A stretch of DNA of 64,000 nucleotides. Source: Oscillatoria sp. FACHB-1406. Its GTDB lineage: Bacteria; Cyanobacteriota; Cyanobacteriia; Cyanobacteriales; Spirulinaceae. The stretch is from assembly GCF_014698145.1 (NCBI RefSeq), contig NZ_JACJSM010000029.1, positions 1-64,000 of the forward strand. Direction: 5' to 3'. The notes beneath the pieces were generated by a model. That model made no database searches. It worked only from the letters and a program-made list of their open reading frames with translations, and had not been told where the DNA came from. Shown one piece after another: positions 1-64,000 of the stretch (its first letter is position 1; each line of letters starts with the position of its first letter). The position numbers and the translations under genes were made by a program.

Positions 1-180
1 GGATTCTAAAAAGGGCGAAAAACCTCGGTATCAGAGCGTGAGAAACCGAGGCCGAGCTATGTCGCACAGAGGGCTACTATTTGTCGTGCGGAATGTGGGT
101 TTAACGTAGTGGGGAATCGAGTGAAAACTCGCTAACATGAGAAGCAGTAGAAACAAAAGTTTTAAATTTGAGAGCTAAGT
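1..180 (+). ncRNA. Structured RNA-like region, possibly a solo HEARO/omega-RNA
   Basis: Three stems are visible in the + orientation: a 7-bp stem pairing 23-29 with 45-51, a 5-bp stem pairing 63-67 with 86-90, and a GAAA-capped 5-bp stem (118-122 with 127-131). The spacing and the run of conserved-looking purine-rich linkers resemble, from memory, the HEARO RNA that accompanies IscB/IsrB nucleases. No IscB gene follows; the next gene is DUF760. The left end may lie outside the window. The alternative is the long 5' leader of the DUF760 mRNA. The family call is a recollection, not a computed match. Confidence 0.38.
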
Positions 181-187
181 TCGTGTT

Positions 188-499
188 ATGCAAAACTTAC
201 CCAATCGCCTCAATCGCTTTTTAGATAACGCCTCAGAAATGGATAATGCGTTGGAAAGTTATATTCAGTCTCTTTCTGCCGAGGCGATCGCGCAACTCTC
301 TAAACCCAATCCAGAAGCGTTGCACGTCATGGAACGCAATATTATTAGTATGCTGGGCGGCTTACCCTCAGAACACTTTGAGGTGACGATCTCCACCAGT
401 CGGGAAAACTTAGGTCGATTGCTCGCCTCAGCAATGATGAGCGGCTACTTTCTCAATAACGCTCAACAGCGGATGGAACTCGAAAAGTCCTTTCAGTAA
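188..499 (+). CDS. DUF760 family protein
   Basis: A 103-residue soluble protein with no signal peptide or membrane segment. It is all-helical in appearance, with NIISMLGGLPSEHF followed by a glycine/alanine-rich LGRLLASAMMSGYFL segment. Both match the DUF760 family, which is found in cyanobacteria and chloroplasts; plant members have been linked to protein turnover, but no bacterial activity is established. It starts at an ATG eight bases after the structured leader region and reads as a single-gene unit. The family call is fairly sure and the function unknown. Confidence 0.75.
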   Translation: MQNLPNRLNRFLDNASEMDNALESYIQSLSAEAIAQLSKPNPEALHVMERNIISMLGGLPSEHFEVTISTSRENLGRLLASAMMSGYFLNNAQQRMELEKSFQ

Positions 500-658
500 G
501 CCGAGATTCTCTTACGGCTAACGCACAATTTTAATTAGACGCGCGTAGGAACCTTATCTGCAATTGTTCCTACGCATTGTGCTATCTACCCCTAACTGGT
601 TCAAGCCATTGCAACTTAGAATTGGGATGAGGCTGGTCAGAAAAATCGGTGAAGATTT

Positions 659-1360
659 ATGGATATCTACGGCGGTCAAGATCCAAGAAATATACCTATC
701 TACTCGGTTGGAGAGGCTGCCCGCTATCTCAAGATTCCGGACTCAACGATTCGAGCGTGGACAGCAGGTAGGCAATATCCGGTCGCCTATGGCCATAAAA
801 CATTTCGTCCCTTAATCGAAACTCAGGGCAAAAAGCCCCTGCGCTTAACTTTTATTAATTTAATTGAAATTCATGTTTTGCGAGCGATTAGGCAAGACCA
901 CCAAATTAATTTAGCTAAAGTGAGGAGCGCTTTAGACTATATAGGCAACGAGTTAAAACTTCTTCATCCCCTCGCCGAATGGAAATTTTCGACGGATGGC
1001 GTTGACCTCTTTATCGATTATTATGGCTCGCAGATTAATGCTTCGATTGGAGGACAATTAAGCTTAAAAAACCAACTTAATAACCACCTCGAACGGATTG
1101 AACCCGACGATCGCGGTTTAGCGATAAAACTTTATCCTTTCACTCGAAATCAAGAAGAAAACAATCCTCGCCTCGTGGTTATCGATCCTCGCGTTGCTTT
1201 TGGTCGAATGACAATTGCAGGAACGGGTATTCCAACCGATATTATTACCGAACGGTTTCATGCTGGCGATTCCCCAGAGCAACTCGTATACGACTATGGA
1301 TGCGAGCTAGAGCAAATTCAGGAGGCAATCCGTTGTGAAACTCGTCCGATCGCTGTATGA
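659..1360 (+). CDS. MerR-like HTH protein with C-terminal DUF433 domain
   Basis: 233 residues. Residues about 11-75 begin with YSVGEAARYLKIPDSTIRAW, a winged MerR-type helix-turn-helix, and residues about 165-225 (IDPRVAFGRMTIAGTGIPT onwards) are a DUF433 domain. DUF433 proteins are typically antitoxins of a VapBC-like class whose toxin is a DUF5615 PIN-like RNase encoded immediately downstream. Here the 3' end carries AGGAGG at 1319-1324 as a ribosome site for a would-be downstream gene, but no toxin follows. It is probably a DNA-binding antitoxin or stand-alone regulator. The domain calls are firm; the role is inferred. Confidence 0.75.
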   Translation: MDIYGGQDPRNIPIYSVGEAARYLKIPDSTIRAWTAGRQYPVAYGHKTFRPLIETQGKKPLRLTFINLIEIHVLRAIRQDHQINLAKVRSALDYIGNELKLLHPLAEWKFSTDGVDLFIDYYGSQINASIGGQLSLKNQLNNHLERIEPDDRGLAIKLYPFTRNQEENNPRLVVIDPRVAFGRMTIAGTGIPTDIITERFHAGDSPEQLVYDYGCELEQIQEAIRCETRPIAV

Positions 1361-1472
1361 CCTAGGAGAACAGAGAGACGGTCTTTTTTATCGATCGCTG
1401 TTTGGGAAAGCATCTTACTTTCGTTGCAAGGCTTAAAACTCGTGTTGAGATCGCTCCAAGTTCTTAAAAGCA

Positions 1473-1500
1473 TCGGAGCGAAAGTTTCCCTTCGCTCCGA
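1473..1500. terminator. Hairpin between convergent genes
   Basis: A perfect 10-bp stem (1473-1482 with 1491-1500, arms TCGGAGCGAA/TTCGCTCCGA) has an 8-base loop. It lies between the DUF433 gene (+) and the peptidoglycan-binding gene (-). There is no long T tract on either side, so it is only a probable bidirectional terminator. Confidence 0.45.
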
Positions 1501-1522
1501 CACAATAAAGTTAACGTGCAGC

Positions 1523-2116
1523 TTAACCTAAACCCATCGCTTGAAGCGTTCGCGGGCCGGCAATTCCATCAATCCGTAAGCCGTTTTTAGATTGGAAGGA
1601 TTTGACAGCTTGAGTCGTTACAAAACCATAAGTCCCATCTACGCCTGTCGGTCCGATATTGTAGCCCAATTGAAATAATTTTTTCTGTACCGAACTGACT
1701 TTCGAGCCGCGCGAGCCGGGAGTGAGGACAACTGTTCCGCTGCCTCCCGAACTGCTGCCCCCAGCCGTCGTATAAGGGCCATACACCCAACGCCCGCTGG
1801 AAAGTTTGACCCAGGAGCCTTGGCGCGCAACGACGGGAAGTAGTTCGGCACCGTCGCGCACGCATTTAACTGAGGTATACTCGGAGCCGGGACCTGTTCG
1901 AGCGTGGAGACAGCCGCCGTTGGGGGTATTGACGCGAGCGGCGCTGGCAGGGGATGCTGTAGTGAGGGCTGCTGCGGCTAACGCGATCGCGGCGGTTCCT
2001 AATCCGGCTGATGAGGGAAGTGCTTTTAAGTCGAGATCGAATTCGGGGAGATCGTATTCGATGCCCATATCTTGTTCGTAAGATTCGCAAGCCTGGGTAT
2101 ATGCAAGAGCTTCCAT
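1523..2116 (-). CDS. SH3-domain and peptidoglycan-binding domain protein
   Basis: 197 residues. An unusual acidic N-terminal extension (about 1-38) precedes a hydrophobic AIALAAAALTTASPASA stretch that looks like a signal peptide ending near residue 60. Next is a bacterial SH3-like segment (about 60-115, CLHARTGPGSEY motif), a Gly/Ser linker, and a C-terminal PG_binding_1 domain (about 130-196, with VDGTYGFVTTQAVKSFQ). It is probably exported and binds cell-wall peptidoglycan; no catalytic domain is present. The N-terminal MEALAY-type extension before the signal is seen in other cyanobacterial proteins of this kind, so this ATG was kept. Confidence 0.82.
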   Translation of the reverse strand: MEALAYTQACESYEQDMGIEYDLPEFDLDLKALPSSAGLGTAAIALAAAALTTASPASAARVNTPNGGCLHARTGPGSEYTSVKCVRDGAELLPVVARQGSWVKLSSGRWVYGPYTTAGGSSSGGSGTVVLTPGSRGSKVSSVQKKLFQLGYNIGPTGVDGTYGFVTTQAVKSFQSKNGLRIDGIAGPRTLQAMGLG

Positions 2117-2525
2117 GTTTTTTCTAGGTTGTAGTGTGAGTTTTCAGTGAATTTAGACGAAACTAGACTTTTTTGCGGAATTATGCTCTACGATAACACT
2201 GCAATTGTCAGTTGTCAGTACGCCCTCATTAATCAATTATTCTTAAAATTGGCGAATGTTTGCAGTTCTTCGTTCGCTTTCCGTGAGAGTACCGCTATTT
2301 TTGGCTTAAAGTCTGAGGAAAGCTACAAGCGCGATCGCGAAAGTTCCTGAAAAAAACAAAATCGCGATCTCGGCAAAGCGCGATCGCGATTTATCGATTA
2401 CGAATTATGTTGACCTTTTGACTGCCTCAACGTTGTCCATTATCCATTGTCGAATGGCACTGACTTAAGGCGGGTGGGCAGCGCCCACCCTACGAAATAT
2501 CAATGCTTTTGCCATTGATCCATCG
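2117..2525. other. Intergenic region with a GGTGGGC palindrome
   Basis: A 409-bp gap between the divergent-side promoter of the wall-binding protein and the end of DUF4330. It holds HIP1-rich sequence (2331-2395) and a palindromic repeat at 2465-2495 (GGGTGGGCAGCGCCCACCC core) that recurs near 34135. A 67-codon open frame at 2147-2350 has no recognisable content. Confidence 0.6.
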
Positions 2526-3062
2526 TCAATTATTCAGCACTCGAACTTCAATGACGCTACCGCGAAAATTGTAAATAGGACTGTCCAACTCGAGAACCGT
2601 ACCAATTTTCACCTTCTGTCCGCCAAGCACCACCTCGCCGTCAACCACTTGCGCATCATCGGCTAGAGTGAGGATAAAATCAGCGCTGTAAGATTCTTCT
2701 AACGGTCGGGGATCCGGCAATGCTTTCACCGAACCATCCGGTTGAGGAACAACCACTAATCGCTTCAGAGGTTCGATCTTTTTAATTCCTACTTCGCCGT
2801 GCGGTTCGTTGCGAATGATAACTCCAGTCTTTTTCACCGTACTGAGTTGGCGCATAAACACTTCGGGATCGCGCACGCTCAACCCGCGAATGACGAGATC
2901 CATCTCTACGGGTTTGGTTGCCGAATTAATTTGCGCTACCGATCCCGAAGCGCCGGGATAGACAAAAATGCCAAAAATGACGGCGAGCATGATGAGCGCT
3001 GCACCTAAATCGAGTAGAGAAAGTTTGCCAAATAGCCGTCCTTTAGAATCCAAAATGGTCAT
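2526..3062 (-). CDS. DUF4330 domain-containing membrane protein
   Basis: 178 residues. The N terminus, MTILDSKGRLFGKLSLLDLG, leads into one membrane segment (about 17-36). The rest is a predicted extracytoplasmic beta-rich domain with a conserved VKIGTVLELDSPIYNFRGSV stretch near the C terminus. This matches the cyanobacterial DUF4330 family, whose function is unknown. It is divergent from the DUF4340 gene at 3243, with which it shares a 180-bp intergenic region. The single-pass topology suggests a role at the cell envelope or thylakoid membrane, which is inference. Confidence 0.8.
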   Translation of the reverse strand: MTILDSKGRLFGKLSLLDLGAALIMLAVIFGIFVYPGASGSVAQINSATKPVEMDLVIRGLSVRDPEVFMRQLSTVKKTGVIIRNEPHGEVGIKKIEPLKRLVVVPQPDGSVKALPDPRPLEESYSADFILTLADDAQVVDGEVVLGGQKVKIGTVLELDSPIYNFRGSVIEVRVLNN

Positions 3063-3242
3063 AGCGCTTTAAAATTCAGTCTTGAGAGGAATGGACGCTC
3101 CTTACTGCATACAGCAGGAAAGACCCGCACGGTAAAGCCCCAAAAAGGCGATAATTGTGCTTGAGTTAGCGGTGCGTATTAAGGTTTTAAGGTAGCACGA
3201 TTTTTGATTGTTACCGCGATTTGGATACGGGAAAGTTCCAGA

Positions 3243-3833
3243 ATGAAATTAAAGCGCGCAACTTGGATATTATTAGCCACGGCTCTTGTTCTCGGCGGTT
3301 TCGTTTACTTCAATGAGGTTGAAGGGGTCAAGCAGCGAGCGGTACAGAAAGAAGAAACGCAGCGGGTTTTTGTCCTCAATGAGGATAACATCGAGCGCTT
3401 CACCATCGAGCGCGATCGCCAAATTCTCCAGTTCGAGCGTACTAGCAACCCCGATCGCCCTTGGCAAATGAAGCGTCCCGAAGATGTACCTGCTAGCGAG
3501 CCCGCCGTCTCTTTCTTACTCAACCTCCTCGCCCGAGGCAAACGCGCGCCCCTGCGAGGTTCCGAGCAAGAGCGCGCCTTTACCATTGCTCAAAAAGATC
3601 TGGCTCAATACGGACTCGATAAACCGCTTGCTACAGTCACTATTTTCTTAAAGGAACAAGTACAACCCCATAAGCTAATTCTCGGTAAACCGAGCTTCGA
3701 CGAGAAGTATCTTTACGCCCTCATCGATCCGCCCGCTGGTGCAGTCCCAGAGTTAGCCGTAGCGCTAGTTCCAGTCGATTTTAAATACGCTGTCGAGCGC
3801 GACTTACAAGAGTGGAAAGACACATCAAAATAA
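3243..3833 (+). CDS. DUF4340 domain-containing protein
   Basis: 196 residues from the ATG at 3243. The open frame extends 13 codons further upstream, but the later start places the membrane segment (WILLATALVLGGFVYF, about 7-22) at the N terminus as in relatives. The remainder is a DUF4340 domain: a repeated beta fold with an FTIERDRQILQFER segment and an EDVPASEPAV segment. Family members often accompany gliding or ABC-type envelope systems, but none is adjacent here. It lies 46 bp upstream of the caspase-like gene on the same strand and may be co-transcribed with it. Confidence 0.78.
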   Translation: MKLKRATWILLATALVLGGFVYFNEVEGVKQRAVQKEETQRVFVLNEDNIERFTIERDRQILQFERTSNPDRPWQMKRPEDVPASEPAVSFLLNLLARGKRAPLRGSEQERAFTIAQKDLAQYGLDKPLATVTIFLKEQVQPHKLILGKPSFDEKYLYALIDPPAGAVPELAVALVPVDFKYAVERDLQEWKDTSK

Positions 3834-3879
3834 GGTTAATATCGTTGCTGATAGTGATTTACTCTCTACGACCTACTTT

Positions 3880-4929
3880 ATGGACTGGCAACCTGAATCG
3901 ACTCGGATTTTTGCGGTGGGAATTCTGGAATGGGAAGACTCTGACTTTTTAGAGCCTTTCCCCGATGCCGTTCCCAATCGATATGACGAGCAAATTGTTA
4001 ATTTCTTTCTCGAAGCGGGCGTACCGGAAGAGCAAGTTGTTTTTTTGAAAGATAGTGAAGCGACCTTAGAAAACATCGAAAATTCTTTCAATGAACTGTT
4101 AGAAAATAGCAGTGAAGATGACTTATTGATTTTCTATTTCTCCGGTCATGGCGGTTGGGATGGAGAAGAAGAAGAACATTATTTTTATAACTACGACGCG
4201 CAAGCGGATGATGTCGATACTCATTGGACAGTTTCCTCGATTTTTGACAAAATTGAAGAAACCTTTAATGGCAGCTATGCTTTATTAATGGCAGACTGCT
4301 GCCATTCGGGGGGATTGATTATTGAAGCGAAAGATAGAACCGATTCAGAGATTTCTTATGCTTGCGTGAGTTCGGCTTATACTCACAACTCTTCGACAGG
4401 AGATTGGACTTTTAGCGAAAGTTTATTTAAAGGTTTAACGGGAAATCCGGAAGTCGATTTGGATAACGATGGGGAGATTTCTCTGTATGATTTTTCTCGC
4501 TACGCCGAGCTAGAAATGGCTTTTATTGAGGAACAGAAATCGATGTTTGTGACGACGGGCGATTTCGATTCCCAGATGGTTTTAGCGCGGGTGGAAGAAG
4601 AAGCAGAGTTTGAGAGTCTGCGACGGATGGAAGTGGAATGGGAAGGCGATTGGTATAAAGCGAAAGTTTACAGAGATGGGGAAGGGAGCTTATGGGTTTA
4701 TTATATTGATGATGGGTCAGAAGAAGAAGAAGTCGATCGCGATCGCATCCGAGCTTACGAACCGGAAATGTTCGAGGTTGGCGATGAAATCGAAGCACTT
4801 TCAGAAGATGAATGGAAACCGGCTACAGTAAAGAAAGCATGGTACGGTTTACATTGGGTTACTTACGACGATCTTTCCGACGATTATGATGAATGGCTCG
4901 GTTCGGAATACGTGCGCGAGCGCGAGTAA
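3880..4929 (+). CDS. Caspase-family (orthocaspase) protease with tandem Tudor-like domains
   Basis: 349 residues. The p20-like caspase fold spans about 5-235. The catalytic His is His90 in FYFSGHGG and the catalytic Cys is Cys141 in MADCCHSGG, both intact, so a peptidase active on basic (Arg/Lys) sites is expected from the C14 metacaspase family. Residues 193-204 form an EF-hand-like Ca loop (DLDNDGEISLYD), in keeping with calcium-dependent metacaspases. Two related C-terminal modules (about 246-295 and 296-347; EGDWYKAKVY..YYIDDGS and DEWKPATVKKAWYG..TYDDLSDDYDEW) look like Tudor/Agenet-type barrels. The protein is strongly acidic. There is no signal peptide, so it is cytoplasmic. The caspase call is firm; the Tudor-like call rests on pattern. 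Confidence 0.85.
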   Translation: MDWQPESTRIFAVGILEWEDSDFLEPFPDAVPNRYDEQIVNFFLEAGVPEEQVVFLKDSEATLENIENSFNELLENSSEDDLLIFYFSGHGGWDGEEEEHYFYNYDAQADDVDTHWTVSSIFDKIEETFNGSYALLMADCCHSGGLIIEAKDRTDSEISYACVSSAYTHNSSTGDWTFSESLFKGLTGNPEVDLDNDGEISLYDFSRYAELEMAFIEEQKSMFVTTGDFDSQMVLARVEEEAEFESLRRMEVEWEGDWYKAKVYRDGEGSLWVYYIDDGSEEEEVDRDRIRAYEPEMFEVGDEIEALSEDEWKPATVKKAWYGLHWVTYDDLSDDYDEWLGSEYVRERE

Positions 4930-5083
4930 TTGTAAGTAGGAGGGTGTAAAAAAGTGCGATCGGATTCGTAGGGGCGGGTTGAGCTAAAACCCTTACTATG
5001 AGGTGAATTCAGGAGTCAAAACCCGCCCTCTTTAAGTTAAGGTTATTTTCTTCAACCTACTTAGTTATTTGTTATGCGTCAAG

Positions 5084-5176
5084 TAATACCAATTCTCCAA
5101 GTTCGGACGACACATCTTGAGGCTGAAACCCCGAATATATCTAGGTTTTTTAATTTTTAATTTTTAATTGGTATAA
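5084..5176. repeat. MITE-like element, copy 1
   Basis: A 93-bp element bounded by inverted ends TAATACCAATT and AATTGGTATAA. A second copy lies at 44141-44240 and is near-identical over the central TTCGGACGACACATCTTGAG block. It contains no coding capacity. It sits between the caspase gene and potB. Confidence 0.7.
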
Positions 5177-5212
5177 CGTTCAATTCGCTATTTCCCCATC
5201 GCTCTTACGGTA

Positions 5213-6151
5213 ATGTCCGATAACAACGTCCTAGAAACCCGAGAAACCCAACCGATAGTTCCTTCCCCAACCGAAGAACTTATCCCCCCCAATTCCGGAC
5301 AACCGCAGCAGTGGTTTGGAATTGCCGTGTTGCTCGGTCCGCCGGGATTGTGGCTGCTTCTATTATTAGTATTGCCAACGTTGGTGATTCTAGAATTAAG
5401 TTTAGTTCCCGGAATTCGTCCGGGAGATGTTGTTAATCCCAGCGGTTTAGAGAACTATTTTCAAGTCTTCGATCCGATTAATTTGCGGGTGTTGACGCGA
5501 TCGCTCTTTTTCGCAACCGGCGCAACAATTCTATGCCTTTTGCTCGGTTTTCCCGTCGCTTATTGGATTGCAATCGTGGTCGGTAAGCGCTGGCGCAATC
5601 TCCTATTGCTGGGGTTTATTCTTCCCCTTTGGACTTCTTCGCTACTGCGCTCTTATGCTTGGATTACCATCCTACGACCGACGGGCGTTCTCAATACAGC
5701 CTTAACGTTTATCGGTTTGCCCGCACTGGATTTATTGAACCGATCGCCTGCCGTTTTTATCGGTATGGCTTACAGTTATTTGCCTTACATGGTACTGATT
5801 CTCTATGCGTCTTTAGAAAAACTCGATCGCCAACTGTTGGAAGCATCGGCGGATTTAGGGGCGAATCCTTGGGAAACCTTCTGGAAAGTTACAATTCCCC
5901 AAACTTTTCCTGGAATTGCAGCCGGTTCGCTTTTAGTTTTTATCACGGGCTTAGGCGATTTTGTCGATCCGGAACTCCTCGGCGGCGCGTCTAGTATGAC
6001 GGTTTCTCGTTTGATTTACAATCAGTTTTTGGGTGCGTCGCGGAATTGGGGATTTGGTTCGGCGGCGAGTGCGATTTTGATTTTTGCTGTTAGTATTGCG
6101 ATCGCGCTCCTGCTTAAATACGGCGATAAAAATGCCACCACTTCAGCGTAA
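5213..6151 (+). CDS. potB: Spermidine/putrescine-type ABC transporter permease PotB
   Basis: 312 residues with about six membrane segments starting near residue 35, after a Pro-rich cytoplasmic tail. It has the binding-protein-dependent permease EAA loop (LLEASADLGANPWETFWKVTIPQ, about 215-237) that contacts the ATPase. Sequence order and the LRSYAWITILRPTGVLN segment match PotB of polyamine importers. No potA, potC or potD gene is adjacent, so its partners must be encoded elsewhere. The substrate (polyamine) is by family, not demonstrated. Confidence 0.85.
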   Translation: MSDNNVLETRETQPIVPSPTEELIPPNSGQPQQWFGIAVLLGPPGLWLLLLLVLPTLVILELSLVPGIRPGDVVNPSGLENYFQVFDPINLRVLTRSLFFATGATILCLLLGFPVAYWIAIVVGKRWRNLLLLGFILPLWTSSLLRSYAWITILRPTGVLNTALTFIGLPALDLLNRSPAVFIGMAYSYLPYMVLILYASLEKLDRQLLEASADLGANPWETFWKVTIPQTFPGIAAGSLLVFITGLGDFVDPELLGGASSMTVSRLIYNQFLGASRNWGFGSAASAILIFAVSIAIALLLKYGDKNATTSA

Positions 6152-6184
6152 ACTCAGATAGAACTTCACGACGCGATCGCAACA

Positions 6185-6769
6185 ATGGTACTGACTCCTT
6201 CTACAATGTTATCCCTGGCTACGCCTGCACCGGATTTTCAGCTACCGGATGCCGTATCGGGCGAAATGATTTCTCGCGATCGCTTCCTCGGCAAAAAAGC
6301 CTTATTAATCGCATTTATCTGTCGCCATTGCCCCTTTGTAAAACACATTCAAGAACAATTGTCAAGCTTAGGAAAAGATTATGCAGACAGCGGCTTAGGA
6401 ATTGTCGCCATTAGCGCCAACGATGCAGCCACCCATCCCGAAGATGCACCAGAAAAGTTAAAAGAAATGGCAGAAACATTAGGCTTTAACTTTCCGTTTT
6501 GCTACGACGAAACGCAAGCCGTTGCAAAAGCTTATACTGCCGCTTGTACGCCGGACTTTTTCTTATTCGACAGCCAACATCAACTGGTGTATCGCGGGCA
6601 GTTAGATGACAGTCGTCCGGGAAATCAAATTCCCGTTACGGGTAAAGATTTGCGAGATGCAATTGACCGCGCCCTCAACAATCTTCCCCCCATTACCGAG
6701 CAAAAACCGAGCATCGGCTGCAATATTAAATGGAAACCGGGCAACGAGCCGGATTATTTCAAATCTTAG
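6185..6769 (+). CDS. Thioredoxin-fold (AhpC/TSA-redoxin type) protein
   Basis: 194 residues, peroxiredoxin/ResA-like. The N-terminal APDFQLPDAVSGE motif is followed by the FICRHCPFVKH segment (about 43-53), a CxxC redox pair, and a cis-Pro region, ACTPDFFLFD. This pattern is common in cyanobacteria and annotated as thioredoxin family protein. There is no signal peptide, so it is cytoplasmic. It lies 33 bp after potB on the same strand, possibly by chance. It probably acts as a thiol-disulfide oxidoreductase or peroxiredoxin; the substrate is unknown. Confidence 0.8.
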   Translation: MVLTPSTMLSLATPAPDFQLPDAVSGEMISRDRFLGKKALLIAFICRHCPFVKHIQEQLSSLGKDYADSGLGIVAISANDAATHPEDAPEKLKEMAETLGFNFPFCYDETQAVAKAYTAACTPDFFLFDSQHQLVYRGQLDDSRPGNQIPVTGKDLRDAIDRALNNLPPITEQKPSIGCNIKWKPGNEPDYFKS

Positions 6770-6773
6770 ATTT

Positions 6774-6840
6774 GTAGGGCGGGCAAGGTCGCGATCGAGA
6801 TTGTTGAGAGATTAATTGAATGACCTTGCCCACCCTACTA
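6774..6840. repeat. Long inverted repeat downstream of the thioredoxin-fold gene
   Basis: The arms GTAGGGCGGGCAAGGTC and GACCTTGCCCACCCTAC flank a ~30-base loop, forming a hairpin of about 16 pairs. The CCCACCCTAC end is shared with the other palindromic repeats in this window. It may serve as a terminator for the upstream gene. A decayed second copy may lie at 6870-6935. Confidence 0.6.
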
Positions 6841-7129
6841 CTTGATGTTTTGAAGCGCGTTAGAGATGCAGGATGACCAAGGCAGTGAGAGTGTTTTTGA
6901 GAAACCGATCGAATTGCCTTGCTCACCTTGCTACTATCTAGAGAACTGCTATAGCATCAGGAAGATCGGGATTAAAAGTATAAGAATCTTCGATGTCCTC
7001 CAGGAAACTGTGCAGCCCATGTTCTGCTTGACAAGCCAAACATGATTAGAGGATGACCATTATTGAGATGAGAATCAAAATTTCCCCAATCCCTAAACTC
7101 GTTGTAGGATTTGCCAAAATTATCCTCCC
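6841..7129. other. Non-coding stretch beside a transposase relic
   Basis: Nothing recognisable is encoded here. CTGCTATAGCATC near 6947 resembles the TATAGC ends of the small elements elsewhere in the window. An open frame on the minus strand (6972-7181) overlaps the transposase relic and matches nothing I know. Confidence 0.4.
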
Positions 7130-7372
7130 TTAATAGCGCAGCAAAGCGCACAAACCCTGCGTGCTGTAAACGCGAAACCACGATTCTAGCGTCTCGATAT
7201 CTTGTCCGATAGTTTTGGCTAAATCGTGAAAATTGTTGATTCTACCTAGCTTTAATAGGTACAAAGCGGCAACTTTATCGCGCTCTTCTAAGCATTTTTG
7301 GCGTTCGAGCAGAAGTTGCAATTCTTGGGCTGTTTCTCGAATTTCTGGCGAGAGGGTTTGAAGCTGTCTCAT
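7130..7372 (-). pseudogene. IS630-family transposase, N-terminal fragment
   Basis: 80 residues. The order LQLLLERQKCLEERDKVAAL, LYLLKLGRINNFHDLAKTIG, then WFRVYSTQGLCALL is the N-terminal helix-turn-helix of IS630 transposases, where the GL.ALL motif normally precedes a linker and the DDE catalytic domain. Here the frame stops two codons after that motif and no DDE domain follows downstream, so it is a truncated relic. The element ends could not be identified. It may survive as a stand-alone HTH protein, but that is unlikely. Confidence 0.65.
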
Positions 7373-7722
7373 AGGAAGATTGAAGCACCGATGATGATTT
7401 GTGGAAGTGGTTTTGCGGTCGATCGCGTTCTAAGCCGATTTTTCCGGATACTACGATCCTTGGATAGCGCTCGCCCCTATGTTCTGCTCCACAAAAACTG
7501 GTTATTTTTACGCAGATTTCTTCGACTTGTTACAAAACTTTAGGGGCTACTGAGAATGCGCTCTCTAGCGCCAGTCCTCAAAAAAGGGTTTCTTTGCAAA
7601 GAGCGACAAAACTTCATAAAACGCAAATTCCAGCTTAAATCGAGCTAAATAATCGGCCCTTTTCCGAAAAATTCCCTCATCTTAGTGAAGGTATCCTTCA
7701 GCCGAGTTTTTCGATCGCGTCA
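7373..7722. other. Gap without genes
   Basis: 350 bp upstream of the NfeD-flotillin cluster. No RNA gene or conserved peptide is visible. The last ~120 bases (7600-7722) should hold the promoter of the cluster, but no clear -35/-10 pair can be singled out. Confidence 0.4.
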
Positions 7723-8316
7723 ATGCTCTATACTCTCTGTGCGCTTATTGGCGGTGCCTTTGTCCTCCTCGCTGCCGTTGGCGGTATCGACGGGCCGGAT
7801 TTTGACTTTGACTTTGACACCGATTTAGACTTTCCGCCCCACTCCCCCACAGAGGAATCTCTTTTCGATCGCCCGCGCCCCCGAAAACCCTTTTGGCTGC
7901 CTTTCTTCAGTCTGAAGTTTTGGACGTTTGGAGTCTGTTTCTTTGGGCTAACAGGGATAGTTCTATCGCGCATTCCCTCAAATTTATCGCCCGTTGCGAT
8001 CGCGGCAATTTCTGCCATTATGGGCATCTTTTTAGGCACGTTCGTTGCCTTAGTATTGCAACATTTACGCCGTCACCAAGCTAACAGTTTAATTCGCCCG
8101 AACGACTTAATCGGACTTCCAGGCGTTGTCGAAATTCCTGTCGCTCGCGATCGCAAGGGGAAAATCCGAGTTAGCGTTAAAGGCTCGAATCTTGATTTAA
8201 TCGCCTTAACGGAAAGCGATCGCAACTTCGAGCGCGGCGAAAAGGTCTACATTGTCGGCAGCGAAAACCATAAAGTTTGGGTCGTAGAACCAGAAATATT
8301 AGAGAGTAATCCCTAA
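7723..8316 (+). CDS. NfeD-like membrane protein
   Basis: 197 residues. There is a membrane segment at the N terminus (about 2-22), a striking acidic stretch DFDFDFDTDLDF (about 27-38), two further membrane segments (about 66-84 and 91-117), and a C-terminal OB-fold NfeD domain (about 125-192, NDLIGLPGVVEIPVARDRKG). NfeD proteins such as B. subtilis YuaF are encoded next to flotillins and help organise membrane microdomains. It ends 8 bp before the first flotillin gene, so the three genes probably form one operon. Confidence 0.8.
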   Translation: MLYTLCALIGGAFVLLAAVGGIDGPDFDFDFDTDLDFPPHSPTEESLFDRPRPRKPFWLPFFSLKFWTFGVCFFGLTGIVLSRIPSNLSPVAIAAISAIMGIFLGTFVALVLQHLRRHQANSLIRPNDLIGLPGVVEIPVARDRKGKIRVSVKGSNLDLIALTESDRNFERGEKVYIVGSENHKVWVVEPEILESNP

Positions 8317-8324
8317 AAAAAATT

Positions 8325-9770
8325 ATGAATTATTCCAAAGTCACTATCCCGACAACCTCAGAAAATACCGCTTTAGTCGCCAGCGTTCCGGTTAGCCCCA
8401 ACTCTCCAGCAAAAGCCCAGCCGCAAGTGCTGAAAGCGCAACTCTTCTCGCTCGGTTCCTTGGGCTTAGCCCTCATTGGAGTTATCGTTCTCGTTTGGTT
8501 TATTAAAAGTTTTCTCTGTATTTGTAAGCCCAACGAAGTCTTAATTTTATCGGGACGCAAGCGGAAAACAGACGAAGGAAAAGAAGTCGGTTATCGCGTT
8601 ATTTTTGGCGGACGAGCGATTCGCATTCCCATTGTTGAAACCATTAAACGGATGGATTTAACGATTATGCCGGTTCCAGTTGAAGTGCGTAATGCTTATT
8701 CTAAAGGGGGAACACCGCTGAATATTCAAGCGATTGCTAATGTTAAAATATCGAGCAATCCTCATGTTGTGGGTAACGCGATCGAACGCTTTCTCGATCG
8801 CGGGCGTTCCGAACTAACTCGCGTCGCCCAAGAAACCCTAGAAGGCAACCTGCGCGGCGTTGTCGCCACCCTCACTCCCGAAGAACTCAACGAAGATCGC
8901 TTGCGCTTCGCCGAACAAATTGCCAAAGATGTCGAACGCGATCTCGCCAAACTGGGACTGCAACTCGACACGCTCAAAATTCAGAGCGTTTCCGATGATG
9001 TCGATTATCTCAGTTCCATCGGTCGCAAACAAATCGCCGCGATTGTACGCGATGCTGAAATTGCTGAGGCGGAAGCCCTTGGGGAAGCCGAACGCATCGA
9101 AGCCGACTGCCAGCGTCAGTCTGAAGTTGCGAAGACTCAAGCACAGACAGCGATTCAACAAAAACAAAACCTGCTGCGTAAAATTAAAGCCGAACTGGAA
9201 CAGCAGGCGCGTTCCGAAGAAGAACGAACTACCGCCGCCGCCAAAGAAGCGCGCGCCCGCGCCGAACAATTGTTGCAAACCGTGCGCGCCGAACTCGAAC
9301 GCTTGCGTTTAGAAGCCGATACGGTTTTGCCTGCCGATGCGCGACGACAAGCGCAGGAGTTGCAAGCTAGAGGGACAGCTTCTACGCTGGCGGAAAATGC
9401 CCGCGCCGCTGCGATCGCGAATACCATGCTTTCGGAAGTTTGGCAAGAGATTGGAGCCGACGCATCCGAATTATTCTTGATTCAACAAATAGAAAATGTT
9501 CTGCGTCAAGCTGCTCGCGTTCCCGAACGTCTTAAACTCGAAAATGTGAATGTTATTGACACGGGCGACGGCAAATCGATCGCGAGTTTAATGAAAGCTT
9601 ACCCCGAAATCGTGCGTCAGTTTCTTGCTCAAGTTGACCAAACTTTGGGCATTAAAGTTGCTGGAACTTTGGGTGCAACCCATTCAAACTCTAGCACGAC
9701 AACGATCCCCTCAAAACTCATTTCTACGAGCCACAGCACGAGAGTCGAAGGAGATGGGACGATGGAGTGA
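8325..9770 (+). CDS. Flotillin-like SPFH/band-7 protein, first copy
   Basis: 481 residues. A ~40-residue N-terminal tail precedes one membrane segment (about 47-67), then the SPFH domain (about 68-250, CKPNEVLILSG and NAYSKGGTPLNIQAIANVKI) and a long Ala/Glu-rich coiled coil (about 250-375) typical of flotillins. Flotillins oligomerise in the membrane and scaffold lipid microdomains with NfeD partners. It is longer than the second copy at both termini, with a Ser/Thr-rich tail after residue 445. The gap to the second flotillin (115 bp) contains AT-rich tandem motifs. Confidence 0.85.
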   Translation: MNYSKVTIPTTSENTALVASVPVSPNSPAKAQPQVLKAQLFSLGSLGLALIGVIVLVWFIKSFLCICKPNEVLILSGRKRKTDEGKEVGYRVIFGGRAIRIPIVETIKRMDLTIMPVPVEVRNAYSKGGTPLNIQAIANVKISSNPHVVGNAIERFLDRGRSELTRVAQETLEGNLRGVVATLTPEELNEDRLRFAEQIAKDVERDLAKLGLQLDTLKIQSVSDDVDYLSSIGRKQIAAIVRDAEIAEAEALGEAERIEADCQRQSEVAKTQAQTAIQQKQNLLRKIKAELEQQARSEEERTTAAAKEARARAEQLLQTVRAELERLRLEADTVLPADARRQAQELQARGTASTLAENARAAAIANTMLSEVWQEIGADASELFLIQQIENVLRQAARVPERLKLENVNVIDTGDGKSIASLMKAYPEIVRQFLAQVDQTLGIKVAGTLGATHSNSSTTTIPSKLISTSHSTRVEGDGTME

Positions 9771-9885
9771 CAGGGGGGACGAGCAGACCGCGTGAATTTT
9801 GAATGCGTGAATGTCTATAGGGGGGTATGAAATGAAGCATTTACTATTCAGTATTCACTATTTATTACTCACTCTTTATTAAATC

Positions 9886-11127
9886 ATGGAAATTCTTGTA
9901 GCACTTCTCAGTCTTATCGGTCTTGGTTCGGGCGCAACATTATTTGTGATTCGCAACCTTTATTATATTTGTCAGCCCAGCGAAGTTTTGATTTTTGCAG
10001 GTTCGCCAACGCGGACTTCCGACGATCGCAAAGTTGGCTATCGGTTAGTCAAAGGCGGCAGCAGCATTCGCGTACCGCTCCTAGAACAAGCCTTCCGCAT
10101 GGATTTGACCAATATCATCATCGAATTAAAAGTAGCGAATGCTTATTCAAAAGGCGGTATTCCGCTAACGGTGGAAGGCGTAGCGAATATTAAGATCGCT
10201 GGCGAAGAGCCGACGATTCACAACGCGATCGAACGTTTGCTCGGAAAAACTCGCCAAGAAATCGAGCAATTTGCAAAGGAAACCTTAGAAGGAAATTTAC
10301 GCGGTGTTTTAGCGAGCTTAACCCCAGAACAAGTCAATGAAGATAAAATTGCTTTTGCTCATAGTTTGCTCGAAGAAGCAGAAGACGATCTAGAAAAATT
10401 GGGATTAATTCTTGACAACTTACAGATCAAAAATATTTCCGATGAGGTGGGATATTTAGATTCTTTGGGGCGCAAGCAACAAGCGGATTTGATTCGAGAT
10501 GCGCGCATTGCTGAAGCACAAGCAAAGGCGGAATCGGCGATTCAAACCGCAGAAAATCAAAAAATCACGGCATTGCGGCGCATCGAACGCGATATCGAAA
10601 TTTCTAAGGCTGAAGCGGAACGGCGGATTCAAGATGCGCTGACAAAGCGGGTGGCAATGGTAACGGAAGCAGAAGCAGAAATTGCCGCCGAAGTGGTGCG
10701 AACGCAGGCAGATGTCGCCGTGCAAAACGAACGAATCAAGCAAGTCCAGCAGCAATTGCAAGCGGATGTGGTTGCGCCTGCGGAGGCGGAATGCAAGCGC
10801 GCGATCGCGCAGGCAAAGGGAGAAGCTTCGCGTATCATTGAAGATGGCAAGGCTCAAGCCGAAGGGATTAAGAGCTTAGCGGAATCTTGGCAAGCAGCGG
10901 GAACAAATGCACGCGACATTTTCTTGTTCCAAAAACTGGATGTTTTGATGAAGATTCTGGCTGAATCCGTGCCGGAAGTGGAAGTCCAAAATGTTACCGT
11001 AATCGATACAACCACCGGAAATACCGCCGTTAATTTGGCTTCTTTCCTGGAACAATTGCGCCAGACGACGGGGATGGACGTACCGAAATTAGTGCGCCAT
11101 CTTTCGGGCGATAAGCCAGATCGGTAA
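9886..11127 (+). CDS. Flotillin-like SPFH/band-7 protein, second copy
   Basis: 413 residues. A membrane segment at the N terminus (about 3-24) is followed directly by YYICQPSEVLIFAG and the SPFH domain with NAYSKGGIPLTVEGVANIKI, clearly paralogous to the upstream copy. A coiled coil follows (about 205-330, EA-rich). Tandem unequal flotillins plus NfeD suggest a hetero-oligomeric membrane scaffold, by analogy with FloT/FloA. It is in an operon-like arrangement with the genes at 7723 and 8325. Confidence 0.85.
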   Translation: MEILVALLSLIGLGSGATLFVIRNLYYICQPSEVLIFAGSPTRTSDDRKVGYRLVKGGSSIRVPLLEQAFRMDLTNIIIELKVANAYSKGGIPLTVEGVANIKIAGEEPTIHNAIERLLGKTRQEIEQFAKETLEGNLRGVLASLTPEQVNEDKIAFAHSLLEEAEDDLEKLGLILDNLQIKNISDEVGYLDSLGRKQQADLIRDARIAEAQAKAESAIQTAENQKITALRRIERDIEISKAEAERRIQDALTKRVAMVTEAEAEIAAEVVRTQADVAVQNERIKQVQQQLQADVVAPAEAECKRAIAQAKGEASRIIEDGKAQAEGIKSLAESWQAAGTNARDIFLFQKLDVLMKILAESVPEVEVQNVTVIDTTTGNTAVNLASFLEQLRQTTGMDVPKLVRHLSGDKPDR

Positions 11128-11199
11128 TAATGATTTTTATCCGGAAGGCTGGAGCGAGCGGCTGAAGGGAAATAGTAACGCATCTGCCAAGTAGGACTT

Positions 11200-12336
11200 A
11201 TGACTTTCTCCATTGCTGACTCTGTTGCTAAAACAACTGTCCCGGCTAAATCGCCCCGCCTGTTAGCGGAATCGCATCGAGATCCGCGCGGGTTGTGGAT
11301 TGCCGCGATCGCTATTTCCGCGATCGCGCACCTCGCGTTGGGATGGGCTGTCGTCCGCGTGTTGCTTGTCGAAGGCAAAGCCAATGCTAAATCCCAAGAC
11401 ATCATTCGCGTTGAAGCCGTCACCGTCCAGCCAACGCCCCAAGTTTCCCCTCAATCCCTCGCCCGCGTTGAAACTGCGCCCGCTCCCGTACCGCAATCTT
11501 CCCCCCAAACTCAAGAGCAACGCCGTACAACGCCGAACGCCCCCGCCAAAACCCAGCCTCAAACCGCAGCAATACCCGCCCCTGTTGAAAAGAAACCGAC
11601 TTGGCGCTGGTTTCGCTCCGACGCGCGCACGGGAGCGAACAATGCACCAGAAAGCGCGATCGCGGACTCTACCGGAAACCCTTCCGAGCGGAGAACGGCA
11701 GAGCAAATTCGCGCTAACCGCCAATCTCGTAGCAGTGCAAGCAATTCTTCACCCCTCATTAACGACTCCGCCCCTTCCGCGCGCGGCGATTCCAGTCCTA
11801 CTAACAGTACAGTTCGCAGATACGGCGGTTCTGCCTCCGGTTCTGACTCGATCTGGAATGACTCGCCTAATACCTCCTCTTCTCCCCGACGTTGGAATTC
11901 AGGACAAAGCAATTCCGGTTCCCCCGCTCCGAACAACGATTCTACTTCGGGTTCGAGTTCGCCTCCCGCCACGGAAACGCCGCAAAGCCAAGGCGCTAGC
12001 GCCTCCCTCGGGACACCCCGCCTTACCCGCCCGAATTCCGACGTTCCGGATAGCCTCGCCGCGCCTCTCCAAAGCAGCCAACAGCTATCTAAACTTCCTT
12101 TTGGCGTTCGTTTGGAAGGACGCTCGGTGCTGGAAGTGACGGCGGTTATCGAAGCAAACGGCAAAGCAACCGTCTACGGAACAAAGGTTGTATCCGGCAG
12201 TTTGAGCCAAGCACAAGCGCAACAACTCGGCAAACAGCTTGTGGAAAGCTGGAAGTTTCGACCGACTTATATGGGCGATCGCGCCGTAGCTCAGGAATAC
12301 CTCATCCAACTCAGTCTTGCGCCGTTAGTGAATTAA
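11200..12336 (+). CDS. TonB-like energy transducer protein
   Basis: 378 residues. One membrane segment lies near the N terminus (about 31-54, AIAISAIAHLALGWAVV). A very long Pro/Ser/Asn-rich low-complexity linker follows (about 70-290), then a C-terminal TonB-type fold (about 300-375, SVLEVTAVIEANGKATVYG..ESWKFRPTYMG). This is the layout of TonB-family proteins that couple the inner membrane to outer-membrane receptors. No ExbD is adjacent; the only ExbB/TolQ-like gene is at 36403. It lies 72 bp after the second flotillin gene, so it may be transcribed with the flotillins. Confidence 0.75.
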   Translation: MTFSIADSVAKTTVPAKSPRLLAESHRDPRGLWIAAIAISAIAHLALGWAVVRVLLVEGKANAKSQDIIRVEAVTVQPTPQVSPQSLARVETAPAPVPQSSPQTQEQRRTTPNAPAKTQPQTAAIPAPVEKKPTWRWFRSDARTGANNAPESAIADSTGNPSERRTAEQIRANRQSRSSASNSSPLINDSAPSARGDSSPTNSTVRRYGGSASGSDSIWNDSPNTSSSPRRWNSGQSNSGSPAPNNDSTSGSSSPPATETPQSQGASASLGTPRLTRPNSDVPDSLAAPLQSSQQLSKLPFGVRLEGRSVLEVTAVIEANGKATVYGTKVVSGSLSQAQAQQLGKQLVESWKFRPTYMGDRAVAQEYLIQLSLAPLVN

Positions 12337-12394
12337 AAATTTTATTGGACATTTTCGGTTGCGATGTGCTAAAATAATAAAACTGTGAAATACT

Positions 12395-12465
12395 GCGGGC
12401 ATAGTTTAGTGGTAAAACCATAGCCTTCCAAGCTATTGATGCGAGTTCGATTCTCGCTGCCCGCT
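12395..12465 (+). tRNA. trnG: tRNA-Gly (TCC)
   Basis: 71 nt. The acceptor stem GCGGGCA pairs with TGCCCGC, the anticodon loop reads CTTCCAA with anticodon TCC, and the T arm contains the GTTCGATTC loop. CCA is not encoded. A TTGGAC/TAAAAT pair at 12345-12350 and 12370-12375 (19-bp spacing) could be its promoter. Confidence 0.95.
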
Positions 12466-12480
12466 TCTTAAGTATTATTG

Positions 12481-12555
12481 GTATAGCACTACCCAGTTTG
12501 GAATGTACGTTTCTAAAAGCTGAAAGTCTTGGCTGGTGGGCGCTGCCCACCCTAC
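12481..12555. repeat. Dispersed ~75-bp repeat, copy A
   Basis: Starts with GTATAGCACTAC, contains TACGTTTCT and AAGTCTTGGCTGGTGGGCGC, and ends in the GGTGGGCGCTGCCCACC palindrome plus CTACT. It matches copies at 37045-37120 and 43286-43363 in order and spacing. It lies just after tRNA-Gly. Confidence 0.7.
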
Positions 12556-12607
12556 TTTTTTCTGGGGTTTCAGATATTTTCGCTCTATCTAATAACCGAT
12601 TAGCCTG

Positions 12608-13270
12608 TTAGGGTTGAGCGATGGTTCTTGCGACAACGACCATTCCCGCTACTTCGATCCCCTGTTGTCGCAACGTTTGGGCGGCGGAAAGGGCGGTTGC
12701 GCCTGTGGTGTAAATATCGTCTACAAGCAGCACGGGTGCGTTCGGTTTCCGCTTTTGGAAGGGTTTTCCGACAATGAAGGCTTCCGAGACATTGGCGGCG
12801 CGATCGCTCGCTTTTAGGCCGAACATTGCTTCGGTATCTTTGCAGCGTTCCAACCCCAAAGGCTGCAACGGCAAGCGGGTATACTGACAAAAGTTGCGCC
12901 CGATTAATTCGGCTTGATTGAATCCGCGTTGTTTGAGTTTGCGCGGGTGTAGGGGAATGGGAACGACGATCGCACCTTTGAGGGGAGTGGCAAAGGGCGA
13001 CTCCAGCCATGCTTTACCGAGGGAAAATCCGAGCAGTTGCGCCAGTTCGGGATGATTTTCGTATTTGAGGGTTGCGATCGCGCGTTTCAAAACTCCGCCG
13101 TAATTCCCCCATGCAAACCAGGGTAACTCGCCTTGCCAATCTCGTTCTGGGTGCGATCTCTGCATTTTCTGTAACTGCTTGGCGCACCAAGGACACAGCG
13201 ATGACTCCGCCGCGCGATCGCACAGCGGACAGTTCGGCTTAACCAGCAAAGATAGCAACCCCTTCAGCAT
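12608..13270 (-). CDS. comF: ComF-family phosphoribosyltransferase-like protein
   Basis: 220 residues. The N-terminal zinc-knuckle cysteines C14, C17, C26 and C29 (CPLC..CPWC) are followed by a PRT-fold domain containing the PRPP loop VLLVDDIYTTGAT (about 180-192) and the KQRGFNQAELI motif. This is the ComF/GntX family, linked to DNA uptake in competent bacteria. The length is typical. It is divergent from ftrC across 131 bp. Confidence 0.88.
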   Translation of the reverse strand: MLKGLLSLLVKPNCPLCDRAAESSLCPWCAKQLQKMQRSHPERDWQGELPWFAWGNYGGVLKRAIATLKYENHPELAQLLGFSLGKAWLESPFATPLKGAIVVPIPLHPRKLKQRGFNQAELIGRNFCQYTRLPLQPLGLERCKDTEAMFGLKASDRAANVSEAFIVGKPFQKRKPNAPVLLVDDIYTTGATALSAAQTLRQQGIEVAGMVVVARTIAQP

Positions 13271-13401
13271 TCTTTTAATTTTTCCTAAGATTGCTTGACA
13301 AAAATGTAAAACACTGCGTAAATACGAGCCGGTATTGAGGATTGACGCTCTAAGCTACAATAACTAAAAAATTAGTTTGTTATCTAACATAAATCTCAAT
13401 T

Positions 13402-13770
13402 ATGTCATCCACCGAAAACAATAATACAGAAAACCTTAAAAACCTCGAGGCAATGAGACACTTTGCCGAGCAATATGCAAAACGAACCGATACTTACTTT
13501 TGCATCGATCCGTCTGTCACCGCCGTTGTTATCGAAGGTTTAGCCAAACACAAAGAAGAACTCGGTTCGCCCTTATGCCCCTGCCGTCACTACGAAGATA
13601 AAGAAGCAGAAGTTAAAAATACTTATTGGAACTGTCCTTGCGTTCCCATGCGCGAGCGCAAAGACTGTCACTGTATGTTGTTCATCACCCCCGATAACGA
13701 ATTTGCCGGCGAACAACAAGAAATTGAGATTGAAGAAATCCTCAAAGTTCGCGAAAGCATGAAAGGTTAA
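13402..13770 (+). CDS. ftrC: Ferredoxin-thioredoxin reductase catalytic subunit
   Basis: 122 residues. Six of the seven cysteines (C59-P-C61, C78-P-C80, C89-H-C91) form the CPC-x16-CPC-x8-CHC pattern that binds the [4Fe-4S] cluster and carries the active disulfide. The enzyme passes electrons from photosystem I-reduced ferredoxin to thioredoxin, controlling carbon metabolism in light. It works with the variable subunit FtrV, which is not in this window. It is a strong marker of oxygenic phototrophs. Confidence 0.96.
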   Translation: MSSTENNNTENLKNLEAMRHFAEQYAKRTDTYFCIDPSVTAVVIEGLAKHKEELGSPLCPCRHYEDKEAEVKNTYWNCPCVPMRERKDCHCMLFITPDNEFAGEQQEIEIEEILKVRESMKG

Positions 13771-13946
13771 TTTTGTCTGTATCGGGGCGTTCTCTTCCGC
13801 AAGACTTTTAGGAGTGCGAGCGTCCTGGTAATTCAAAACTAAAAATGTCACTTAAAACTCAATCTCGATCGATAAGCTAAAGTTCCATTCAATGAAGTAA
13901 TAAAGATTTTTATCGATGTTCTCTTTACGCTCTGAACGCCGAATTC

Positions 13947-14360
13947 GTGGATAATTTAACTGAATTTCAGCAAGGCATCAAACAATTTAACCGCCAAGAT
14001 TTTTATGCCTGTCACGATACTTTAGAAGCGTTGTGGATAGAAGCAGAACAGTCCGACAAACAGTTTTATCAAGGCATCTTGCAAATCGCAGTCGGTTGCT
14101 ACCACCTCACCAATTTAAACTGGCGCGGTGCAGTCATTTTATTAGGCGAGGGAACGCGACGCATTCGGGACTATCAGCCAACTTATGAAAATATTGATGT
14201 TGCCAGCCTTTTAGATGAAAGTTTAACGCTGCTAGAAACGCTACAGCACATCGAACCCGATCGCGTTTCCACCATTTTAGCGAAACTCCAAGCCCCGGCG
14301 AGCGAGAATTTACGCGATCGCTGGCCGCAGATTCAATTCGTTCCAATTTCGCTTCCCTAA
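13947..14360 (+). CDS. DUF309 domain-containing protein
   Basis: 137 residues starting at GTG. It begins FQQGIKQFNRQDFYACHDTLEALW (the HxxLE-type DUF309 signature) followed by FYQGILQIAVGCYHL. This is a small helical TPR-like fold of unknown function, frequent in cyanobacteria and plastids. A single soluble domain with typical length. It converges with the metallophosphoesterase gene 71 bp downstream. Confidence 0.85.
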   Translation: MDNLTEFQQGIKQFNRQDFYACHDTLEALWIEAEQSDKQFYQGILQIAVGCYHLTNLNWRGAVILLGEGTRRIRDYQPTYENIDVASLLDESLTLLETLQHIEPDRVSTILAKLQAPASENLRDRWPQIQFVPISLP

Positions 14361-14431
14361 AAAGCGATCGGGAGTTTCTTCCCCCAAATCGATCGCGTTT
14401 CTGTTCTCAATTCAAAAACTCCCGGCAAATT

Positions 14432-15328
14432 TCATTTCATTTCAGAAATCGATGTTTTTATCGAACCCACATTATTAGCACTGACTGCATCGTTATTCAA
14501 CGGAACTAACTCAATCGCGCTGACTTCCGGCGGACAATAAAATCGTCCTGGAAAATAACACCCCAAACCGCGATTCACATAAAGTTGCAGATTGCCAACG
14601 CGATGCAACCCTTGTCCCCATTCCCAATGCTGCACGACGCGCGAACATTTTTCAAACAGCGGAATTTTTTTCCTTACCGCCAGAGGTAAATTGCGACGAC
14701 CCCAAGGAACAACTAATTGCGGTAATAATCCTAACCCAGGAATGCCAATTTGTCCGCCGTGGGTGTGACCGGAGAGTTGCAGATCGACGCGCCAACGCTG
14801 TAAAATTTCGGCAGTGTCGGGATTGTGTGAGAGGACGATGCGGGGAACGGCGGGATCGAGTTGGTTGAAGACAGTGCTAGGACGAAATTTCCCCGACCAA
14901 AAATCAGCGAGTCCGACGATCGCGAATGCTTCATCAAAGGGATAAGCAATCTCATTACACAGGACTTTAATCCCGATCTCGGTTAGCGCTGCGGTAACTT
15001 TCTGCTTTGATTGAGGTTTATAAACATCGTGATTGCCCAAACAAGCATAAACCCCGGAGCGACTTTTTAGTTTTTTGAGCGCGCGAACCAGGGAACGGAG
15101 GGGGGTGGTCTTGTCGGTGATATAGTCGCCCGTCAGCAGGATTAAATCGGGATTTTCTCGATTCGCCGCTTCAATAACGCGGGCGAGTAGTTTATCGGAG
15201 AGACTCTCGCCGTCATAATGGAAATCAGAGAGTTGTACTAATTTTAAGCCGGTTAGGGCTGGAGGCAAATCGGCGATCGCGATTTTGAATCGTTCTACTT
15301 TTAAATCTTCTCTGAGAATTGGACGCAT
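14432..15328 (-). CDS. Metallophosphoesterase (YaeI-like)
   Basis: 298 residues. All calcineurin-like metal-binding motifs are present in order: QLSDFHYDG, LLTGDYITD, CLGNHDVY, VLSHNPD and LSGHTHGGQ. The domain resembles the YaeI/UDP-2,3-diacylglucosamine-type phosphodiesterases, but the substrate cannot be told. It has no membrane segment, unlike many relatives. A low-complexity Asn/Ser tail follows the domain. Divergent from lipB. Confidence 0.88.
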   Translation of the reverse strand: MRPILREDLKVERFKIAIADLPPALTGLKLVQLSDFHYDGESLSDKLLARVIEAANRENPDLILLTGDYITDKTTPLRSLVRALKKLKSRSGVYACLGNHDVYKPQSKQKVTAALTEIGIKVLCNEIAYPFDEAFAIVGLADFWSGKFRPSTVFNQLDPAVPRIVLSHNPDTAEILQRWRVDLQLSGHTHGGQIGIPGLGLLPQLVVPWGRRNLPLAVRKKIPLFEKCSRVVQHWEWGQGLHRVGNLQLYVNRGLGCYFPGRFYCPPEVSAIELVPLNNDAVSANNVGSIKTSISEMK

Positions 15329-15419
15329 GAAGAGAGTGAATGGTTATTGGAGAATAGAGAATCAGGAGTGGAGAACCGTGCGTTACAAGCATAGCCTATC
15401 GATTTAGGGAATAGGAAAG

Positions 15420-16085
15420 ATGACAGACTGTTCGCGGCGCTGCTGTCGGTGGGAAAATCGAGGATTAGTCCCCTATTTGGAAGCTTGGGCGTATCAGCGA
15501 TCGCTTGTCGAAGCGCGCTTAGAAGCGCCCGCGCTTGAAGATGTCTTAGTATTAGTCGAACATCCGCCCGTTTATACGTTGGGGACGGGCGCAAGTTTAG
15601 AATTTCTTAAATTCGATCCCGCCCAAAGCGACTTTGAAGTGCATCGTATCGATCGCGGCGGCGAAGTGACGTATCATTGTCCCGGGCAAATTGTCGGCTA
15701 TCCCATCCTCAACTTGCATTACTACCAAAAAGATTTGCACTGGTATTTGCGGCAACTCGAGGAAGTTATTTTGCGAACGCTGGCGGGTTATGGGTTACGA
15801 GGCGAACGGGTGGAAGGATTGACGGGCGTTTGGGTGGAAGGGTATAAAGTGGCAGCGATCGGCATTAAAGTCAAACGTTGGATTACCTTGCACGGATTTG
15901 CCCTCAATGTTTGCCCGGATTTAAGCGGATTTTCTTGCATCGTCCCCTGCGGAATTGTCGATAAACCCGTCGGCAGTTTAGCGCAATTTCTTCCCAATAT
16001 TGAGTTAAAAAGCGTCCGCCGCGATCTCGCCCGTTCCTTCGCTGAAGTCTTCCAAATCGAACTCGTTCTCGCGGAAAATGGGTGA
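15420..16085 (+). CDS. lipB: Lipoyl(octanoyl) transferase LipB
   Basis: 221 residues. It has the [17 protein letters not shown] signature, the catalytic lysine in [14 protein letters not shown], and the acyl-accepting cysteine in SCIVPCGI. It transfers octanoyl groups from acyl carrier protein to lipoyl domains of dehydrogenases and the glycine cleavage system; LipA then adds sulfur (not in window). The Cys/Arg-rich first ten residues are unusual, and a later internal start cannot be excluded. Confidence 0.93.
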
Positions 16086-16155
16086 AATAAGGCAAGTATT
16101 TCCGATGGAATGCTGAACCAATCGAGTATACCGTCAACTATTGGGAGTAAAAATT

Positions 16156-16668
16156 ATGTTCAAAAGAAGTCGAATCCTCGCTGTAACAATTTGTATAATA
16201 AGTTTAAGCGCGATCGGGGGTTGCAATATTGAAGCGAGTTCTTCCGACGGACAAGAGTCAAGAAATTCTAACTCCATAGATAGCTGGGAGAAGAGTTCTG
16301 GAACCATGATTGATTCACAATACAGCATCACTCAAAACAAGGGGAGTGGCAAAATTGGTAAACTTTCAGGTTCGATGTTTATTAATATCGCTCGAAAACC
16401 CCCTTTAAATACTCATCTCGCTCGAGAACTTCCTTCAAATTATCCTCCAGTCAATATCGAGATGCAAGTTATTGTCGGTAAAGGTTCGGTTAGAACGTCT
16501 CTGCGCACTCCCGACGGACAGATTATTACTGCTACTGCTTCTCCAGGTTCTCCAGCTAATCTCCAAGGACTTTCTAAAGCCGATTCATGGTCGCGGCTGC
16601 GCGTCAAGCTAGAAGCCTTAGAGGGGAGTGCAGAACAAATTGAATATACTTTCACCTATCGAGAGTAA
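16156..16668 (+). CDS. Putative lipoprotein of unknown function
   Basis: 170 residues from the ATG at 16156; the frame also opens five codons earlier at TTG. The N terminus is a lipoprotein signal with basic MFKRSR, a hydrophobic core and the lipobox LSAIGGC (Cys at about 24). The mature part is a Ser-rich linker and a small beta-rich domain without recognised motifs. It is divergent or isolated from its neighbours and unrecognised. Confidence 0.65.
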   Translation: MFKRSRILAVTICIISLSAIGGCNIEASSSDGQESRNSNSIDSWEKSSGTMIDSQYSITQNKGSGKIGKLSGSMFINIARKPPLNTHLARELPSNYPPVNIEMQVIVGKGSVRTSLRTPDGQIITATASPGSPANLQGLSKADSWSRLRVKLEALEGSAEQIEYTFTYRE

Positions 16669-16719
16669 AAATAAGGATTAACTCAATATCGTAACGCTAG
16701 AAAAGTAATTTTAGCTCTC

Positions 16720-19482
16720 TTAACTTTGTCGGATTGGAATAGCGATTATAAATTCCGTTCCTTCGCCGGGTGTAGAAACAAATTCTAGTTGACCGCGATG
16801 CTGTTCGGTGATAATTTGGTAACTGATAGCGAGTCCTAAACCCGTTCCTTTCCCTACTCTTTTAGTTGTAAAAAAGGGATCGAATAATCGAGATTGAATG
16901 CTTTCGGGAATTCCTAAACCGTTATCGGCAATCCGAATTTCTACGATTGCGTCCTGCGATTGTGATGTGCGAATGCGAATTTCTCCAGGAGATTTTTGAC
17001 GCTCTTCTAAACTCAGCCGTTCGTTCCGTTCTTCGATCGCATCAATCGCGTTGGTGACAATATTCATAAACGCCTGATTGAGGTGGCTGGCGTAGCACTC
17101 GACGCGCGGCAAATATCCGTATTCGCGATAGACTCGGATATCGGAGTAGCTGCCCATTGTTTTCAAACGGTTTTGGAGAAGCAGGAGAGTGCTTTCAATT
17201 CCTTCATGAATATCCACCACTTTTTTCTCAGCTTCATCCATACGAGAAAAATTTCGTAAAGAGGTGACAATAGTTCGGATGCGTTCTGCCCCGACTTTCA
17301 TAGATGAAAGGACATTAGGCAAATCGTACATCAGAAATTCAAGGTCAATCCGTTCTATTTTATTTTGAATTATATGACTGCTGTTAGGAAATTCCCGTTG
17401 ATAGAGATCGACTAAATTCAATAAATCTTTAACGTAATTATCCGCATGACTGAGATTCCCGTAAATAAAATTGACGGGATTATTAATTTCATGCGCAACT
17501 CCCGCAACTAATTGCCCCAGACTCGACATTTTTTCAGTTTGGATCAGTTGCATTTGCGTGCGACGTAATTGTTTTAAAGTCTGCTCTAAGTTGCTCGCTT
17601 GCTCGGTCAGACGGGCTTCGACGCGCTTGCGATCGCTAATATCCCGAGCGATGTTGGCTAAAAATTCGACTTCTCCAGTTTCGGATTTTACCGCGATCGC
17701 AACTAAAGAAATCGGAATCTCCCGACCGTCTTGCTGCCGCAATAACCCTTCCCCTTCCCAAATACCCTCGCGAGTCAATTTTGCGAACCACTCTTCGGGA
17801 GCGAGAGCGGTTTCTGAGGGATAGATGACTTCCAGAAGATTGCGCTCGGAAAACTCTTCTTCCTGCGCTAATCCGCTCATTTTACGTCCGGCTTTGTTAA
17901 TGTAAGTTAGAGTTCCTCGATCGTCGGCAATGCCGATGAAATCAGTCGTGGAGTCAATAATCGATAATAATTTTGCCTGCTCTTTTACGGCTTGATAGCG
18001 ATCGCTAATATTGCGAGCAATCGTTGCTAGCGCAAGCGGTTCGCTCGTCTGAGTGTCTTTAATGACAAATAAGTTAAAGTCAATCGGAACAATATTGCCA
18101 GTTTGTAAATTTTGAAAGTGAAATTCCCCTTGCCAATACCCCTTCTCAAACACTTTCGGAAAAATTTGCTCCTGAAGAAAGAGGCGATCTGCTTCGGGGA
18201 AAAAATCCAAAAAATGCTTGCTCTGAGCAACTTCCAGCGTTTTTAGACCGATTAATCGCAAACTGGCGGGATTGAGAAAAATCGGCTCTCCATCCAAACT
18301 AATAATGCCGATCGCGTCGGAACTATTTGCCACTAAAGCCGCCAATTTTTGTAACTCTTCCTCAATTTGCTTGCGCTTAGAAATATCAATAGCCGAAACG
18401 AGAACGTGAGGCACGGAGCTATTGGTCAAAAATAAGGGTCTTTTGACCGTTTGCAAGCAAATTCGCTTGCCCGCTTTGGTTGTAACCCATTCTTCGGGAA
18501 TAAATTGTTCCTTGAGGGAGGCGATTACCTCGCGATCTTGGCGGAGGAACATTTCAGCTTCTCGGGCGCTAGCGTGAACGTCGCTCATCGATTTACCCGT
18601 CAGGTTTTCGGGGGTTGTGTTGAAGGCGCGCGCGATCGCGCGGTTTGCCATCAAATAGCGACCGTTCCAGTCCTTAATGCACAGCCAATGCGGTGTTGTA
18701 TCGAGCGTCGCTTGCAGGAGTTCTTGTTGCACTCTCAGGGCATCTTCTGCCTGTTTGGCGGGGGTAATATCTCGAGCGATCCCGTAAATTTGCTGGCGAT
18801 CGAGCAGGGGAATTGTCGTCCAAGATAGCCATTTAAAGGAACCATCTTTGCAGCGATAGCGATTTTCCAGTTCGGGGGATTTTTGACCAGCGATCGCGCG
18901 ATTGAAGAGAGCTAAGGTAGTTTCGAGATCGTCCGAATGCACGAAATTGAGAAAACGCTGACCGAGAAGTTCGGAGGATGTATATCCCAAAACCGTTTCC
19001 AACGGCGAGTTAACCGCTTGAAATCGACCGTCAAATCCAACTAAAACCATCATCGCGGGCGACATTTCAAAAATTTCATCCAACAGTGTTTTGCGAGCGA
19101 TCTCTGCTGTAAAAATGAAGCCGCGCATTTCTCCGGAAGCGAGACACCAAGGAGCGATCGACCAGCGAACCCAAATTTGCGTTCCGTTCGGCAGTTGTAA
19201 GGATTGCCGAGGGCTGCGATATCGTTCCCCGCGCGCGCAATCATTTTCGATCTCTGCTCGAAAGGAGAATGGCGCGTTGAAGGTTTCGTCGTAGGATTTG
19301 CCAATCGCCTCGTGAGGTTTGAGTCCGAATTCTTCCAACCAACGATCGCTCGCCCTCAAACAGCACAAATTTTCGTCAAAGAGGGCGATGGTGACGGGTA
19401 AGTCTTCAAACGGTAACTCCGGCAATAGCCTGCCGGTCAAATGAGACTCGCTCGCGTCAAAATCCGCATTTCGCTCGTTCAT
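16720..19482 (-). CDS. Multi-PAS sensor histidine kinase
   Basis: 920 residues. Five PAS domains are arranged in tandem (about 23-125, 132-250, 255-370, 378-500 and 502-625), several ending in the DI(T/S) junction typical of PAS-PAC. A coiled linker then leads to the histidine kinase: H-box VAGVAHEINNP with phosphorylatable His664, N-box VTNAIDAI, G1 DNGLGIP and G2 GTGLGLAIS. There is no membrane segment and no receiver domain, so it is a soluble kinase that must phosphorylate a separate regulator. No response regulator gene is adjacent. The signals sensed are unknown. Confidence 0.92.
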   Translation of the reverse strand: MNERNADFDASESHLTGRLLPELPFEDLPVTIALFDENLCCLRASDRWLEEFGLKPHEAIGKSYDETFNAPFSFRAEIENDCARGERYRSPRQSLQLPNGTQIWVRWSIAPWCLASGEMRGFIFTAEIARKTLLDEIFEMSPAMMVLVGFDGRFQAVNSPLETVLGYTSSELLGQRFLNFVHSDDLETTLALFNRAIAGQKSPELENRYRCKDGSFKWLSWTTIPLLDRQQIYGIARDITPAKQAEDALRVQQELLQATLDTTPHWLCIKDWNGRYLMANRAIARAFNTTPENLTGKSMSDVHASAREAEMFLRQDREVIASLKEQFIPEEWVTTKAGKRICLQTVKRPLFLTNSSVPHVLVSAIDISKRKQIEEELQKLAALVANSSDAIGIISLDGEPIFLNPASLRLIGLKTLEVAQSKHFLDFFPEADRLFLQEQIFPKVFEKGYWQGEFHFQNLQTGNIVPIDFNLFVIKDTQTSEPLALATIARNISDRYQAVKEQAKLLSIIDSTTDFIGIADDRGTLTYINKAGRKMSGLAQEEEFSERNLLEVIYPSETALAPEEWFAKLTREGIWEGEGLLRQQDGREIPISLVAIAVKSETGEVEFLANIARDISDRKRVEARLTEQASNLEQTLKQLRRTQMQLIQTEKMSSLGQLVAGVAHEINNPVNFIYGNLSHADNYVKDLLNLVDLYQREFPNSSHIIQNKIERIDLEFLMYDLPNVLSSMKVGAERIRTIVTSLRNFSRMDEAEKKVVDIHEGIESTLLLLQNRLKTMGSYSDIRVYREYGYLPRVECYASHLNQAFMNIVTNAIDAIEERNERLSLEERQKSPGEIRIRTSQSQDAIVEIRIADNGLGIPESIQSRLFDPFFTTKRVGKGTGLGLAISYQIITEQHRGQLEFVSTPGEGTEFIIAIPIRQS

Positions 19483-19683
19483 GACTTTTTGGTGAAGAAG
19501 TTCGCTAACACACAGGGCGACATTGCTTACTTAACTATTGTCCCCAAACAGAGATTGTAATTATTTTCTCTCAAGGGGGAGAATTTTATCTCGCTCTCTT
19601 AATTTCCGGGCAAGGCGCTCCATTTTCTGGCTTTTCTGCCCTCGAATGCCGCTGGGTGAAATTTCATGTTAAACTAAGAATCG

Positions 19684-19776
19684 ATCCGGACTTGCGCGAT
19701 CGCAACGCCCAAACCTTGTCAGAACCGGAAGGTAGCAGCAATACGGGATGCTTGAGATAGGCGCAAACTCCGGGTC
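19684..19776 (+). ncRNA. ffs: Signal recognition particle RNA, small bacterial type
   Basis: About 93 nt. The apical region CAGAACCGGAAGGTAGCAGC with the GGAA tetraloop neighbourhood and the AGCAGCAATACGGGATGC arm are the Ffh-binding hallmark. The 5' CCGGACTTGCGC pairs with the 3' GCGCAAACTCCGG. A T-rich run immediately follows. It guides co-translational membrane targeting together with Ffh. Confidence 0.93.
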
Positions 19777-19782
19777 TTTTTA
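19760..19782 (+). terminator. T-tract end of the SRP RNA
   Basis: The closing strand of the SRP RNA stem is directly followed by CTTTTT at 19776-19781, consistent with intrinsic termination of ffs. Confidence 0.55.
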
Positions 19783-19859
19783 ATGGGCAGTTTTTGGCGC
19801 AGACTTTATCCTAGAAGAAGGAGTCCATTCAATTTAAAGAGCGATAGGAGTCGAGCATT

Positions 19860-20237
19860 ATGGCAGGCATTGGCAATTTCGTGCAAAAAGCCTTCTTTAT
19901 GGGAGTCGGTTTGGCTTCCTACGCGGGAGAAAAAGCAACGACAAAATTTCAGGAGTTGCGATCGCAAGCCGAAAAACTGGCAGATGAAATGGTCAAGCGC
20001 GGCGAAATGACCGCCGATGAAGCCAGTAAGTTTGTAGACGAATTAGTCAAACAAGCCCAACAGCAAGCGGTTGAATCGCCCCAACCCAACAATTCGCAAG
20101 AACCTCGGCGCATTGAAATTCTCGATGATGAGGAATCCGCCTCGTCCTCAGCCACCTCCAATTCGGGAAGTGCCGATAATTTGCGCGCCCAAGTTCAAGC
20201 ACTCCAAGACGAATTGCGTCGCCTCCAGCGCGATTAA
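19860..20237 (+). CDS. Phasin-like cyanobacterial protein
   Basis: 125 residues. An amphipathic N-terminal half (MAGIGNFVQKAFFMGVGLAS) is followed by a helical region AEKLADEMVKRGEMTADEAS resembling phasin/granule-associated proteins, an acidic Ser-rich linker, and a short C-terminal coiled coil (LRAQVQALQDELRRLQ). It is annotated as phasin family in related genomes. It may coat polyhydroxyalkanoate granules or act at membranes; no PHA synthesis gene is nearby, so the role is uncertain. Confidence 0.6.
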   Translation: MAGIGNFVQKAFFMGVGLASYAGEKATTKFQELRSQAEKLADEMVKRGEMTADEASKFVDELVKQAQQQAVESPQPNNSQEPRRIEILDDEESASSSATSNSGSADNLRAQVQALQDELRRLQRD

Positions 20238-20333
20238 GCCCAGACTCGCCCTTAATATTCCGTTATGTCCGGGTCGATGCCCAGTCAGATCGGTTAATTT
20301 AAGGAAAGATGGAGTCATTGAAATTTGCAGATA

Positions 20334-20723
20334 ATGGATGATTGGTCGAAAGGCGTATTGGATTGGCTGGAAACCATGACCGTAGAGGTCGAGCAATTTT
20401 TTCAAGAGATAGGCGATGAAATGGAAGTTACCGTAGCTCGGGCTTACCAGTCGATTAGCGACAACGTTGACCAATTTTTGGATGAATTAGAAGACTTTTT
20501 CGAGCCGATTATTGTAGTTTATGGCGAATGGGATGCGATCGCTGACGATTTTGAGTCTCCCCTCGGTCGTAAAGTCGAACCCACCCTAGAACAGAATGCC
20601 GCTTGTATCGGTTGTCAGCACTATCACGGCTATATCCACGGCGGAAATTTGCTGGTGTGCGGAATGCACCCTTACGGTTGGGAAAGTTCTCAATGTCCGG
20701 ATTGGGAAGGGATTGAATCTTAA
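20334..20723 (+). CDS. Conserved cyanobacterial protein with a C-terminal Cys cluster
   Basis: 129 residues from the ATG at 20334; an in-frame TTG lies three codons upstream. A helical, strongly acidic N-terminal two-thirds (repeated E/D-rich heptads, VEQFFQEIGDEME and VDQFLDELEDFFEP) is followed by a compact C-terminal segment, CIGCQHYHGYIHGG..CGMHPYGWESSQCPDW. Four cysteines with histidines there suggest a metal-binding knuckle. I recognise the C-terminal motif as recurring in cyanobacterial hypothetical proteins; no function is known. Confidence 0.65.
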   Translation: MDDWSKGVLDWLETMTVEVEQFFQEIGDEMEVTVARAYQSISDNVDQFLDELEDFFEPIIVVYGEWDAIADDFESPLGRKVEPTLEQNAACIGCQHYHGYIHGGNLLVCGMHPYGWESSQCPDWEGIES

Positions 20724-20815
20724 GTAAAATTGCGATCGCCCTTTTCGACAAATTCATCCAGTTAACTGCTTTTAAAGCAACAATTTTTTAGACAAACAAA
20801 GTTTTTTAGAGTGTT

Positions 20816-21217
20816 ATGGATCGAGTTGCGCCATCAACAATGAACGAACCGCTAAAGTACGGGGAACGATTGATTGAGGAAGGACAGTTAATTACCTTCC
20901 CTAACCCTCGCGTCGGGCGCAAATACGACATTCGCGTTACCGTACCGGAATTTACTTGCAAATGCCCCTTCTCCGGTTATCCGGACTTTGCGACGATTGA
21001 GATTCACTACTGCCCGGATGAGTCGGTGGTTGAGTTGAAAGCGATTAAACTTTATATCAACAGTTTCCGCGATCGCTACATCTCCCACGAAGAAGCCGTT
21101 AACCTAATCCTTGATGATTTCGTAGCAGCCTGCAATCCCTTAGAAGTCACCATTAAAGGCGATTTTAACCCGCGCGGCAACGTTCATACCGTTATTGAAG
21201 TTTCTCATAAAAAGTAA
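20816..21217 (+). CDS. queF: NADPH-dependent 7-cyano-7-deazaguanine reductase QueF
   Basis: 133 residues. It is the short (unimodular, B. subtilis-type) form with the TCKCPFSGYPDFATIEI active-site segment (thioimide-forming Cys50, Asp57) and ELKAIKLYINSFRDR. It reduces preQ0 to preQ1 in queuosine synthesis. The usual T/V in CPxTG is S in this protein, a mild change. A second ATG at codon 9 is an alternative start. No other que genes are nearby. Confidence 0.93.
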   Translation: MDRVAPSTMNEPLKYGERLIEEGQLITFPNPRVGRKYDIRVTVPEFTCKCPFSGYPDFATIEIHYCPDESVVELKAIKLYINSFRDRYISHEEAVNLILDDFVAACNPLEVTIKGDFNPRGNVHTVIEVSHKK

Positions 21218-21228
21218 GAATTAAAACT

Positions 21229-22398
21229 TCAAAAACAAAGTTCGACTCGTTCGATTTCGCTGCGATTAACAGGTTGATAAAGCGTATTGCGTTCCCAAGA
21301 CGGACGCTGAATCGAAGCAATTGCCGATCGCAATTGTTCCGGTTCCAGACAAGTCCCGCCCATCGCACCCGCCATCGTCGTAATATGTTCTTCCATCAAC
21401 GTTCCGCCCAGATCGTTACAGCCCCATCGCAAAGCTTCCGTCGCCCCTTGTAAGCCCAATTTTACCCAACTCGGTTGATGATTAGAAATCCAATTTCCTA
21501 AGTAGAGTCGCGCCACCGCTGTTAAGTGTAAAACATCGCTTAAAATCGGTTGATCGCGTCCCACTCTTTTCCGCAGCGGCGCGGGCGCTTCTTGACCGAC
21601 AAAGGGTAAAATAATAAACTCTGTTATTCGAGCGGGATAGTCATTTTTGATGGCTTTCTGTTGCAGTGTTCTTAGCTTTTCGAGATGATGAATTTGTTGT
21701 TCTGGCGTTTCAATATGCCCCGATAACATTGTACTGGTTGTCGGCATTCCCAAACGATGAGCCGTTTCGACAATCTCCAACCAAGTTTCACTATCGATCT
21801 TTTCCGGACAGATAATTTGCCGCACGCGATCGTCTAAAACTTCAGCCGCAGTTCCCGGCATCGAACCGACTCCCGCCTCTTGTAAAGCTGCAATTACCGT
21901 TTCATAACTCAAGCCATCTTCTCGCGCGATAAACTGAATTTCTTGAGGCGAAAAAGCGTGGAGATGGAGGAAGTAAAATTCGTTTTTAATGGTTTCAACC
22001 AGCTTTAAATAATAAGGTAAAGCTTTGCCGTCAATTTTCGCTTGTGGGTTCAATCCTCCCTGCATACAAATTTCCGTAGCCCCGCGTCGCACCGCATCGG
22101 CAGTTTTTTCGAGAATTTGTCCCCAGTTTAGCCAGTAGGCGGCGCGATCGCTAGCATCCCGCCGAAATGCACAAAAGTTGCAATGTTGTTCGCAAATATT
22201 TGTAAAATTTATGTTGCGATTGATAACGTAACTAACGCGATCGCCGCTTTGCTGTTGGCGCAAACGATCTGCCGCATTTTGAATTGCCTCAATACAATCC
22301 GGTTCGGTTTGCTGAAGGAGGAGAATTCCCTCGGCGGGCGATAACTCCTCGCAAGCTAGAGCGCGATCTAATATGACGCTAATCGGCAAGTGTTTCAT
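21229..22398 (-). CDS. cofH: FO synthase subunit CofH (radical SAM)
   Basis: 389 residues. The radical-SAM triad is C69, C73, C76 (CEQHCNFC). Other motifs are [17 protein letters not shown] and [12 protein letters not shown]. CofH joins a tyrosine-derived unit to the ribityl-uracil precursor; with CofG it makes FO (8-HDF), used in cyanobacteria as a photolyase antenna. The partner CofG is not in this window. Convergent with queF with only an 11-bp gap. Confidence 0.93.
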
Positions 22399-22474
22399 AA
22401 AAATCGAGTAACAATATAGTAATTTAAAACTGATTAGTTAAAATGGGCAGGAGAGGTAAGTTTTTCTATTGTAA

Positions 22475-23413
22475 GTGAAAAAAATCCTGAAGCGCACGGT
22501 TGTATCCCTAAAGCCCTATCTGCGATGGGCTATTGTCGGGGCGACGTTATTTTTTTTAGCGAGTACGATTAGAAATAACTGGCAAGAAGTTGTTAACCTG
22601 CGTCTTGTGAGTTCGGGATGGGTGCGCCTCGCGATCGCATTTGGAATAACCTTAGTCGCTCATCTTTGGTCGGGTTGGGTTTGGGGCTGGATCTTAAAAG
22701 AGTTTAAGCAATCCGTCGGAATACTTTGGAGTATTCGCGTTTATTTAATAACCAATATTGCGAAATATCTCCCCGGTAATGTTTGGCATTTTTACGGCAG
22801 GATGAAAGCCGCTCGCAGTGCAGGGATTCCAAGCAGTATTGCCCTACTCAGCGTTCTGATGGAGCCGTTATTGATGGCTGCCGCTGCGTTATGCGTCGCT
22901 CTCTTCAGCCTTCCACAAGCCAACATCGGGCTGCAATTCATTATTTTCTTATCAATTTTGGTCGGATTTCATCCGCGAATTTTCAATCCCGTATTGAATT
23001 ACCTGGCACGCCTTAAAGCGAAAAAAAAACAAGAGATTGAAACTTCTCTTTACTCGCAAAGATGGTTAAAACGCTATCCGATTCTCCCTTTCTTGGGGGA
23101 ACTTGGTTTTATCGCTTTTCGCTGCGGTGGGTTTTTAGTGGCAATGTCCGCTTTGCGCCCCCTACAATCGCAGGAAATTCCAGCCTTGGTAAGCGCGTTC
23201 TGCTTGGCGTGGTTGCTGGGTTTAGTTATTCCCGGCGTACCCGGTGGAATTGGGGTATTTGAGGCTACCGCGATCGCGCTCTTGAAGACAAACTTCTCTC
23301 CAGGAATTATCATTAGCGTGGTTGCCCTATACCGTCTCATTAGTACCTTTGCTGAAGCGGTAGGAGCCGGACTTGCTTGGCTTTACAAGCCCACCTTCAA
23401 AACGTTTCCTTAG
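22475..23413 (+). CDS. YbhN/UPF0104-type integral membrane protein
   Basis: 312 residues, GTG start. About seven membrane segments begin at residue 15. The GWVWGWILKEF..ITNIAKYLPGNVWHFYGR and LVIPGVPGGIGVFEATAIALL motifs are those of the lysylphosphatidylglycerol-synthetase transmembrane family (UPF0104, flippase-like), here without the catalytic C-terminal domain. It ends 22 bp before a DPM-type glycosyltransferase on the same strand, so the pair probably acts together in lipid-linked sugar or lipid handling. Confidence 0.82.
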   Translation: MKKILKRTVVSLKPYLRWAIVGATLFFLASTIRNNWQEVVNLRLVSSGWVRLAIAFGITLVAHLWSGWVWGWILKEFKQSVGILWSIRVYLITNIAKYLPGNVWHFYGRMKAARSAGIPSSIALLSVLMEPLLMAAAALCVALFSLPQANIGLQFIIFLSILVGFHPRIFNPVLNYLARLKAKKKQEIETSLYSQRWLKRYPILPFLGELGFIAFRCGGFLVAMSALRPLQSQEIPALVSAFCLAWLLGLVIPGVPGGIGVFEATAIALLKTNFSPGIIISVVALYRLISTFAEAVGAGLAWLYKPTFKTFP

Positions 23414-23435
23414 ATGATTTGGTTCGTTTAAATCT

Positions 23436-24446
23436 ATGAGTAACTCTTTATCTTCGCACTCCCCCGAAATTTCCCTCAATTTGCCTCTCCTCGGTCCAGA
23501 TATTTCTGTTGTCGTTCCGATTTATAACGAAGTCGAGAGCATTCCGCGCTTGATTGACGCGATCGCAGATAGTCTAAAAGATACGAATCTAAGCTACGAA
23601 CTGATCTGCGTCGATGACGGTTCTACCGATGGTTCCGTCGAACTGCTGCGCGAAAAAGTCGCTATAACACCTCATTTACGAGCCATCTTCCTGCGTCGCA
23701 ACTACGGACAAACCCCCGCGATGTCCGCCGGATTCAACCATGCGCGAGGGCGCATCATTATCACTCTAGACGGCGACTTACAGAACGATCCTGCCGATAT
23801 TCCGATGTTACTGGCCAAACTCGATGAAGGGTACGATCTCGTCAGCGGATGGCGCAAAAAACGCCAAGATGCCGCTCTCACGCGCTTGCTGCCCTCAAAA
23901 ATTGCCAACTGGCTAATCGGTAAGATTACCGGTGTAAAGATTCACGATTACGGCTGTTCCCTCAAAGCCTACCGCTCGGAATTAGTTGCCGATATGCACC
24001 TCTACGGAGAATTGCACCGCTTCCTACCCGCTTTAGCGTTTATTGAAGGTGCGAGAATTACCGAACTGCCCGTGCGCCATCATGCGCGTCAGTATGGAAA
24101 AAGTAAATATGGTCTAGGACGCACGTTTCGCGTCGTTCTCGACCTCTTAACCGTCTTTTTTATGAAAAAGTTCCTCACGCGCCCGATGCACGTCTTTGGC
24201 TTCCTCGGTATTCTAGCGATTTTAGCGGGACTATTTTTAGGGTTCTATCTCACCTTTGTTAAGTTAGCCTTTGGAGAAAATATCGGCGATCGCCCCCTAT
24301 TAATCCTATCGGTCGTTCTTCTATTAACCGGGGTTCAGTTATTTAGTATCGGTTTGCTCGGAGAACTGCTGATGCGAACCTACCACGAGTCCCAAGGCAG
24401 ACCGATTTATCGCGTTCGGGAAGCGATCGAACATAAAGAGAAATGA
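23436..24446 (+). CDS. GT2 family glycosyltransferase, DPM1-like
   Basis: 336 residues. The GT-A fold begins ISVVVPIYNEVESIPRLIDA, with ICVDDGSTDGS and the metal-binding TLDGDLQNDP. The YGCSLKAYR segment and two C-terminal membrane helices (about 245-268 and 283-305) match polyprenyl-phosphate glycosyltransferases that make dolichyl- or bactoprenyl-phosphate sugars. It pairs with the upstream YbhN-like gene. Confidence 0.87.
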   Translation: MSNSLSSHSPEISLNLPLLGPDISVVVPIYNEVESIPRLIDAIADSLKDTNLSYELICVDDGSTDGSVELLREKVAITPHLRAIFLRRNYGQTPAMSAGFNHARGRIIITLDGDLQNDPADIPMLLAKLDEGYDLVSGWRKKRQDAALTRLLPSKIANWLIGKITGVKIHDYGCSLKAYRSELVADMHLYGELHRFLPALAFIEGARITELPVRHHARQYGKSKYGLGRTFRVVLDLLTVFFMKKFLTRPMHVFGFLGILAILAGLFLGFYLTFVKLAFGENIGDRPLLILSVVLLLTGVQLFSIGLLGELLMRTYHESQGRPIYRVREAIEHKEK

Positions 24447-24596
24447 TGAATGCTGAATGATAAATGATGAATGATAAATGGTGAATGGTGAATGGTGAAA
24501 AATTAATTTGGCAATGAACGTCTCATAATTTTATCATCCATTATCCATTATCCATTATCCATTATCCATTCTCCATTCATTATCCATTATTCTTCC
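24440..24596. repeat. Short tandem heptamer repeats (STRR-like)
   Basis: Near-tandem ATGATGAATGATAAATGATG-type units run to about 24500, and a CCATTAT tandem (CCATTATCCATTATCCATTA) covers 24537-24594. The two blocks are roughly inverse complements, so they can fold on each other. They lie between convergent genes. This fits the heptanucleotide STRR class known in cyanobacteria. Confidence 0.7.
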
Positions 24597-25260
24597 GTTC
24601 CGCTTCCGCCAACGCCTTACGGGGGGACTGACGATGGCGACGATACCAAGTCGCACCGCCGACTAAAAGACTGGTTAAGGTGAGGGCAAAAAGAATCGGT
24701 ACGACATTCCCTTTTTTCAATGCTTGAATCCCCGCACCTATCATCACAAAAGGCAAAATTCCCGGTATCGTTCCGAGCAGCGTACCGATTAAATAATCGC
24801 GAAAACGAATTGACGTTAAACCGGCAGCAAAGTTAACAATTCCGTAAGGAATGAGGGGCAACAAACGGATGGCAAACATATAAAACAATCCCCCTTGCCG
24901 CATTTCCGCATCGATCGCTTCCCAGCGTCCTGCAAATTTTCGAGAAACCCACTCTCGTCCGACCGTGCGAGTAAAGGCAAAAGCAACGACGGCTGCGATA
25001 ATTGCCGCTACGGTCGTCCACAGCGTCCCATCTCGAACGCCAAAAATTGCACCGCCACTGAGGTTAAGGGGGGTAGAGGGTAAGATTAAAAGGGTTCCGA
25101 GAGTATAAAGGAGAATATAAACAATCGGGGCCCAAATTCCCGCCTGCTGGAGCCAAATTTGAATCTGTTCTTGCTTAATTCCGCCCAACAGATAAACGCC
25201 GATTCCAGTGACGACGACGCAGAAAATAAACAGAAATATTGCTCCAGTTTTTGCTTTCAA
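24580..25260 (-). CDS. TVP38/TMEM64 (DedA/VTT-superfamily) membrane protein
   Basis: 226 residues. The TTG start at 25260 is supported by AGGAG nine bases upstream and no better ATG. It has about five membrane segments, with the VTT/SNARE-associated motif region TLGTLLILPSTPLNLSGGAIFG and FAGRWEAIDAE..RLLPLIPYGIVNFAAGLT. The family works in lipid scrambling or undecaprenyl-phosphate recycling in other bacteria; the exact role is unclear. It is 15 bp downstream of the GT2 gene at 25276-26232, so the two are co-transcribed. Confidence 0.85.
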   Translation of the reverse strand: MKAKTGAIFLFIFCVVVTGIGVYLLGGIKQEQIQIWLQQAGIWAPIVYILLYTLGTLLILPSTPLNLSGGAIFGVRDGTLWTTVAAIIAAVVAFAFTRTVGREWVSRKFAGRWEAIDAEMRQGGLFYMFAIRLLPLIPYGIVNFAAGLTSIRFRDYLIGTLLGTIPGILPFVMIGAGIQALKKGNVVPILFALTLTSLLVGGATWYRRHRQSPRKALAEAERKNNG

Positions 25261-25275
25261 AACTTGGTTCTCCTA

Positions 25276-26232
25276 TTAGTCGTTTCCTTTGAATCCGTAA
25301 ACATCGCGCACTAGATAAATCGGGCGACCTTTCACTTCTTCGTATACGCGCCCGATATATTCGCCAATAATCCCTAATGTAATCAGTTGAATGCCGCCTA
25401 AAAAGAGAACGGCAACGATAATCGAGGCATAGCCTGCGACATCAATCCCAAAAACTATTGTTCGCAATACGAGAAAACTTGCATAAATCAAAGAAACCAA
25501 GGAGATCGATAAACCGATATAACTCCAAATTTTTAAAGGCACAAAACTAAAAGAAGTAATGCCATCAATAGCAAAGTTCCATAGTTTCCAGTAGTTCCAG
25601 GTCGTCGTTCCTTTCAGACGCGGTTCGCGATCGAATAGAATAGAGGTTTGCTTGAAACCGACCCAAGCAAATAAACCTTTCATAAAGCGCGTCCGTTCGG
25701 GCAGTTGTTTGAGCGCTTCGACAACGCGACGGTCGAGGAGTCGAAAGTCTCCGGTGTCGCGGGGAATCGGAACGCGGCTCATTTTTCCGATCGCGCGATA
25801 AAAAGCATCGGCAGTGAAGCGCTTTAGCCAAGTTTCGCCTTGGCGCGATCGCCGCGTCCCATACACCACATCATACCCTTCTTCCCATTTTAAGACTAAT
25901 TGTTCGATCAGTTCGGGCGGGTCTTGGAGATCTGCATCAATGGGAATGACAGCAGTACCCGTAGCGTAATCTAAGCCCGCTGTCAGTGCAATTTCTTTAC
26001 CGAAGTTACGTGAGAGATTGATAATCTTTATAGCTGGATTGCGTTGGTGATGCGCGATCGCGCCCAGCAATGTATTATCCTTACTGCCATCGTTGATGCA
26101 AACAATTTCGTAACTCCTCCCCAGTTTGTCCAGAACGGTTTCCAGACGTTCAAACAAAGCATTAAGATTCGGTTCCTCATTATAAAGAGGAACGACAATC
26201 GACAGTTGAACCTCATCTGAGTCTGAGGACAT
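25276..26232 (-). CDS. GT2 family glycosyltransferase, GtrB/DPM-like
   Basis: 318 residues. The GT-A domain begins LSIVVPLYNEEPNLNALFERL, with VCINDGSKDNT and PIDADLQDPPEL as nucleotide/metal sites. Two membrane segments close the protein (about 230-255 and 265-290). It is of the class that transfers sugar to bactoprenyl phosphate. Downstream gene: TVP38. Upstream lies fcl, on the same strand after 103 bp, so it belongs to the glycosylation region. Confidence 0.88.
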   Translation of the reverse strand: MSSDSDEVQLSIVVPLYNEEPNLNALFERLETVLDKLGRSYEIVCINDGSKDNTLLGAIAHHQRNPAIKIINLSRNFGKEIALTAGLDYATGTAVIPIDADLQDPPELIEQLVLKWEEGYDVVYGTRRSRQGETWLKRFTADAFYRAIGKMSRVPIPRDTGDFRLLDRRVVEALKQLPERTRFMKGLFAWVGFKQTSILFDREPRLKGTTTWNYWKLWNFAIDGITSFSFVPLKIWSYIGLSISLVSLIYASFLVLRTIVFGIDVAGYASIIVAVLFLGGIQLITLGIIGEYIGRVYEEVKGRPIYLVRDVYGFKGND

Positions 26233-26335
26233 GAGAGTCAGAGTTAAAAATTAAAAATAAAAAATAGGGATAGAGAGAGAAGAGTAAACGCGACCCTACA
26301 ATTTTTGCTCTCTCCTATCCCGAATATTCTACGCC

Positions 26336-27274
26336 TCAATCGGCGTGCTGGCGATACCATTCAATTGTGTTTTTCAAACCCTGCCGAAAATCCGTCTCGG
26401 CAACAAATCCAAACGCTTCCTTGGCCCGCGTTGTATCCAAACAGCGACGCGGCTGACCGTTGGGTTTGTCGGTTTGCCAAACAATTTCGCCTTCAAATCC
26501 CATCAATTCGCAAATCGTTTCTACCAAATTGCGGATAGAAATTTCGGCATTGGTTCCCAGGTTCACGGGTTCGGAACTCTCATAAGCTTGCGTCGCCATG
26601 ACAATCCCGCGCGCCGCATCGGTTGAATAAAGAAACTCGCGCGTCGGACTGCCATCGCCCCAAGCGGGTAATTGCTTGTCTCCGCGTTGCTGGGCTTCAT
26701 AAACTTTGCGAATTAGGGCAGGAATGACGTGGGAACTGTCGGGGTTAAAATTATCTTCCGGACCGTAGAGGTTGACGGGTAGTAGGTAGATGCCATCAAA
26801 CCCGTACTGCTGGCGATAAGCTTGTAATTGTACCAACAGAGCTTTTTTCGCAACACCGTAGGGGGCGTTAGTTTCCTCCGGATAGCCATTCCAAAGGTCG
26901 TCCTCCTTAAAGGGAACGGGAGTAAATTTGGGGTAAGCGCAAATCGTACCGACGCAGACAAACTTCTCCACGCCCGCTTGGTAAGCGGAGTGAATCAGTT
27001 GCGTCCCCATCATTAAGTTGTCGTAAAAAAGTTCGGCAGGTTTTTCTCGGTTTAACCCAATACCGCCGACATGGGCAGCGAGGTGAATAATGATATCGCA
27101 GTTAGCGGCAACTTTTTGACAGGCTTCTAAAGTTGTTAAGTCGAAATCGCGCGATCGCGGTACGGTTATTTTCTCAGCATCTGCCCCAGACCGCACGAGT
27201 TGTTCGACGACCTGTTTGCCCAAAAATCCAGCGCCGCCCGTAACGACGATCCGCTTTGCGCTCAAATCTAGCAT
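26336..27274 (-). CDS. fcl: GDP-L-fucose synthase
   Basis: 312 residues, short-chain dehydrogenase fold. The Rossmann motif is [16 protein letters not shown]. The catalytic Ser-Tyr-Lys set appears around [10 protein letters not shown] and the YGVAKKALL segment, as in WcaG. It converts GDP-4-keto-6-deoxymannose to GDP-L-fucose using NADPH. It is next to gmd, which makes its substrate, on the same strand with 154 bp between. Confidence 0.94.
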
Positions 27275-27428
27275 GATATTCTGTCTAGTCCTCGATTTAG
27301 CAGCAGTCTTTTTAAGAATTCATCCCTATACAACGAAGCCAGAAGCAATCCAATAATTGCGAGCCTTAATCTAGAGACAGAGCCTCATCGGCTGACTTCT
27401 GACTTCATCCATCTGCTCGAAGTCTCCT

Positions 27429-28511
27429 TCAATCTACAGCACTGCCGACATTTTGCCGGATATAAGCATTATCCTTCAACACATTTTCCGAAGCCGAACC
27501 ATTCGGAGACGACAACCCGAGGGCTGCCAAATCTGCATCGACCATTAACTTTGTCAGCCCCTCAAACGTTACCGACGGTTCCCAGCCCAACTTTTCTTTG
27601 GCCTTGGTCGGGTCGCCAATCAAGATATCGACTTCTGCCGGTCGCAGATAGCGCGCATCAAATTCGACGTAATCGTTCCAATCCAAATTGACATGACCGA
27701 AGGCAATATCGAGAAACTCTTTAATCGAATACGTTTCTCCCGTCGCGACGACGTAATCATCAGCAACATCTTGCTGAAGCATCAGCCACATTGCTCGCAC
27801 GTAATCTTTGGCATAGCCCCAATCGCGCTTAGAATCCAAATTGCCGAGATAGAGCTTTTTCTGATGCCCTGCCACAATCCGAGCTAAAGCGCGCGTAATC
27901 TTGCGGGTCACGAAAGTTTCGCCCCGACGCGGCGACTCGTGATTGAACAGGATGCCATTGCAGGCAAACAAGTCGTAAGATTCGCGATAGTTTACAGTTT
28001 GCCAGTGAGCGTAAACTTTGGCGCAGGCGTAAGGACTGCGGGGATAGAAAGGAGTTGTTTCTTTTTGGGGAATTTCTTGGACTTTCCCGAACATCTCCGA
28101 AGAACCCGCTTGATAAAAGCGCATTTCATTGCCCGTGCGCTGCTGGTAGTCGCGAAGGGCTTCGAGAAGGCGCAAAGTGCCAAGACCGACAGCATCGACA
28201 GTGTATTCGGGAGAATCAAAACTGACGCGAACGTGGGATTGAGCGCCTAAATTATAAATTTCTGCGGGCTGGACGGCTTCTAAAAGTCTGCCCAAGGTTG
28301 TTCCATCAGTTAAGTCTCCGTAATGAAGAAATAACTTTGCCTCCGGGCTGTGCGGATCCTCATAAATATGATCGATGCGGTCGGTATTAAAGGTAGAAGT
28401 CCGGCGGATAATGCCGTGAACTTCATAGCCTTTCTCTAGCAACAACTCACTTAAATAAGAACCATCTTGACCGGTGATGCCAGTGATTAAGGCTCGCTTG
28501 GGTTGGCTCAT
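27429..28511 (-). CDS. gmd: GDP-mannose 4,6-dehydratase
   Basis: 360 residues from the ATG at 28511; a TTG two codons upstream is possible. It has [21 protein letters not shown] for NAD(P) binding, the [10 protein letters not shown] segment, [13 protein letters not shown], and [16 protein letters not shown] with the YxxxK catalytic pair. It makes the GDP-4-keto-6-deoxymannose used by Fcl downstream. Its product suggests fucose- or rhamnose-type 6-deoxyhexoses in an exopolysaccharide. Confidence 0.95.
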
Positions 28512-28731
28512 GCTCAATTTTCCTGTTCCTAAAATGGTATTGTTCTAGCATCTTGCTAAAACGTTCGGGGCCGCTCTGCTTTATGTCAGTTGTAACTTAA
28601 GCTGCTGATTAAGCTCTCCCTAAGTTAACTTAAATTATTTGACAATGGCAGCGTCCCCGGGCAAACTCTCCTCTGCGGTTGGAGAGGGCAGTTTCTGTCC
28701 TTACTTACTATTCCCTCGTTGTCGATGGGAA

Positions 28732-29466
28732 TTAATAGGCTCCGCGATCGCGCGGAAACACGATGATGCCAATCGTTTTAATGGCAATGAGTAAATCCAG
28801 CCACAAGTTGCGAGAATTGACATAATAGATATCCATTTGCACCCGGCGGTGGTAGGGAATATCGTTGCGTCCGGAGACTTGCCACAGACCCGTAATACCG
28901 GGGCGTATGGTCAAGACTTTATCGATATGATGTCCGTATTTGGTGAGTTCGTCGGGAACGAGCGGTCTCGGACCGATAACGCTCATATCTCCCATCAAAA
29001 CGTTCCAAAATTGGGGAAATTCATCGAGACTGGTATATCTGAGGAATTTTCCGATCGCGGTAACGCGGGGATCTTGACGCAACTTATAGTCAGCATCAAA
29101 TTCCTGGCGTAATTCGGGGGAGTTAGCGAGCATCTCGGCGAGCATCTCGTCGGCGTTGCTCACCATTGTCCTAAATTTGATACAGCCGAAGGGTTTAAAA
29201 TTTTTCCCCACCCGTTTCTGGATGTAAAACACCGGCCCGGGGGAATTGATAGCAATCGCAGTTGCCAGCAATAAGTAAAGGGGAGAAAAAACAATCAAAA
29301 CGGTTAGCGAAAATAGAACATCAAATAACCGTTTGGCGAAATTTCCGTTTAGAGTCTCCAAGAGTAATGACTCTTGCGACTTCCGCCTTGCTTCGGCTGC
29401 GAAAATACGTCTTTCTTTCGAGCCGCGCAAGATTTTAACGGAGACAAGTTGGCTATGAGCAGTCAT
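28732..29466 (-). CDS. Initiating sugar transferase (WcaJ/ExoY-type phosphoglycosyl transferase)
   Basis: 244 residues. One membrane segment (about 50-76, FDVLFSLTVLIVFSPLYLLL) is followed by the catalytic domain, with KRVGKNFKPFGCIKFRTM, the TSLDEFPQFWNVLMGDMS motif and the GPRPLVPDEL segment. Monotopic phosphoglycosyl transferases load the first sugar phosphate onto undecaprenyl phosphate. It is shorter than WcaJ because the N-terminal multi-pass region is absent, as in ExoY. It is probably the first step of repeat-unit assembly here. Confidence 0.93.
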   Translation of the reverse strand: MTAHSQLVSVKILRGSKERRIFAAEARRKSQESLLLETLNGNFAKRLFDVLFSLTVLIVFSPLYLLLATAIAINSPGPVFYIQKRVGKNFKPFGCIKFRTMVSNADEMLAEMLANSPELRQEFDADYKLRQDPRVTAIGKFLRYTSLDEFPQFWNVLMGDMSVIGPRPLVPDELTKYGHHIDKVLTIRPGITGLWQVSGRNDIPYHRRVQMDIYYVNSRNLWLDLLIAIKTIGIIVFPRDRGAY

Positions 29467-29586
29467 CTTACTCCTTCACTTCAGTTCACTTCACACCACA
29501 TGAATCCCGATCGTCTTGCCTACAAGATACCAGATGAGCGCGATTTCTCCAGGAATTCGACTAATCCGATCGAGGTTTCATCCATT

Positions 29587-30717
29587 TTAGGGCTTAAATT
29601 CCCGATCGGCGCGATCGAGAAACGCTAAATACTGCTCGCTAAATACATTTGGTGCGAATTTCAGCGCTTGCTGGCGACAATTTTCTGAGTGAAGGGCGGA
29701 ACTGGAGTTCTCAAACTCTTGCACGGCGGCGATTAGACTGGCGGGGGTTTGCTCGGGAAAGAGCAAGCCGGTTCCCGTCTTAGGATAATCTCGAAAGTCG
29801 AGGACGGTTTCGGTTGCGCCGCCGACTCCGTAGGCAATGACGGGCGTGCCGCTGGCTTGGGCTTCGACGAGGGCAATGCCAAAGTCTTCGATAGCGGCGT
29901 AAACAAAGGCTTTGGCGCGCGCCATATAGTCTTCGACGACGCGGTTGGGCTGCGCGCCGAGGAGTTGAATGTTGGGTTGGGCAATTTTGCGAATGCGATC
30001 GAGTTCGGGTCCGGAACCGATAATAATCAGGGGGCGCTGGAGTTGGTTGAAGGCGCGGACGATGAGGGCGACTTGTTTGTAACTCACTAAGCGGCAAACA
30101 GTAAGGTAGAAGTCTTCTTTTTGCGGTTGAAAGCGAAAGCGCTCGACATCCACCGGGGGATAAATGGGGGTTGCTTCTCGTCGATAGCAGCGCCAAATCC
30201 GGCGGGCGGTATAGCGGGAGTTGGCGATGAAGTAATCGACGCGATTGGCGGAGATGACATCCCATTGGCGCAGGCGATGCAGGAGGTAGCGCGTCGCCCA
30301 ACCGGGGAGTCCTTGTCCCATCCGACTGCTGTTGAGGTAATCGAAGGTTAAGTCCCAAGCGTAGCGCATCGGGGTGTGGCAGTAGCAGATGTGTAACTGC
30401 TGGGGGCGGGTTAATACGCCTTTGGCGACGGCGTGGGAGGAGGAGAGGATGATGTCGTACTCGCGCAGATCGAATTGCTCGATCGCGAGCGGTAATAAAG
30501 GTAAATACTTTTGTACGCCAGAGCGCGATCGCGGGAGATGCTGTAAAAAGGTCGTGCCGATTTTGCGCTCGAAAAGATAGCTATCGGGATTGCTCGATTC
30601 AAAATCAATCAGAGCATAAAGATCCGCTTCTACGATCTCTAAAATCGCGCGCACGACGAGTTCGGAACCTCCCGTCGCTTTCGGTGTCAACCATTCGTGT
30701 ACCAACGCCGTTTTCAT
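29587..30717 (-). CDS. GT4 family glycosyltransferase (mannosyltransferase-like)
   Basis: 376 residues from the ATG at 30717. The N-terminal ALVHEWLTPKATGGSE and the C-terminal EDFGIALVEAQASGTPVIAYG (E-x7-E nucleotide-sugar motif) define a GT-B glycosyltransferase of family 4, resembling WbaZ-type enzymes. It probably adds a mannose or related sugar to the polysaccharide unit. Same strand as the sugar transferase, after 120 bp. Confidence 0.88.
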   Translation of the reverse strand: MKTALVHEWLTPKATGGSELVVRAILEIVEADLYALIDFESSNPDSYLFERKIGTTFLQHLPRSRSGVQKYLPLLPLAIEQFDLREYDIILSSSHAVAKGVLTRPQQLHICYCHTPMRYAWDLTFDYLNSSRMGQGLPGWATRYLLHRLRQWDVISANRVDYFIANSRYTARRIWRCYRREATPIYPPVDVERFRFQPQKEDFYLTVCRLVSYKQVALIVRAFNQLQRPLIIIGSGPELDRIRKIAQPNIQLLGAQPNRVVEDYMARAKAFVYAAIEDFGIALVEAQASGTPVIAYGVGGATETVLDFRDYPKTGTGLLFPEQTPASLIAAVQEFENSSSALHSENCRQQALKFAPNVFSEQYLAFLDRADREFKP

Positions 30718-30750
30718 TGCCACTCCAGCGTTAAGGGGCGAGGCGATCGC

Positions 30751-31191
30751 TTACTTTTTGCCCATGCAATACTCATTCACGCCTTTCACTAATTCTGGCT
30801 CGGGTTGAGTGGCTCGCTGCAAGCTACTCAGCGCAGCTTCGGCTCCCGGACGGTCTTTCTTTTCATAGGCTTGGACGTAAGCTCGGGTCGCCTTAGAAAT
30901 GTCTTGATACATATTGACAAAACCGTTGCGATACTCTTCAAGTGGCTCGTCACTAATTTGAAGAGCTTGCATTTCCTCCGCTGCTTTGTCCATTGCATCG
31001 GCTGCCTGCAAAATTGCTTGAGGTTCGTTAGTCTGTCCGTTATCGGTCAGTTGCGTGGCTTGATTGACAAATCGGTTGGCAGTTTGAATAATTCTGTCGC
31101 ACTGAGCGACTTTACTCTCAGTACAACCGAAGGTCAGCAAAATTATTGCAGCGCTTGCGGCTCTTAACACCGCTCGGGACAAACAGAGCAT
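30751..31191 (-). CDS. Putative small lipoprotein with helical domain
   Basis: 146 residues from the ATG at 31191, which has AGAGGAG just upstream; the open frame extends 31 codons further but reads without a credible start. The N terminus, SRAVLRAASAAIILLTFGC, is a weak lipobox (TFGC). The mature domain is helical, with conserved-looking Q/N-rich ISDEPLEEYRNGFVNMYQDI. It is unrecognised by name, but this architecture (small secreted helical protein ending VNEYC) recurs in cyanobacteria. It is adjacent to the GT4 gene. Confidence 0.62.
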   Translation of the reverse strand: MLCLSRAVLRAASAAIILLTFGCTESKVAQCDRIIQTANRFVNQATQLTDNGQTNEPQAILQAADAMDKAAEEMQALQISDEPLEEYRNGFVNMYQDISKATRAYVQAYEKKDRPGAEAALSSLQRATQPEPELVKGVNEYCMGKK

Positions 31192-31420
31192 CACTCCTCT
31201 CCGGATCGATAACGTTAGAATGGGCGGGGATTGGGGTTTAGCGTCCCAATTCCCAGGGAAAAACTCGAACCATCGAGCTTTCATGCCGAACTTTAAGTTT
31301 ACACTGTACCCTAAAAATGAAAGTTCGTCGCGCCGCGATCGCGACCCGCGACAATTTCCGATTCAAACCGTTCTAAAGGTAGGATAAAAGACGATCTCGC
31401 GCTGATGGGGGCAACTCTGA

Positions 31421-32914
31421 ATGTTGGAATCTCTGGATTTGGAACGCACTCTCGATAAAGAGACTTACGCCGCACAAATTGAAGAATTGATGTTGCAGTT
31501 GCGTTCGCTGCAATTAACCTGTCGGGAGAAAAAACTACCGGTTATTGTCGTCCTCGAAGGGTGGGCCGCCGCCGGAAAGGGCGCATTGGTCAAAAAAATG
31601 GTCAACTATATGGATCCGCGCGGTTTTGTCGTCCAATCCATCGTTGCCCCCACCCTACAAGAAGCAGCTTATCCATTTCTGTGGCGCTTTTGGCAAAAAC
31701 TGCCCTCCCAAGGCGCGATCGCGATTTTTTATCATAGTTGGTACACCCACGTCCTCGAAGACCGACTTTTCAAGCGCTTGCTGCCCCCCGAAGCCCCCCA
31801 AGCAATGACCCAAATCAATGCCTTCGAGCGCCAGCTAGCTGATGATGACACAGCTATTGCTAAATTTTTTATTCATCTGTCTCGCAAAGAACTCAAAAAA
31901 CGCCTCAAAAAAATGGGCGAGGATGAGCTTACGGCGTGGCGCGTTCGTCCTGAAGATTGGCAGCAAGCAAAACGTTACAAAGAATACAGCACTCTCGTTG
32001 AAGATATGCTAATGCAAACCAGTACCGGCGTTGCCCCTTGGACGCTAGTTGAAGGGAATTGCTCGCGCTGGACTCGGGTAAAAGTCCTATCCCAACTGGT
32101 CGCTACTTTAACCGAAGCCCTCGAACGGCAGGCCGTTCGCATTCCGCCGCCGAATTTGCCGCCGCAAAGCGAACTGTTGCCCACCGAACCCAATCTCTTA
32201 GCCGAAGTCGATCTCAGTGTCGCCCTCGACAAAGAGACTTACAAGCAAAAATTGCGAGCGGCGCAAATCGATTTACTCGCCCTCCAGCGCGCCATTTATC
32301 AAGAACGAATTCCCGTCGTGCTGCTGTTTGAAGGCTGGGATGCAGCCGGGAAGGGCGGTGCGATTAAACGCCTCACCGACAGTCTCGACCCGCGCAGCTA
32401 TAAAGTGAATACCTACGCCGCCCCCACCAGCCAAGAAAAAGCCCATCACTATCTTTGGCGATTCTGGCGCGATCTCCCGCCCGATGGCATTATCGGGATT
32501 TTCGATCGCAGTTGGTACGGGCGCGTCTTAGTCGAGCGCGTCGAAGGGTTCGCAACCGATATCGAGTGGCGGCGCGCGTTTCAAGAAATTAACGAATTTG
32601 AGGCGCAGTTGCGAACCGCTGGCTACGTGCTAGTGAAGTTCTGGCTGCACATCTCTCAAGACGAGCAACTGCAACGCTTTGAAGCCCGGAAAAACAATCC
32701 GCTTAAAGCTTATAAACTGACCGAAGAGGATTGGCGCAACCGCGAACGCTATCCCCTCTACAACGTTGCTGTCAATCAGGCGATCGCGCGCACCAGTACG
32801 CCTATTGCCCCGTGGACGATTGTCCCCGGAAATGACAAGAATTATGCTCGCGTTTTTGTCATCGAAACTGCGATCTCCGCCATTAAAGCCCAATTAAAAC
32901 AAAACTCTAAATAA
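31421..32914 (+). CDS. pap: Polyphosphate:AMP phosphotransferase (PPK2 class II, two-domain)
   Basis: 497 residues with two fused PPK2 domains. The second half has intact Walker A GWDAAGKG (about 305-312) and Walker B-like GIFDRSWYGRVLVERV. The first half has GWAAAGKG (47-54) and AIFYHSWYTHVLEDR, lacking the Asp of both motifs, so it is likely catalytically silent. Known class II enzymes use polyphosphate to phosphorylate AMP, with the C-terminal domain active. The gene is monocistronic. Confidence 0.92.
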   Translation: MLESLDLERTLDKETYAAQIEELMLQLRSLQLTCREKKLPVIVVLEGWAAAGKGALVKKMVNYMDPRGFVVQSIVAPTLQEAAYPFLWRFWQKLPSQGAIAIFYHSWYTHVLEDRLFKRLLPPEAPQAMTQINAFERQLADDDTAIAKFFIHLSRKELKKRLKKMGEDELTAWRVRPEDWQQAKRYKEYSTLVEDMLMQTSTGVAPWTLVEGNCSRWTRVKVLSQLVATLTEALERQAVRIPPPNLPPQSELLPTEPNLLAEVDLSVALDKETYKQKLRAAQIDLLALQRAIYQERIPVVLLFEGWDAAGKGGAIKRLTDSLDPRSYKVNTYAAPTSQEKAHHYLWRFWRDLPPDGIIGIFDRSWYGRVLVERVEGFATDIEWRRAFQEINEFEAQLRTAGYVLVKFWLHISQDEQLQRFEARKNNPLKAYKLTEEDWRNRERYPLYNVAVNQAIARTSTPIAPWTIVPGNDKNYARVFVIETAISAIKAQLKQNSK

Positions 32915-33028
32915 AAATGTTTGTTTTTCGCAGCCAAGTGAACCGCTAATCGGGTATAAAGGACTTTGGGAGAAATGCTGGGAAACCTCTCCAGGAAGAA
33001 ACAATAATTCATTGGGAACAGGGGTCAA

Positions 33029-34090
33029 ATGTTTTTACTTCTGACACGGCTGCTATTATGGCTGCTGGTTGGCTACCTCATCTATTTCGTTCTCATCGCT
33101 TGGCTGACCGATCGGTGGCGGGCGATTATCGGCACGATCTTAATTTGGTTTACCCTGACCGTTGGCTTCTACGATCCCAGCTTTGTCGGGATGTCCTATT
33201 TGTGGGAAATACTTGCCTTTTTCCTCAAACCCCTCGGTCTGGCGATTATCTTAGTGTACGTCGGGCTGCAAAAGCTCTTGGACGATAAGGCCAAAGCCTT
33301 GGGACGCAAACTGATTATCAGCGGTTTGCTGGTACTGCTCGTGACGAGCAATCCTTTTTTGAGCTACAAAGCCGCCCAGCGAACCGAGTACGAGTGGACG
33401 CGCCTTAATGACATTCGTCGCGAGATTGCCCCGACGGTGAGGAAAAATGCTTCTGCGATTGTCTTAATCGGTCACGGGACAACCGATAGTGCCGTGTTAA
33501 CCGGCAATCCCCGTTACAATCCCTCAGAACTGAACAATTTTAGTAACGGTTCTCGGATCGAATTGGGTGAATCTGGCGATCGCATCCTCTATACCGCCGC
33601 CCTCTATCGACAACAACGTCGCAACGCTTTTGCGCCTTTAGTAATCGTTGCCGCTGCCCCCCGAGAAAACTTAACCAGTAAAGAAATTCCCGTAGAAGCT
33701 GAAAAGATTGCCTCTCTGCTCGAACGTCTGGGCGTATCGAGCAGCGATATTATCCTGGAAACCGAAGGGAAAAATCTTCACGAGATTGCTCTCAATGTTA
33801 AAGAAATTTTGAGCGATCTCAATATCCCCAATCGACCGATTATGGTCGTAAACTCCGCCATGCACATGAGGCGCACGGCAACAGCGTTTATGGCGGTTAA
33901 ATTAAATGTAATCTCTCGTCCGACCGACTTTCATACCGCCCAGCCTCCCCAATCGCCCGATCGCCGCATCGGAGTGACTGACTTTATTCCCACAGCCGAT
34001 GCTCTCGCTTTGATGAGTAAAGTGGTAGAAGAATATTTGGGGCTAATTTATTACTTCCTACGCGGTTGGGGCGAACCCATTGTTATTTAA
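33029..34090 (+). CDS. YdcF/ElyC family (DUF218) membrane protein
   Basis: 353 residues. Two to three membrane segments fill the first ~110 residues. The DUF218 domain (about 130-330) follows, with GHGTTDSAVLTGNPRYNPSE near its start and VVNSAMHMRRTATAF. ElyC/SanA relatives act in envelope barrier function or peptidoglycan at low temperature; the chemistry is unproved. Monocistronic, 114 bp downstream of pap. Confidence 0.82.
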   Translation: MFLLLTRLLLWLLVGYLIYFVLIAWLTDRWRAIIGTILIWFTLTVGFYDPSFVGMSYLWEILAFFLKPLGLAIILVYVGLQKLLDDKAKALGRKLIISGLLVLLVTSNPFLSYKAAQRTEYEWTRLNDIRREIAPTVRKNASAIVLIGHGTTDSAVLTGNPRYNPSELNNFSNGSRIELGESGDRILYTAALYRQQRRNAFAPLVIVAAAPRENLTSKEIPVEAEKIASLLERLGVSSSDIILETEGKNLHEIALNVKEILSDLNIPNRPIMVVNSAMHMRRTATAFMAVKLNVISRPTDFHTAQPPQSPDRRIGVTDFIPTADALALMSKVVEEYLGLIYYFLRGWGEPIVI

Positions 34091-34125
34091 CAGACGAGGG
34101 ATCGCGAATGATTGACCCTGAATGA

Positions 34126-34168
34126 CAGTGATTTGAGGCGGGTGGCGTTTCCCACCCTACGAAATCTT
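34126..34168. repeat. GGTGGG palindromic repeat, second family, copy 2
   Basis: CAGTGATTTGAGGCGGGTGG...CCCACCCTACGAAAT matches the copy at 2452-2497 in order and flanks, with the central palindrome shortened. It lies between ydcF and the PfkB gene. Confidence 0.6.
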
Positions 34169-34291
34169 GGTAGGGACGTTACCAATCAACACGCCTACAG
34201 CCCAGCAATTCTTTCGGATTGGGTGTGTTATTCGACTAAACTCCAACCGAGTTTCTGGCTACAATCAAAGCGCTCAAACAATTAATAACTG

Positions 34292-35272
34292 ATGAGTGAA
34301 CTGCGCGTACTCTGCCTTGGAGAAATATTATTCGATCGCCTTGCCGACCAACCCGGGCGAGAAATCGAAGAAGTGGAATCGTGGACGGATTACCCCGGTG
34401 GCGCGCCTGCTAACGTCGCTTGCGGGCTGGTGAAATTAGGAACGCCCACCGCTTTTATCGGTTGCATTGGTGAAGATCCGGTCGGAACGGAACTTTTTTC
34501 GGTGTTGGAGTCGGCGGGCGTGGAGACAATGGGAGTTCAACGCCATCCCACCGCACCGACGCGAAAAGTGTACGTGGTGAGATCGGAAAATGGCGATCGC
34601 GCTTTTGCTGGTTTCGGCGATCTGCCCGCTGATGCTTTTGCTGATGCTTATTTACAAGCCGATGCGCTGCCGGAAAATCTGTTTCAAGTGGCGGATTTTT
34701 TGGTACTGGGGACGTTAGAACTCGCTTACCCAGAAACGCGGAAGGCAGTCTTTCGCGCTCTGGAATTTGCAGATCGGCATAACGTTAAAATCGTCGTTGA
34801 TTTTAACTGGCGACCGATGTTTTGGAGGGATGAAAGTGAAGCGAGATCGCACATCCACGATTTGTGGCCTTATGTGGATTTCCTGAAAATGACGGATGAA
34901 GAAGCCCAAAAAGTTTTTGGGACGGAAGATGCGGGCGCGATCGTGCGTCGATTAAACTCCGTTGAAGGCGTTCTCATCACTGCGGGCGGCGATAAGCCCG
35001 TGAGTTATTGCATCAGTGAAACCGAAGGTCGCGTCGATCCCTTCGCAGCGAATGTCAGCGATACCACTGGGGCGGGCGATGCCTTTTTAGCTGCTTTCCT
35101 CCATCAACTGTGCCAGCGCGGGATCGCTTGCTTGCAAAATCCAGACATGGCTCGCGAAATCGTTACTTATGCTTGTGCGGCGGGGGCTTTAACGACAGAG
35201 AGACCGGGCGCGATCGCCGCTCAGCCTACAGCGGGCGAAGTGGAAGCCTTTCTCGAACGCCATCCGAATTAG
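34292..35272 (+). CDS. PfkB family carbohydrate kinase
   Basis: 326 residues, ribokinase fold. The substrate motif YPGGAPANVACGLVKLG is near the N terminus and the anion hole/catalytic DTTGAGDAFLAAFL (about 248-261) near the C terminus. It is closest in look to bacterial fructokinases, but sugar specificity cannot be assigned. Stand-alone gene. Confidence 0.88.
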   Translation: MSELRVLCLGEILFDRLADQPGREIEEVESWTDYPGGAPANVACGLVKLGTPTAFIGCIGEDPVGTELFSVLESAGVETMGVQRHPTAPTRKVYVVRSENGDRAFAGFGDLPADAFADAYLQADALPENLFQVADFLVLGTLELAYPETRKAVFRALEFADRHNVKIVVDFNWRPMFWRDESEARSHIHDLWPYVDFLKMTDEEAQKVFGTEDAGAIVRRLNSVEGVLITAGGDKPVSYCISETEGRVDPFAANVSDTTGAGDAFLAAFLHQLCQRGIACLQNPDMAREIVTYACAAGALTTERPGAIAAQPTAGEVEAFLERHPN

Positions 35273-35507
35273 GGGCAAGTTTACGGGGGTTAGTCGCTCA
35301 ATTTTTAGGCAATAATTAGGTTGCTCGGACGACGCATGAATTTAAGGCAAAAATTACATGAGTCCTGAAGATTTGTAGTGCAGAATACCAAATTTTTGCC
35401 GAGCTTTACCTACCCTTAAGTCAAGCGAACGCAATAAAAAGTAACGACCGAGGCTTTACCGAATTGCGATATGTTGACCGTTCCCAATTACAGAACTCAA
35501 AAATCCA

Positions 35508-36263
35508 ATGATAGCGGCAAAGGGTGTAGGTAAAGTCTATTTAGTTGGGGCGGGGCCGGGAGATCCGGGCTTGCTAACCGTGAAGGCAAAGGTATTATTA
35601 GAATGCGCCGATGTTGTCGTCTACGATGCCCTCGTCAGCCCGGAAATTATTAACTTAATTAGCCCGCACGCCGAGCAAATTAATGCGGGCAAACGTCGCG
35701 GCCGTCATTCGTTACCCCAAGAAGAGACGACGCAATTGTTAATCGAACAAGCGCAAACTCATGCGGTTATCGTTCGTTTGAAAGGCGGGGATCCCTTTGT
35801 GTTCGGGCGCGGCGGCGAGGAAATGGAAGATTTGATCGCGGCGGGCGTTCCAGTGGAAGTCGTACCGGGGATTACGTCGGGGATCGCCGCCCCCGCTTAT
35901 GCCGGGATTCCTCTGACTCATCGCAACTATAGTTCTTCGGTCACGTTTGTAACGGGACACGAAGCGGCGGGGAAATATCGCCCGCAGGTGAATTGGTCCG
36001 CGATCGCGCAAGGTTCGGAAACGACGGTGATTTATATGGGCGTTCACAACCTCGGTTATATTATCGAACAGTTTATCGCCGCCGGACGCAGCCCCGAAAC
36101 GCCGATCGCGCTGATTCGCTGGGGAACGCGCCCAGATCAAGAGCAGTTAATTGGGACGCTAGAGACGATTGTAGAGCAGGTCGAGGCGACGGGGTTTGAA
36201 GCGCCCGCGATCGTTACGATTGGGGAAGTTGTCAATTTGCATTCGGTTTTAGCGATTAAATAG
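35508..36263 (+). CDS. cobA: Uroporphyrinogen-III C-methyltransferase
   Basis: 251 residues. It has the SUMT motifs VGAGPGDPGLLTVKAKVLL (SAM), VRLKGGDPFVFGRGGEE and VPGITSGIAAPAYAGIPLTH. It is the monofunctional form, methylating uroporphyrinogen III at C2 and C7 to precorrin-2 for siroheme and B12. No CysG-type dehydrogenase domain is fused. Stand-alone here; upstream is a 235-bp gap without a visible riboswitch. Confidence 0.94.
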   Translation: MIAAKGVGKVYLVGAGPGDPGLLTVKAKVLLECADVVVYDALVSPEIINLISPHAEQINAGKRRGRHSLPQEETTQLLIEQAQTHAVIVRLKGGDPFVFGRGGEEMEDLIAAGVPVEVVPGITSGIAAPAYAGIPLTHRNYSSSVTFVTGHEAAGKYRPQVNWSAIAQGSETTVIYMGVHNLGYIIEQFIAAGRSPETPIALIRWGTRPDQEQLIGTLETIVEQVEATGFEAPAIVTIGEVVNLHSVLAIK

Positions 36264-36402
36264 GGGATCGGCAAGCGGGCGATTTCCTGGGTGCAAGTGC
36301 AGTTCTTTTTAAGAGCGGCGAGATAATTCGATCGGCTTGCGAATCGATTGCAGGCTAAGATAAACCTTGGTTCCTGCTTGCAGTGCGATACGATTTGTCC
36401 CA

Positions 36403-37038
36403 ATGTCGATTCGATTATTCTCCCTCGGCGGGTTCGTTCTGATCCCTTTATTTTTGTTTTCCGCGATCGCGATCGCGTTGATTGTCGAGCGCTTATACTT
36501 TTGGTGGCGCATTCAAAAGTATCAAATCCCCGTTATCCGAGAGTTTCTGCTGCTTTACCCGGAAAACCCGCTAGCAGCTATTGCGAGTTTGGAGAAAAAC
36601 GAAAACTTGCCGATGGCGCGCATTTTTTTAGCGGCTTTGGAACTGAAGGAACCAACGCCAGAAGATTTGCGATTGGCGTTAGAAAGTGCAGCGCAAGCTG
36701 AAATTTTGCTTTTTAAACGCTTTAATACGATTTTTGAAACCATTATTGCGGTTGCGCCTCTCTTAGGACTGTTGGGAACGATTTTAGGATTAATTGAGGC
36801 GTTTGCAAATTTGAAGTTAGGGGATGTGGGGGGAACCAATCCATCGCAAGTTAGTTTTGGAATTAGCGATGCGCTCATTACCACAGCAGTGGGTTTAATT
36901 GTTGCAATCTTTACGCTTTTATTTGCGAATTATTTTCGAGGTTTGTATCGTCAACAGCTATCGTTAATCCAAAGATATGGCGGTCAATTTGAACTGTTTT
37001 ATCGCCACTTTTACCACAATAAAAATAAGAATTTATAA
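36403..37038 (+). CDS. MotA/TolQ/ExbB proton-channel family protein
   Basis: 211 residues from the ATG at 36403; the open frame extends 12 codons upstream. There are three membrane segments (about 12-32, 105-128, 150-172) with the ILGLIEAF and ISDALITTAVGLIVAIFT motifs of ExbB/TolQ. Such channels energise TonB or TolA using proton flow. The partner ExbD/TolR gene normally follows; here no such gene follows, so it is an orphan. A TonB-like protein is at 11200, over 24 kb away. Confidence 0.86.
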   Translation: MSIRLFSLGGFVLIPLFLFSAIAIALIVERLYFWWRIQKYQIPVIREFLLLYPENPLAAIASLEKNENLPMARIFLAALELKEPTPEDLRLALESAAQAEILLFKRFNTIFETIIAVAPLLGLLGTILGLIEAFANLKLGDVGGTNPSQVSFGISDALITTAVGLIVAIFTLLFANYFRGLYRQQLSLIQRYGGQFELFYRHFYHNKNKNL

Positions 37039-37044
37039 TAAGAA

Positions 37045-37120
37045 ATATAGCGCTACTTTCTTTTTATTATACGTTTCTTGACGCACAAAAGTCTTAGCTG
37101 GTGGGCGCTGCCCACCCTAC
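37045..37120. repeat. Dispersed ~75-bp repeat, copy B
   Basis: Starts ATATAGCGCTAC, contains TACGTTTCTTGACGCACAAAA and ends GGTGGGCGCTGCCCACC plus CTAC, as in copies A (12481) and C (43286). It starts 7 bases after the ExbB-like gene. Confidence 0.75.
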
Positions 37121-37530
37121 CCAATGTCCTTTTACCACAATAAAAAGGCGATATAATTTCATTATTTATTATTTATCATTCATTATTCATTATTTTAAAA
37201 GCGCGCCTTAGCTGAGTTTAGCTTTCCCTTCGTAAACCTCTGAGGACTAGACGGCTTAACTCAAGCGGGCTCGGGCTACCCCGGTTCATTCACTTCGAGG
37301 AAGTCAAACTGGAATACTGGGGTAGCCCGAAGCCCGTACAGTCAAGAGACGGCTAGTGAAGCATGGCTGAACTGAACGCAAGGGCGGCGATCGCACCGTC
37401 CGGATTGCAAGGTTAATTCTAAAAGCTGACTCGCGGGCGCGCGATCGCTATTTTAATCGAAAACCCGAGTTTCGGCAATGCGATCGCGCTGACGATGGTA
37501 GAATCCGATCGCACCGCTCGGAGGGGGAGG
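37121..37530 (+). other. Gap with a large hairpin, possible TnpB right-end/guide-RNA relic
   Basis: The gap contains AT tandem repeats (37155-37197) and a long stem-loop at 37267-37335: an 11-bp perfect stem (37272-37282 with 37319-37329) extended by a GGGC/GCCC outer stem (37267-37270 with 37332-37335). The tail GAAGCCCGTAC..GTGAAGCATGG resembles, from memory, the right ends of IS605/IS1341 elements where TnpB guide RNAs end. No TnpB frame is readable upstream. Its identity is unproved. Confidence 0.35.
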
Positions 37531-37926
37531 ATGGGCGCGTTTATTTTAGGATTGATGCTGGGAGTTTTGGCAGGGGTTGCGATCGCGTTTGGGTTATCTC
37601 GCAAGCAGCTTGCTGAAGCCGAACGAGAGAAACAATTGGCGCTGCGACAACAGCGGGAAGTTTTAGAGGGCGATCGCGAATTGCGCTTGCGATCGCTTTC
37701 CCAAACCTTGCAAGCCGATTGCAATTTAAGATTGCAAGCGCAAGAATTAGCGTTGAAAGCCAAGATTTCTGCTATAGAAGCTCGGAATCGGCAACAATTA
37801 GACGAACGCGAAACTACTCTTTTAGCGCCGGAACTGACCGAACCCGAACTCGAACCGCTTAACAATTTTCAGCAGTACGAATCTTTACTCGATCTTCTCG
37901 ATGAAGATGAAGAAACAGAAGATTAA
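37531..37926 (+). CDS. Membrane-anchored coiled-coil protein, unknown
   Basis: 131 residues from the ATG at 37531, with a GGAGGGGGAGG run upstream. An N-terminal membrane segment (ILGLMLGVLAGVAIAFGLS, about 5-23) is followed by a continuous Gln/Arg/Glu helix (about 25-105, LAEAEREKQLALRQQREVL) and an acidic tail. There is no catalytic motif. A structural or scaffold role is possible. Family not recognised. Confidence 0.55.
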   Translation: MGAFILGLMLGVLAGVAIAFGLSRKQLAEAEREKQLALRQQREVLEGDRELRLRSLSQTLQADCNLRLQAQELALKAKISAIEARNRQQLDERETTLLAPELTEPELEPLNNFQQYESLLDLLDEDEETED

Positions 37927-37927
37927 A

Positions 37928-38425
37928 CTAATGATGAATTTCTAAACTTAAAACATAACATCCTAACTGCAACTGGTCTGCCCACAGTTCGTACTCGATA
38001 CGCAAACTATGAGGCAAAGGACTACCTTCAAGAATCAAACTGCGCGTAAAATTCCGCAAGCGAAATGCACCTCGCGCGTTATTCATATCTTCATACAGCC
38101 AATAGCGAGTTATCCCATAAACTCCCTGTTCCCAAAAGTGACGATAGCCTAACTTGCCATTGCCTTGCATCGTCATAATGGCGCGATAAGGAGAAAGTTC
38201 CAGCCATAGCAGTCCCTTATTCGTCTCCAAAGCGGAAGGCTCGGATTGGGGCGATTCCGAAGGAATTTCCAAGGTAGAAACGGGAAACGGTGCTTGGTTT
38301 AGAAGCAAGTGAAAGCGATCGCGATCTTTTTGATATAACGTTGCAGCCGTCTCTACCGTAAACCAAATCGGCAGATCGAGAGAAATCAACGACAAACAAA
38401 CCGGCCTGCGATGATGGGTTAGCAT
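37928..38425 (-). CDS. Conserved cyanobacterial protein next to ferredoxin-like gene
   Basis: 165 residues from the ATG at 38425, 9 bp after the end of the upstream ferredoxin-like gene; an open frame reaches further upstream but overlaps that gene. A globular, cytoplasmic protein with aromatic-rich segments (LWLELSPYRAIMTMQGNGKL, GVYGITRYWLYEDM). I do not recognise a domain. It is probably co-transcribed and functionally tied to the ferredoxin-like protein. Converges with the coiled-coil gene with a 1-bp gap. Confidence 0.68.
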   Translation of the reverse strand: MLTHHRRPVCLSLISLDLPIWFTVETAATLYQKDRDRFHLLLNQAPFPVSTLEIPSESPQSEPSALETNKGLLWLELSPYRAIMTMQGNGKLGYRHFWEQGVYGITRYWLYEDMNNARGAFRLRNFTRSLILEGSPLPHSLRIEYELWADQLQLGCYVLSLEIHH

Positions 38426-38433
38426 TTCTGAGG

Positions 38434-38889
38434 TTAGGGTGTAGAGTTTATGTTTGGAGCTTGAGCGCTGGGAGAAAGCGGGTGAGTGCAAAAAAGATAT
38501 TCCTCAACCACTCGGTTCCCAATCAAATGTTCCTGAATAATCCGTTCGATCGCATCGGGTGTAGCATTTCTATACCAAACACCATCTGGATAGACCAGTA
38601 GGATCGGACCGGCGGCGCAAACCCGCAAGCAATTCGCCTTGGTGCGAAAGACGTAAGGCGAATCGAGTTTTTTGGGCGAGTCCAGTCCTAATTCGCTCAA
38701 GCGCCGTTTCAGATAATTCCACGCTTGCAAGCTGACTTCTTTCGAGCAACACAGAGGTTTTGTTTGATCCGCACAAATAAAAATATGTCGTTCGATGCGC
38801 TCGATCCCCAATTGTTCCACACTCTGGCTTAAAACCTCTTTAATGGGAGGTAGCTGGGTTTGATTGGCATCATCGTCGATCTGCACCAT
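38434..38889 (-). CDS. 2Fe-2S thioredoxin-like ferredoxin domain protein
   Basis: 151 residues from the ATG at 38889; a TTG-initiated form starting at 38937 adds 16 residues. Cysteines in [15 protein letters not shown] and [11 protein letters not shown] follow the spacing of thioredoxin-fold [2Fe-2S] ferredoxins (C-x(8-12)-C ... C-x3-C). It ends with a [15 protein letters not shown] segment common in this family. It is an electron carrier of unknown partner. It heads a two-gene unit with the downstream unknown gene. Confidence 0.8.
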
Positions 38890-39019
38890 AAGTCTTGTTA
38901 CCGGAGGAATCTTGACAACTCCCCTTGCTTGATACAAAGACAGCCGCTAACAACACCATAGCAAATGTCTGCTCGGATTCTACATCTGCCTTCGCTCTCG
39001 TCCTACCCCAAAAAAACAC

Positions 39020-39049
39020 TGGACATAACCCAAGCGATTAAGATATAAT
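39020..39049 (+). promoter_or_regulatory. Sigma-70 type promoter of rplS
   Basis: TGGACA at 39020-39025 and TATAAT at 39044-39049 are separated by 18 bp, ending 28 bp before the rplS start codon. A near-consensus housekeeping promoter. Confidence 0.65.
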
Positions 39050-39076
39050 TAAAGACTGTGAGTTTTTCCTAAAGTC

Positions 39077-39439
39077 ATGAACGCGGCAGAAGTTATCCGT
39101 TCCATAGAAGCGGAATTTATTAAAGATGACCGGCCGGAAATCTTCGTCGGCGACACGATCCGCGTCGGCGTAAGGATTCTGGAAGGTGGCAAAGAGCGGA
39201 TTCAGCCTTACGAAGGCACTGTGATTGCCATGCGCAATGGCGGAATCAATGAAACGATTACCGTGCGTCGAATCTTCCAAGGTGTTGGAGTCGAGCGGGT
39301 TTTTCTGCTCCATTCCCCCCGGATTGCGAATATTAAAGTCGTGCGTCGAGGTCGAGTGCGTCGGGCTAAGCTGTACTATTTACGCGATCGCGTCGGTAAA
39401 GCCACCCGGATTAAGCAACGCTTCGATCGCTCCCTCTAA
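39077..39439 (+). CDS. rplS: 50S ribosomal protein L19
   Basis: 120 residues with the L19 signatures [20 protein letters not shown] and [13 protein letters not shown], and a basic C-terminal [20 protein letters not shown]. It sits at the 30S/50S interface. Typical length. It opens the rplS-trnW-secE-nusG-rplKAJL cluster. Confidence 0.97.
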
Positions 39440-39536
39440 AACCCGAATTTGCCAATCGGCGTGCTTAAAAAGCCCCCTCATGCGCTAAACTAGATCGAGT
39501 GGAAGATCGAACCCAAGTTTGAAAATCCTCCAAAGT

Positions 39537-39609
39537 GCGCTCTTAGTTCAGTTGGTAGAACGCAGGTCTCCAAAACCTGATGTCGGGGGTTCAAGTCCTC
39601 CAGGGCGCG
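39537..39609 (+). tRNA. trnW: tRNA-Trp (CCA)
   Basis: 73 nt. Acceptor stem GCGCTCT pairs with AGGGCGC, the D loop TTCAGTTGGTAGAA is canonical, the anticodon CCA is in CTCCAAA, and the T loop is GTTCAAGTC. CCA tail not encoded. Between rplS and secE as in other cyanobacteria. Confidence 0.96.
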
Positions 39610-39782
39610 TTGGTACACTCTCATAAAGAGCAACCCGAGCCGTAGGGCAAAGTCTAGCTCTAGATCGCGATTTCCGAAAGGAGGAGCGATCGGCTAGACT
39701 AAAGGGAAAGAGCCATCCCTCGCTCGCGGGGAGGAAACCACTCGCTATCTAGAACAACCAAGTAAAGAGGGGAGTAGAGACT

Positions 39783-40052
39783 GTGGCGAAAAAAGAGGTA
39801 TCAAAAGAAAAGGTGACTGACAGCAAACCGACCATTCAAAAAAGCGTTCCCGAAACCCCGGAAACGCAAAGCGGCTTTAGTCCGACCGAGTTTTTTGGAG
39901 ACACTCGAGAGGAACTCTCCAAAGTCATCTGGCCTTCCCAGCAACAATGGATTGGCGAATCAGCCGCTGTAATTTTAATGGTGACATTAGTTGCAACCAC
40001 CATTTACCTTGTCGATAACTTGTTTAGTTGGTTAGCAAAAGCGGTATTTTGA
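39783..40052 (+). CDS. secE: Preprotein translocase subunit SecE
   Basis: 89 residues, GTG start. A hydrophilic N terminus is followed by the ELSKVIWPSQQQWIGES motif and one membrane segment (about 62-82). It is an essential clamp subunit of SecYEG. Its TGA stop overlaps the nusG ATG by one base, indicating translational coupling. Confidence 0.95.
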   Translation: MAKKEVSKEKVTDSKPTIQKSVPETPETQSGFSPTEFFGDTREELSKVIWPSQQQWIGESAAVILMVTLVATTIYLVDNLFSWLAKAVF

Positions 40053-40681
40053 TGAGTTATACCTCTGACGAACTCGAAGAATACAAAGACCCAGAACAGG
40101 AGGGCAAAGCCTTAGCCAAGCAAGCCCGTTGGTACGCCGTTCAAGTGGCCTCGGGTTGCGAAAAGCGAGTTAAGGCCAACCTCGAACAGCGCATTCGCAC
40201 TCTGGATGTAGCGGACCGCATTCTCCAAGTGCAAATTCCGCAAACACCCACCGTCAAAGTTCGCAAAGACGGCGCTCGCCTCCACGGTGAAGAAAAAGTC
40301 TTTCCCGGCTACGTTCTCGTACAAATGTTGTTGGACGATGACGCATGGCAAGCCGTCAAAAACACGCCCAACGTGATTAACTTCGTTGGTGCCGAACAAA
40401 AACGTCCTTATGGACGGGGGCGAGGTCACGTTCGACCCGTACCCCTCAGTCCGACAGAAGTCGAGCGCATCTTTAAACACGCGCAAGAACAAGAACCCGT
40501 TGTCAAAATCGACATGGCAGTGGGCGATAAAATTTTGGTGCTTTCCGGACCGTTTAAAGACTTTGAAGGCGAAGTCATCGAAGTTAGCCCCGAACGGAGC
40601 AAACTGAAAGCCCTACTCTCCATCTTCGGACGCGATACGCCCGTAGAATTGGAATTCAATCAGGTACAAAAACAAAGCTAG
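40052..40681 (+). CDS. nusG: Transcription termination/antitermination protein NusG
   Basis: 209 residues from the ATG at 40052. The NGN domain begins with [20 protein letters not shown] and the C-terminal KOW motif is [19 protein letters not shown]. It binds RNA polymerase and couples it to Rho or the ribosome. A cyanobacterial acidic N-terminal extension is present. Directly followed by rplK with a 2-bp gap. Confidence 0.96.
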
Positions 40682-40683
40682 TA

Positions 40684-41109
40684 ATGGCAAAAAAAGTCGT
40701 CACAGTAATTAAATTAGCCTTGCCAGCCGGTAAAGCTAACCCCGCCCCTCCGGTCGGTCCCGCCTTGGGTCAGCACGGGGTGAACATCATGGCGTTCTGT
40801 AAAGAATACAACGCCAAAACCGCCGACAAAGCCGGAACGATTATCCCGGTAGAAATTTCGGTGTATGAAGACCGCAGCTTTAGCTTCGTTCTCAAAACCC
40901 CGCCTGCTTCGGTGTTAATCCGTCAAGCAGCCGGAATCGAACGCGGTTCGAGTACGCCCAACCGTCAAAAAGTTGGCTCGATTACCCGCGCCCAACTCGA
41001 AGAAATTGCCAAAACGAAAATGCCCGACCTCAATGCTAATGACATTGACGCGGCAATGAAAATCGTGGCAGGAACCGCTCGCAACATGGGCGTAGAAGTT
41101 AAAGAATAA
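40684..41109 (+). CDS. rplK: 50S ribosomal protein L11
   Basis: 141 residues with the signature [20 protein letters not shown] and the C-terminal [16 protein letters not shown]. It forms the GTPase-associated centre with 23S rRNA. Second gene of the ribosomal part of the operon, 2 bp after nusG. Confidence 0.97.
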
Positions 41110-41169
41110 TTCAACATTAGTCTGGGGAGAAGTTGAAACTTCGCTCGCACCCAAGGAGAGAACAATTAC

Positions 41170-41886
41170 ATGGTTAAAAAAGTGTCGCGCCGCCTGAGAG
41201 AGGCGCAAGCAAAGGTTGAAGAACGCGCTTACGAACCCACAGAAGCGCTGAACCTGTTGAAAGAGACAGCAACCGCTAAGTTTGACGAAACCGCAGAAGT
41301 TCACATCCGCTTGGGGATCGATCCTAAGTATACCGACCAGCAGTTGCGGACGACGGTGACGTATCCCAAAGGAACCGGGCAGAAAGTTCGCGTTGCTGTT
41401 ATCGCGCGCGGTGAAAAAGTGACCGAAGCGAGCAACGCTGGAGCCGATATCGCTGGTTCGGAAGAACTCATCGACGAAATCCAAAAAGGAATGATGGATT
41501 TCGATAAACTCATCGCCACGCCCGATATGATGCCGCAGGTGGCAAAGCTCGGACGACAACTCGGCCCTCGCGGGTTGATGCCCTCGCCGAAGTCGGGAAC
41601 GGTGACAATGGATTTAGCAGGCGCGATCGCGGAATTCAAAGCCGGTAAAATAGAATTCCGGGCCGATCGTACCGGCATCGTTCATGTTATGTTTGGTAAG
41701 GCCTCCTTTTCAGCCGAAGACTTGCTCGCGAATCTGAAAGCCCTTCAGGAAACCGTCGATCGCAACCGTCCTTCCGGTGCAAAAGGTCGCTACTGGCGCA
41801 CGATGTACGTGACTTCTTCAATGGGACCTGCGATCGAAGTCGATATTACAGCACTGCGCGACTTAAAAGCTACTGATGCAGCGTGA
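41170..41886 (+). CDS. rplA: 50S ribosomal protein L1
   Basis: 238 residues. L1 signatures include [40 protein letters not shown] and TDLVRDL-type C terminus ALRDLKATD. It forms the L1 stalk and in many bacteria represses its own operon by binding mRNA. A GAGAGAACA site precedes the start. Confidence 0.97.
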
Positions 41887-41899
41887 GGTTTAGAACCAT

Positions 41900-42137
41900 C
41901 GATTTAAAAAAGTCCCTACAACTGAATCAATCGCTCTAAACAGCACGCCCGAGATAGCAGGGGCCATCAAGCTTAAATATCCTGCCGAGGTCGAACAGAT
42001 TTTAGAGTTCGGAATTTGGAACGCTTGCCGGAAAAGCTCGCTCGTCCAATCTCGAGAACTCTGAATGAATGAAACCCCGGCAATCAACAGCCGGGGTTTT
42101 TTGAATACGGGTAAGAACTGCCCACGCCCACAAGGAG
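41900..42137 (+). promoter_or_regulatory. Ribosomal protein L10 leader region
   Basis: A 260-bp non-coding leader precedes rplJ and holds several pairing segments plus the attenuator hairpin at 42073-42102. In this position other bacteria carry the L10 leader, where L10(L12)4 binds its own mRNA. The individual stems of the family were not verified. Confidence 0.55.
42073..42102 (+). terminator. Rho-independent hairpin before rplJ (attenuator)
   Basis: AACCCCGG at 42073-42080 pairs with CCGGGGTT at 42091-42098, and four more T residues complete a run of six. It may end rplKA transcripts or attenuate rplJL according to L10 binding. Confidence 0.8.
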
Positions 42138-42149
42138 GTGAACGGGACA

Positions 42150-42689
42150 ATGGGAAGAACGCGGGAGAGTAAAGAGGGCGTAGTCGCAGAGTTAAAAGAA
42201 TGCTTAGACGAAGCCCAAGTCGCCCTGATTATCGACTATAAAGGTCTGTCGGTCGCCGAAATCAGCGACTTACGCAATCGCTTGCGCCCTGTCGGGACGC
42301 AATGCAAAGTCGCCAAAAATACGCTGATGCGGATTGCGATTGGCGAAGAAGAACGGTGGCAGCCGATGCAGGAATTCCTCAAAGAATCCACAGCGGTACT
42401 CTTCGTTCAAGAAGACGCAAGCGCGGCGATTAAAGCCTACAAAGCCTTCCAAAAAGACACCAAAAAAACCCAATTACGCGGCGGTGTTATGGAAGGGCGC
42501 GCCCTGTCGCAAGCGGACGTAGAAGCGATCGGCGATTTGCCGTCCAAAGAGCAACTCTACGCTCAAATTGCTGGCGGTATCAACGCAGTCGCGACCAAAT
42601 TGGCTGTGGCTATCAACGAAGTGCCGTCTTCTTTGGCGCGCGCGCTGCAAGCCGTTGCGGATAAAGACAAAGCCGACGACGCAGCTTAG
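42150..42689 (+). CDS. rplJ: 50S ribosomal protein L10
   Basis: 179 residues from the ATG at 42150, which has AAGGAGGTG 10 bases upstream; a GTG in that motif is in frame but too close. The L10 motif ALIIDYKGLSVAEISDLRNR is present. It anchors L7/L12 dimers to the ribosome. Next gene rplL after 90 bp. Confidence 0.96.
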   Translation: MGRTRESKEGVVAELKECLDEAQVALIIDYKGLSVAEISDLRNRLRPVGTQCKVAKNTLMRIAIGEEERWQPMQEFLKESTAVLFVQEDASAAIKAYKAFQKDTKKTQLRGGVMEGRALSQADVEAIGDLPSKEQLYAQIAGGINAVATKLAVAINEVPSSLARALQAVADKDKADDAA

Positions 42690-42779
42690 TTGGAATTCAA
42701 AATTGTTGAAATTTTAACGAGTGCTTGAATTCCACCGTACCAACTTGCAAACACTTTATTTTTTTAAGGAGAAAACCAA

Positions 42780-43178
42780 ATGTCTGCTGTTACCGATGAA
42801 ATTTTGGAAAAGTTAAAATCCCTGACTCTGCTCGAAGCCTCAGAATTGGTTAAGGGCATTGAAGAAGCTTTCGGCGTGAGCGCTGCTGCTCCTGCTGGCG
42901 GTATGATGATGATGGCTCCGGGTGCTGGTGGTGCTGCTGGCGGCGGCGAGCCGGTTGAAGAGAAAACCGAATTTGATGTCGTTCTCGAAGAAGTTCCCGC
43001 CGACAAGAAGATTGCCATCCTCAAAGTCGTGCGCGCTATCACCGGTTTAGGCCTCAAAGAAGCCAAAGAATTGGTGGAAGCTGCTCCCAAGCCCGTCAAA
43101 GAAGCTGCTCCCAAAGAAGAAGCAGAAAATATCAAGAAGCAGCTTGAAGAAGCTGGCGGTAAAGTCAGCGTGAAGTAG
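42780..43178 (+). CDS. rplL: 50S ribosomal protein L7/L12
   Basis: 132 residues. A helical N-terminal dimerisation part ([20 protein letters not shown]), an Ala/Gly/Met hinge (about 38-60) and the C-terminal factor-binding domain [20 protein letters not shown] with KVSVK at the end. It is the last gene of the cluster; rpoB does not follow. Confidence 0.97.
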
Positions 43179-43202
43179 TCTTAGCTGACTGATTGAAACA
43201 AG

Positions 43203-43245
43203 AAAACCCGGCTTCCCTTCCTAAAAGAAAGGAGCCGGGTTTTTG
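43203..43245 (+). terminator. Rho-independent terminator after rplL
   Basis: AAAACCCGGCTTCC pairs with GGAGCCGGGTTTTT (a strong ~13-pair stem), followed by T residues. It closes the ribosomal operon. Confidence 0.9.
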
Positions 43246-43285
43246 TGTTGACAAGAATTAAATGTTGTGTTACTAATTTCAGGCG

Positions 43286-43399
43286 ATATAGCGCTACTTG
43301 AACCGTGAAGATACGTTCCTAAACGCACCAAAGTCTTGGCTGGTGGGCGCTGCCCACCCTACTACAAAATGTTCTAATCGCTCTGTGTAACGCTATATT
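43286..43399. repeat. Dispersed repeat, copy C, with terminal inverted ends
   Basis: The 43286-43363 part matches copies A and B. In addition GTAACGCTATAT at 43387-43398 is the near-perfect inverse of the opening GATATAGCGCTAC, so this copy looks like a complete ~114-bp inverted-repeat element. It starts 40 bp downstream of the rplL terminator and abuts the end of the DUF2267 gene. Confidence 0.72.
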
Positions 43400-43400
43400 T

Positions 43401-43958
43401 TTAGGCTTGCGCCCACAGAGTGCGAACATCACCTTCCGGCATCCAGCTTTCAATTTCCTGAATGCGTTCTGGGGAAAGTTCTCTTTTAGTCGCCGTGAAG
43501 ACGGCTTTTACCGCTTGCTTGCGCGCCGCATCTTTATCTTCATTATCTCTTTGGAAACCGCTTTCATTGGCTACGCGGAAGAGGAAGCGATCGGAATCGA
43601 TCTCAAAAATTCCAGGACCTTTCCAAGGGGGACGAACGCGACTTAAAAAGCCGACTAATGGATTAGTATCTTTCCACAAATCGGTCACTTCCATTTGCAG
43701 GGCTTTTTCTTTAGTTGGCATCGCTTCTTCATGCAGTTCGTCAGCGACGCGATCCGCTGCTTCCGTTGTCATTACGTCGCGCATAACGCGAAACACGACT
43801 TCTGTGAAGTCTCTAGCATCGTAAGGATCGGCAAAGCCACCTTCCACCATAACGTATTCTAAAAAAGAGCGATTTGCATCAGCTAGTTCTGCTCTTGAAT
43901 CCGCGACTTCAGTCGTATCATTTTGGGGGGAGTTGGGCTTTAAGGTTTGGTCTTCCAT
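43401..43958 (-). CDS. DUF2267 domain-containing protein
   Basis: 185 residues. An acidic N-terminal extension (about 1-28) is followed by SFLEYVMVEGGFADPYDARD and VFRVMRDVMTTEAADRVADELH, the DUF2267 helical signature. It is cytoplasmic, often stress-linked in cyanobacteria, of unknown biochemical activity. Monocistronic. Confidence 0.82.
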   Translation of the reverse strand: MEDQTLKPNSPQNDTTEVADSRAELADANRSFLEYVMVEGGFADPYDARDFTEVVFRVMRDVMTTEAADRVADELHEEAMPTKEKALQMEVTDLWKDTNPLVGFLSRVRPPWKGPGIFEIDSDRFLFRVANESGFQRDNEDKDAARKQAVKAVFTATKRELSPERIQEIESWMPEGDVRTLWAQA

Positions 43959-44553
43959 AAACTATTAAGGGTTGTCTTTTCTAAACCGAGCTAGAAAAAA
44001 TTGGGTGTTTTATTGCTCTCTTTAGAATGTAGCGAAGGCAATCCGAGCAAACTTCTGTCACCCGGTTCTATCTTTTTCACTCCAGTTGTGCTAAATCTTT
44101 TCTGCTAACAAATTAGACCTTATCGCGCGGTATTATATTTTTATCCCAATTCTCCGAGTTCGGACGACACATCTTGAGGCTGAAACCCAGAATATATCTA
44201 GGTTTCTTCATTTTTAATTTTTGATTTTTAATTGGTATTAAATTGGCAACTTCTTGCTCCTAGTCAGACAGTACGCGCGATCTGACAGTACGCATTTCAG
44301 GCTGCCCGCGCTGCGCCGAGCGACTCCTGTTTCTATTGCGATCGCTCCATCTCTATACGCTACAGCTTATCTCAGTAAATTTGTTGAGTTTTTTTTGATG
44401 GAGTATCGCTGAAACTGCTTTCTCAGAACAAATAGCTGGTGCGTCGCTAGAAAACGAGATGAAAAATTTTATACTCTAATTTACGAAATTTAGGAGAGGG
44501 CTTGGGTAGCTTAAGTATGGTGACACTCATTTAACTGTCCTGCACTGAAACTC
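43959..44553. other. Long gap with MITE-like element
   Basis: 595 bp without genes. It holds the second MITE-like element (44141-44240) and otherwise AT-rich sequence with a few HIP1 sites. The final ~100 bases before the dynamin gene are expected to hold its promoter, but none stands out. Confidence 0.5.
44141..44240. repeat. MITE-like element, copy 2
   Basis: About 100 bp, near-identical to 5084-5176 through the TTCGGACGACACATCTTGAG block and the ATATATCTAGGTTT block, with CCAATT/AATTGG ends. Its 3' AT run is longer than in copy 1. Confidence 0.7.
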
Positions 44554-46983
44554 ATGAAATTCGACACCTCTAAGCGCACTACCCTACAAGAACCCGTTCA
44601 AAGCATCCTACGACTCTGGGAGAAAGAACCCAAACTGAAAGCAAAACACAGCCCCATCGCTGTCGAAGCTTCGTTGAAAAAAGCACTTTCGCCTCGGTTT
44701 GAAATCGTTTTTGCTGGGGCATTTAGTGCGGGCAAATCAATGCTGATTAATGCCCTCCTCGGACGCGAACTCCTTTACAGCGCCGAAGGTCACGCGACGG
44801 GAACGGAATGCTACATTGAATATGCTGAAGCGGGACAAGAACGAGTTGTTTTAACCTTTTCCAGCGAAGCAGAAATTGGCGAGCAAGTCAAGGTTTTGTG
44901 CGAGCGATTGGGGTTAAATATTGAGGGGGATTTTGCTCGTGCTGAAGTCCTCGAACTCTTACAAAAAGCCAGTGCCGCGATTATTCAAACAGAAGGCGGA
45001 GAAAGTAAATCCGATCGCGCCAAGCAAGCCAAAGGCTTACAACTCCTGATTGAAGGGTTTACCGCTAATCGCGATCGCATTCATGCGAAGGATAATGCGA
45101 TTTATTCGATGGAACAGTTGCATTTTTCCAACTTATCAGAAGCAGCGAGTTACGCGCGGCGGGGAAGTAATAGCGCAGTCCTCAAGCGCCTCAATTATTT
45201 CTGCTGTCATCCCTTGCTCAACGATGGCAATATTTTAGTCGATTTGCCGGGGATTGACGCGCCGGTGAAAAAGGATTCGGAGTTAACGTATCGTAAGATT
45301 GAAGACTCGGAAACTTCGGCAGTGATTGCCGTGCTGAAACCGGCGGCGGCGGGCGAAATGACGAAGGAAGAGACGGAATTGCTCGAAAAGATGCGTTCTA
45401 ATCCGGGAGTTCGCGATCGCGTTTTTTACGTCTTCAACCGCATCGATGAAACTTGGTACAATACCGAACTTCGCAAGCGTCTCGAAAACCTCATTCAAGA
45501 GCAATTTCAGGATATAACACGCTTGTATAAAACCAGCGGTTTGCTCGGTTTCTATGGCAGCCAGGTTAAAGGAACGACGGCACGCGATCGCTTTGGGCTA
45601 GATACACTTTTCGCCGAAAATGTCAAGGGTTTCAGCGAGGAAGAAGAAACGCCCCAGTTCGTCAGCGAGTTTAACAATTATTGTGCCAATTCTGGCAAAC
45701 TCACTCGGACGCAATTTAAAGTTTCTGTTAATGGTTACGATACGCCTAATGAAAATTATACGCGCATTCTCGGGGAATGGGGAAACTCCTTAATCGACCG
45801 CCTAATTGAAGATAGCGGTATAGAAGAATTTCGAGCCGGAATTACGCGCTATCTCACCGAAGAAAAGCACCCCCAACTCATTGCCGCCCTCGCCGACGAT
45901 CTCGCCCCAATTTGTACGGAATTAAAGAATCGCTACTTAGAAATTCGCCGCGATTTAGACAGTCAGCCCCAGGAAATCGAAGCGATGAAAGCGCGGGAAT
46001 TAGAGCGTTTAAACCAACAACTCCAAGAGGCGGCGAGCGAACTGCAACAATTGCTAGAAACCGAAGTCAATCAAGTGATTACTAACGCCGATCCTGCGTT
46101 TGAAGAAGACTTCCAAGCTTTGAAAGCAAAAATGGTGACTCGCCTCGATGAATTGCTGCAAACTTTTTCAGTAATGAAGGCTTATCGCTGCGCGGTTAGT
46201 AGTCATCCGCGCAACTCTACTGCGCCGTTAATTGCGGTATTAGTCGAAGCCTTATATTCCTTGGCGAATGACTTAGAATTGGTGTTAGTGGAGTATTCAG
46301 AAACCATTGCACGGAATTTCTGCACCCGCCTCCTGCAACGCTTGCGAAAAACCGAAACTTATCGTTCGATTTATCGTTTGCTCGGTAACGATGGCGGGAT
46401 AGAATTCAAGGTACGAGAACTGGAGAAAGGGTTAATTTCGGGGCTAACGGGAGCGGCAAAAGTAGAGTGCGATCGCTATGTACGCGAAAGTCCTCGTTTT
46501 TACGATGAAGGCACTTTTTCGATTTACCAATTCCGGCAAACGTTGCAGCAAACCTCGCAAGGCTACGACGCAGAAAGTATGGTAGAAGCGGAACCAGCGA
46601 TTCGTCAATTGTTGAAGTTAGATTTCGAGCCGAAAGTTTCACTCACGATTCGCAGTACCTTCCGGCAAACGATTAACCAAACCTTGAAAACCAATTTGTT
46701 ACCGATGGCGGAACAGCAAAAAGGGGACATTTGCAAGCAATACGGCGCGGCGCGATCGCATCTCGAAAAAACCTTGGAACGGGAAGCATTAGAGAAGCTC
46801 TATCGCAATCAAGAACGGCAACAGGAAGTTGAGGAAAATATTGAGGCTTACGGTTGGGCGATTTCTACGATTAACCAATATCTTGATGAGTTGACTCTAT
46901 TCGACAAGAAGTTACCCGATATTGATGGCTTTCAATTATCCGGCTCGCAAGTTGCCAACAGTGGAATCTTAAAGCGCGCCTAA
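44554..46983 (+). CDS. Dynamin-like GTPase
   Basis: 809 residues. The GTPase domain (about 45-330) has P-loop GAFSAGKS (55-62), the switch I Thr in HATGTE, DLPGIDAP (G3) and NRID (G4). A long helical stalk follows (about 420-790, coiled coils at 480-510 and 735-780). This is the bacterial dynamin-like family, which remodels membranes; no clear membrane segment is visible, so it likely binds lipid peripherally. A KGK protein gene follows after 139 bp. A typical large form for cyanobacteria. Confidence 0.9.
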   Translation: MKFDTSKRTTLQEPVQSILRLWEKEPKLKAKHSPIAVEASLKKALSPRFEIVFAGAFSAGKSMLINALLGRELLYSAEGHATGTECYIEYAEAGQERVVLTFSSEAEIGEQVKVLCERLGLNIEGDFARAEVLELLQKASAAIIQTEGGESKSDRAKQAKGLQLLIEGFTANRDRIHAKDNAIYSMEQLHFSNLSEAASYARRGSNSAVLKRLNYFCCHPLLNDGNILVDLPGIDAPVKKDSELTYRKIEDSETSAVIAVLKPAAAGEMTKEETELLEKMRSNPGVRDRVFYVFNRIDETWYNTELRKRLENLIQEQFQDITRLYKTSGLLGFYGSQVKGTTARDRFGLDTLFAENVKGFSEEEETPQFVSEFNNYCANSGKLTRTQFKVSVNGYDTPNENYTRILGEWGNSLIDRLIEDSGIEEFRAGITRYLTEEKHPQLIAALADDLAPICTELKNRYLEIRRDLDSQPQEIEAMKARELERLNQQLQEAASELQQLLETEVNQVITNADPAFEEDFQALKAKMVTRLDELLQTFSVMKAYRCAVSSHPRNSTAPLIAVLVEALYSLANDLELVLVEYSETIARNFCTRLLQRLRKTETYRSIYRLLGNDGGIEFKVRELEKGLISGLTGAAKVECDRYVRESPRFYDEGTFSIYQFRQTLQQTSQGYDAESMVEAEPAIRQLLKLDFEPKVSLTIRSTFRQTINQTLKTNLLPMAEQQKGDICKQYGAARSHLEKTLEREALEKLYRNQERQQEVEENIEAYGWAISTINQYLDELTLFDKKLPDIDGFQLSGSQVANSGILKRA

Positions 46984-47054
46984 TTAAGTCTATTTTGGTA
47001 GACTTAAATGTTGAATCGGAAAATTAATTTAATCGCTGGCTAAGTTGTTTTAAC

Positions 47055-47084
47055 GGTAGGGACGTTATATATAACGTCCCTACC
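47055..47084. repeat. 30-bp perfect palindrome
   Basis: GGTAGGGACGTTATAT followed by its exact inverse complement, 30 bases with no mismatch. It lies between the dynamin and KGK genes. A partial relative (GGTAGGGACGTTACC) is at 34170-34184. Confidence 0.85.
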
Positions 47085-47122
47085 CTATCCCTTGAATAAA
47101 CTGCGAACTGAGGTAAAAAATA

Positions 47123-47503
47123 ATGTGGAATTCTATTGATATCCCAGGGTTTAAGGATGAAGACATCATTGCCTTTAAAGATAGTCTTGTCAAGCTAGGA
47201 AAGTTTATAAATATTCTTGATACTGCAACTAATCAATTTAATGAATTATTGAAAACAAGTTTTGCAGACAATAAACTTAATTTAGATATTCGCTTTAATG
47301 AGTCCTGTACTTACGAGCACAGATTCATGAGCGAAAGAGGCGTAGATGTAGAAATCCTCAAATTAAAAGACCCTCGCTGGCAAAAAGGCAAAATCCGCAT
47401 GAAACTCGTCGTTGAATTCATTCCCGACGAACCGGAAAAAGTTGAATCCGAGTCGCCCCTCGACGATATTCGTCAAGCGCAACTTGCAAAACAAGAGGAT
47501 TGA
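47123..47503 (+). CDS. KGK-domain-like protein
   Basis: 126 residues. The C-terminal WQKGKIRMKLVVEFIPDEPE followed by ESPLDDIRQ fits the cyanobacterial KGK family, named for its KGK motif. The N-terminal part is helical with an IIAFKDSLVKLGKFI stretch. Function unknown. Same strand as the dynamin gene upstream. Lower GC than its neighbours in the first two-thirds. Confidence 0.62.
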   Translation: MWNSIDIPGFKDEDIIAFKDSLVKLGKFINILDTATNQFNELLKTSFADNKLNLDIRFNESCTYEHRFMSERGVDVEILKLKDPRWQKGKIRMKLVVEFIPDEPEKVESESPLDDIRQAQLAKQED

Positions 47504-47550
47504 ACGATACCGAAAAAGTATTCTTTATTTGAGCCTAGCAAATCGGCACA

Positions 47551-47617
47551 ACCCCCTAAAGAGAGAAATTTCTGACTTCTACGACGAGGACTGTTCGGAA
47601 TCTCTTTTAGGGGGTAT
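47551..47617 (+). terminator. Stem-loop after the KGK gene
   Basis: CCCCCTAAAGAGA and TCTCTTTTAGGGGG form a 13-pair stem with one bulged T and a 40-base loop. No clean T tract; terminator or residual repeat. Confidence 0.4.
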
Positions 47618-47705
47618 GAGTTTTAACGAACATTCATAAAACCGTCTATTTTTTTGTATATAGTGATACGGTTAGCAAAAAAAATAAGTTCAAAACTTTA
47701 CTCCT

Positions 47706-48353
47706 ATGTCTCTCAAAACAGAAGCACAAGTTGTAAAAGCGAGTCTGGATATCGTCCCGACTCTCATTGAGCATTTAGAGCAAGATCGCATTATCTTGTT
47801 ACCGATGGATACGCTTTATGGTTTAGTCGTACATGGGGGAAGACCTAAAGCGATCGCAGCTTTACGTGCATTGAAGCAGTTAGGTCAAGAACAACCCTTA
47901 ACAATTTTAACAAGGGGCGATCGCGTGCGAGAAGTTGCCGTCCTCAATGCGTCAGCAGAACGGATGATTTCTCACTTTCCCTGTCCCGTCACTATGATTG
48001 TCGAAGCGAATCCTCAGTTAAACCCAGAAATCACTCAAGGTTTTTCGACAATTTTCATCGCTTGTCCCGATCGCTTCATCTACGATTTAATTGGTGCAAT
48101 TCCATTTCCCCTCGTCTGTGCTGGTGCGAGAGTTGGTACCGAACCGATTACTCACTTCGATGCAGCAATGCGTTATTTTAGCGATCGCGTCTCCTTAATT
48201 GTTCGGGGAGAACGCAGCCATTACGGGCGACGCGGAACGCTCATCGACTTCACCCTAGAATCTCCGACTATTATGAACTTTGGACCGATCTCTGTAGACG
48301 ATCTCCGACCTTTACTGCCCGAAATTATTCTTCCTTCCCATTTAATGAAGTAG
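47706..48353 (+). CDS. Sua5/YciO/YrdC-family protein, divergent
   Basis: 215 residues. The fold motifs ILLPMDTLYGLV and VCAGARVGTEPI are of the YrdC/Sua5 family, which makes threonylcarbamoyl-AMP for tRNA modification. The usual lysine-rich KRP..KPL stretch is replaced by KQLGQEQPL, lacking the conserved KR..K pattern. So the canonical activity is doubtful, and this may be a divergent paralogue. Single gene, followed by the HNH gene. Confidence 0.78.
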   Translation: MSLKTEAQVVKASLDIVPTLIEHLEQDRIILLPMDTLYGLVVHGGRPKAIAALRALKQLGQEQPLTILTRGDRVREVAVLNASAERMISHFPCPVTMIVEANPQLNPEITQGFSTIFIACPDRFIYDLIGAIPFPLVCAGARVGTEPITHFDAAMRYFSDRVSLIVRGERSHYGRRGTLIDFTLESPTIMNFGPISVDDLRPLLPEIILPSHLMK

Positions 48354-48377
48354 CGATTGTTGCAGGACGATTAAATT

Positions 48378-48620
48378 ATGCCAAAAACGCCCCGAATTTC
48401 TATCCCTAAATCCGTTCGAAAATACGTTTTTCAACGCGACAACTTTCATTGCCAAAGTTGCGGAAAAACGCACCTTGAAACCCAACTCACTATCGACCAT
48501 ATTATCCCCCTTGCGACGGGCGGTTCTAACGATATTAGCAATCTACAAACCCTCTGTTTGTCCTGCAATCAACGCAAACAGCATCATTTTGATTCTCGCT
48601 TTCGCGGGCGCTTTCGTTAA
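48378..48620 (+). CDS. Small HNH endonuclease
   Basis: 80 residues. The HNH/zinc ribbon is complete: C25-x2-C28 (CQSCG), D40-H41 in IDHIIPLATGG, N55 in ISNLQTLC and C60-x2-C63. It is a likely metal-dependent nuclease; the biological target is unknown. 24 bp after the YrdC gene, probably co-transcribed. Confidence 0.9.
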   Translation: MPKTPRISIPKSVRKYVFQRDNFHCQSCGKTHLETQLTIDHIIPLATGGSNDISNLQTLCLSCNQRKQHHFDSRFRGRFR

Positions 48621-48726
48621 TTGTGCGGGCGGGGAGCGATTCAATTTCATCGCGTCCTCTCAAACTTTGCCATTTTTAGTTAGAATCGTACAAGCCCTTA
48701 AATGTTCGTTAACAATCGGAGTTGTG

Positions 48727-49698
48727 ATGAAATTACGACAGTCTTTAATCGGAAGCTTGGTAATCCTCTCCAGTGTAACGACAGTAGCGACAGCACAATA
48801 TTTTCCAACCCCAGACTCATTCTTACAGCCCGGAGGTTGCTCGAACTGCGACGAAAATGGCGGACGCTGGGGTAACAGAAATTGGCAAGGGGTGAACTGG
48901 AGTGGGCGGGAGTTGCGCCAAGCCAACTTAGAAGGCGCTAATCTAGCAATGGCGGATTTGAGTCGCGCTCAAATTTTCGGTTCGACGCTCAAAGATGCCA
49001 ATCTAACTGGGGCGAATTTAACGGGGGCGACGATTAGAAGTACAGTGCTTCAAGGGGCAGTTCTCAACGGCACGATTTTTAAGAATGCCGAACTTTTTAT
49101 GATTAGCCTCGAGAACGGACAAATGGAAAATGCCGATTTTAGTGGCGCTCAAATGAAGAACATTTATTTGGGGGGGGCAAATCTTCAAGGCGCGAATTTA
49201 ATCGGTGCAGATTTACAAAATGCCTTTATGGTGGGAGCGAATTTGATTCATGCGGATTTAAGTGCTGCGGATTTACGAGGCGTTAAGCTAAGAAATTCTA
49301 TTCTCATTTCAGCCAACCTTCAAAAAGCAGATATGAGAGCGGTAAGTCTCGCTGAAGCTAATCTTTCGGAAAGTCGATTGAGCGGTGCGAATTTAGAACG
49401 CGCGGAGTTAGCAAAAGCTAACTTAGAAAATGCAGATCTCAGCGGTGCTAATCTAAAAAATGCGAATTTGGAGCGAGCCAATCTTCGCGGCGCAAATCTT
49501 AAAGATGCAATTCTCGATAATATTTTTGAGATGGGGGCAGATTTTTGCGGAGCAACTTTACCCGACGGACAGATTGAAGAATGTCCCGAGGAGGAGGTTC
49601 AAGCTCCCATTCCGAACGAAGAGATTTTTATAGATCCTACGCTCAATGAAGAGAATCTTGATATAAATAATAAGGATACCTCTCCTTCGGCTCCTTAA
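48727..49698 (+). CDS. Secreted pentapeptide-repeat protein
   Basis: 323 residues from the ATG at 48727; the open frame runs 84 codons further upstream and overlaps the HNH gene in another phase, so the later start is preferred. A signal peptide (MKLRQSLIGSLVILSSVTTV) precedes a Cys-containing QPGGCSNC stretch and about thirty A(N/D)LXX repeats (about 50-275, right-handed quadrilateral helix). A Pro/Glu-rich acidic tail ends the protein. It is exported; role unknown. Confidence 0.88.
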   Translation: MKLRQSLIGSLVILSSVTTVATAQYFPTPDSFLQPGGCSNCDENGGRWGNRNWQGVNWSGRELRQANLEGANLAMADLSRAQIFGSTLKDANLTGANLTGATIRSTVLQGAVLNGTIFKNAELFMISLENGQMENADFSGAQMKNIYLGGANLQGANLIGADLQNAFMVGANLIHADLSAADLRGVKLRNSILISANLQKADMRAVSLAEANLSESRLSGANLERAELAKANLENADLSGANLKNANLERANLRGANLKDAILDNIFEMGADFCGATLPDGQIEECPEEEVQAPIPNEEIFIDPTLNEENLDINNKDTSPSAP

Positions 49699-49721
49699 GC
49701 AATTTACCTTTTTAACATTTG

Positions 49722-50591
49722 TCACTTTTTGAAAATTTTTTTGTTGAAGATTTTGTAGATTTTGCTAAGGAAGTAGTTATAGGTTTTGGGAAAACCGGAA
49801 ACGCGCAGGGAAAAAAGCCAAGTATTGATAAATTTTCCCTGGGTTGCGCGCTGCAACTTAACCAAACTGTCTAAGGAACGCTCGAATAAGTCCATTAATG
49901 AAATGGGTAAAACCGTACAGCCATGACTGCCATCGTTAAACTTGAAGTCATAAACATTGTTCAAGGATGTAGCGACTCGAGCTTGAGGAATATCTTGTTC
50001 GCATTTTCCGGGATACAAGTACAAGATAGGGGTTGAACTGTTTTGAATAAACTTAGAAATATTGAAGTATTGGTTAACCGCCGGATTGAATTCATGTTTA
50101 ACTAGGAGGGGATGCAAATCTCTTTCTGTTTCTAAATAGGGAATAAGGGAGAATTGCCCCGAAAAGTTAAAAACTTTTTTTGCATTTAACAGCGCGCCGA
50201 ATAAGGTAGCAGCATAGCCTCCTGCCGAACTCCCGATGCAAATTATATCTAAGCCTTGAGATTCTTGCTTGAGGAACTCGGCTAATTTTTCGATAGAGTT
50301 AATTTCGCCATTGATTCCTTCAAGATACCACTGCTTGAAAACATCTCGCAGGAAAATGACTTTAGCGTAGCTTTTGGGGATATTGCGTTTCCATTCAAAG
50401 CGATTGCCTTCTATCACTTTAAGTTTGAATTCTTCCGGCGTATTAGGAAAGTAAATTCCGTGGCTGGAAAAGAAAATATAACAGTCTCTACTTTTACTAG
50501 AATTGCCCTCAATGATTTCAAAATTTTTGTGGTTTTGATAGACTTGAAAAACTTCGGGAATGTCGAGTTGATGACGCATCGTGACTGACAT
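49722..50591 (-). CDS. Alpha/beta-hydrolase-like protein, unknown
   Basis: 289 residues. A nucleophile elbow GSSAGGYAA (GxSxG, about 118-126) with a later GSHGCTVLP His candidate suggests an alpha/beta hydrolase. It is AT-rich with many Lys/Asn/Ile codons, unlike its neighbours, which fits horizontal transfer. The C terminus is Lys-rich (KIYKIFNKKIFKK). The substrate is not inferable. Convergent with the pentapeptide gene. Confidence 0.6.
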   Translation of the reverse strand: MSVTMRHQLDIPEVFQVYQNHKNFEIIEGNSSKSRDCYIFFSSHGIYFPNTPEEFKLKVIEGNRFEWKRNIPKSYAKVIFLRDVFKQWYLEGINGEINSIEKLAEFLKQESQGLDIICIGSSAGGYAATLFGALLNAKKVFNFSGQFSLIPYLETERDLHPLLVKHEFNPAVNQYFNISKFIQNSSTPILYLYPGKCEQDIPQARVATSLNNVYDFKFNDGSHGCTVLPISLMDLFERSLDSLVKLQRATQGKFINTWLFSLRVSGFPKTYNYFLSKIYKIFNKKIFKK

Positions 50592-50633
50592 GGGGTTGAA
50601 CCTCGAGAAAGCAGTACGATTTTAGCAAGGAAG

Positions 50634-50750
50634 AGGGGGGAGTGTGTGAATTATGAATTATGAATGGTAAGTGCTGAGTGGTAAATGGTAAAGGTTGAGG
50701 GCTGAATTACGAATTACGAATTACTAACTACGAATTACTAAGGGGGGATG
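50634..50750. repeat. Short tandem heptamers (STRR-like), degenerate
   Basis: Blocks of GAATTACGAATTAC and GGTAAATGGTAAA-type near-repeats fill the gap between the hydrolase and Crp genes. Same class as 58421-58487. Confidence 0.65.
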
Positions 50751-50761
50751 GGGTGATTGGC

Positions 50762-51553
50762 TTAGCGCAGAGGCCACCAGGAAACTTTATCGCGCGTTTT
50801 ACCGTATACTTCTTTTAGGCCTTCGGGATCGATCGCGCGTACCGAATCGCTGGATGTTTCATTGCCTTTTGCTGCTTCGAGCAGTCCGATTTGTTGCATT
50901 CCTTTGAGGACTTGCTCGACGGTGCGTTGGTTGAGTTGGCAGGCGCGCGCGATCGCATCAATGGGAAGATCGAAGGTATAAACGCCGTCAGTGTTGGGCT
51001 GATTGCCTAACTCGCGTTCTTGATAAATTAACGCCCTCAGCAGCGAGGCGACTGCTTGGGGAGGGTAACTGCTGCAATTGAGTAGGTGATACTGAAACTT
51101 AACTTGCAATTCCGAGAGTAAGGTATAGCGATCGCGGAATTGTTCGCTATTTTCGTACATTTCTCGCACGGCCGCTAGGGGAATTTCGATCGCGTGGGTG
51201 GTTTTATAAGCTTCCACTAAACTGGGAAAAGCGCGATTGGTTAGCCCGTAACCGAAGGGGAGGCTATTCATCCCAAAGCAACTACCGGGATAATGAATGG
51301 CGATGATGCGATCGAGGGGCGTACTCCGCGCGATCACTAATCCCTCGTTCAGGATAACGTAGAGAACATCCAGAAATTCATCGGGGAGAAAAGCCGTATA
51401 AATCGGACGGTTAGAAAATAGCTTCTCGACTTTGAGAGAATCGGGGGGTAAGTATTGCGCCAGTTGCGCTTCGTCGAATCCTCGAAACAGGTAATTGCTT
51501 TCAGTCAGTTGTTGGATGAGGTTGGTTTTTGGCTTCTTTGCAGTTTTTGCCAT
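50762..51553 (-). CDS. Crp/Fnr-family transcriptional regulator
   Basis: 263 residues from the ATG at 51553; the longer open frame (to 51634) starts with unlikely Met-Tyr sequence. The N-terminal half is a cyclic-nucleotide-binding-like beta barrel (IYTAFLPDEFLDVLYVI..GSCFGMNSLP) without a clear cAMP-binding RE motif. The C-terminal winged helix is PIDAIARACQLNQRTVEQVLKG. It is likely a DNA-binding regulator whose ligand is unknown. Confidence 0.78.
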   Translation of the reverse strand: MAKTAKKPKTNLIQQLTESNYLFRGFDEAQLAQYLPPDSLKVEKLFSNRPIYTAFLPDEFLDVLYVILNEGLVIARSTPLDRIIAIHYPGSCFGMNSLPFGYGLTNRAFPSLVEAYKTTHAIEIPLAAVREMYENSEQFRDRYTLLSELQVKFQYHLLNCSSYPPQAVASLLRALIYQERELGNQPNTDGVYTFDLPIDAIARACQLNQRTVEQVLKGMQQIGLLEAAKGNETSSDSVRAIDPEGLKEVYGKTRDKVSWWPLR

Positions 51554-51743
51554 GCTCGATAGTAACGCGATCGCTCCCCCTCCATGATGACACAGAGCCA
51601 TCCCCTCCCAGACCCGCTTGGAGATTAAATACAAACCTATTTCGATTGGTTTGTATTCCGTTTAGAATGCACGCTTACTCACCATTCGCTTTTTTTCCAA
51701 CTCTGAATCTGCCGTTTATACCTCCCCAGCCTTAAAATATTAG

Positions 51744-52715
51744 TCAATCGTCATGATTTGTAGCGTTGCGATCGTGTAATTGTCCGAATTGCTGGCGATA
51801 ACGTTCTAATTCTCGTTCCAGTTGTTCGGCTCGTTGTCGCTCCTGTTCGGCTTGTTGTTGTGCGGATTCGGCTCGTTGTCGCTCCTGTTCGGCTTGTTGT
51901 TGCGCGGATTCAGCTTGTTGTCGTTCCTGTTCGGCTTGTTGTTGTGCGAACGCGCGTTGCTGTTGTTCTTGTTCGCGCAATTGCCGTTCTAATTCCGCCT
52001 GTCGCCGCGCTAATTCTGCCTGCTGCCGTTCTAATTCCGTCCGTTGCCGCGCAATCTCCAATTCTTGGCGCGTCTCTGACAATTGCGCCCTTATCTTCTG
52101 TTCGGCTTCTTCCGTGCCGATATAGCGCTTTCCTTCTTCATCAAACCAGTATAAAACTTCTCTTCTCACTCCCCCATAGTTGCGAATCCCCCTACCGATT
52201 CCTAAGCCAATTTCTGGCATCCAAACGGGTTCTTGTACCTGCCAGCTATATTTTCCGTTAATTAATTTATACACTTCCAATTTCCGAGGATCGCCGCGTC
52301 CGAATTGTCGGGGATTGTAGACAACGTAGTACAGCACCCCTAACTGAGCGTAGATTTTTTCTTTGCTGTCGTATTCTCCCCCCGGCGTTTTGGAGACGAC
52401 TTCGATGGCGAGGATTGGAACGTTATTTTCTTCCCACACGACATAGCTATCGCGCGATTTTCCGCCTTTGCGCCGTTCGACATTCACGCTGAGGAAACCA
52501 TCGGGAATGACAGGAACTTTGGGATTTTCTCCCGTGGTATGGTAAACCGCCATATCCACGCCAAAAAACCAATCCTGACGGTTTCCCCAAATATATTCGA
52601 GAAGAAATAGCAAGAAGTTGGGAATAAAGTTTTGTTCTTCGTTATCCACGGGAGTTTCGTCCGAACAGGGCAGTTCGTCGCTGCTAGGGAGATTCTGAAT
52701 GTCCGATTTTAGCAT
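51744..52715 (-). CDS. Uma2 family (DUF820) endonuclease with repetitive coiled-coil tail
   Basis: 323 residues from the ATG at 52715. The PD-(D/E)XK Uma2 domain (about 20-190) has IPDGFLSV, VPILAIEVVSKTPGG and YDSKEKIYAQLGVLYYVV. The C-terminal half (about 200-310) is a Gln/Glu/Arg coiled coil with nearly exact 14-residue repeats, AEQERQ(R/Q)AESAQQQ, visible as about 42-bp DNA repeats (51830-51960). Uma2 proteins are abundant in cyanobacteria and of unknown role, though related to restriction nucleases. Confidence 0.86.
   Translation of the reverse strand: MLKSDIQNLPSSDELPCSDETPVDNEEQNFIPNFLLFLLEYIWGNRQDWFFGVDMAVYHTTGENPKVPVIPDGFLSVNVERRKGGKSRDSYVVWEENNVPILAIEVVSKTPGGEYDSKEKIYAQLGVLYYVVYNPRQFGRGDPRKLEVYKLINGKYSWQVQEPVWMPEIGLGIGRGIRNYGGVRREVLYWFDEEGKRYIGTEEAEQKIRAQLSETRQELEIARQRTELERQQAELARRQAELERQLREQEQQQRAFAQQQAEQERQQAESAQQQAEQERQRAESAQQQAEQERQRAEQLERELERYRQQFGQLHDRNATNHDD
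51825..51965. repeat. 42-bp intragenic tandem repeats
   Basis: About three 42-bp units (GCTCGTTGTCGCTCCTGTTC core) encode the AEQERQ-AESAQQQ heptad repeats of the Uma2 protein. They are prone to copy-number change. Confidence 0.75.
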
Positions 52716-53015
52716 TTGAGGATACCCCGCTTCTTTCCTTTTCTTTGAGTTTAGCAGGCTGACTTCCAAGTGGTGAGGAATTTTAATTTTTCATCGGCTT
52801 TTAAATCGAGAAAATTTTTATCCGACTGCAAAGTCCCCGTACTGGCACATGAGTTGTAAATTATTAGAGAAAGCCGATACTCTTTAACTCCTTCCTCGAT
52901 GAATCTGAGTCAAAAGAATTCCTCATAAAATCATTAACAGTGCAGCTATGCCGACAAAATCGCCCTCGGTTCGCTATAGTAGAGAGCGCGGTTGAATTAG
53001 CGAGAGGGTAGTGTC

Positions 53016-55673
53016 ATGGCAATTGCGATCGAAGAACTTCTAACGCCCGATATTTTTAAACCTGCCCGCTACTTGGGGAACGAACTCGGTGCGGTGCATA
53101 AGCCTTGGGAAAGTGCTAAGGTGCGTTGGGTGTTGACCTATCCGGAAGTGTATGAGGTGGGCGCTTCCAATTTAGGGCATATTATCCTATACAACATTTT
53201 GAACTCAAAGTCAAGTCAATTGTGCGATCGCGCTTATTTGCCCGCCCCCGACTTTGCCCAAAAACTGCGCGACACGCAAACGCCGCTTTTTGCCCTCGAA
53301 TCTCGCTGCCCCCTCACCGATTTTGATATCCTCGGTTTTAGCCTCAGTTACGAACTCGGCGCGACGAATATTTTGGAAATGCTGAGTTTGGCAGGAATTC
53401 CTTTAACTTGGCAAGAAAGAAATCTTCAAGCTAACGAAAATAACAATTTTCCCCTCATTTTTGCAGGCGGACAAACCGCGACTTCTAACCCCGAACCTTA
53501 CGCCGATTTCCTCGACTTTTTCGCGCTGGGTGACGGCGAAGATTTACTCCCAGAAATTGGGGAAGTTATCGAAAAAGGAAAGGATGAAAATTGGACGCGG
53601 GAACAGCTTCTCCTCAATCTCGCGCAAGTTCCCGGCGTATACGTTCCCCAATTCTACGACATGGCGGAAGATGGTTCCGTTCATCCCAATCGCGATGATG
53701 TACCGCCGCGCATTCTTCGTCGCGTTGCCGCACCTCAGCCCCAATATTCTATCGGTTTAGTGCCTTATATTGAAACCGTTCACGATCGCTTGACGGTAGA
53801 AATTCGTCGCGGTTGTACGCGCGGTTGTCGGTTTTGCCAACCGGGAATGTTAACTCGTCCCGCGCGCGATGTCGAACCGGAACAAGTGGTGGATGCGATT
53901 GAAAAGGGAATGCGCGCGACAGGATTTAATGAGTTTTCTTTACTCTCCTTAAGTTGTTCCGATTACCTCTCCCTCCCTGCCGTAGGAATGGAGATTAAAA
54001 ACCGCCTCAAGGATGAGAATATTTCCCTTTCTTTACCCAGTCAGCGCGTCGATCGTTTTGATGAAAATATTGCTAATATTTTAGGCGGCACGCGACAGCC
54101 GAGTTTAACCTTTGCGCCGGAAGCCGGAACGCAACGGCTGCGGGATGTTATTAATAAAGGTTTAACCAACGAAGAGTTATTGCGCGGCATAAAAACAGCC
54201 GTAGAACAGGGTTGGGATAAGGTCAAACTTTACTTTATGATCGGTTTACCGGGAGAAACCGATGCCGATATTTTAGGGATTGCTGAAACGCTGCGTTGGT
54301 TGCGACGGGAATGCGCGATGGAAGGGCGCAAACGGTTGAATTTTACCGTGACGATTTCCAACTTTACGCCCAAACCGCATACGCCGTTTCAATGGCATTC
54401 TGTTTCGACGGCAGAGTTTTTAAGAAAGCAGAAATTATTGCGGGAAGAGTTTTATAAACTGCGCGGCGTGAAGGCGAATTTTACCGACGTGCGAATTTCG
54501 GCGATGGAAGACTTTTTGGGACGCGGCGATCGCAGATTGGCGGCAGTAGTACGGCGCGCTTGGGAGTTGGGCGCGGGGATGGATGCGTGGATGGAGAGCT
54601 TGGATCGAGCTTTTGGGGCTTGGGAAAGCGCGATCGCGGATTCCGGCCTCAGTTGGAAATACCGCCAAATTGAGGAGGGCGAATGGAACGTCATGGATGC
54701 GAGCAACGAACGTCTCGATTCCAAGCGCAAGCGCCCGCAGTACAGTTGGGACGAACGCTTGAACGCCCGCTTGCCTTGGGATCATATCAACACCGGCATC
54801 GATAAAAACTGGCTCAAGGGCGACTTACAAAAAGCTCTCGAGGAAACGACGGTTCCCGATTGTGCTTTTGAAGGTTGCTCCCTCTGCGGCATTTGTGGCG
54901 TGGACTTCGGGCAAAATGTAGTCTACGAACCGCCGCCGATTCCTGCGTTTGCAGGACAGTTTCAAAGCAACGGCGAAAAGGTGCAACGTTTTCGAGTATA
55001 CTTTGGTAAGCTAGGACAACTGCGCCTGCTGAGCCATTTGGATTTAGTGCGACTCTTCGATCGCGCGGTACGTCGAGCTTCTATCCCCATCGCCTATACC
55101 AACGGTTTCCATCCTGGACCGCGAATCTCCATCGCCAGCGCACTTTCTTTAGGAATGACGAGTAGCGGCGAAGTGGTGGATTTTGAGTTGCGAGAAACGA
55201 TGGAAAGGGAGGAATTTCGCGAGCGCTTAGCTGCGGCATTACCGCCCGATATTCCCCTCTACAGCATCGAAGAAGTTACCATTTCCTCGCCTTCTGCGAA
55301 TAAATTATTAGAGAAAGCTGAATATCTTTTAACCGTCTTACTCCCGGAAGGAACGACGGCAGAAGCCCTCAAAGATTGGGTAGAAGCCGTGCAAAATAGC
55401 GCCGAAATTGAGTTCGAGAAGACCACCAAATCGGGGAAAAAGCAGCAAGTTAATTTACGAGATCGGCTGTTCGATTTAGAAGTCGTTTCGGTGATTGAAA
55501 AAGAAGCCCAACTGCACTATCTTGGCAGTTGCCAAAATGACGGAACCGTGCTTCAACCGGAGCATTTAATCTATATGTTAGAACGAGTTTCCGGGCAAGA
55601 ACTAGAATTAATCCACTCGCACCGAGAAAAGTTGATTTTATCGAGTCATTCTCCAGTCCCTACGCTGGTTTAA
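53016..55673 (+). CDS. B12-binding-type radical SAM protein fused to DUF2344
   Basis: 885 residues. N-terminal part about 1-230 is the TIGR03960-type region; the radical SAM cluster C267, C271, C274 (CTRGCRFC) follows, with VRDLPAD-like FFPEAGTQRLRDVINK. The C-terminal part (about 660-880, FRVYFGKLGQLRLLSHLDLV) is the TIGR03936/DUF2344 domain. The two halves are separate genes in some bacteria and often lie beside rne or rng; here no RNase E gene follows. The chemistry is unknown. Confidence 0.9.
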   Translation: MAIAIEELLTPDIFKPARYLGNELGAVHKPWESAKVRWVLTYPEVYEVGASNLGHIILYNILNSKSSQLCDRAYLPAPDFAQKLRDTQTPLFALESRCPLTDFDILGFSLSYELGATNILEMLSLAGIPLTWQERNLQANENNNFPLIFAGGQTATSNPEPYADFLDFFALGDGEDLLPEIGEVIEKGKDENWTREQLLLNLAQVPGVYVPQFYDMAEDGSVHPNRDDVPPRILRRVAAPQPQYSIGLVPYIETVHDRLTVEIRRGCTRGCRFCQPGMLTRPARDVEPEQVVDAIEKGMRATGFNEFSLLSLSCSDYLSLPAVGMEIKNRLKDENISLSLPSQRVDRFDENIANILGGTRQPSLTFAPEAGTQRLRDVINKGLTNEELLRGIKTAVEQGWDKVKLYFMIGLPGETDADILGIAETLRWLRRECAMEGRKRLNFTVTISNFTPKPHTPFQWHSVSTAEFLRKQKLLREEFYKLRGVKANFTDVRISAMEDFLGRGDRRLAAVVRRAWELGAGMDAWMESLDRAFGAWESAIADSGLSWKYRQIEEGEWNVMDASNERLDSKRKRPQYSWDERLNARLPWDHINTGIDKNWLKGDLQKALEETTVPDCAFEGCSLCGICGVDFGQNVVYEPPPIPAFAGQFQSNGEKVQRFRVYFGKLGQLRLLSHLDLVRLFDRAVRRASIPIAYTNGFHPGPRISIASALSLGMTSSGEVVDFELRETMEREEFRERLAAALPPDIPLYSIEEVTISSPSANKLLEKAEYLLTVLLPEGTTAEALKDWVEAVQNSAEIEFEKTTKSGKKQQVNLRDRLFDLEVVSVIEKEAQLHYLGSCQNDGTVLQPEHLIYMLERVSGQELELIHSHREKLILSSHSPVPTLV

Positions 55674-55938
55674 TCGATGAACTCAGTTTGAATCGTATAT
55701 AACGCAACTTGTAAAAGAAAGAGCAAGTTAGCGAGGGTGCGCGCGGCGATCTCGCACTGCACAATCCGCCTCTAGCAGGTGTAATTTTACATTAAACACC
55801 AAATTGGGTAAAATAAGGTCGCTATATCCTGTAAAGCTGCGATCGTGAATCCCGTTGGGGTTCAACTTTCCGAATTGCGATCGCGCTTTCTTAAAAGCTT
55901 CCTAAAACAGGGCTTTTTGTCGTTTAAACCATCAGGTG

Positions 55939-56421
55939 ATGAGTAAAAATAAAGCATCTACCCAATACTCCATCGTTTCACCCTTTGCCGAGGTTGGCGA
56001 ATGTTTAATTACTCAAAACAAACTTCTCCGTGCAACTGTTGAGCTTGAGAAAGGACAGGTTATTACCGATTTTGGGCATCAAGAAATTCTTCCTCAGCCT
56101 AACTATTTAACCGTCCAGATCGGTGAGAGGGAACACATTATGCTCTCCCCCGAGTTTCTGCAATATATTAATCACGGTTGCGAGCCTAATGTTTTTTTCG
56201 ATACTGAGAAATTGACTTTGAGCGCTCTCAAGAAAATAGAAATAGGCGAAGAATTAAAGTTCTTTTACCCCTCGACAGAATGGTCGATGGAGCGCGCTTT
56301 TCGTTGTAACTGTCAAAGTAAAAATTGTTTAGGATATATTCAAGGAGCAGCCCATCTACCGCTTGATGTTTTAACCCACTATAGGCTGTCTTCTTTCATC
56401 CGGAGAAAAGTCGCCGTTTAA
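55939..56421 (+). CDS. SET-domain protein
   Basis: 160 residues. The SET core motifs are INHGCEPNVFF (NHxCxPN type, about 78-88) and the region LKKIEIGEELKFFYPSTEW. A post-SET-like Cys group, CNCQSKNCLGYIQG, follows. SET domains are S-adenosylmethionine-dependent lysine methyltransferases, common in eukaryotes and rarer in bacteria. The substrate is unknown; a ribosomal or histone-like target is only speculative. Start choice: ATG 55939 in a GTGATG pair. Confidence 0.78.
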   Translation: MSKNKASTQYSIVSPFAEVGECLITQNKLLRATVELEKGQVITDFGHQEILPQPNYLTVQIGEREHIMLSPEFLQYINHGCEPNVFFDTEKLTLSALKKIEIGEELKFFYPSTEWSMERAFRCNCQSKNCLGYIQGAAHLPLDVLTHYRLSSFIRRKVAV

Positions 56422-56502
56422 AAGCCTTTTCCAAATCAATGCTCAATCTATTTCGGTTAATATCCAAGAATTTTTTGCTTAAAATAGCAAAGTTGCCATT
56501 TC

Positions 56503-56623
56503 TAACCCAGGCTATCCTTACCTGATTGAAGCTGATTTATTGAGGGCGTTAGAGTCCGGTAAACTGGCTGATGCTTGCCTAAATGTTTTCGATATCGAAC
56601 CTCTGCTAAGAGAACATCCATAA
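56503..56623 (+). pseudogene. D-2-hydroxyacid dehydrogenase C-terminal fragment
   Basis: One frame reads PYLIEADLLRALESGKLADA then CLNVFDIEPLLREHP and a stop, the cofactor-domain end of NAD-dependent D-2-hydroxyacid dehydrogenases (glyoxylate/hydroxypyruvate type). An in-frame stop at about 56480 and no upstream domain show a relic. It lies between the SET and cupin genes. Confidence 0.68.
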
Positions 56624-56627
56624 GCTC

Positions 56628-57080
56628 GTGTTAAATAAAATCCTAAATGCTTACGATTGGTACGACCATCCCGAAGGTCTTAAGTTCGTTGAAACGCATC
56701 GAGATGAGTACAGAACTTCCGGGCATTGGTTACTGCTGCCGAAGGCAATTTCAGCCTTTCACCGCGTCTTCAATAATGAGGAAATTTGGTACATCCACCA
56801 AGGCAGTCTCATTCTTCATATCATCGATGCTTCCGGAAAACTTTCAACCCGGAGATTGGGAGTCGATTTGGAAAAAGGTGAAGAACCCGTTATCTCGGTT
56901 CCTATCAATTGTTGGCAGGCAGCAGAATTACCAGAAGGGCTAGAATATGCCTTCGGTTCTGTGGCTTGCGCGCCAGCATTTGTCTTCGAGCAGTTTGAAA
57001 TTGCTGAACGAGTTAAGCTCAAAAGTGAGTATCCAGAGTACGCAGAATTGATAGAGCGGTTAACGCTTATAAATGAATAA
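56628..57080 (+). CDS. DUF985 cupin-domain protein
   Basis: 150 residues, GTG start. It has the YDHPEGLKFVETHRDEYR opening, the SAFHRVFNNEEIWYIHQG double-histidine-like cupin motif and VACAPAFVFEQFEIAER, typical of the DUF985 (YML079w-like) family of cupins. Function unknown; possibly sugar or small-molecule binding. Five bases after the dehydrogenase fragment, hinting at a former operon. Confidence 0.82.
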   Translation: MLNKILNAYDWYDHPEGLKFVETHRDEYRTSGHWLLLPKAISAFHRVFNNEEIWYIHQGSLILHIIDASGKLSTRRLGVDLEKGEEPVISVPINCWQAAELPEGLEYAFGSVACAPAFVFEQFEIAERVKLKSEYPEYAELIERLTLINE

Positions 57081-57389
57081 GGAATAATGAATAATGAATC
57101 CCACATTCCCCACACCAAAAAGTAGTTTACCTATGCGACAGGTGGGTTAGATAGGTTTTGGATGAGACGGAATTGGGTGAAGGATGCGATCGCTACATCA
57201 CCCCCATTAACTGCTCAAATCACAGCATCAGTCTTAAAGTTGTAGTAAGAGCAGTATCGCGATGGGCAAGCTTTAATCGAGGAGCGAACTCGGGTACAAT
57301 TTGACTGGGATTCCGAGCGAGATATTGCTCGAGCTTGCACCCAATTTGCTCGTGAAATCCGACTGAATCTTCAATTCACAATACAACCT
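57081..57389 (+). other. Gap with an upstream open frame
   Basis: Bases 57249-57389 are open in the frame of the following gene, 47 codons without an ATG, GTG or TTG start, after a TAA at 57246. The encoded segment includes FDWDSERDIARACTQFAREI. It may be the degenerate end of an older gene or a non-canonical start. Otherwise nothing is seen. Confidence 0.45.
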
Positions 57390-58247
57390 ATGACTTATTC
57401 GACCGACGATGCCCCGCCCGCAGAGGCGACTCGACTCTCCTCATCCCTAGAATCAGTCGCTTTGCTAGAGCCGAAAAACCCATTAATATTTGGCGTTATC
57501 AATATCTTTTTAGTTTCAGCGTGTGTCATTGCTGGCGCGGTTATATTCCTGTTCGCCGAGCGGAAGGAAATTGTCGTCTATAGCGTCGTCTCAATCATCA
57601 TCATATGCTTGTTCCTGTTCCTCAATCGACGACTGTTCAACGATTCCCGACGCAATGAAAAACAAAAAGACAATCTCCGCAAAGCTAGACTATATAGTGT
57701 TTTGTTCGGCAACACCATCGCCGACGAGTCGAGCGATATTATGCTGCAACGCGCGATTCAATATTGTCAGGAGTTGATCGACGACTACAAAACTGTCCGC
57801 TTGCAATCTCGAACGCTTTATTACGTTTTCCAAATTTCAACCATTGTCTTATCGGGAGTTACACCGATTTTAGTGTTGCTCGACAAGGTTGATATTAATG
57901 TATCTTGGATTAAATGGTTGCCCGTGATTTTTCCCGCGATCGCTGCCATTGTCACCAGTTTATCAACCTCCTTCCCCCTCCAAGAAAACTGGGTTGCTGC
58001 TAACACTGCTGTCGAGTTGCTCGAAGCCGAACAAGAAAAGTTTATCTTGGGCGTAACCTCAGCTTACCGATTTTTCGATCTGCCCGATGAGGCTCAACGG
58101 AAACGCAAAGTTCAGGAATCTGTTGAAAGTTTTATTACGCAGGTGAATAAAATTCACCTCAAACAAGTTCAGGGCAGCAGCGATCCCGAATTTGCCAAAC
58201 AAAAGGACGAAACCCCCTCTAGCGAATATCTCCAAAATAACTCGTAG
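57390..58247 (+). CDS. DUF4231 (SLATT-like) two-membrane-domain protein
   Basis: 285 residues. Two N-terminal membrane segments (about 33-55 and 58-80) are followed by helices with RLYSVLFGNTIADESSDIM and IQYCQELIDDYKTVRLQSR, another hydrophobic hairpin (about 148-195), and a helical tail. The DUF4231 family belongs to or near the SLATT effector class associated with nucleotide-signalled defence. No sensor or cyclase gene is beside it here. Converges with the CHAT gene. Confidence 0.7.
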   Translation: MTYSTDDAPPAEATRLSSSLESVALLEPKNPLIFGVINIFLVSACVIAGAVIFLFAERKEIVVYSVVSIIIICLFLFLNRRLFNDSRRNEKQKDNLRKARLYSVLFGNTIADESSDIMLQRAIQYCQELIDDYKTVRLQSRTLYYVFQISTIVLSGVTPILVLLDKVDINVSWIKWLPVIFPAIAAIVTSLSTSFPLQENWVAANTAVELLEAEQEKFILGVTSAYRFFDLPDEAQRKRKVQESVESFITQVNKIHLKQVQGSSDPEFAKQKDETPSSEYLQNNS

Positions 58248-58330
58248 AGCTCCGAGTCGGTTATACTCTATCTTCGATCGCTCTCCAAGTGGTGAATTAC
58301 GTCCGATCTGAATTATCCGAAAGCATTAAC

Positions 58331-58375
58331 TGCCCTCACCCCCGGCCCCTCTCCCAAAATTGAGGAGAGGGGAGA
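58331..58375. repeat. Inverted repeat CCCTCTCCC/GGAGAGGGG
   Basis: A stem of CCCCTCTCC (58347-58356) with GGAGAGGGG (58365-58373) and short loop. A sequence of this look recurs across cyanobacterial genomes. Possibly a bidirectional terminator between the convergent genes at 57390 and 58481. Confidence 0.6.
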
Positions 58376-58420
58376 AAGAACAGTAAAATGGGATTTTCGG
58401 CTTCTAATGCACATTAGGCA

Positions 58421-58487
58421 TGAATTACGAATTACGAATTACGAATTACGAACTACGAATTACGAATTACGAATTACAAATTAATCC
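58421..58487. repeat. Tandem heptamer GAATTAC array (STRR)
   Basis: About nine near-exact copies of a 7-bp unit (ATTACGA) in tandem, ending at the stop of the CHAT gene. One unit is ACTACGA. It is the same class as 24440-24596 and 50634-50750. Confidence 0.85.
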
Positions 58488-61138
58488 CATTCTCCCTGCA
58501 ACGTAAAACCCGCCCAATAAAAAGGCGATCGCCACTCCTCAGTTTTTGACATTTCTAACTGCGCGGCTCGCAGGGCAGCGGCGGGCGTTTGATCCTCTTG
58601 CAACATATGGCGGTAGAATCGGGTCATTAACTCCGAAGTGCCGCGATCGTCCACATTCCACAAACTCGCTACCACTCGCGCTGCCCCTGCATACATAAAC
58701 CCTCTTGTCAAGCCAATAATTCCTTCGCCGCGAATTTGTTCGCCTAACCCGGTTTGGCAAGCGCTGAGAACGACTAAATCCGCAGGCAGATTGAGGTTAA
58801 ACAGTTCGTGCATTCGCAAAAAACCGTTTTGTGGCGCGCCTTTATTGTTAAACAGAGACAACACTAACCCCGATAATTCGGGATTTTTGCTGTTTGCGAG
58901 GCCGTGGGTGGCAAAGTGAATGATGCGATACTGGCTCAAATTATCGCTGATGGCAAGGTTGCGGTTGGCACTAAATCCGATCGCTTCGGTGGCAAGATCG
59001 GATGGCACAAACGCAAGGATATTATCGGCTTCTTGTTTGGTGAAGGGCAAGCGCGATAAAAGAATGCCACTCGCGCGTACAGACTCCTGCAACTCCATCG
59101 GCAATACTTGCGAGAAAGCAGCGGATTTCGGCATTCGTTCGTCTTCCGGGGCGAAGACGGGATCGGCAAAAATGGCTAAAGCTCTCGTTCCTGACTTGCG
59201 TCCGGCTTGTTCGCCGCGCAAGATTGCTAGGGTAGAGGCAGACGGCAAGGTAATCACTTCAAAGTCGGCAATCAGCGGCGTATTGCCATTGACGGATAGG
59301 GAGGCGAAGGGAAGGTATTGTAAGATACCATCGCCAACAATCAGCAATCGTTCCCCTTTGAGTTGCTCTCGCACGGGCGATAATAAGACTTGACTGAGGG
59401 CGGAACGAGCTTCTTCTACCTGTTCGGTGCGGCGGCGCTGGGCGGGATTTTTAAGGAGACTGAGATAAGTTTTAGCGGCTTTTTCAATCTCGGCGCGCCC
59501 CGGCAATTCGTAGCTGGCGAGTCCGTCGCGCGTCACCATCCATAGATAGCTGCGTTCCGCTCCGAGATAATATTCCAATAAAACAGTGCGATCGTCGAGA
59601 ACTTGTTGCTGAATTGGCTCGAGTCCGAGGGGTTCGGGCTGGGTAAGGGCGGCGTAACGCGGACTGCGGGTACGAATTTCGGCTTGCAAGTTTCGATACC
59701 GCTCAATTAGGGTTTCGAGTTCGCGACTGAGGGTATCGATTTGTTCTTGGGGCGCGCCAGCGTTCGCTAGTTTGAAGCGTTGTTCTTCGGCGGCGCTGAG
59801 TTGTTGTTGCAATTGCCGCTCGCGATCGCGTAACTTGGGATCGACTCCCTGGCGAATATCGGCTCGGGCTTCTTGCAGCACATCGAGTAACGTGCGGGCG
59901 CGGGCGCGTTCGCTGGTTTGCAGCGCGAGTTTATCGTAACCGGCGCTTTTATCCCGCTTATGCTGCTGCATTAGCAGATCGATATAAAGTTCGTAATAGT
60001 CCTGTTTGGAAGCAAAGAAACTGGCGCGCAAATCGGAACGAGAAATATTGGTTCGTAAATCTTCGATAATCGCGATCGCGGCTTCAATTTCCCCCTTCGC
60101 TTCCGTAAAATTGCCCAAATCCCGGCGCAGTGCCGCCAGACGATAGCGGGTGAGGGCTTCCTTCGCGCGATCGCCGCTCGCTTGGCGCAACGGTATAGCG
60201 CGATTGTACGCTTCCAGGGCGCGATCGCGGTTGCCTGCATTCGCCTCCACATACCCGATATTCGTCAGCGTACTCGCTTCCCCGCCCTTATCCTGCAATT
60301 GTTGCCACAACGGAAACGCCTGCTGGTAATACTCCCGCGCTTTCGCCCAGTTTTTAGCGCTGGCGTAAAGATAGCCAATATTATTCAGCGTGCTGGCTTG
60401 CCCCTTAACATTTTTCCCTTCTTGCCATAGGGATAACGCTCGATTGTAGGTGGCGAGCGCTTCTGTGGTTTTCCCCGAATCAGAATAGCTGCGTCCGATA
60501 TTATTTAACGTTGCCGCCACATTGAGAGAATTCCCTGCATTCTCAATTAACTTTAAGGCTCGCTGATGATAGTCGAGAGCGGTATTAAAATCGCCCAAAT
60601 CGCCGTAAATCAGAGCGATATTATTCAGCGTTGCCGCTTCTCCGGTTTTATATTGAACGGCTTGCCAAAGTTTCAGCGCTTCTTCGTTCGTCTCAAAGGC
60701 TTTTTGGTACTCGCCGCGCGTTGCATGAATGCTGCCCAGGGACATAAGGGTGCTAGCTTGGGAATGGCGATCGCTCGTTTCTCGGTAGATTTTCAGCGCT
60801 TGGCTGTAAACCTCTGCCGCTGTCGGTAAATCTTTTAAGTTGCTGTTCGCATTTCCCAACCAGGTTAGGGTAAGGGCTTCGGTTTCGCGATCGCCATCTT
60901 TTTTCGCCTGTTCTAAGGCTTCAGTCCAACGCGCGATCGCACCCTGCCACGCCGCGATCGTTCCGCCGCGATACAGTTCCATCCCCGCTTGAAAGGTAGA
61001 ATTTGCCGATGTCGAAGCCGCAGCCACAAGCAGAGGTTCTCGAGGTTCGCGCTGCAAGTTCGCCGCCCCAACTGCCGGAGAAAAAAGCAGAACGCCCAGC
61101 AAGAAAGCGATGCGAACGTTTCCCTTACCCAATTTCAT
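58481..61138 (-). CDS. TPR-CHAT protease
   Basis: 885 residues. A signal peptide (about 1-25, IAFLLGVLLFSPAVGAA) is followed by TPR repeats (about 40-380, e.g. ALTLTWLGNANSNLKDLP) and a long helical linker. The C-terminal CHAT domain (about 590-885) has catalytic His745 in FATHG and Cys794 in LSACQTGLG, both intact. CHAT proteases are caspase relatives; several act in defence as TPR-sensor partners, while many exported cyanobacterial ones are of unknown role. The gene is the largest in its neighbourhood. Confidence 0.9.
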   Translation of the reverse strand: MKLGKGNVRIAFLLGVLLFSPAVGAANLQREPREPLLVAAASTSANSTFQAGMELYRGGTIAAWQGAIARWTEALEQAKKDGDRETEALTLTWLGNANSNLKDLPTAAEVYSQALKIYRETSDRHSQASTLMSLGSIHATRGEYQKAFETNEEALKLWQAVQYKTGEAATLNNIALIYGDLGDFNTALDYHQRALKLIENAGNSLNVAATLNNIGRSYSDSGKTTEALATYNRALSLWQEGKNVKGQASTLNNIGYLYASAKNWAKAREYYQQAFPLWQQLQDKGGEASTLTNIGYVEANAGNRDRALEAYNRAIPLRQASGDRAKEALTRYRLAALRRDLGNFTEAKGEIEAAIAIIEDLRTNISRSDLRASFFASKQDYYELYIDLLMQQHKRDKSAGYDKLALQTSERARARTLLDVLQEARADIRQGVDPKLRDRERQLQQQLSAAEEQRFKLANAGAPQEQIDTLSRELETLIERYRNLQAEIRTRSPRYAALTQPEPLGLEPIQQQVLDDRTVLLEYYLGAERSYLWMVTRDGLASYELPGRAEIEKAAKTYLSLLKNPAQRRRTEQVEEARSALSQVLLSPVREQLKGERLLIVGDGILQYLPFASLSVNGNTPLIADFEVITLPSASTLAILRGEQAGRKSGTRALAIFADPVFAPEDERMPKSAAFSQVLPMELQESVRASGILLSRLPFTKQEADNILAFVPSDLATEAIGFSANRNLAISDNLSQYRIIHFATHGLANSKNPELSGLVLSLFNNKGAPQNGFLRMHELFNLNLPADLVVLSACQTGLGEQIRGEGIIGLTRGFMYAGAARVVASLWNVDDRGTSELMTRFYRHMLQEDQTPAAALRAAQLEMSKTEEWRSPFYWAGFTLQGEWD

Positions 61139-61227
61139 AGTTAATTCCTCGTTCCCTCGATAATGCCCATCGTATCGACTCGCAAGTGTCCTGACGCAAA
61201 ACCCAAGAATTTTCTCCCGAAGTCAAT

Positions 61228-61253
61228 TTAAAAAGGAAGCCTTTCGGCTTCCC
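61228..61253 (-). terminator. Rho-independent terminator of the PEP-CTERM gene
   Basis: On the minus strand GGAAGCC (61252-61246) and GGCTTCC (61241-61235) pair around GAAA and run into TTTTT. It lies 58 bp past the stop codon. Confidence 0.85.
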
Positions 61254-61310
61254 CATCGCGATAACTTTTCTACAATTAGCTTAATTCAGGCTCGAGAATT
61301 AGACTTAGAT

Positions 61311-62183
61311 TTATTTTTGAGCGGCTTTGCGCTTAGAAGCAGCAACCATGCCACCTACAGCCGCTAAACCAAGCATTAAAGAAGGTTCGGGAACGGATTT
61401 AGGAGGAACGACACCTTTGAGCGAAACTTCGTAGTTACCGCTGTGAGAACTACGATCCGTTTTCTCAGTTAAACCGCTATTCGTGGCGCTGAAGCTGTAG
61501 AGGAGATCGCTGACATCGCCATACTGAACTTTAACCACTTCGCTCGCTTGGAATCCGTTTTTAATCAGATTCGCCAAAGGGCCTAATTTAGTTTGATAGT
61601 AAGCTTTTAGATCGTAGTGACCGGCCAAACCGATTAAGAGATCGCTGCCGTTATCAGTAATATAGGAAATGTTCGGGTCGCTGGTAGCTTGGAACAGATT
61701 TGCACCGAGGAAAGCGGTGTAAGCAATACCGCGCTTCGCTAGTGTATTACCGAAGCTACTAGCTAAACCCGCAGCATCATAAAAAGCATTGAACCATTTG
61801 TTCGCGAAGTTATTCTGACCGTAACTGGTGTTGAGGGAATCGCCAAACCAATCTTTTGCCGTTAAACTGCTGAGGGTGAGGTTTTTACCGGCGTAAGTGC
61901 CAACGATGCTGGTGCGCGCGTCGGAGGCTTTGAAGGCAGCTAAAGAGGTCGTCTCGCTGCTGGCAAACAGTTCGATGTTACCGCCGGGACTGGCGCTGTT
62001 ACCTTCGAGCAACTTGTTGACGTTAGCGTTAGGATTGACGTAGGTTTGCGAGGAACCGTTAACATCGTAGAGCAAGTAGTCAGTACCGTTGATGGTATAA
62101 GCTGAAGCAGGGGCTTGTGCGATCGCGCCCGCTCCGACAGCAAAGGAAGCGCTCAGTACCAAGGTTGAAAGAGTTTTATTCAT
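61311..62183 (-). CDS. PEP-CTERM sorting-domain protein
   Basis: 290 residues from the ATG at 62183, which has AAGGACG upstream; the frame reaches 30 codons further. The signal peptide (MNKTLSTLVLSASFAVGAGA) is followed by a beta-rich exported domain and the C-terminal VPEPSLMLGLAAVGGMVAAS anchor with KRK end. PEP-CTERM proteins are handled by exosortase and often associate with exopolysaccharide. The family-specific function is unknown. Confidence 0.85.
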   Translation of the reverse strand: MNKTLSTLVLSASFAVGAGAIAQAPASAYTINGTDYLLYDVNGSSQTYVNPNANVNKLLEGNSASPGGNIELFASSETTSLAAFKASDARTSIVGTYAGKNLTLSSLTAKDWFGDSLNTSYGQNNFANKWFNAFYDAAGLASSFGNTLAKRGIAYTAFLGANLFQATSDPNISYITDNGSDLLIGLAGHYDLKAYYQTKLGPLANLIKNGFQASEVVKVQYGDVSDLLYSFSATNSGLTEKTDRSSHSGNYEVSLKGVVPPKSVPEPSLMLGLAAVGGMVAASKRKAAQK

Positions 62184-62533
62184 CTTAAATACGTCCTTAA
62201 GTTTGCAGAATAGGTTGTTAGGGTAGCAGCTTGCATAAGAATTGCCGAGACCGAACGCTCGACCTACTTTCAATTAAGGCAGGCGTACAGGGGAAATAGG
62301 TAAAGTTTTCGTGTAGATTTTGATGAAGATTTGATAGAGTTTAAACTGCATGACTCTCGAAGGATGCGATCGGGCGGGGCAGAACTCCACAACCCCGATT
62401 CTACGGAGATTATATCCCATTCAAATCACTCATTTTTTTTCTACAACCGTAAATAAAATAATCGTAAGCACTCCACTAACTTTGGGGCTAAGATGTAACT
62501 GACCTTTTTTTGTTATGTAGGCAGATCTATTGT

Positions 62534-63730
62534 ATGGTGTGGGGTTCCCCTGTCTTTAGCGTCTGTGCATTTGATGGTTCTTGGCTGTGGGTTGCCTGGA
62601 ACAGCATGGATGATGCTTATACCTTTCTAGAAAAGCCTGAAAAGCAGCTATCACTTGATTGCTTATTTTTTGCTGAAGCTCCATCAAAAGAAGCTGCGAT
62701 TAAAACAGCCCGAAATTTATTGGGTTCTCATGTCAAACAAATTGGAAGTGAGTGGGCAGCAGAAGTCTGCCAAGTCATTGATAAGAAGCCCGATATCGAT
62801 CGTAAGTATCTCCAGAAACCGCCGATTTCTGACGGCAAATCAAGGGTTGTAGGTGGATTTTCGGAGATGTCTAGTAATGAACGGGAAGCGATCGGCGATC
62901 GGCTTCAGAAGTCTCTAGATCGACTTCATTCACTTACCGGATTAAGTGCGGTCAAGTCTACCGTTCAAGAGTTGGTCAATATTGCAAAAGTATCCCGAAT
63001 GCAGGTTCAAGCAGGTATAAAAGCTCCTGCCATCACTAGACACCTTGTATTCACCGGAAATCCTGGCACGGGTAAGACAACTGTAGCGAGAATATTAGGT
63101 GAGATTTATAAAGATATTGGAGTCTTGTCAAAAGGTCATTTTGTTGAAGTAGATCGGACGGATCTTGTGGCAGAATATTTAGGACAAACTGCACCTAAAA
63201 CAGCAAAGGTAGTTAACTCCGCTTTAGGGGGTGTCCTTTTTGTCGATGAAGCCTATTCTCTTGTTCCAGATGGACGCGGAGATCTGTACGGACAAGAGGC
63301 AATTAATACGCTCTTAAAAATGATGGAAGATAATCGAGAAGATTTAGTCGTTATTGTTGCAGGATATAAAGGCGAGATGTCTCGTTTCATTGCTTCCAAC
63401 CCTGGACTAAAGTCTAGGTTTTCCAGGACAATTAACTTTGAAGATTATTCTACTTTTGAGTTAACAGAGATTTTTAAAGTTAGGTGCAAACAGCATGGTT
63501 ATCTGCTTTCAGACAAGACTCTGGAAGTCGTGCAAGAATTAGTAAAGCAGTTTGAAGATCGAATTGGAGAACTGGGAAATGGTCGATTCGTGAGAAATAT
63601 TTTCGATCGTTGTGTTGCTCTTCAGTGCAACCGTTTAGCAGCTTTACCAAAACCGTCCAAGAACGATCTGAAAACTTTTCTTCCCATTGATATCCCAACC
63701 CACGAGCAATTAGTACAGTATTTTCTTTAA
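62534..63730 (+). CDS. CbbX/SpoVK-type AAA+ ATPase
   Basis: 398 residues from the ATG at 62534; a TTG eight codons earlier is possible. The AAA+ core (about 135-390) has Walker A GNPGTGKT (175-182), Walker B VLFVDEAYSLVP and the sensor region. It belongs to the CbbX/CfxQ/SpoVK (EccA-like) clade, used to remodel Rubisco or assemble complexes. The N-terminal ~100 residues (WGSPVFSVCAFDGSWLWVAW) are unlike CbbX and unrecognised. No Rubisco genes are nearby. Confidence 0.85.
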   Translation: MVWGSPVFSVCAFDGSWLWVAWNSMDDAYTFLEKPEKQLSLDCLFFAEAPSKEAAIKTARNLLGSHVKQIGSEWAAEVCQVIDKKPDIDRKYLQKPPISDGKSRVVGGFSEMSSNEREAIGDRLQKSLDRLHSLTGLSAVKSTVQELVNIAKVSRMQVQAGIKAPAITRHLVFTGNPGTGKTTVARILGEIYKDIGVLSKGHFVEVDRTDLVAEYLGQTAPKTAKVVNSALGGVLFVDEAYSLVPDGRGDLYGQEAINTLLKMMEDNREDLVVIVAGYKGEMSRFIASNPGLKSRFSRTINFEDYSTFELTEIFKVRCKQHGYLLSDKTLEVVQELVKQFEDRIGELGNGRFVRNIFDRCVALQCNRLAALPKPSKNDLKTFLPIDIPTHEQLVQYFL

Positions 63731-63830
63731 AGATGTTAAAGTATCCAACTCCTCCTAACTTTGAGCCGTTTCATTAACAGTAATTTCTCCGACGATTTCA
63801 AAGTTGATGACGCTTTGCAACGATTCGTAA

Positions 63831-63861
63831 AAACCCGGCTCCTTAAAAGAAACCGGGCTTT
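63831..63861 (+). terminator. Terminator-like hairpin after the AAA gene
   Basis: AACCCGG (63832-63838) pairs with CCGGG (63853-63857), followed by CTTTC. A weak T run. About 100 bp past the stop of the ATPase. Confidence 0.5.
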
Positions 63862-63884
63862 CAAACTATCTTTCTCAACCTTAT

Positions 63885-63992
63885 ATAGCAGTTTTCACAT
63901 GGGTGAGGTACACCGAGCGGGCGAATACCATTTGCCCCTACCGATTTGATTTTTGGAACTGTACCTCACGCAAACGAAAAACGCTATACCCA
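63885..63992. repeat. MITE-like element with ~28-bp inverted ends
   Basis: The left end TATAGCAGTTTTCACATGGG...GAGGTAC and the right end GTACCTCACGCAAACG..CGCTATA are imperfect inverse complements (about 20 of 28 matches). The middle contains GGCGAATACCATTTGCCC. No coding capacity. It is near the right edge of the window. Confidence 0.72.
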
Positions 63993-64000
63993 TTCCCAAT

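Follow-up and report, generated by a model that had tools for sequence, protein, structure and literature searches.

Caspase-like peptidases are among the commonest partners of bacterial chromo-like domains, and fusions of the two have been described in planctomycetes, cyanobacteria, bacteroidetes and chloroflexi (Kaur et al., 2018; PMC5906684). The accessible parts of that account call such fusion proteins 'consistently' secreted and suggest that they may bind groups resembling methylated lysine in murein or matrix. They also put forward bacterial chromo/Tudor-like domains as one source of eukaryotic chromatin readers (Kaur et al., 2018). Within the open-access literature searched, the fusion is described only in PMC5906684, as far as the accessible text of these sources goes. 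Where the term 'tudor' occurs in the accessible text of two other papers, it denotes the Tudor staphylococcal nuclease, which is a caspase substrate (PMC7475262, PMC5756287).

Cyanobacterial orthocaspases have been surveyed separately. The accessible portion of a study of 473 such proteins lists 35 accessory domains, none of them Tudor, Agenet or chromo (PMC8283722), and the terms 'tudor', 'agenet', 'chromo' and 'SH3' are absent from the main text of that paper. Calcium activation of metacaspases has been tied to sites in both p20 and p10, whereas orthocaspases are described as calcium-independent, the one studied biochemically being active without calcium, according to the available sections of a further paper (PMC5756287).

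The window analyzed here is a stretch of 64,000 nucleotides from Oscillatoria sp. FACHB-1406 (contig NZ_JACJSM010000029.1, positions 1 to 64,000). One of its genes encodes a protein of the published kind of fusion without the secretion feature, and the architecture itself is not new. As in the fusions of Kaur et al. (2018; PMC5906684, accessible parts), a caspase-like peptidase and chromo-like SH3-fold modules share one chain; those fusions keep their aromatic cage residues in part and include the EF-hand among the combined domains. Unlike the secreted fusions of that account, the window protein and eight other close members of its family have no leader, and in the window copy the cage is partly lost. 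The protein also resembles cyanobacterial orthocaspases in having a C14 p20-type protease domain, a His-Cys dyad and a C-terminal accessory domain, but it differs from those listed in the accessible text by a calcium-type loop inside the fold (PMC8283722, PMC6426788). In place of accessory domains such as WD40, AAA_16, FGE-sulfatase and GUN4, it carries a tandem of chromo/Tudor/Agenet-like modules (PMC8283722). The initial annotation regarded these modules as an unusual orthocaspase partner. That judgment is borne out by the 35 domains listed in the survey (PMC8283722). The fusion itself had already been described in 2018, cyanobacteria included (PMC5906684).

The gene and its caspase domain

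The open reading frame at 3880–4929 on the plus strand is intact, starts with ATG and encodes 349 amino acids. It is taken as a complete gene for a leaderless caspase with a tandem of chromo/Tudor/Agenet-like modules on the basis of the ORF call, 11 further close orthologs and the upstream sequence, in which no in-frame ATG, GTG or TTG precedes the first stop before 3880. On the opposite strand, the single frame that was translated across this interval is broken by stops. The initial annotation had placed a caspase with two C-terminal modules at exactly these coordinates, and this observation is confirmed. A whole-protein Pfam hmmscan gives Peptidase_C14 (PF00656) at 38.8 bits (cut-off 21.4) and Agenet at 33.1 bits (cut-off 27, two stretches summed); of the nine families reported at E ≤ 10, TUDOR (18.2 bits, cut-off 23) and EF-hand_1 (13.1 bits, cut-off 25.4) fall below their cut-offs. 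The sole NCBIfam match is a caspase model at 44.1 bits, under its cut-off of 140. By sequence, the closest solved relatives are plant metacaspase-4 over residues 48–156 (E 7.4e-07) and, as a weak match to residues 250–320, the tandem Tudor of 53BP1 (E 0.21). The domain identities are near certain. Seven C14 matches in total occur in the genome of the window.

Conservation was read from a 16-row alignment of 12 close members (the window protein among them), three divergent proteins from a single genome and one C-terminal remnant. The caspase/metacaspase-type catalytic domain spans residues 6–237 (3895–4590, plus strand), as supported by the Pfam C14 match and by the AlphaFold model, which for the full chain has a mean pLDDT of 89.8 and a pTM of 0.89. 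His90 (codon 4147–4149, plus strand) lies in YFSGHGG and Cys141 (codon 4300–4302, plus strand) in DCCHSGG; both are kept in all 15 caspase-bearing rows, as are D36 and D139. The catalytic pair reported in the initial annotation is intact. D36 and D139 occupy what we take to be the positions at which metacaspases hold the P1 basic residue in the S1 pocket. VIA-align superposes the model on metacaspase-4 with a Z of 20.1 (rmsd 2.5 over 206 residues) and on legumain with a Z of 20.2 (rmsd 2.4 over 194), and a caspase-8:c-FLIP entry reaches a Z of about 20. The alignment with metacaspase-4 extends through residue 235 and includes the latter half of the fold. No separate p10 family is reported for the protein by Pfam or NCBIfam; the lack of a p10 domain is the definition of an orthocaspase in the accessible part of PMC6426788.

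An EF-hand/dockerin-like calcium-type loop, DLDNDGEISLYD, occupies residues 193–204 (4456–4491, plus strand) of the caspase fold, within its second half. By its pattern, it is presumably a calcium loop of the dockerin/EF type. All 12 close members, the window protein among them, have the pattern DxDxDxxx(T/S)LxD, and in the three divergent proteins its last position is Glu. The EF-hand-like loop of the initial annotation accordingly stands as a conserved loop, while the EF-hand as a family match is rejected at the Pfam cut-off. A calcium gate of the protease may be suggested from this pattern, and it would be unusual, since orthocaspases are described as calcium-independent.

The C-terminal tandem and its aromatic cage

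Because the fold matches of the whole chain covered mostly residues 1–240, the tandem was modelled and searched separately. The resulting model (pLDDT 89.7, pTM 0.67) has five strands in each module, and in Foldseek it matches best the tandem Tudor domains of FMRP (E 1.2e-05) and FXR2 (E 3.0e-05), with further matches to 53BP1 and to the tandem Agenet domains of AGDP3 and ADCP1 in complexes with H3K9me peptides. Structure prediction and fold search thus place the modules among the SH3-like barrels of the Royal (chromo/Tudor/Agenet) superfamily. The combination of a protease with two Tudor/Agenet-like modules, as first annotated, is borne out by C14 and Agenet scores above the Pfam cut-offs and by fold matches that agree with them.

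Module 1, a chromo/Tudor/Agenet-like barrel, spans residues 247–293 (4618–4758, plus strand), as placed by the best Agenet stretch (251–292), the AlphaFold strands and the loop lengths. Its support comes from the Foldseek matches of the tandem, the Pfam Agenet stretches and the homology between the modules, the VIA-align matches listed for the tandem covering mostly module 2. Module 2, which is chromo-barrel/Tudor-knot-like, spans residues 299–347 (4774–4920, plus strand) and superposes on the MRG2 chromodomain (4pl6; Z 10.2, rmsd 0.9 over 53), Tbtudor (Z 10.8, rmsd 1.1 over 54) and MRG15 (Z 10.5, rmsd 1.5 over 57) in VIA-align; a profile match to MRG701 and the comparison of cage residues add to the assignment. 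The tandem profile matches L3MBTL3 (E 5.8e-06, weak repeats summed), MRG701 (8e-06), MRG2 (4.9e-05) and, across both modules, FXR1 (E 8.2e-05). Among the 16 rows, 15 match Agenet at E ≤ 0.1, 12 match Tudor_4, 10 TUDOR and 9 Tudor-knot.

The two modules are homologous to each other (hhalign probability 98.3, E 2.3e-14, with profiles based on nine of the 16 rows), in keeping with the relatedness noted at first, although the repeat is invisible at the DNA level. A profile of 15 relatives, with the window protein left out, scores its C-terminus at 123.5 bits, while the highest of the 1980 shuffles reported out of 2000 reaches 11.3. For a second profile, built from 20 single modules that were cut from 11 proteins belonging to a different cyanobacterial family, the score is 14.3 and the best shuffle reaches 12.5 (1997 of 2000 reported), which is a narrow margin. 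Composition as the source of the module match is rejected by these shuffles, with a small margin for the independent profile. On the other side of the balance, a six-frame search with Pfam Agenet found no match at E ≤ 0.1 in the window's own genome; among 14 control genomes, one had a match and none was above the cut-off.

In fold and tandem arrangement, the modules resemble FMRP/FXR, ADCP1/AGDP3, 53BP1 and MRG2/MRG15, and, going by the alignment, module 2 of most orthologs also shares their cage positions. Unlike these eukaryotic readers, the tandem is bacterial, is fused to a protease and has a shortened cage loop in module 1. The two barrels are also set differently to each other, with an rmsd of about 7–11 over the pair. 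Cage positions in module 2 were assigned from the MRG701 alignment and from residues that we take to form the MRG15 cage. At these positions the window protein has K313, Y329, L332 and Y336, so that two of four are aromatic. Of the 12 close members, nine have aromatics at all four positions and two others at three; the divergent proteins have 3, 3 and 1, and the remnant (L054) has 3. In module 1, the loop that bears two cage positions is shortened in all 12 close members; relative to the divergent proteins, it is two residues shorter in nine and one residue shorter in three, including the window protein. In addition, the window protein has Glu where 10 of the 12 carry the Trp of EEWV or a similar motif. 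Given the lost aromatics in module 2 and the shortened loop in module 1, the case for reading of the methyl-lysine type is strongest for module 2 of the relatives and weakest for the window copy.

Proposed substrate docking and the role of the tandem

It is quite possible, if short of probable, that the protein works in the cytosol as a cysteine protease of the orthocaspase type and docks its substrates on an exosite in the same chain. The net charge of the tandem is −19 in the window protein, −8 to −20 in 11 of the 12 close members and 0 in L011. A charge of −19 fits basic ligands, and recognition of modified or basic peptides by the modules, as proposed in the initial annotation, is plausible. 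In the proposed mechanism, the acidic tandem would capture peptides rich in Lys or Arg, and in most orthologs a methylated lysine or similar cation would be held in the aromatic cage of module 2. Substrates docked in this way would be presented to the protease and cut after Arg or Lys, with calcium bound at the 193–204 loop possibly gating the activity. Since the cage of the window copy is eroded, docking there would rest more on charge.

The same erosion would be explained if the tandem read no ligand and were instead an architectural or autoinhibitory element, such as a stand-in for p10 or Ig3 or an oligomerisation surface. MALT1 has a C-terminal domain that regulates the enzyme, and the MALT1 caspase-Ig ranked first when the whole chain was searched with Foldseek. 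The shortening of the module 1 loop throughout the close members and the partial loss of the module 2 cage in the window would also suit such a role. A scaffold, however, would have no need for the four cage aromatics that most close members keep in module 2, and the tandem is found apart from the caspase in other proteins. An architectural or autoinhibitory role is rather unlikely.

A more specific form of the docking proposal would make the protein an intracellular reader-protease, in which a cytosolic, calcium-gated caspase chooses its substrates by a mark such as lysine methylation. This is unlikely as it stands. If true, it would represent an in-cell mark-reading system in bacteria, whereas the published account puts such modules outside the cell.

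Relatives, export and genomic surroundings

The eleven close orthologs share 54–66% identity with the window protein. The three divergent proteins share 26–31%, and their genome is rated 94% complete and 9% contaminated. Four homologs (54–64% identity) lie among named contigs; they come from two cyanobacterial MAGs, from Cylindrospermum sp. NIES-4074 and from Argonema antarcticum (L008), whose copy has a full cage. A search for the same fusion across cyanobacteria, suggested at the outset, was carried out at E ≤ 1e-15 and matched 6 of 386 genomes in a phylum sample, counting the window's own and the one with three divergent copies; an order sample gave 10 of 388, counting the window's own genome and one that matches only residues 248–349. 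At E ≤ 1e-5, 16 of the 59 nearest relatives (the window's genome counted) have a match, which spans the full length in only two. The caspase and tandem fusion is rare in cyanobacterial genomes.

In two close pairs, purifying selection acts on both the caspase and the modules. NG86 dN/dS values for caspase, module 1 and module 2 are 0.034, 0.152 and 0.046 for L056/L057 and 0.252, 0.261 and 0.357 for L008/L050; YN00 gives 0.064 and 0.397 for the caspase and module 1 of the first pair and 0.371 and 0.374 for the second, with no value for module 2. Pairs that include the window protein are saturated. In two genomes, only the reader end is present: L054:9511-9855 (minus strand) carries the tandem without a caspase and without an in-frame ATG, GTG or TTG, and L066:1429-1665 encodes a 79-aa single-module fragment. 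Both look like gene remnants. On one contig, L058:414-2850 (minus strand), two divergent caspase and chromo-like genes stand head to tail.

From readings of start codons and residues, any N-terminal extension amounts to at most 9 residues in 9 of the 12 close members, the window protein among them, and such proteins have no room for a leader. Two further close members (L010 and L047) are ambiguous in this respect, and one (L011) carries a leader in which the stretch SRRKFTQLIL is Tat-like. Among the divergent relatives, the two copies of L058 have hydrophobic, Sec-like leaders and L059 a lipoprotein-like leader. An extracellular role is thus likely for part of the family, and the window protein probably acts inside the cell. 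The distribution of leaders also bears on the published proposal, in which the family would be a secreted or envelope protease whose modules bind methyl-lysine-like moieties of murein or matrix peptides, with the caspase outside the cytoplasm (Kaur et al., 2018; PMC5906684, accessible parts). The leaders named above would suit it, as would the short tandem-module proteins with signal-like N-termini in other cyanobacteria, but given how few close members could accommodate a leader it is quite unlikely as an account of this protein, for which cytosolic docking is preferred.

Chromo-like modules occur in other cyanobacterial proteins as well. With the tandem profile at E ≤ 1e-4, 21 of 386 cyanobacterial genomes were matched: five by the close fusion (own included), one by the divergent fusion, one by the 79-aa fragment and 14 by other proteins. 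One leaderless family of about 430–450 aa has two acidic Tudor-knot-like modules (L099:6887-8191, L091:6879-8192, L090, L092–L098 and L100), and ten of its members are 61–80% identical to the query member L099. In the one member scanned, Pfam reports only chromatin-reader-type domains, all C-terminal, and the conserved N-terminal part of some 300 residues has no match. Across the 11 loci of this family, no neighbour family is common to at least four. Its existence indicates that chromo-like proteins without a leader also occur outside the caspase fusion. Short proteins of about 130–150 aa contain two Agenet/Tudor-knot modules (L068:1267-1653, L071, L083 and L084); their N-terminus is signal-peptide-like in L068, L083 and L084, and less clearly so in L071. 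One 147-aa protein joins the start of the 430–450 aa family to one module.

Upstream of the gene lies a DUF4340 protein, and downstream on the same strand as the gene is an ABC-transporter inner-membrane component (permease; 5213–6151, BPD_transp_1 59.9 bits). The other strand encodes a DUF4330 protein. Neighbours were clustered from the ORFs around 15 loci, which include one repeat of L011, the remnant L054 and some contigs of 4–7 kb, together with the first 16 kb of the window. The only families found in at least three loci were kinase/zinc-ribbon-like and response-regulator-like groups at varying distances. With no neighbour family at a fixed distance in three or more independent loci, an operon or partner gene as a clue to function is rejected, and this fits a self-contained protein. 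In Cylindrospermum sp. NIES-4074, an ARMT1-like gene (230.9 bits) follows the fusion gene (L009:9126-10355), a neighbour family seen in under three loci. Between 3000 and 5400, no terminator-like site was found, and the one promoter-like site lies inside the gene, where shuffles average 3.4.

The window protein has no match at E ≤ 1e-5 in 72,556 plasmid records, and no relative was confirmed in viral contigs (62 pattern stretches); a mobile origin is rejected on both counts. Matches of the divergent relative L058 to 21 plasmid records lie in the caspase part and cover no more than 55% of the protein. That the caspase is a cell-death or anti-phage effector with modules that sense an infection signal is very improbable, for although a PADLOC model (37.9 bits, residues 48–169) and the patchy distribution would accord with it, the name of that model says no more than 'caspase' and its match lies in the protease part, and no shared neighbours, plasmid matches of the window protein or confirmed viral relatives were found.

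The cytosolic docking protease that is tentatively preferred here is encoded by a leaderless single-gene fusion, a small, self-contained protein suited to the question of what such a domain recognises within a bacterial cell. The same fusion, most orthologs of which have a full cage in module 2, allows asking whether a reader can steer a caspase, and the loss of cage residues in the window copy provides a natural comparison between orthologs.
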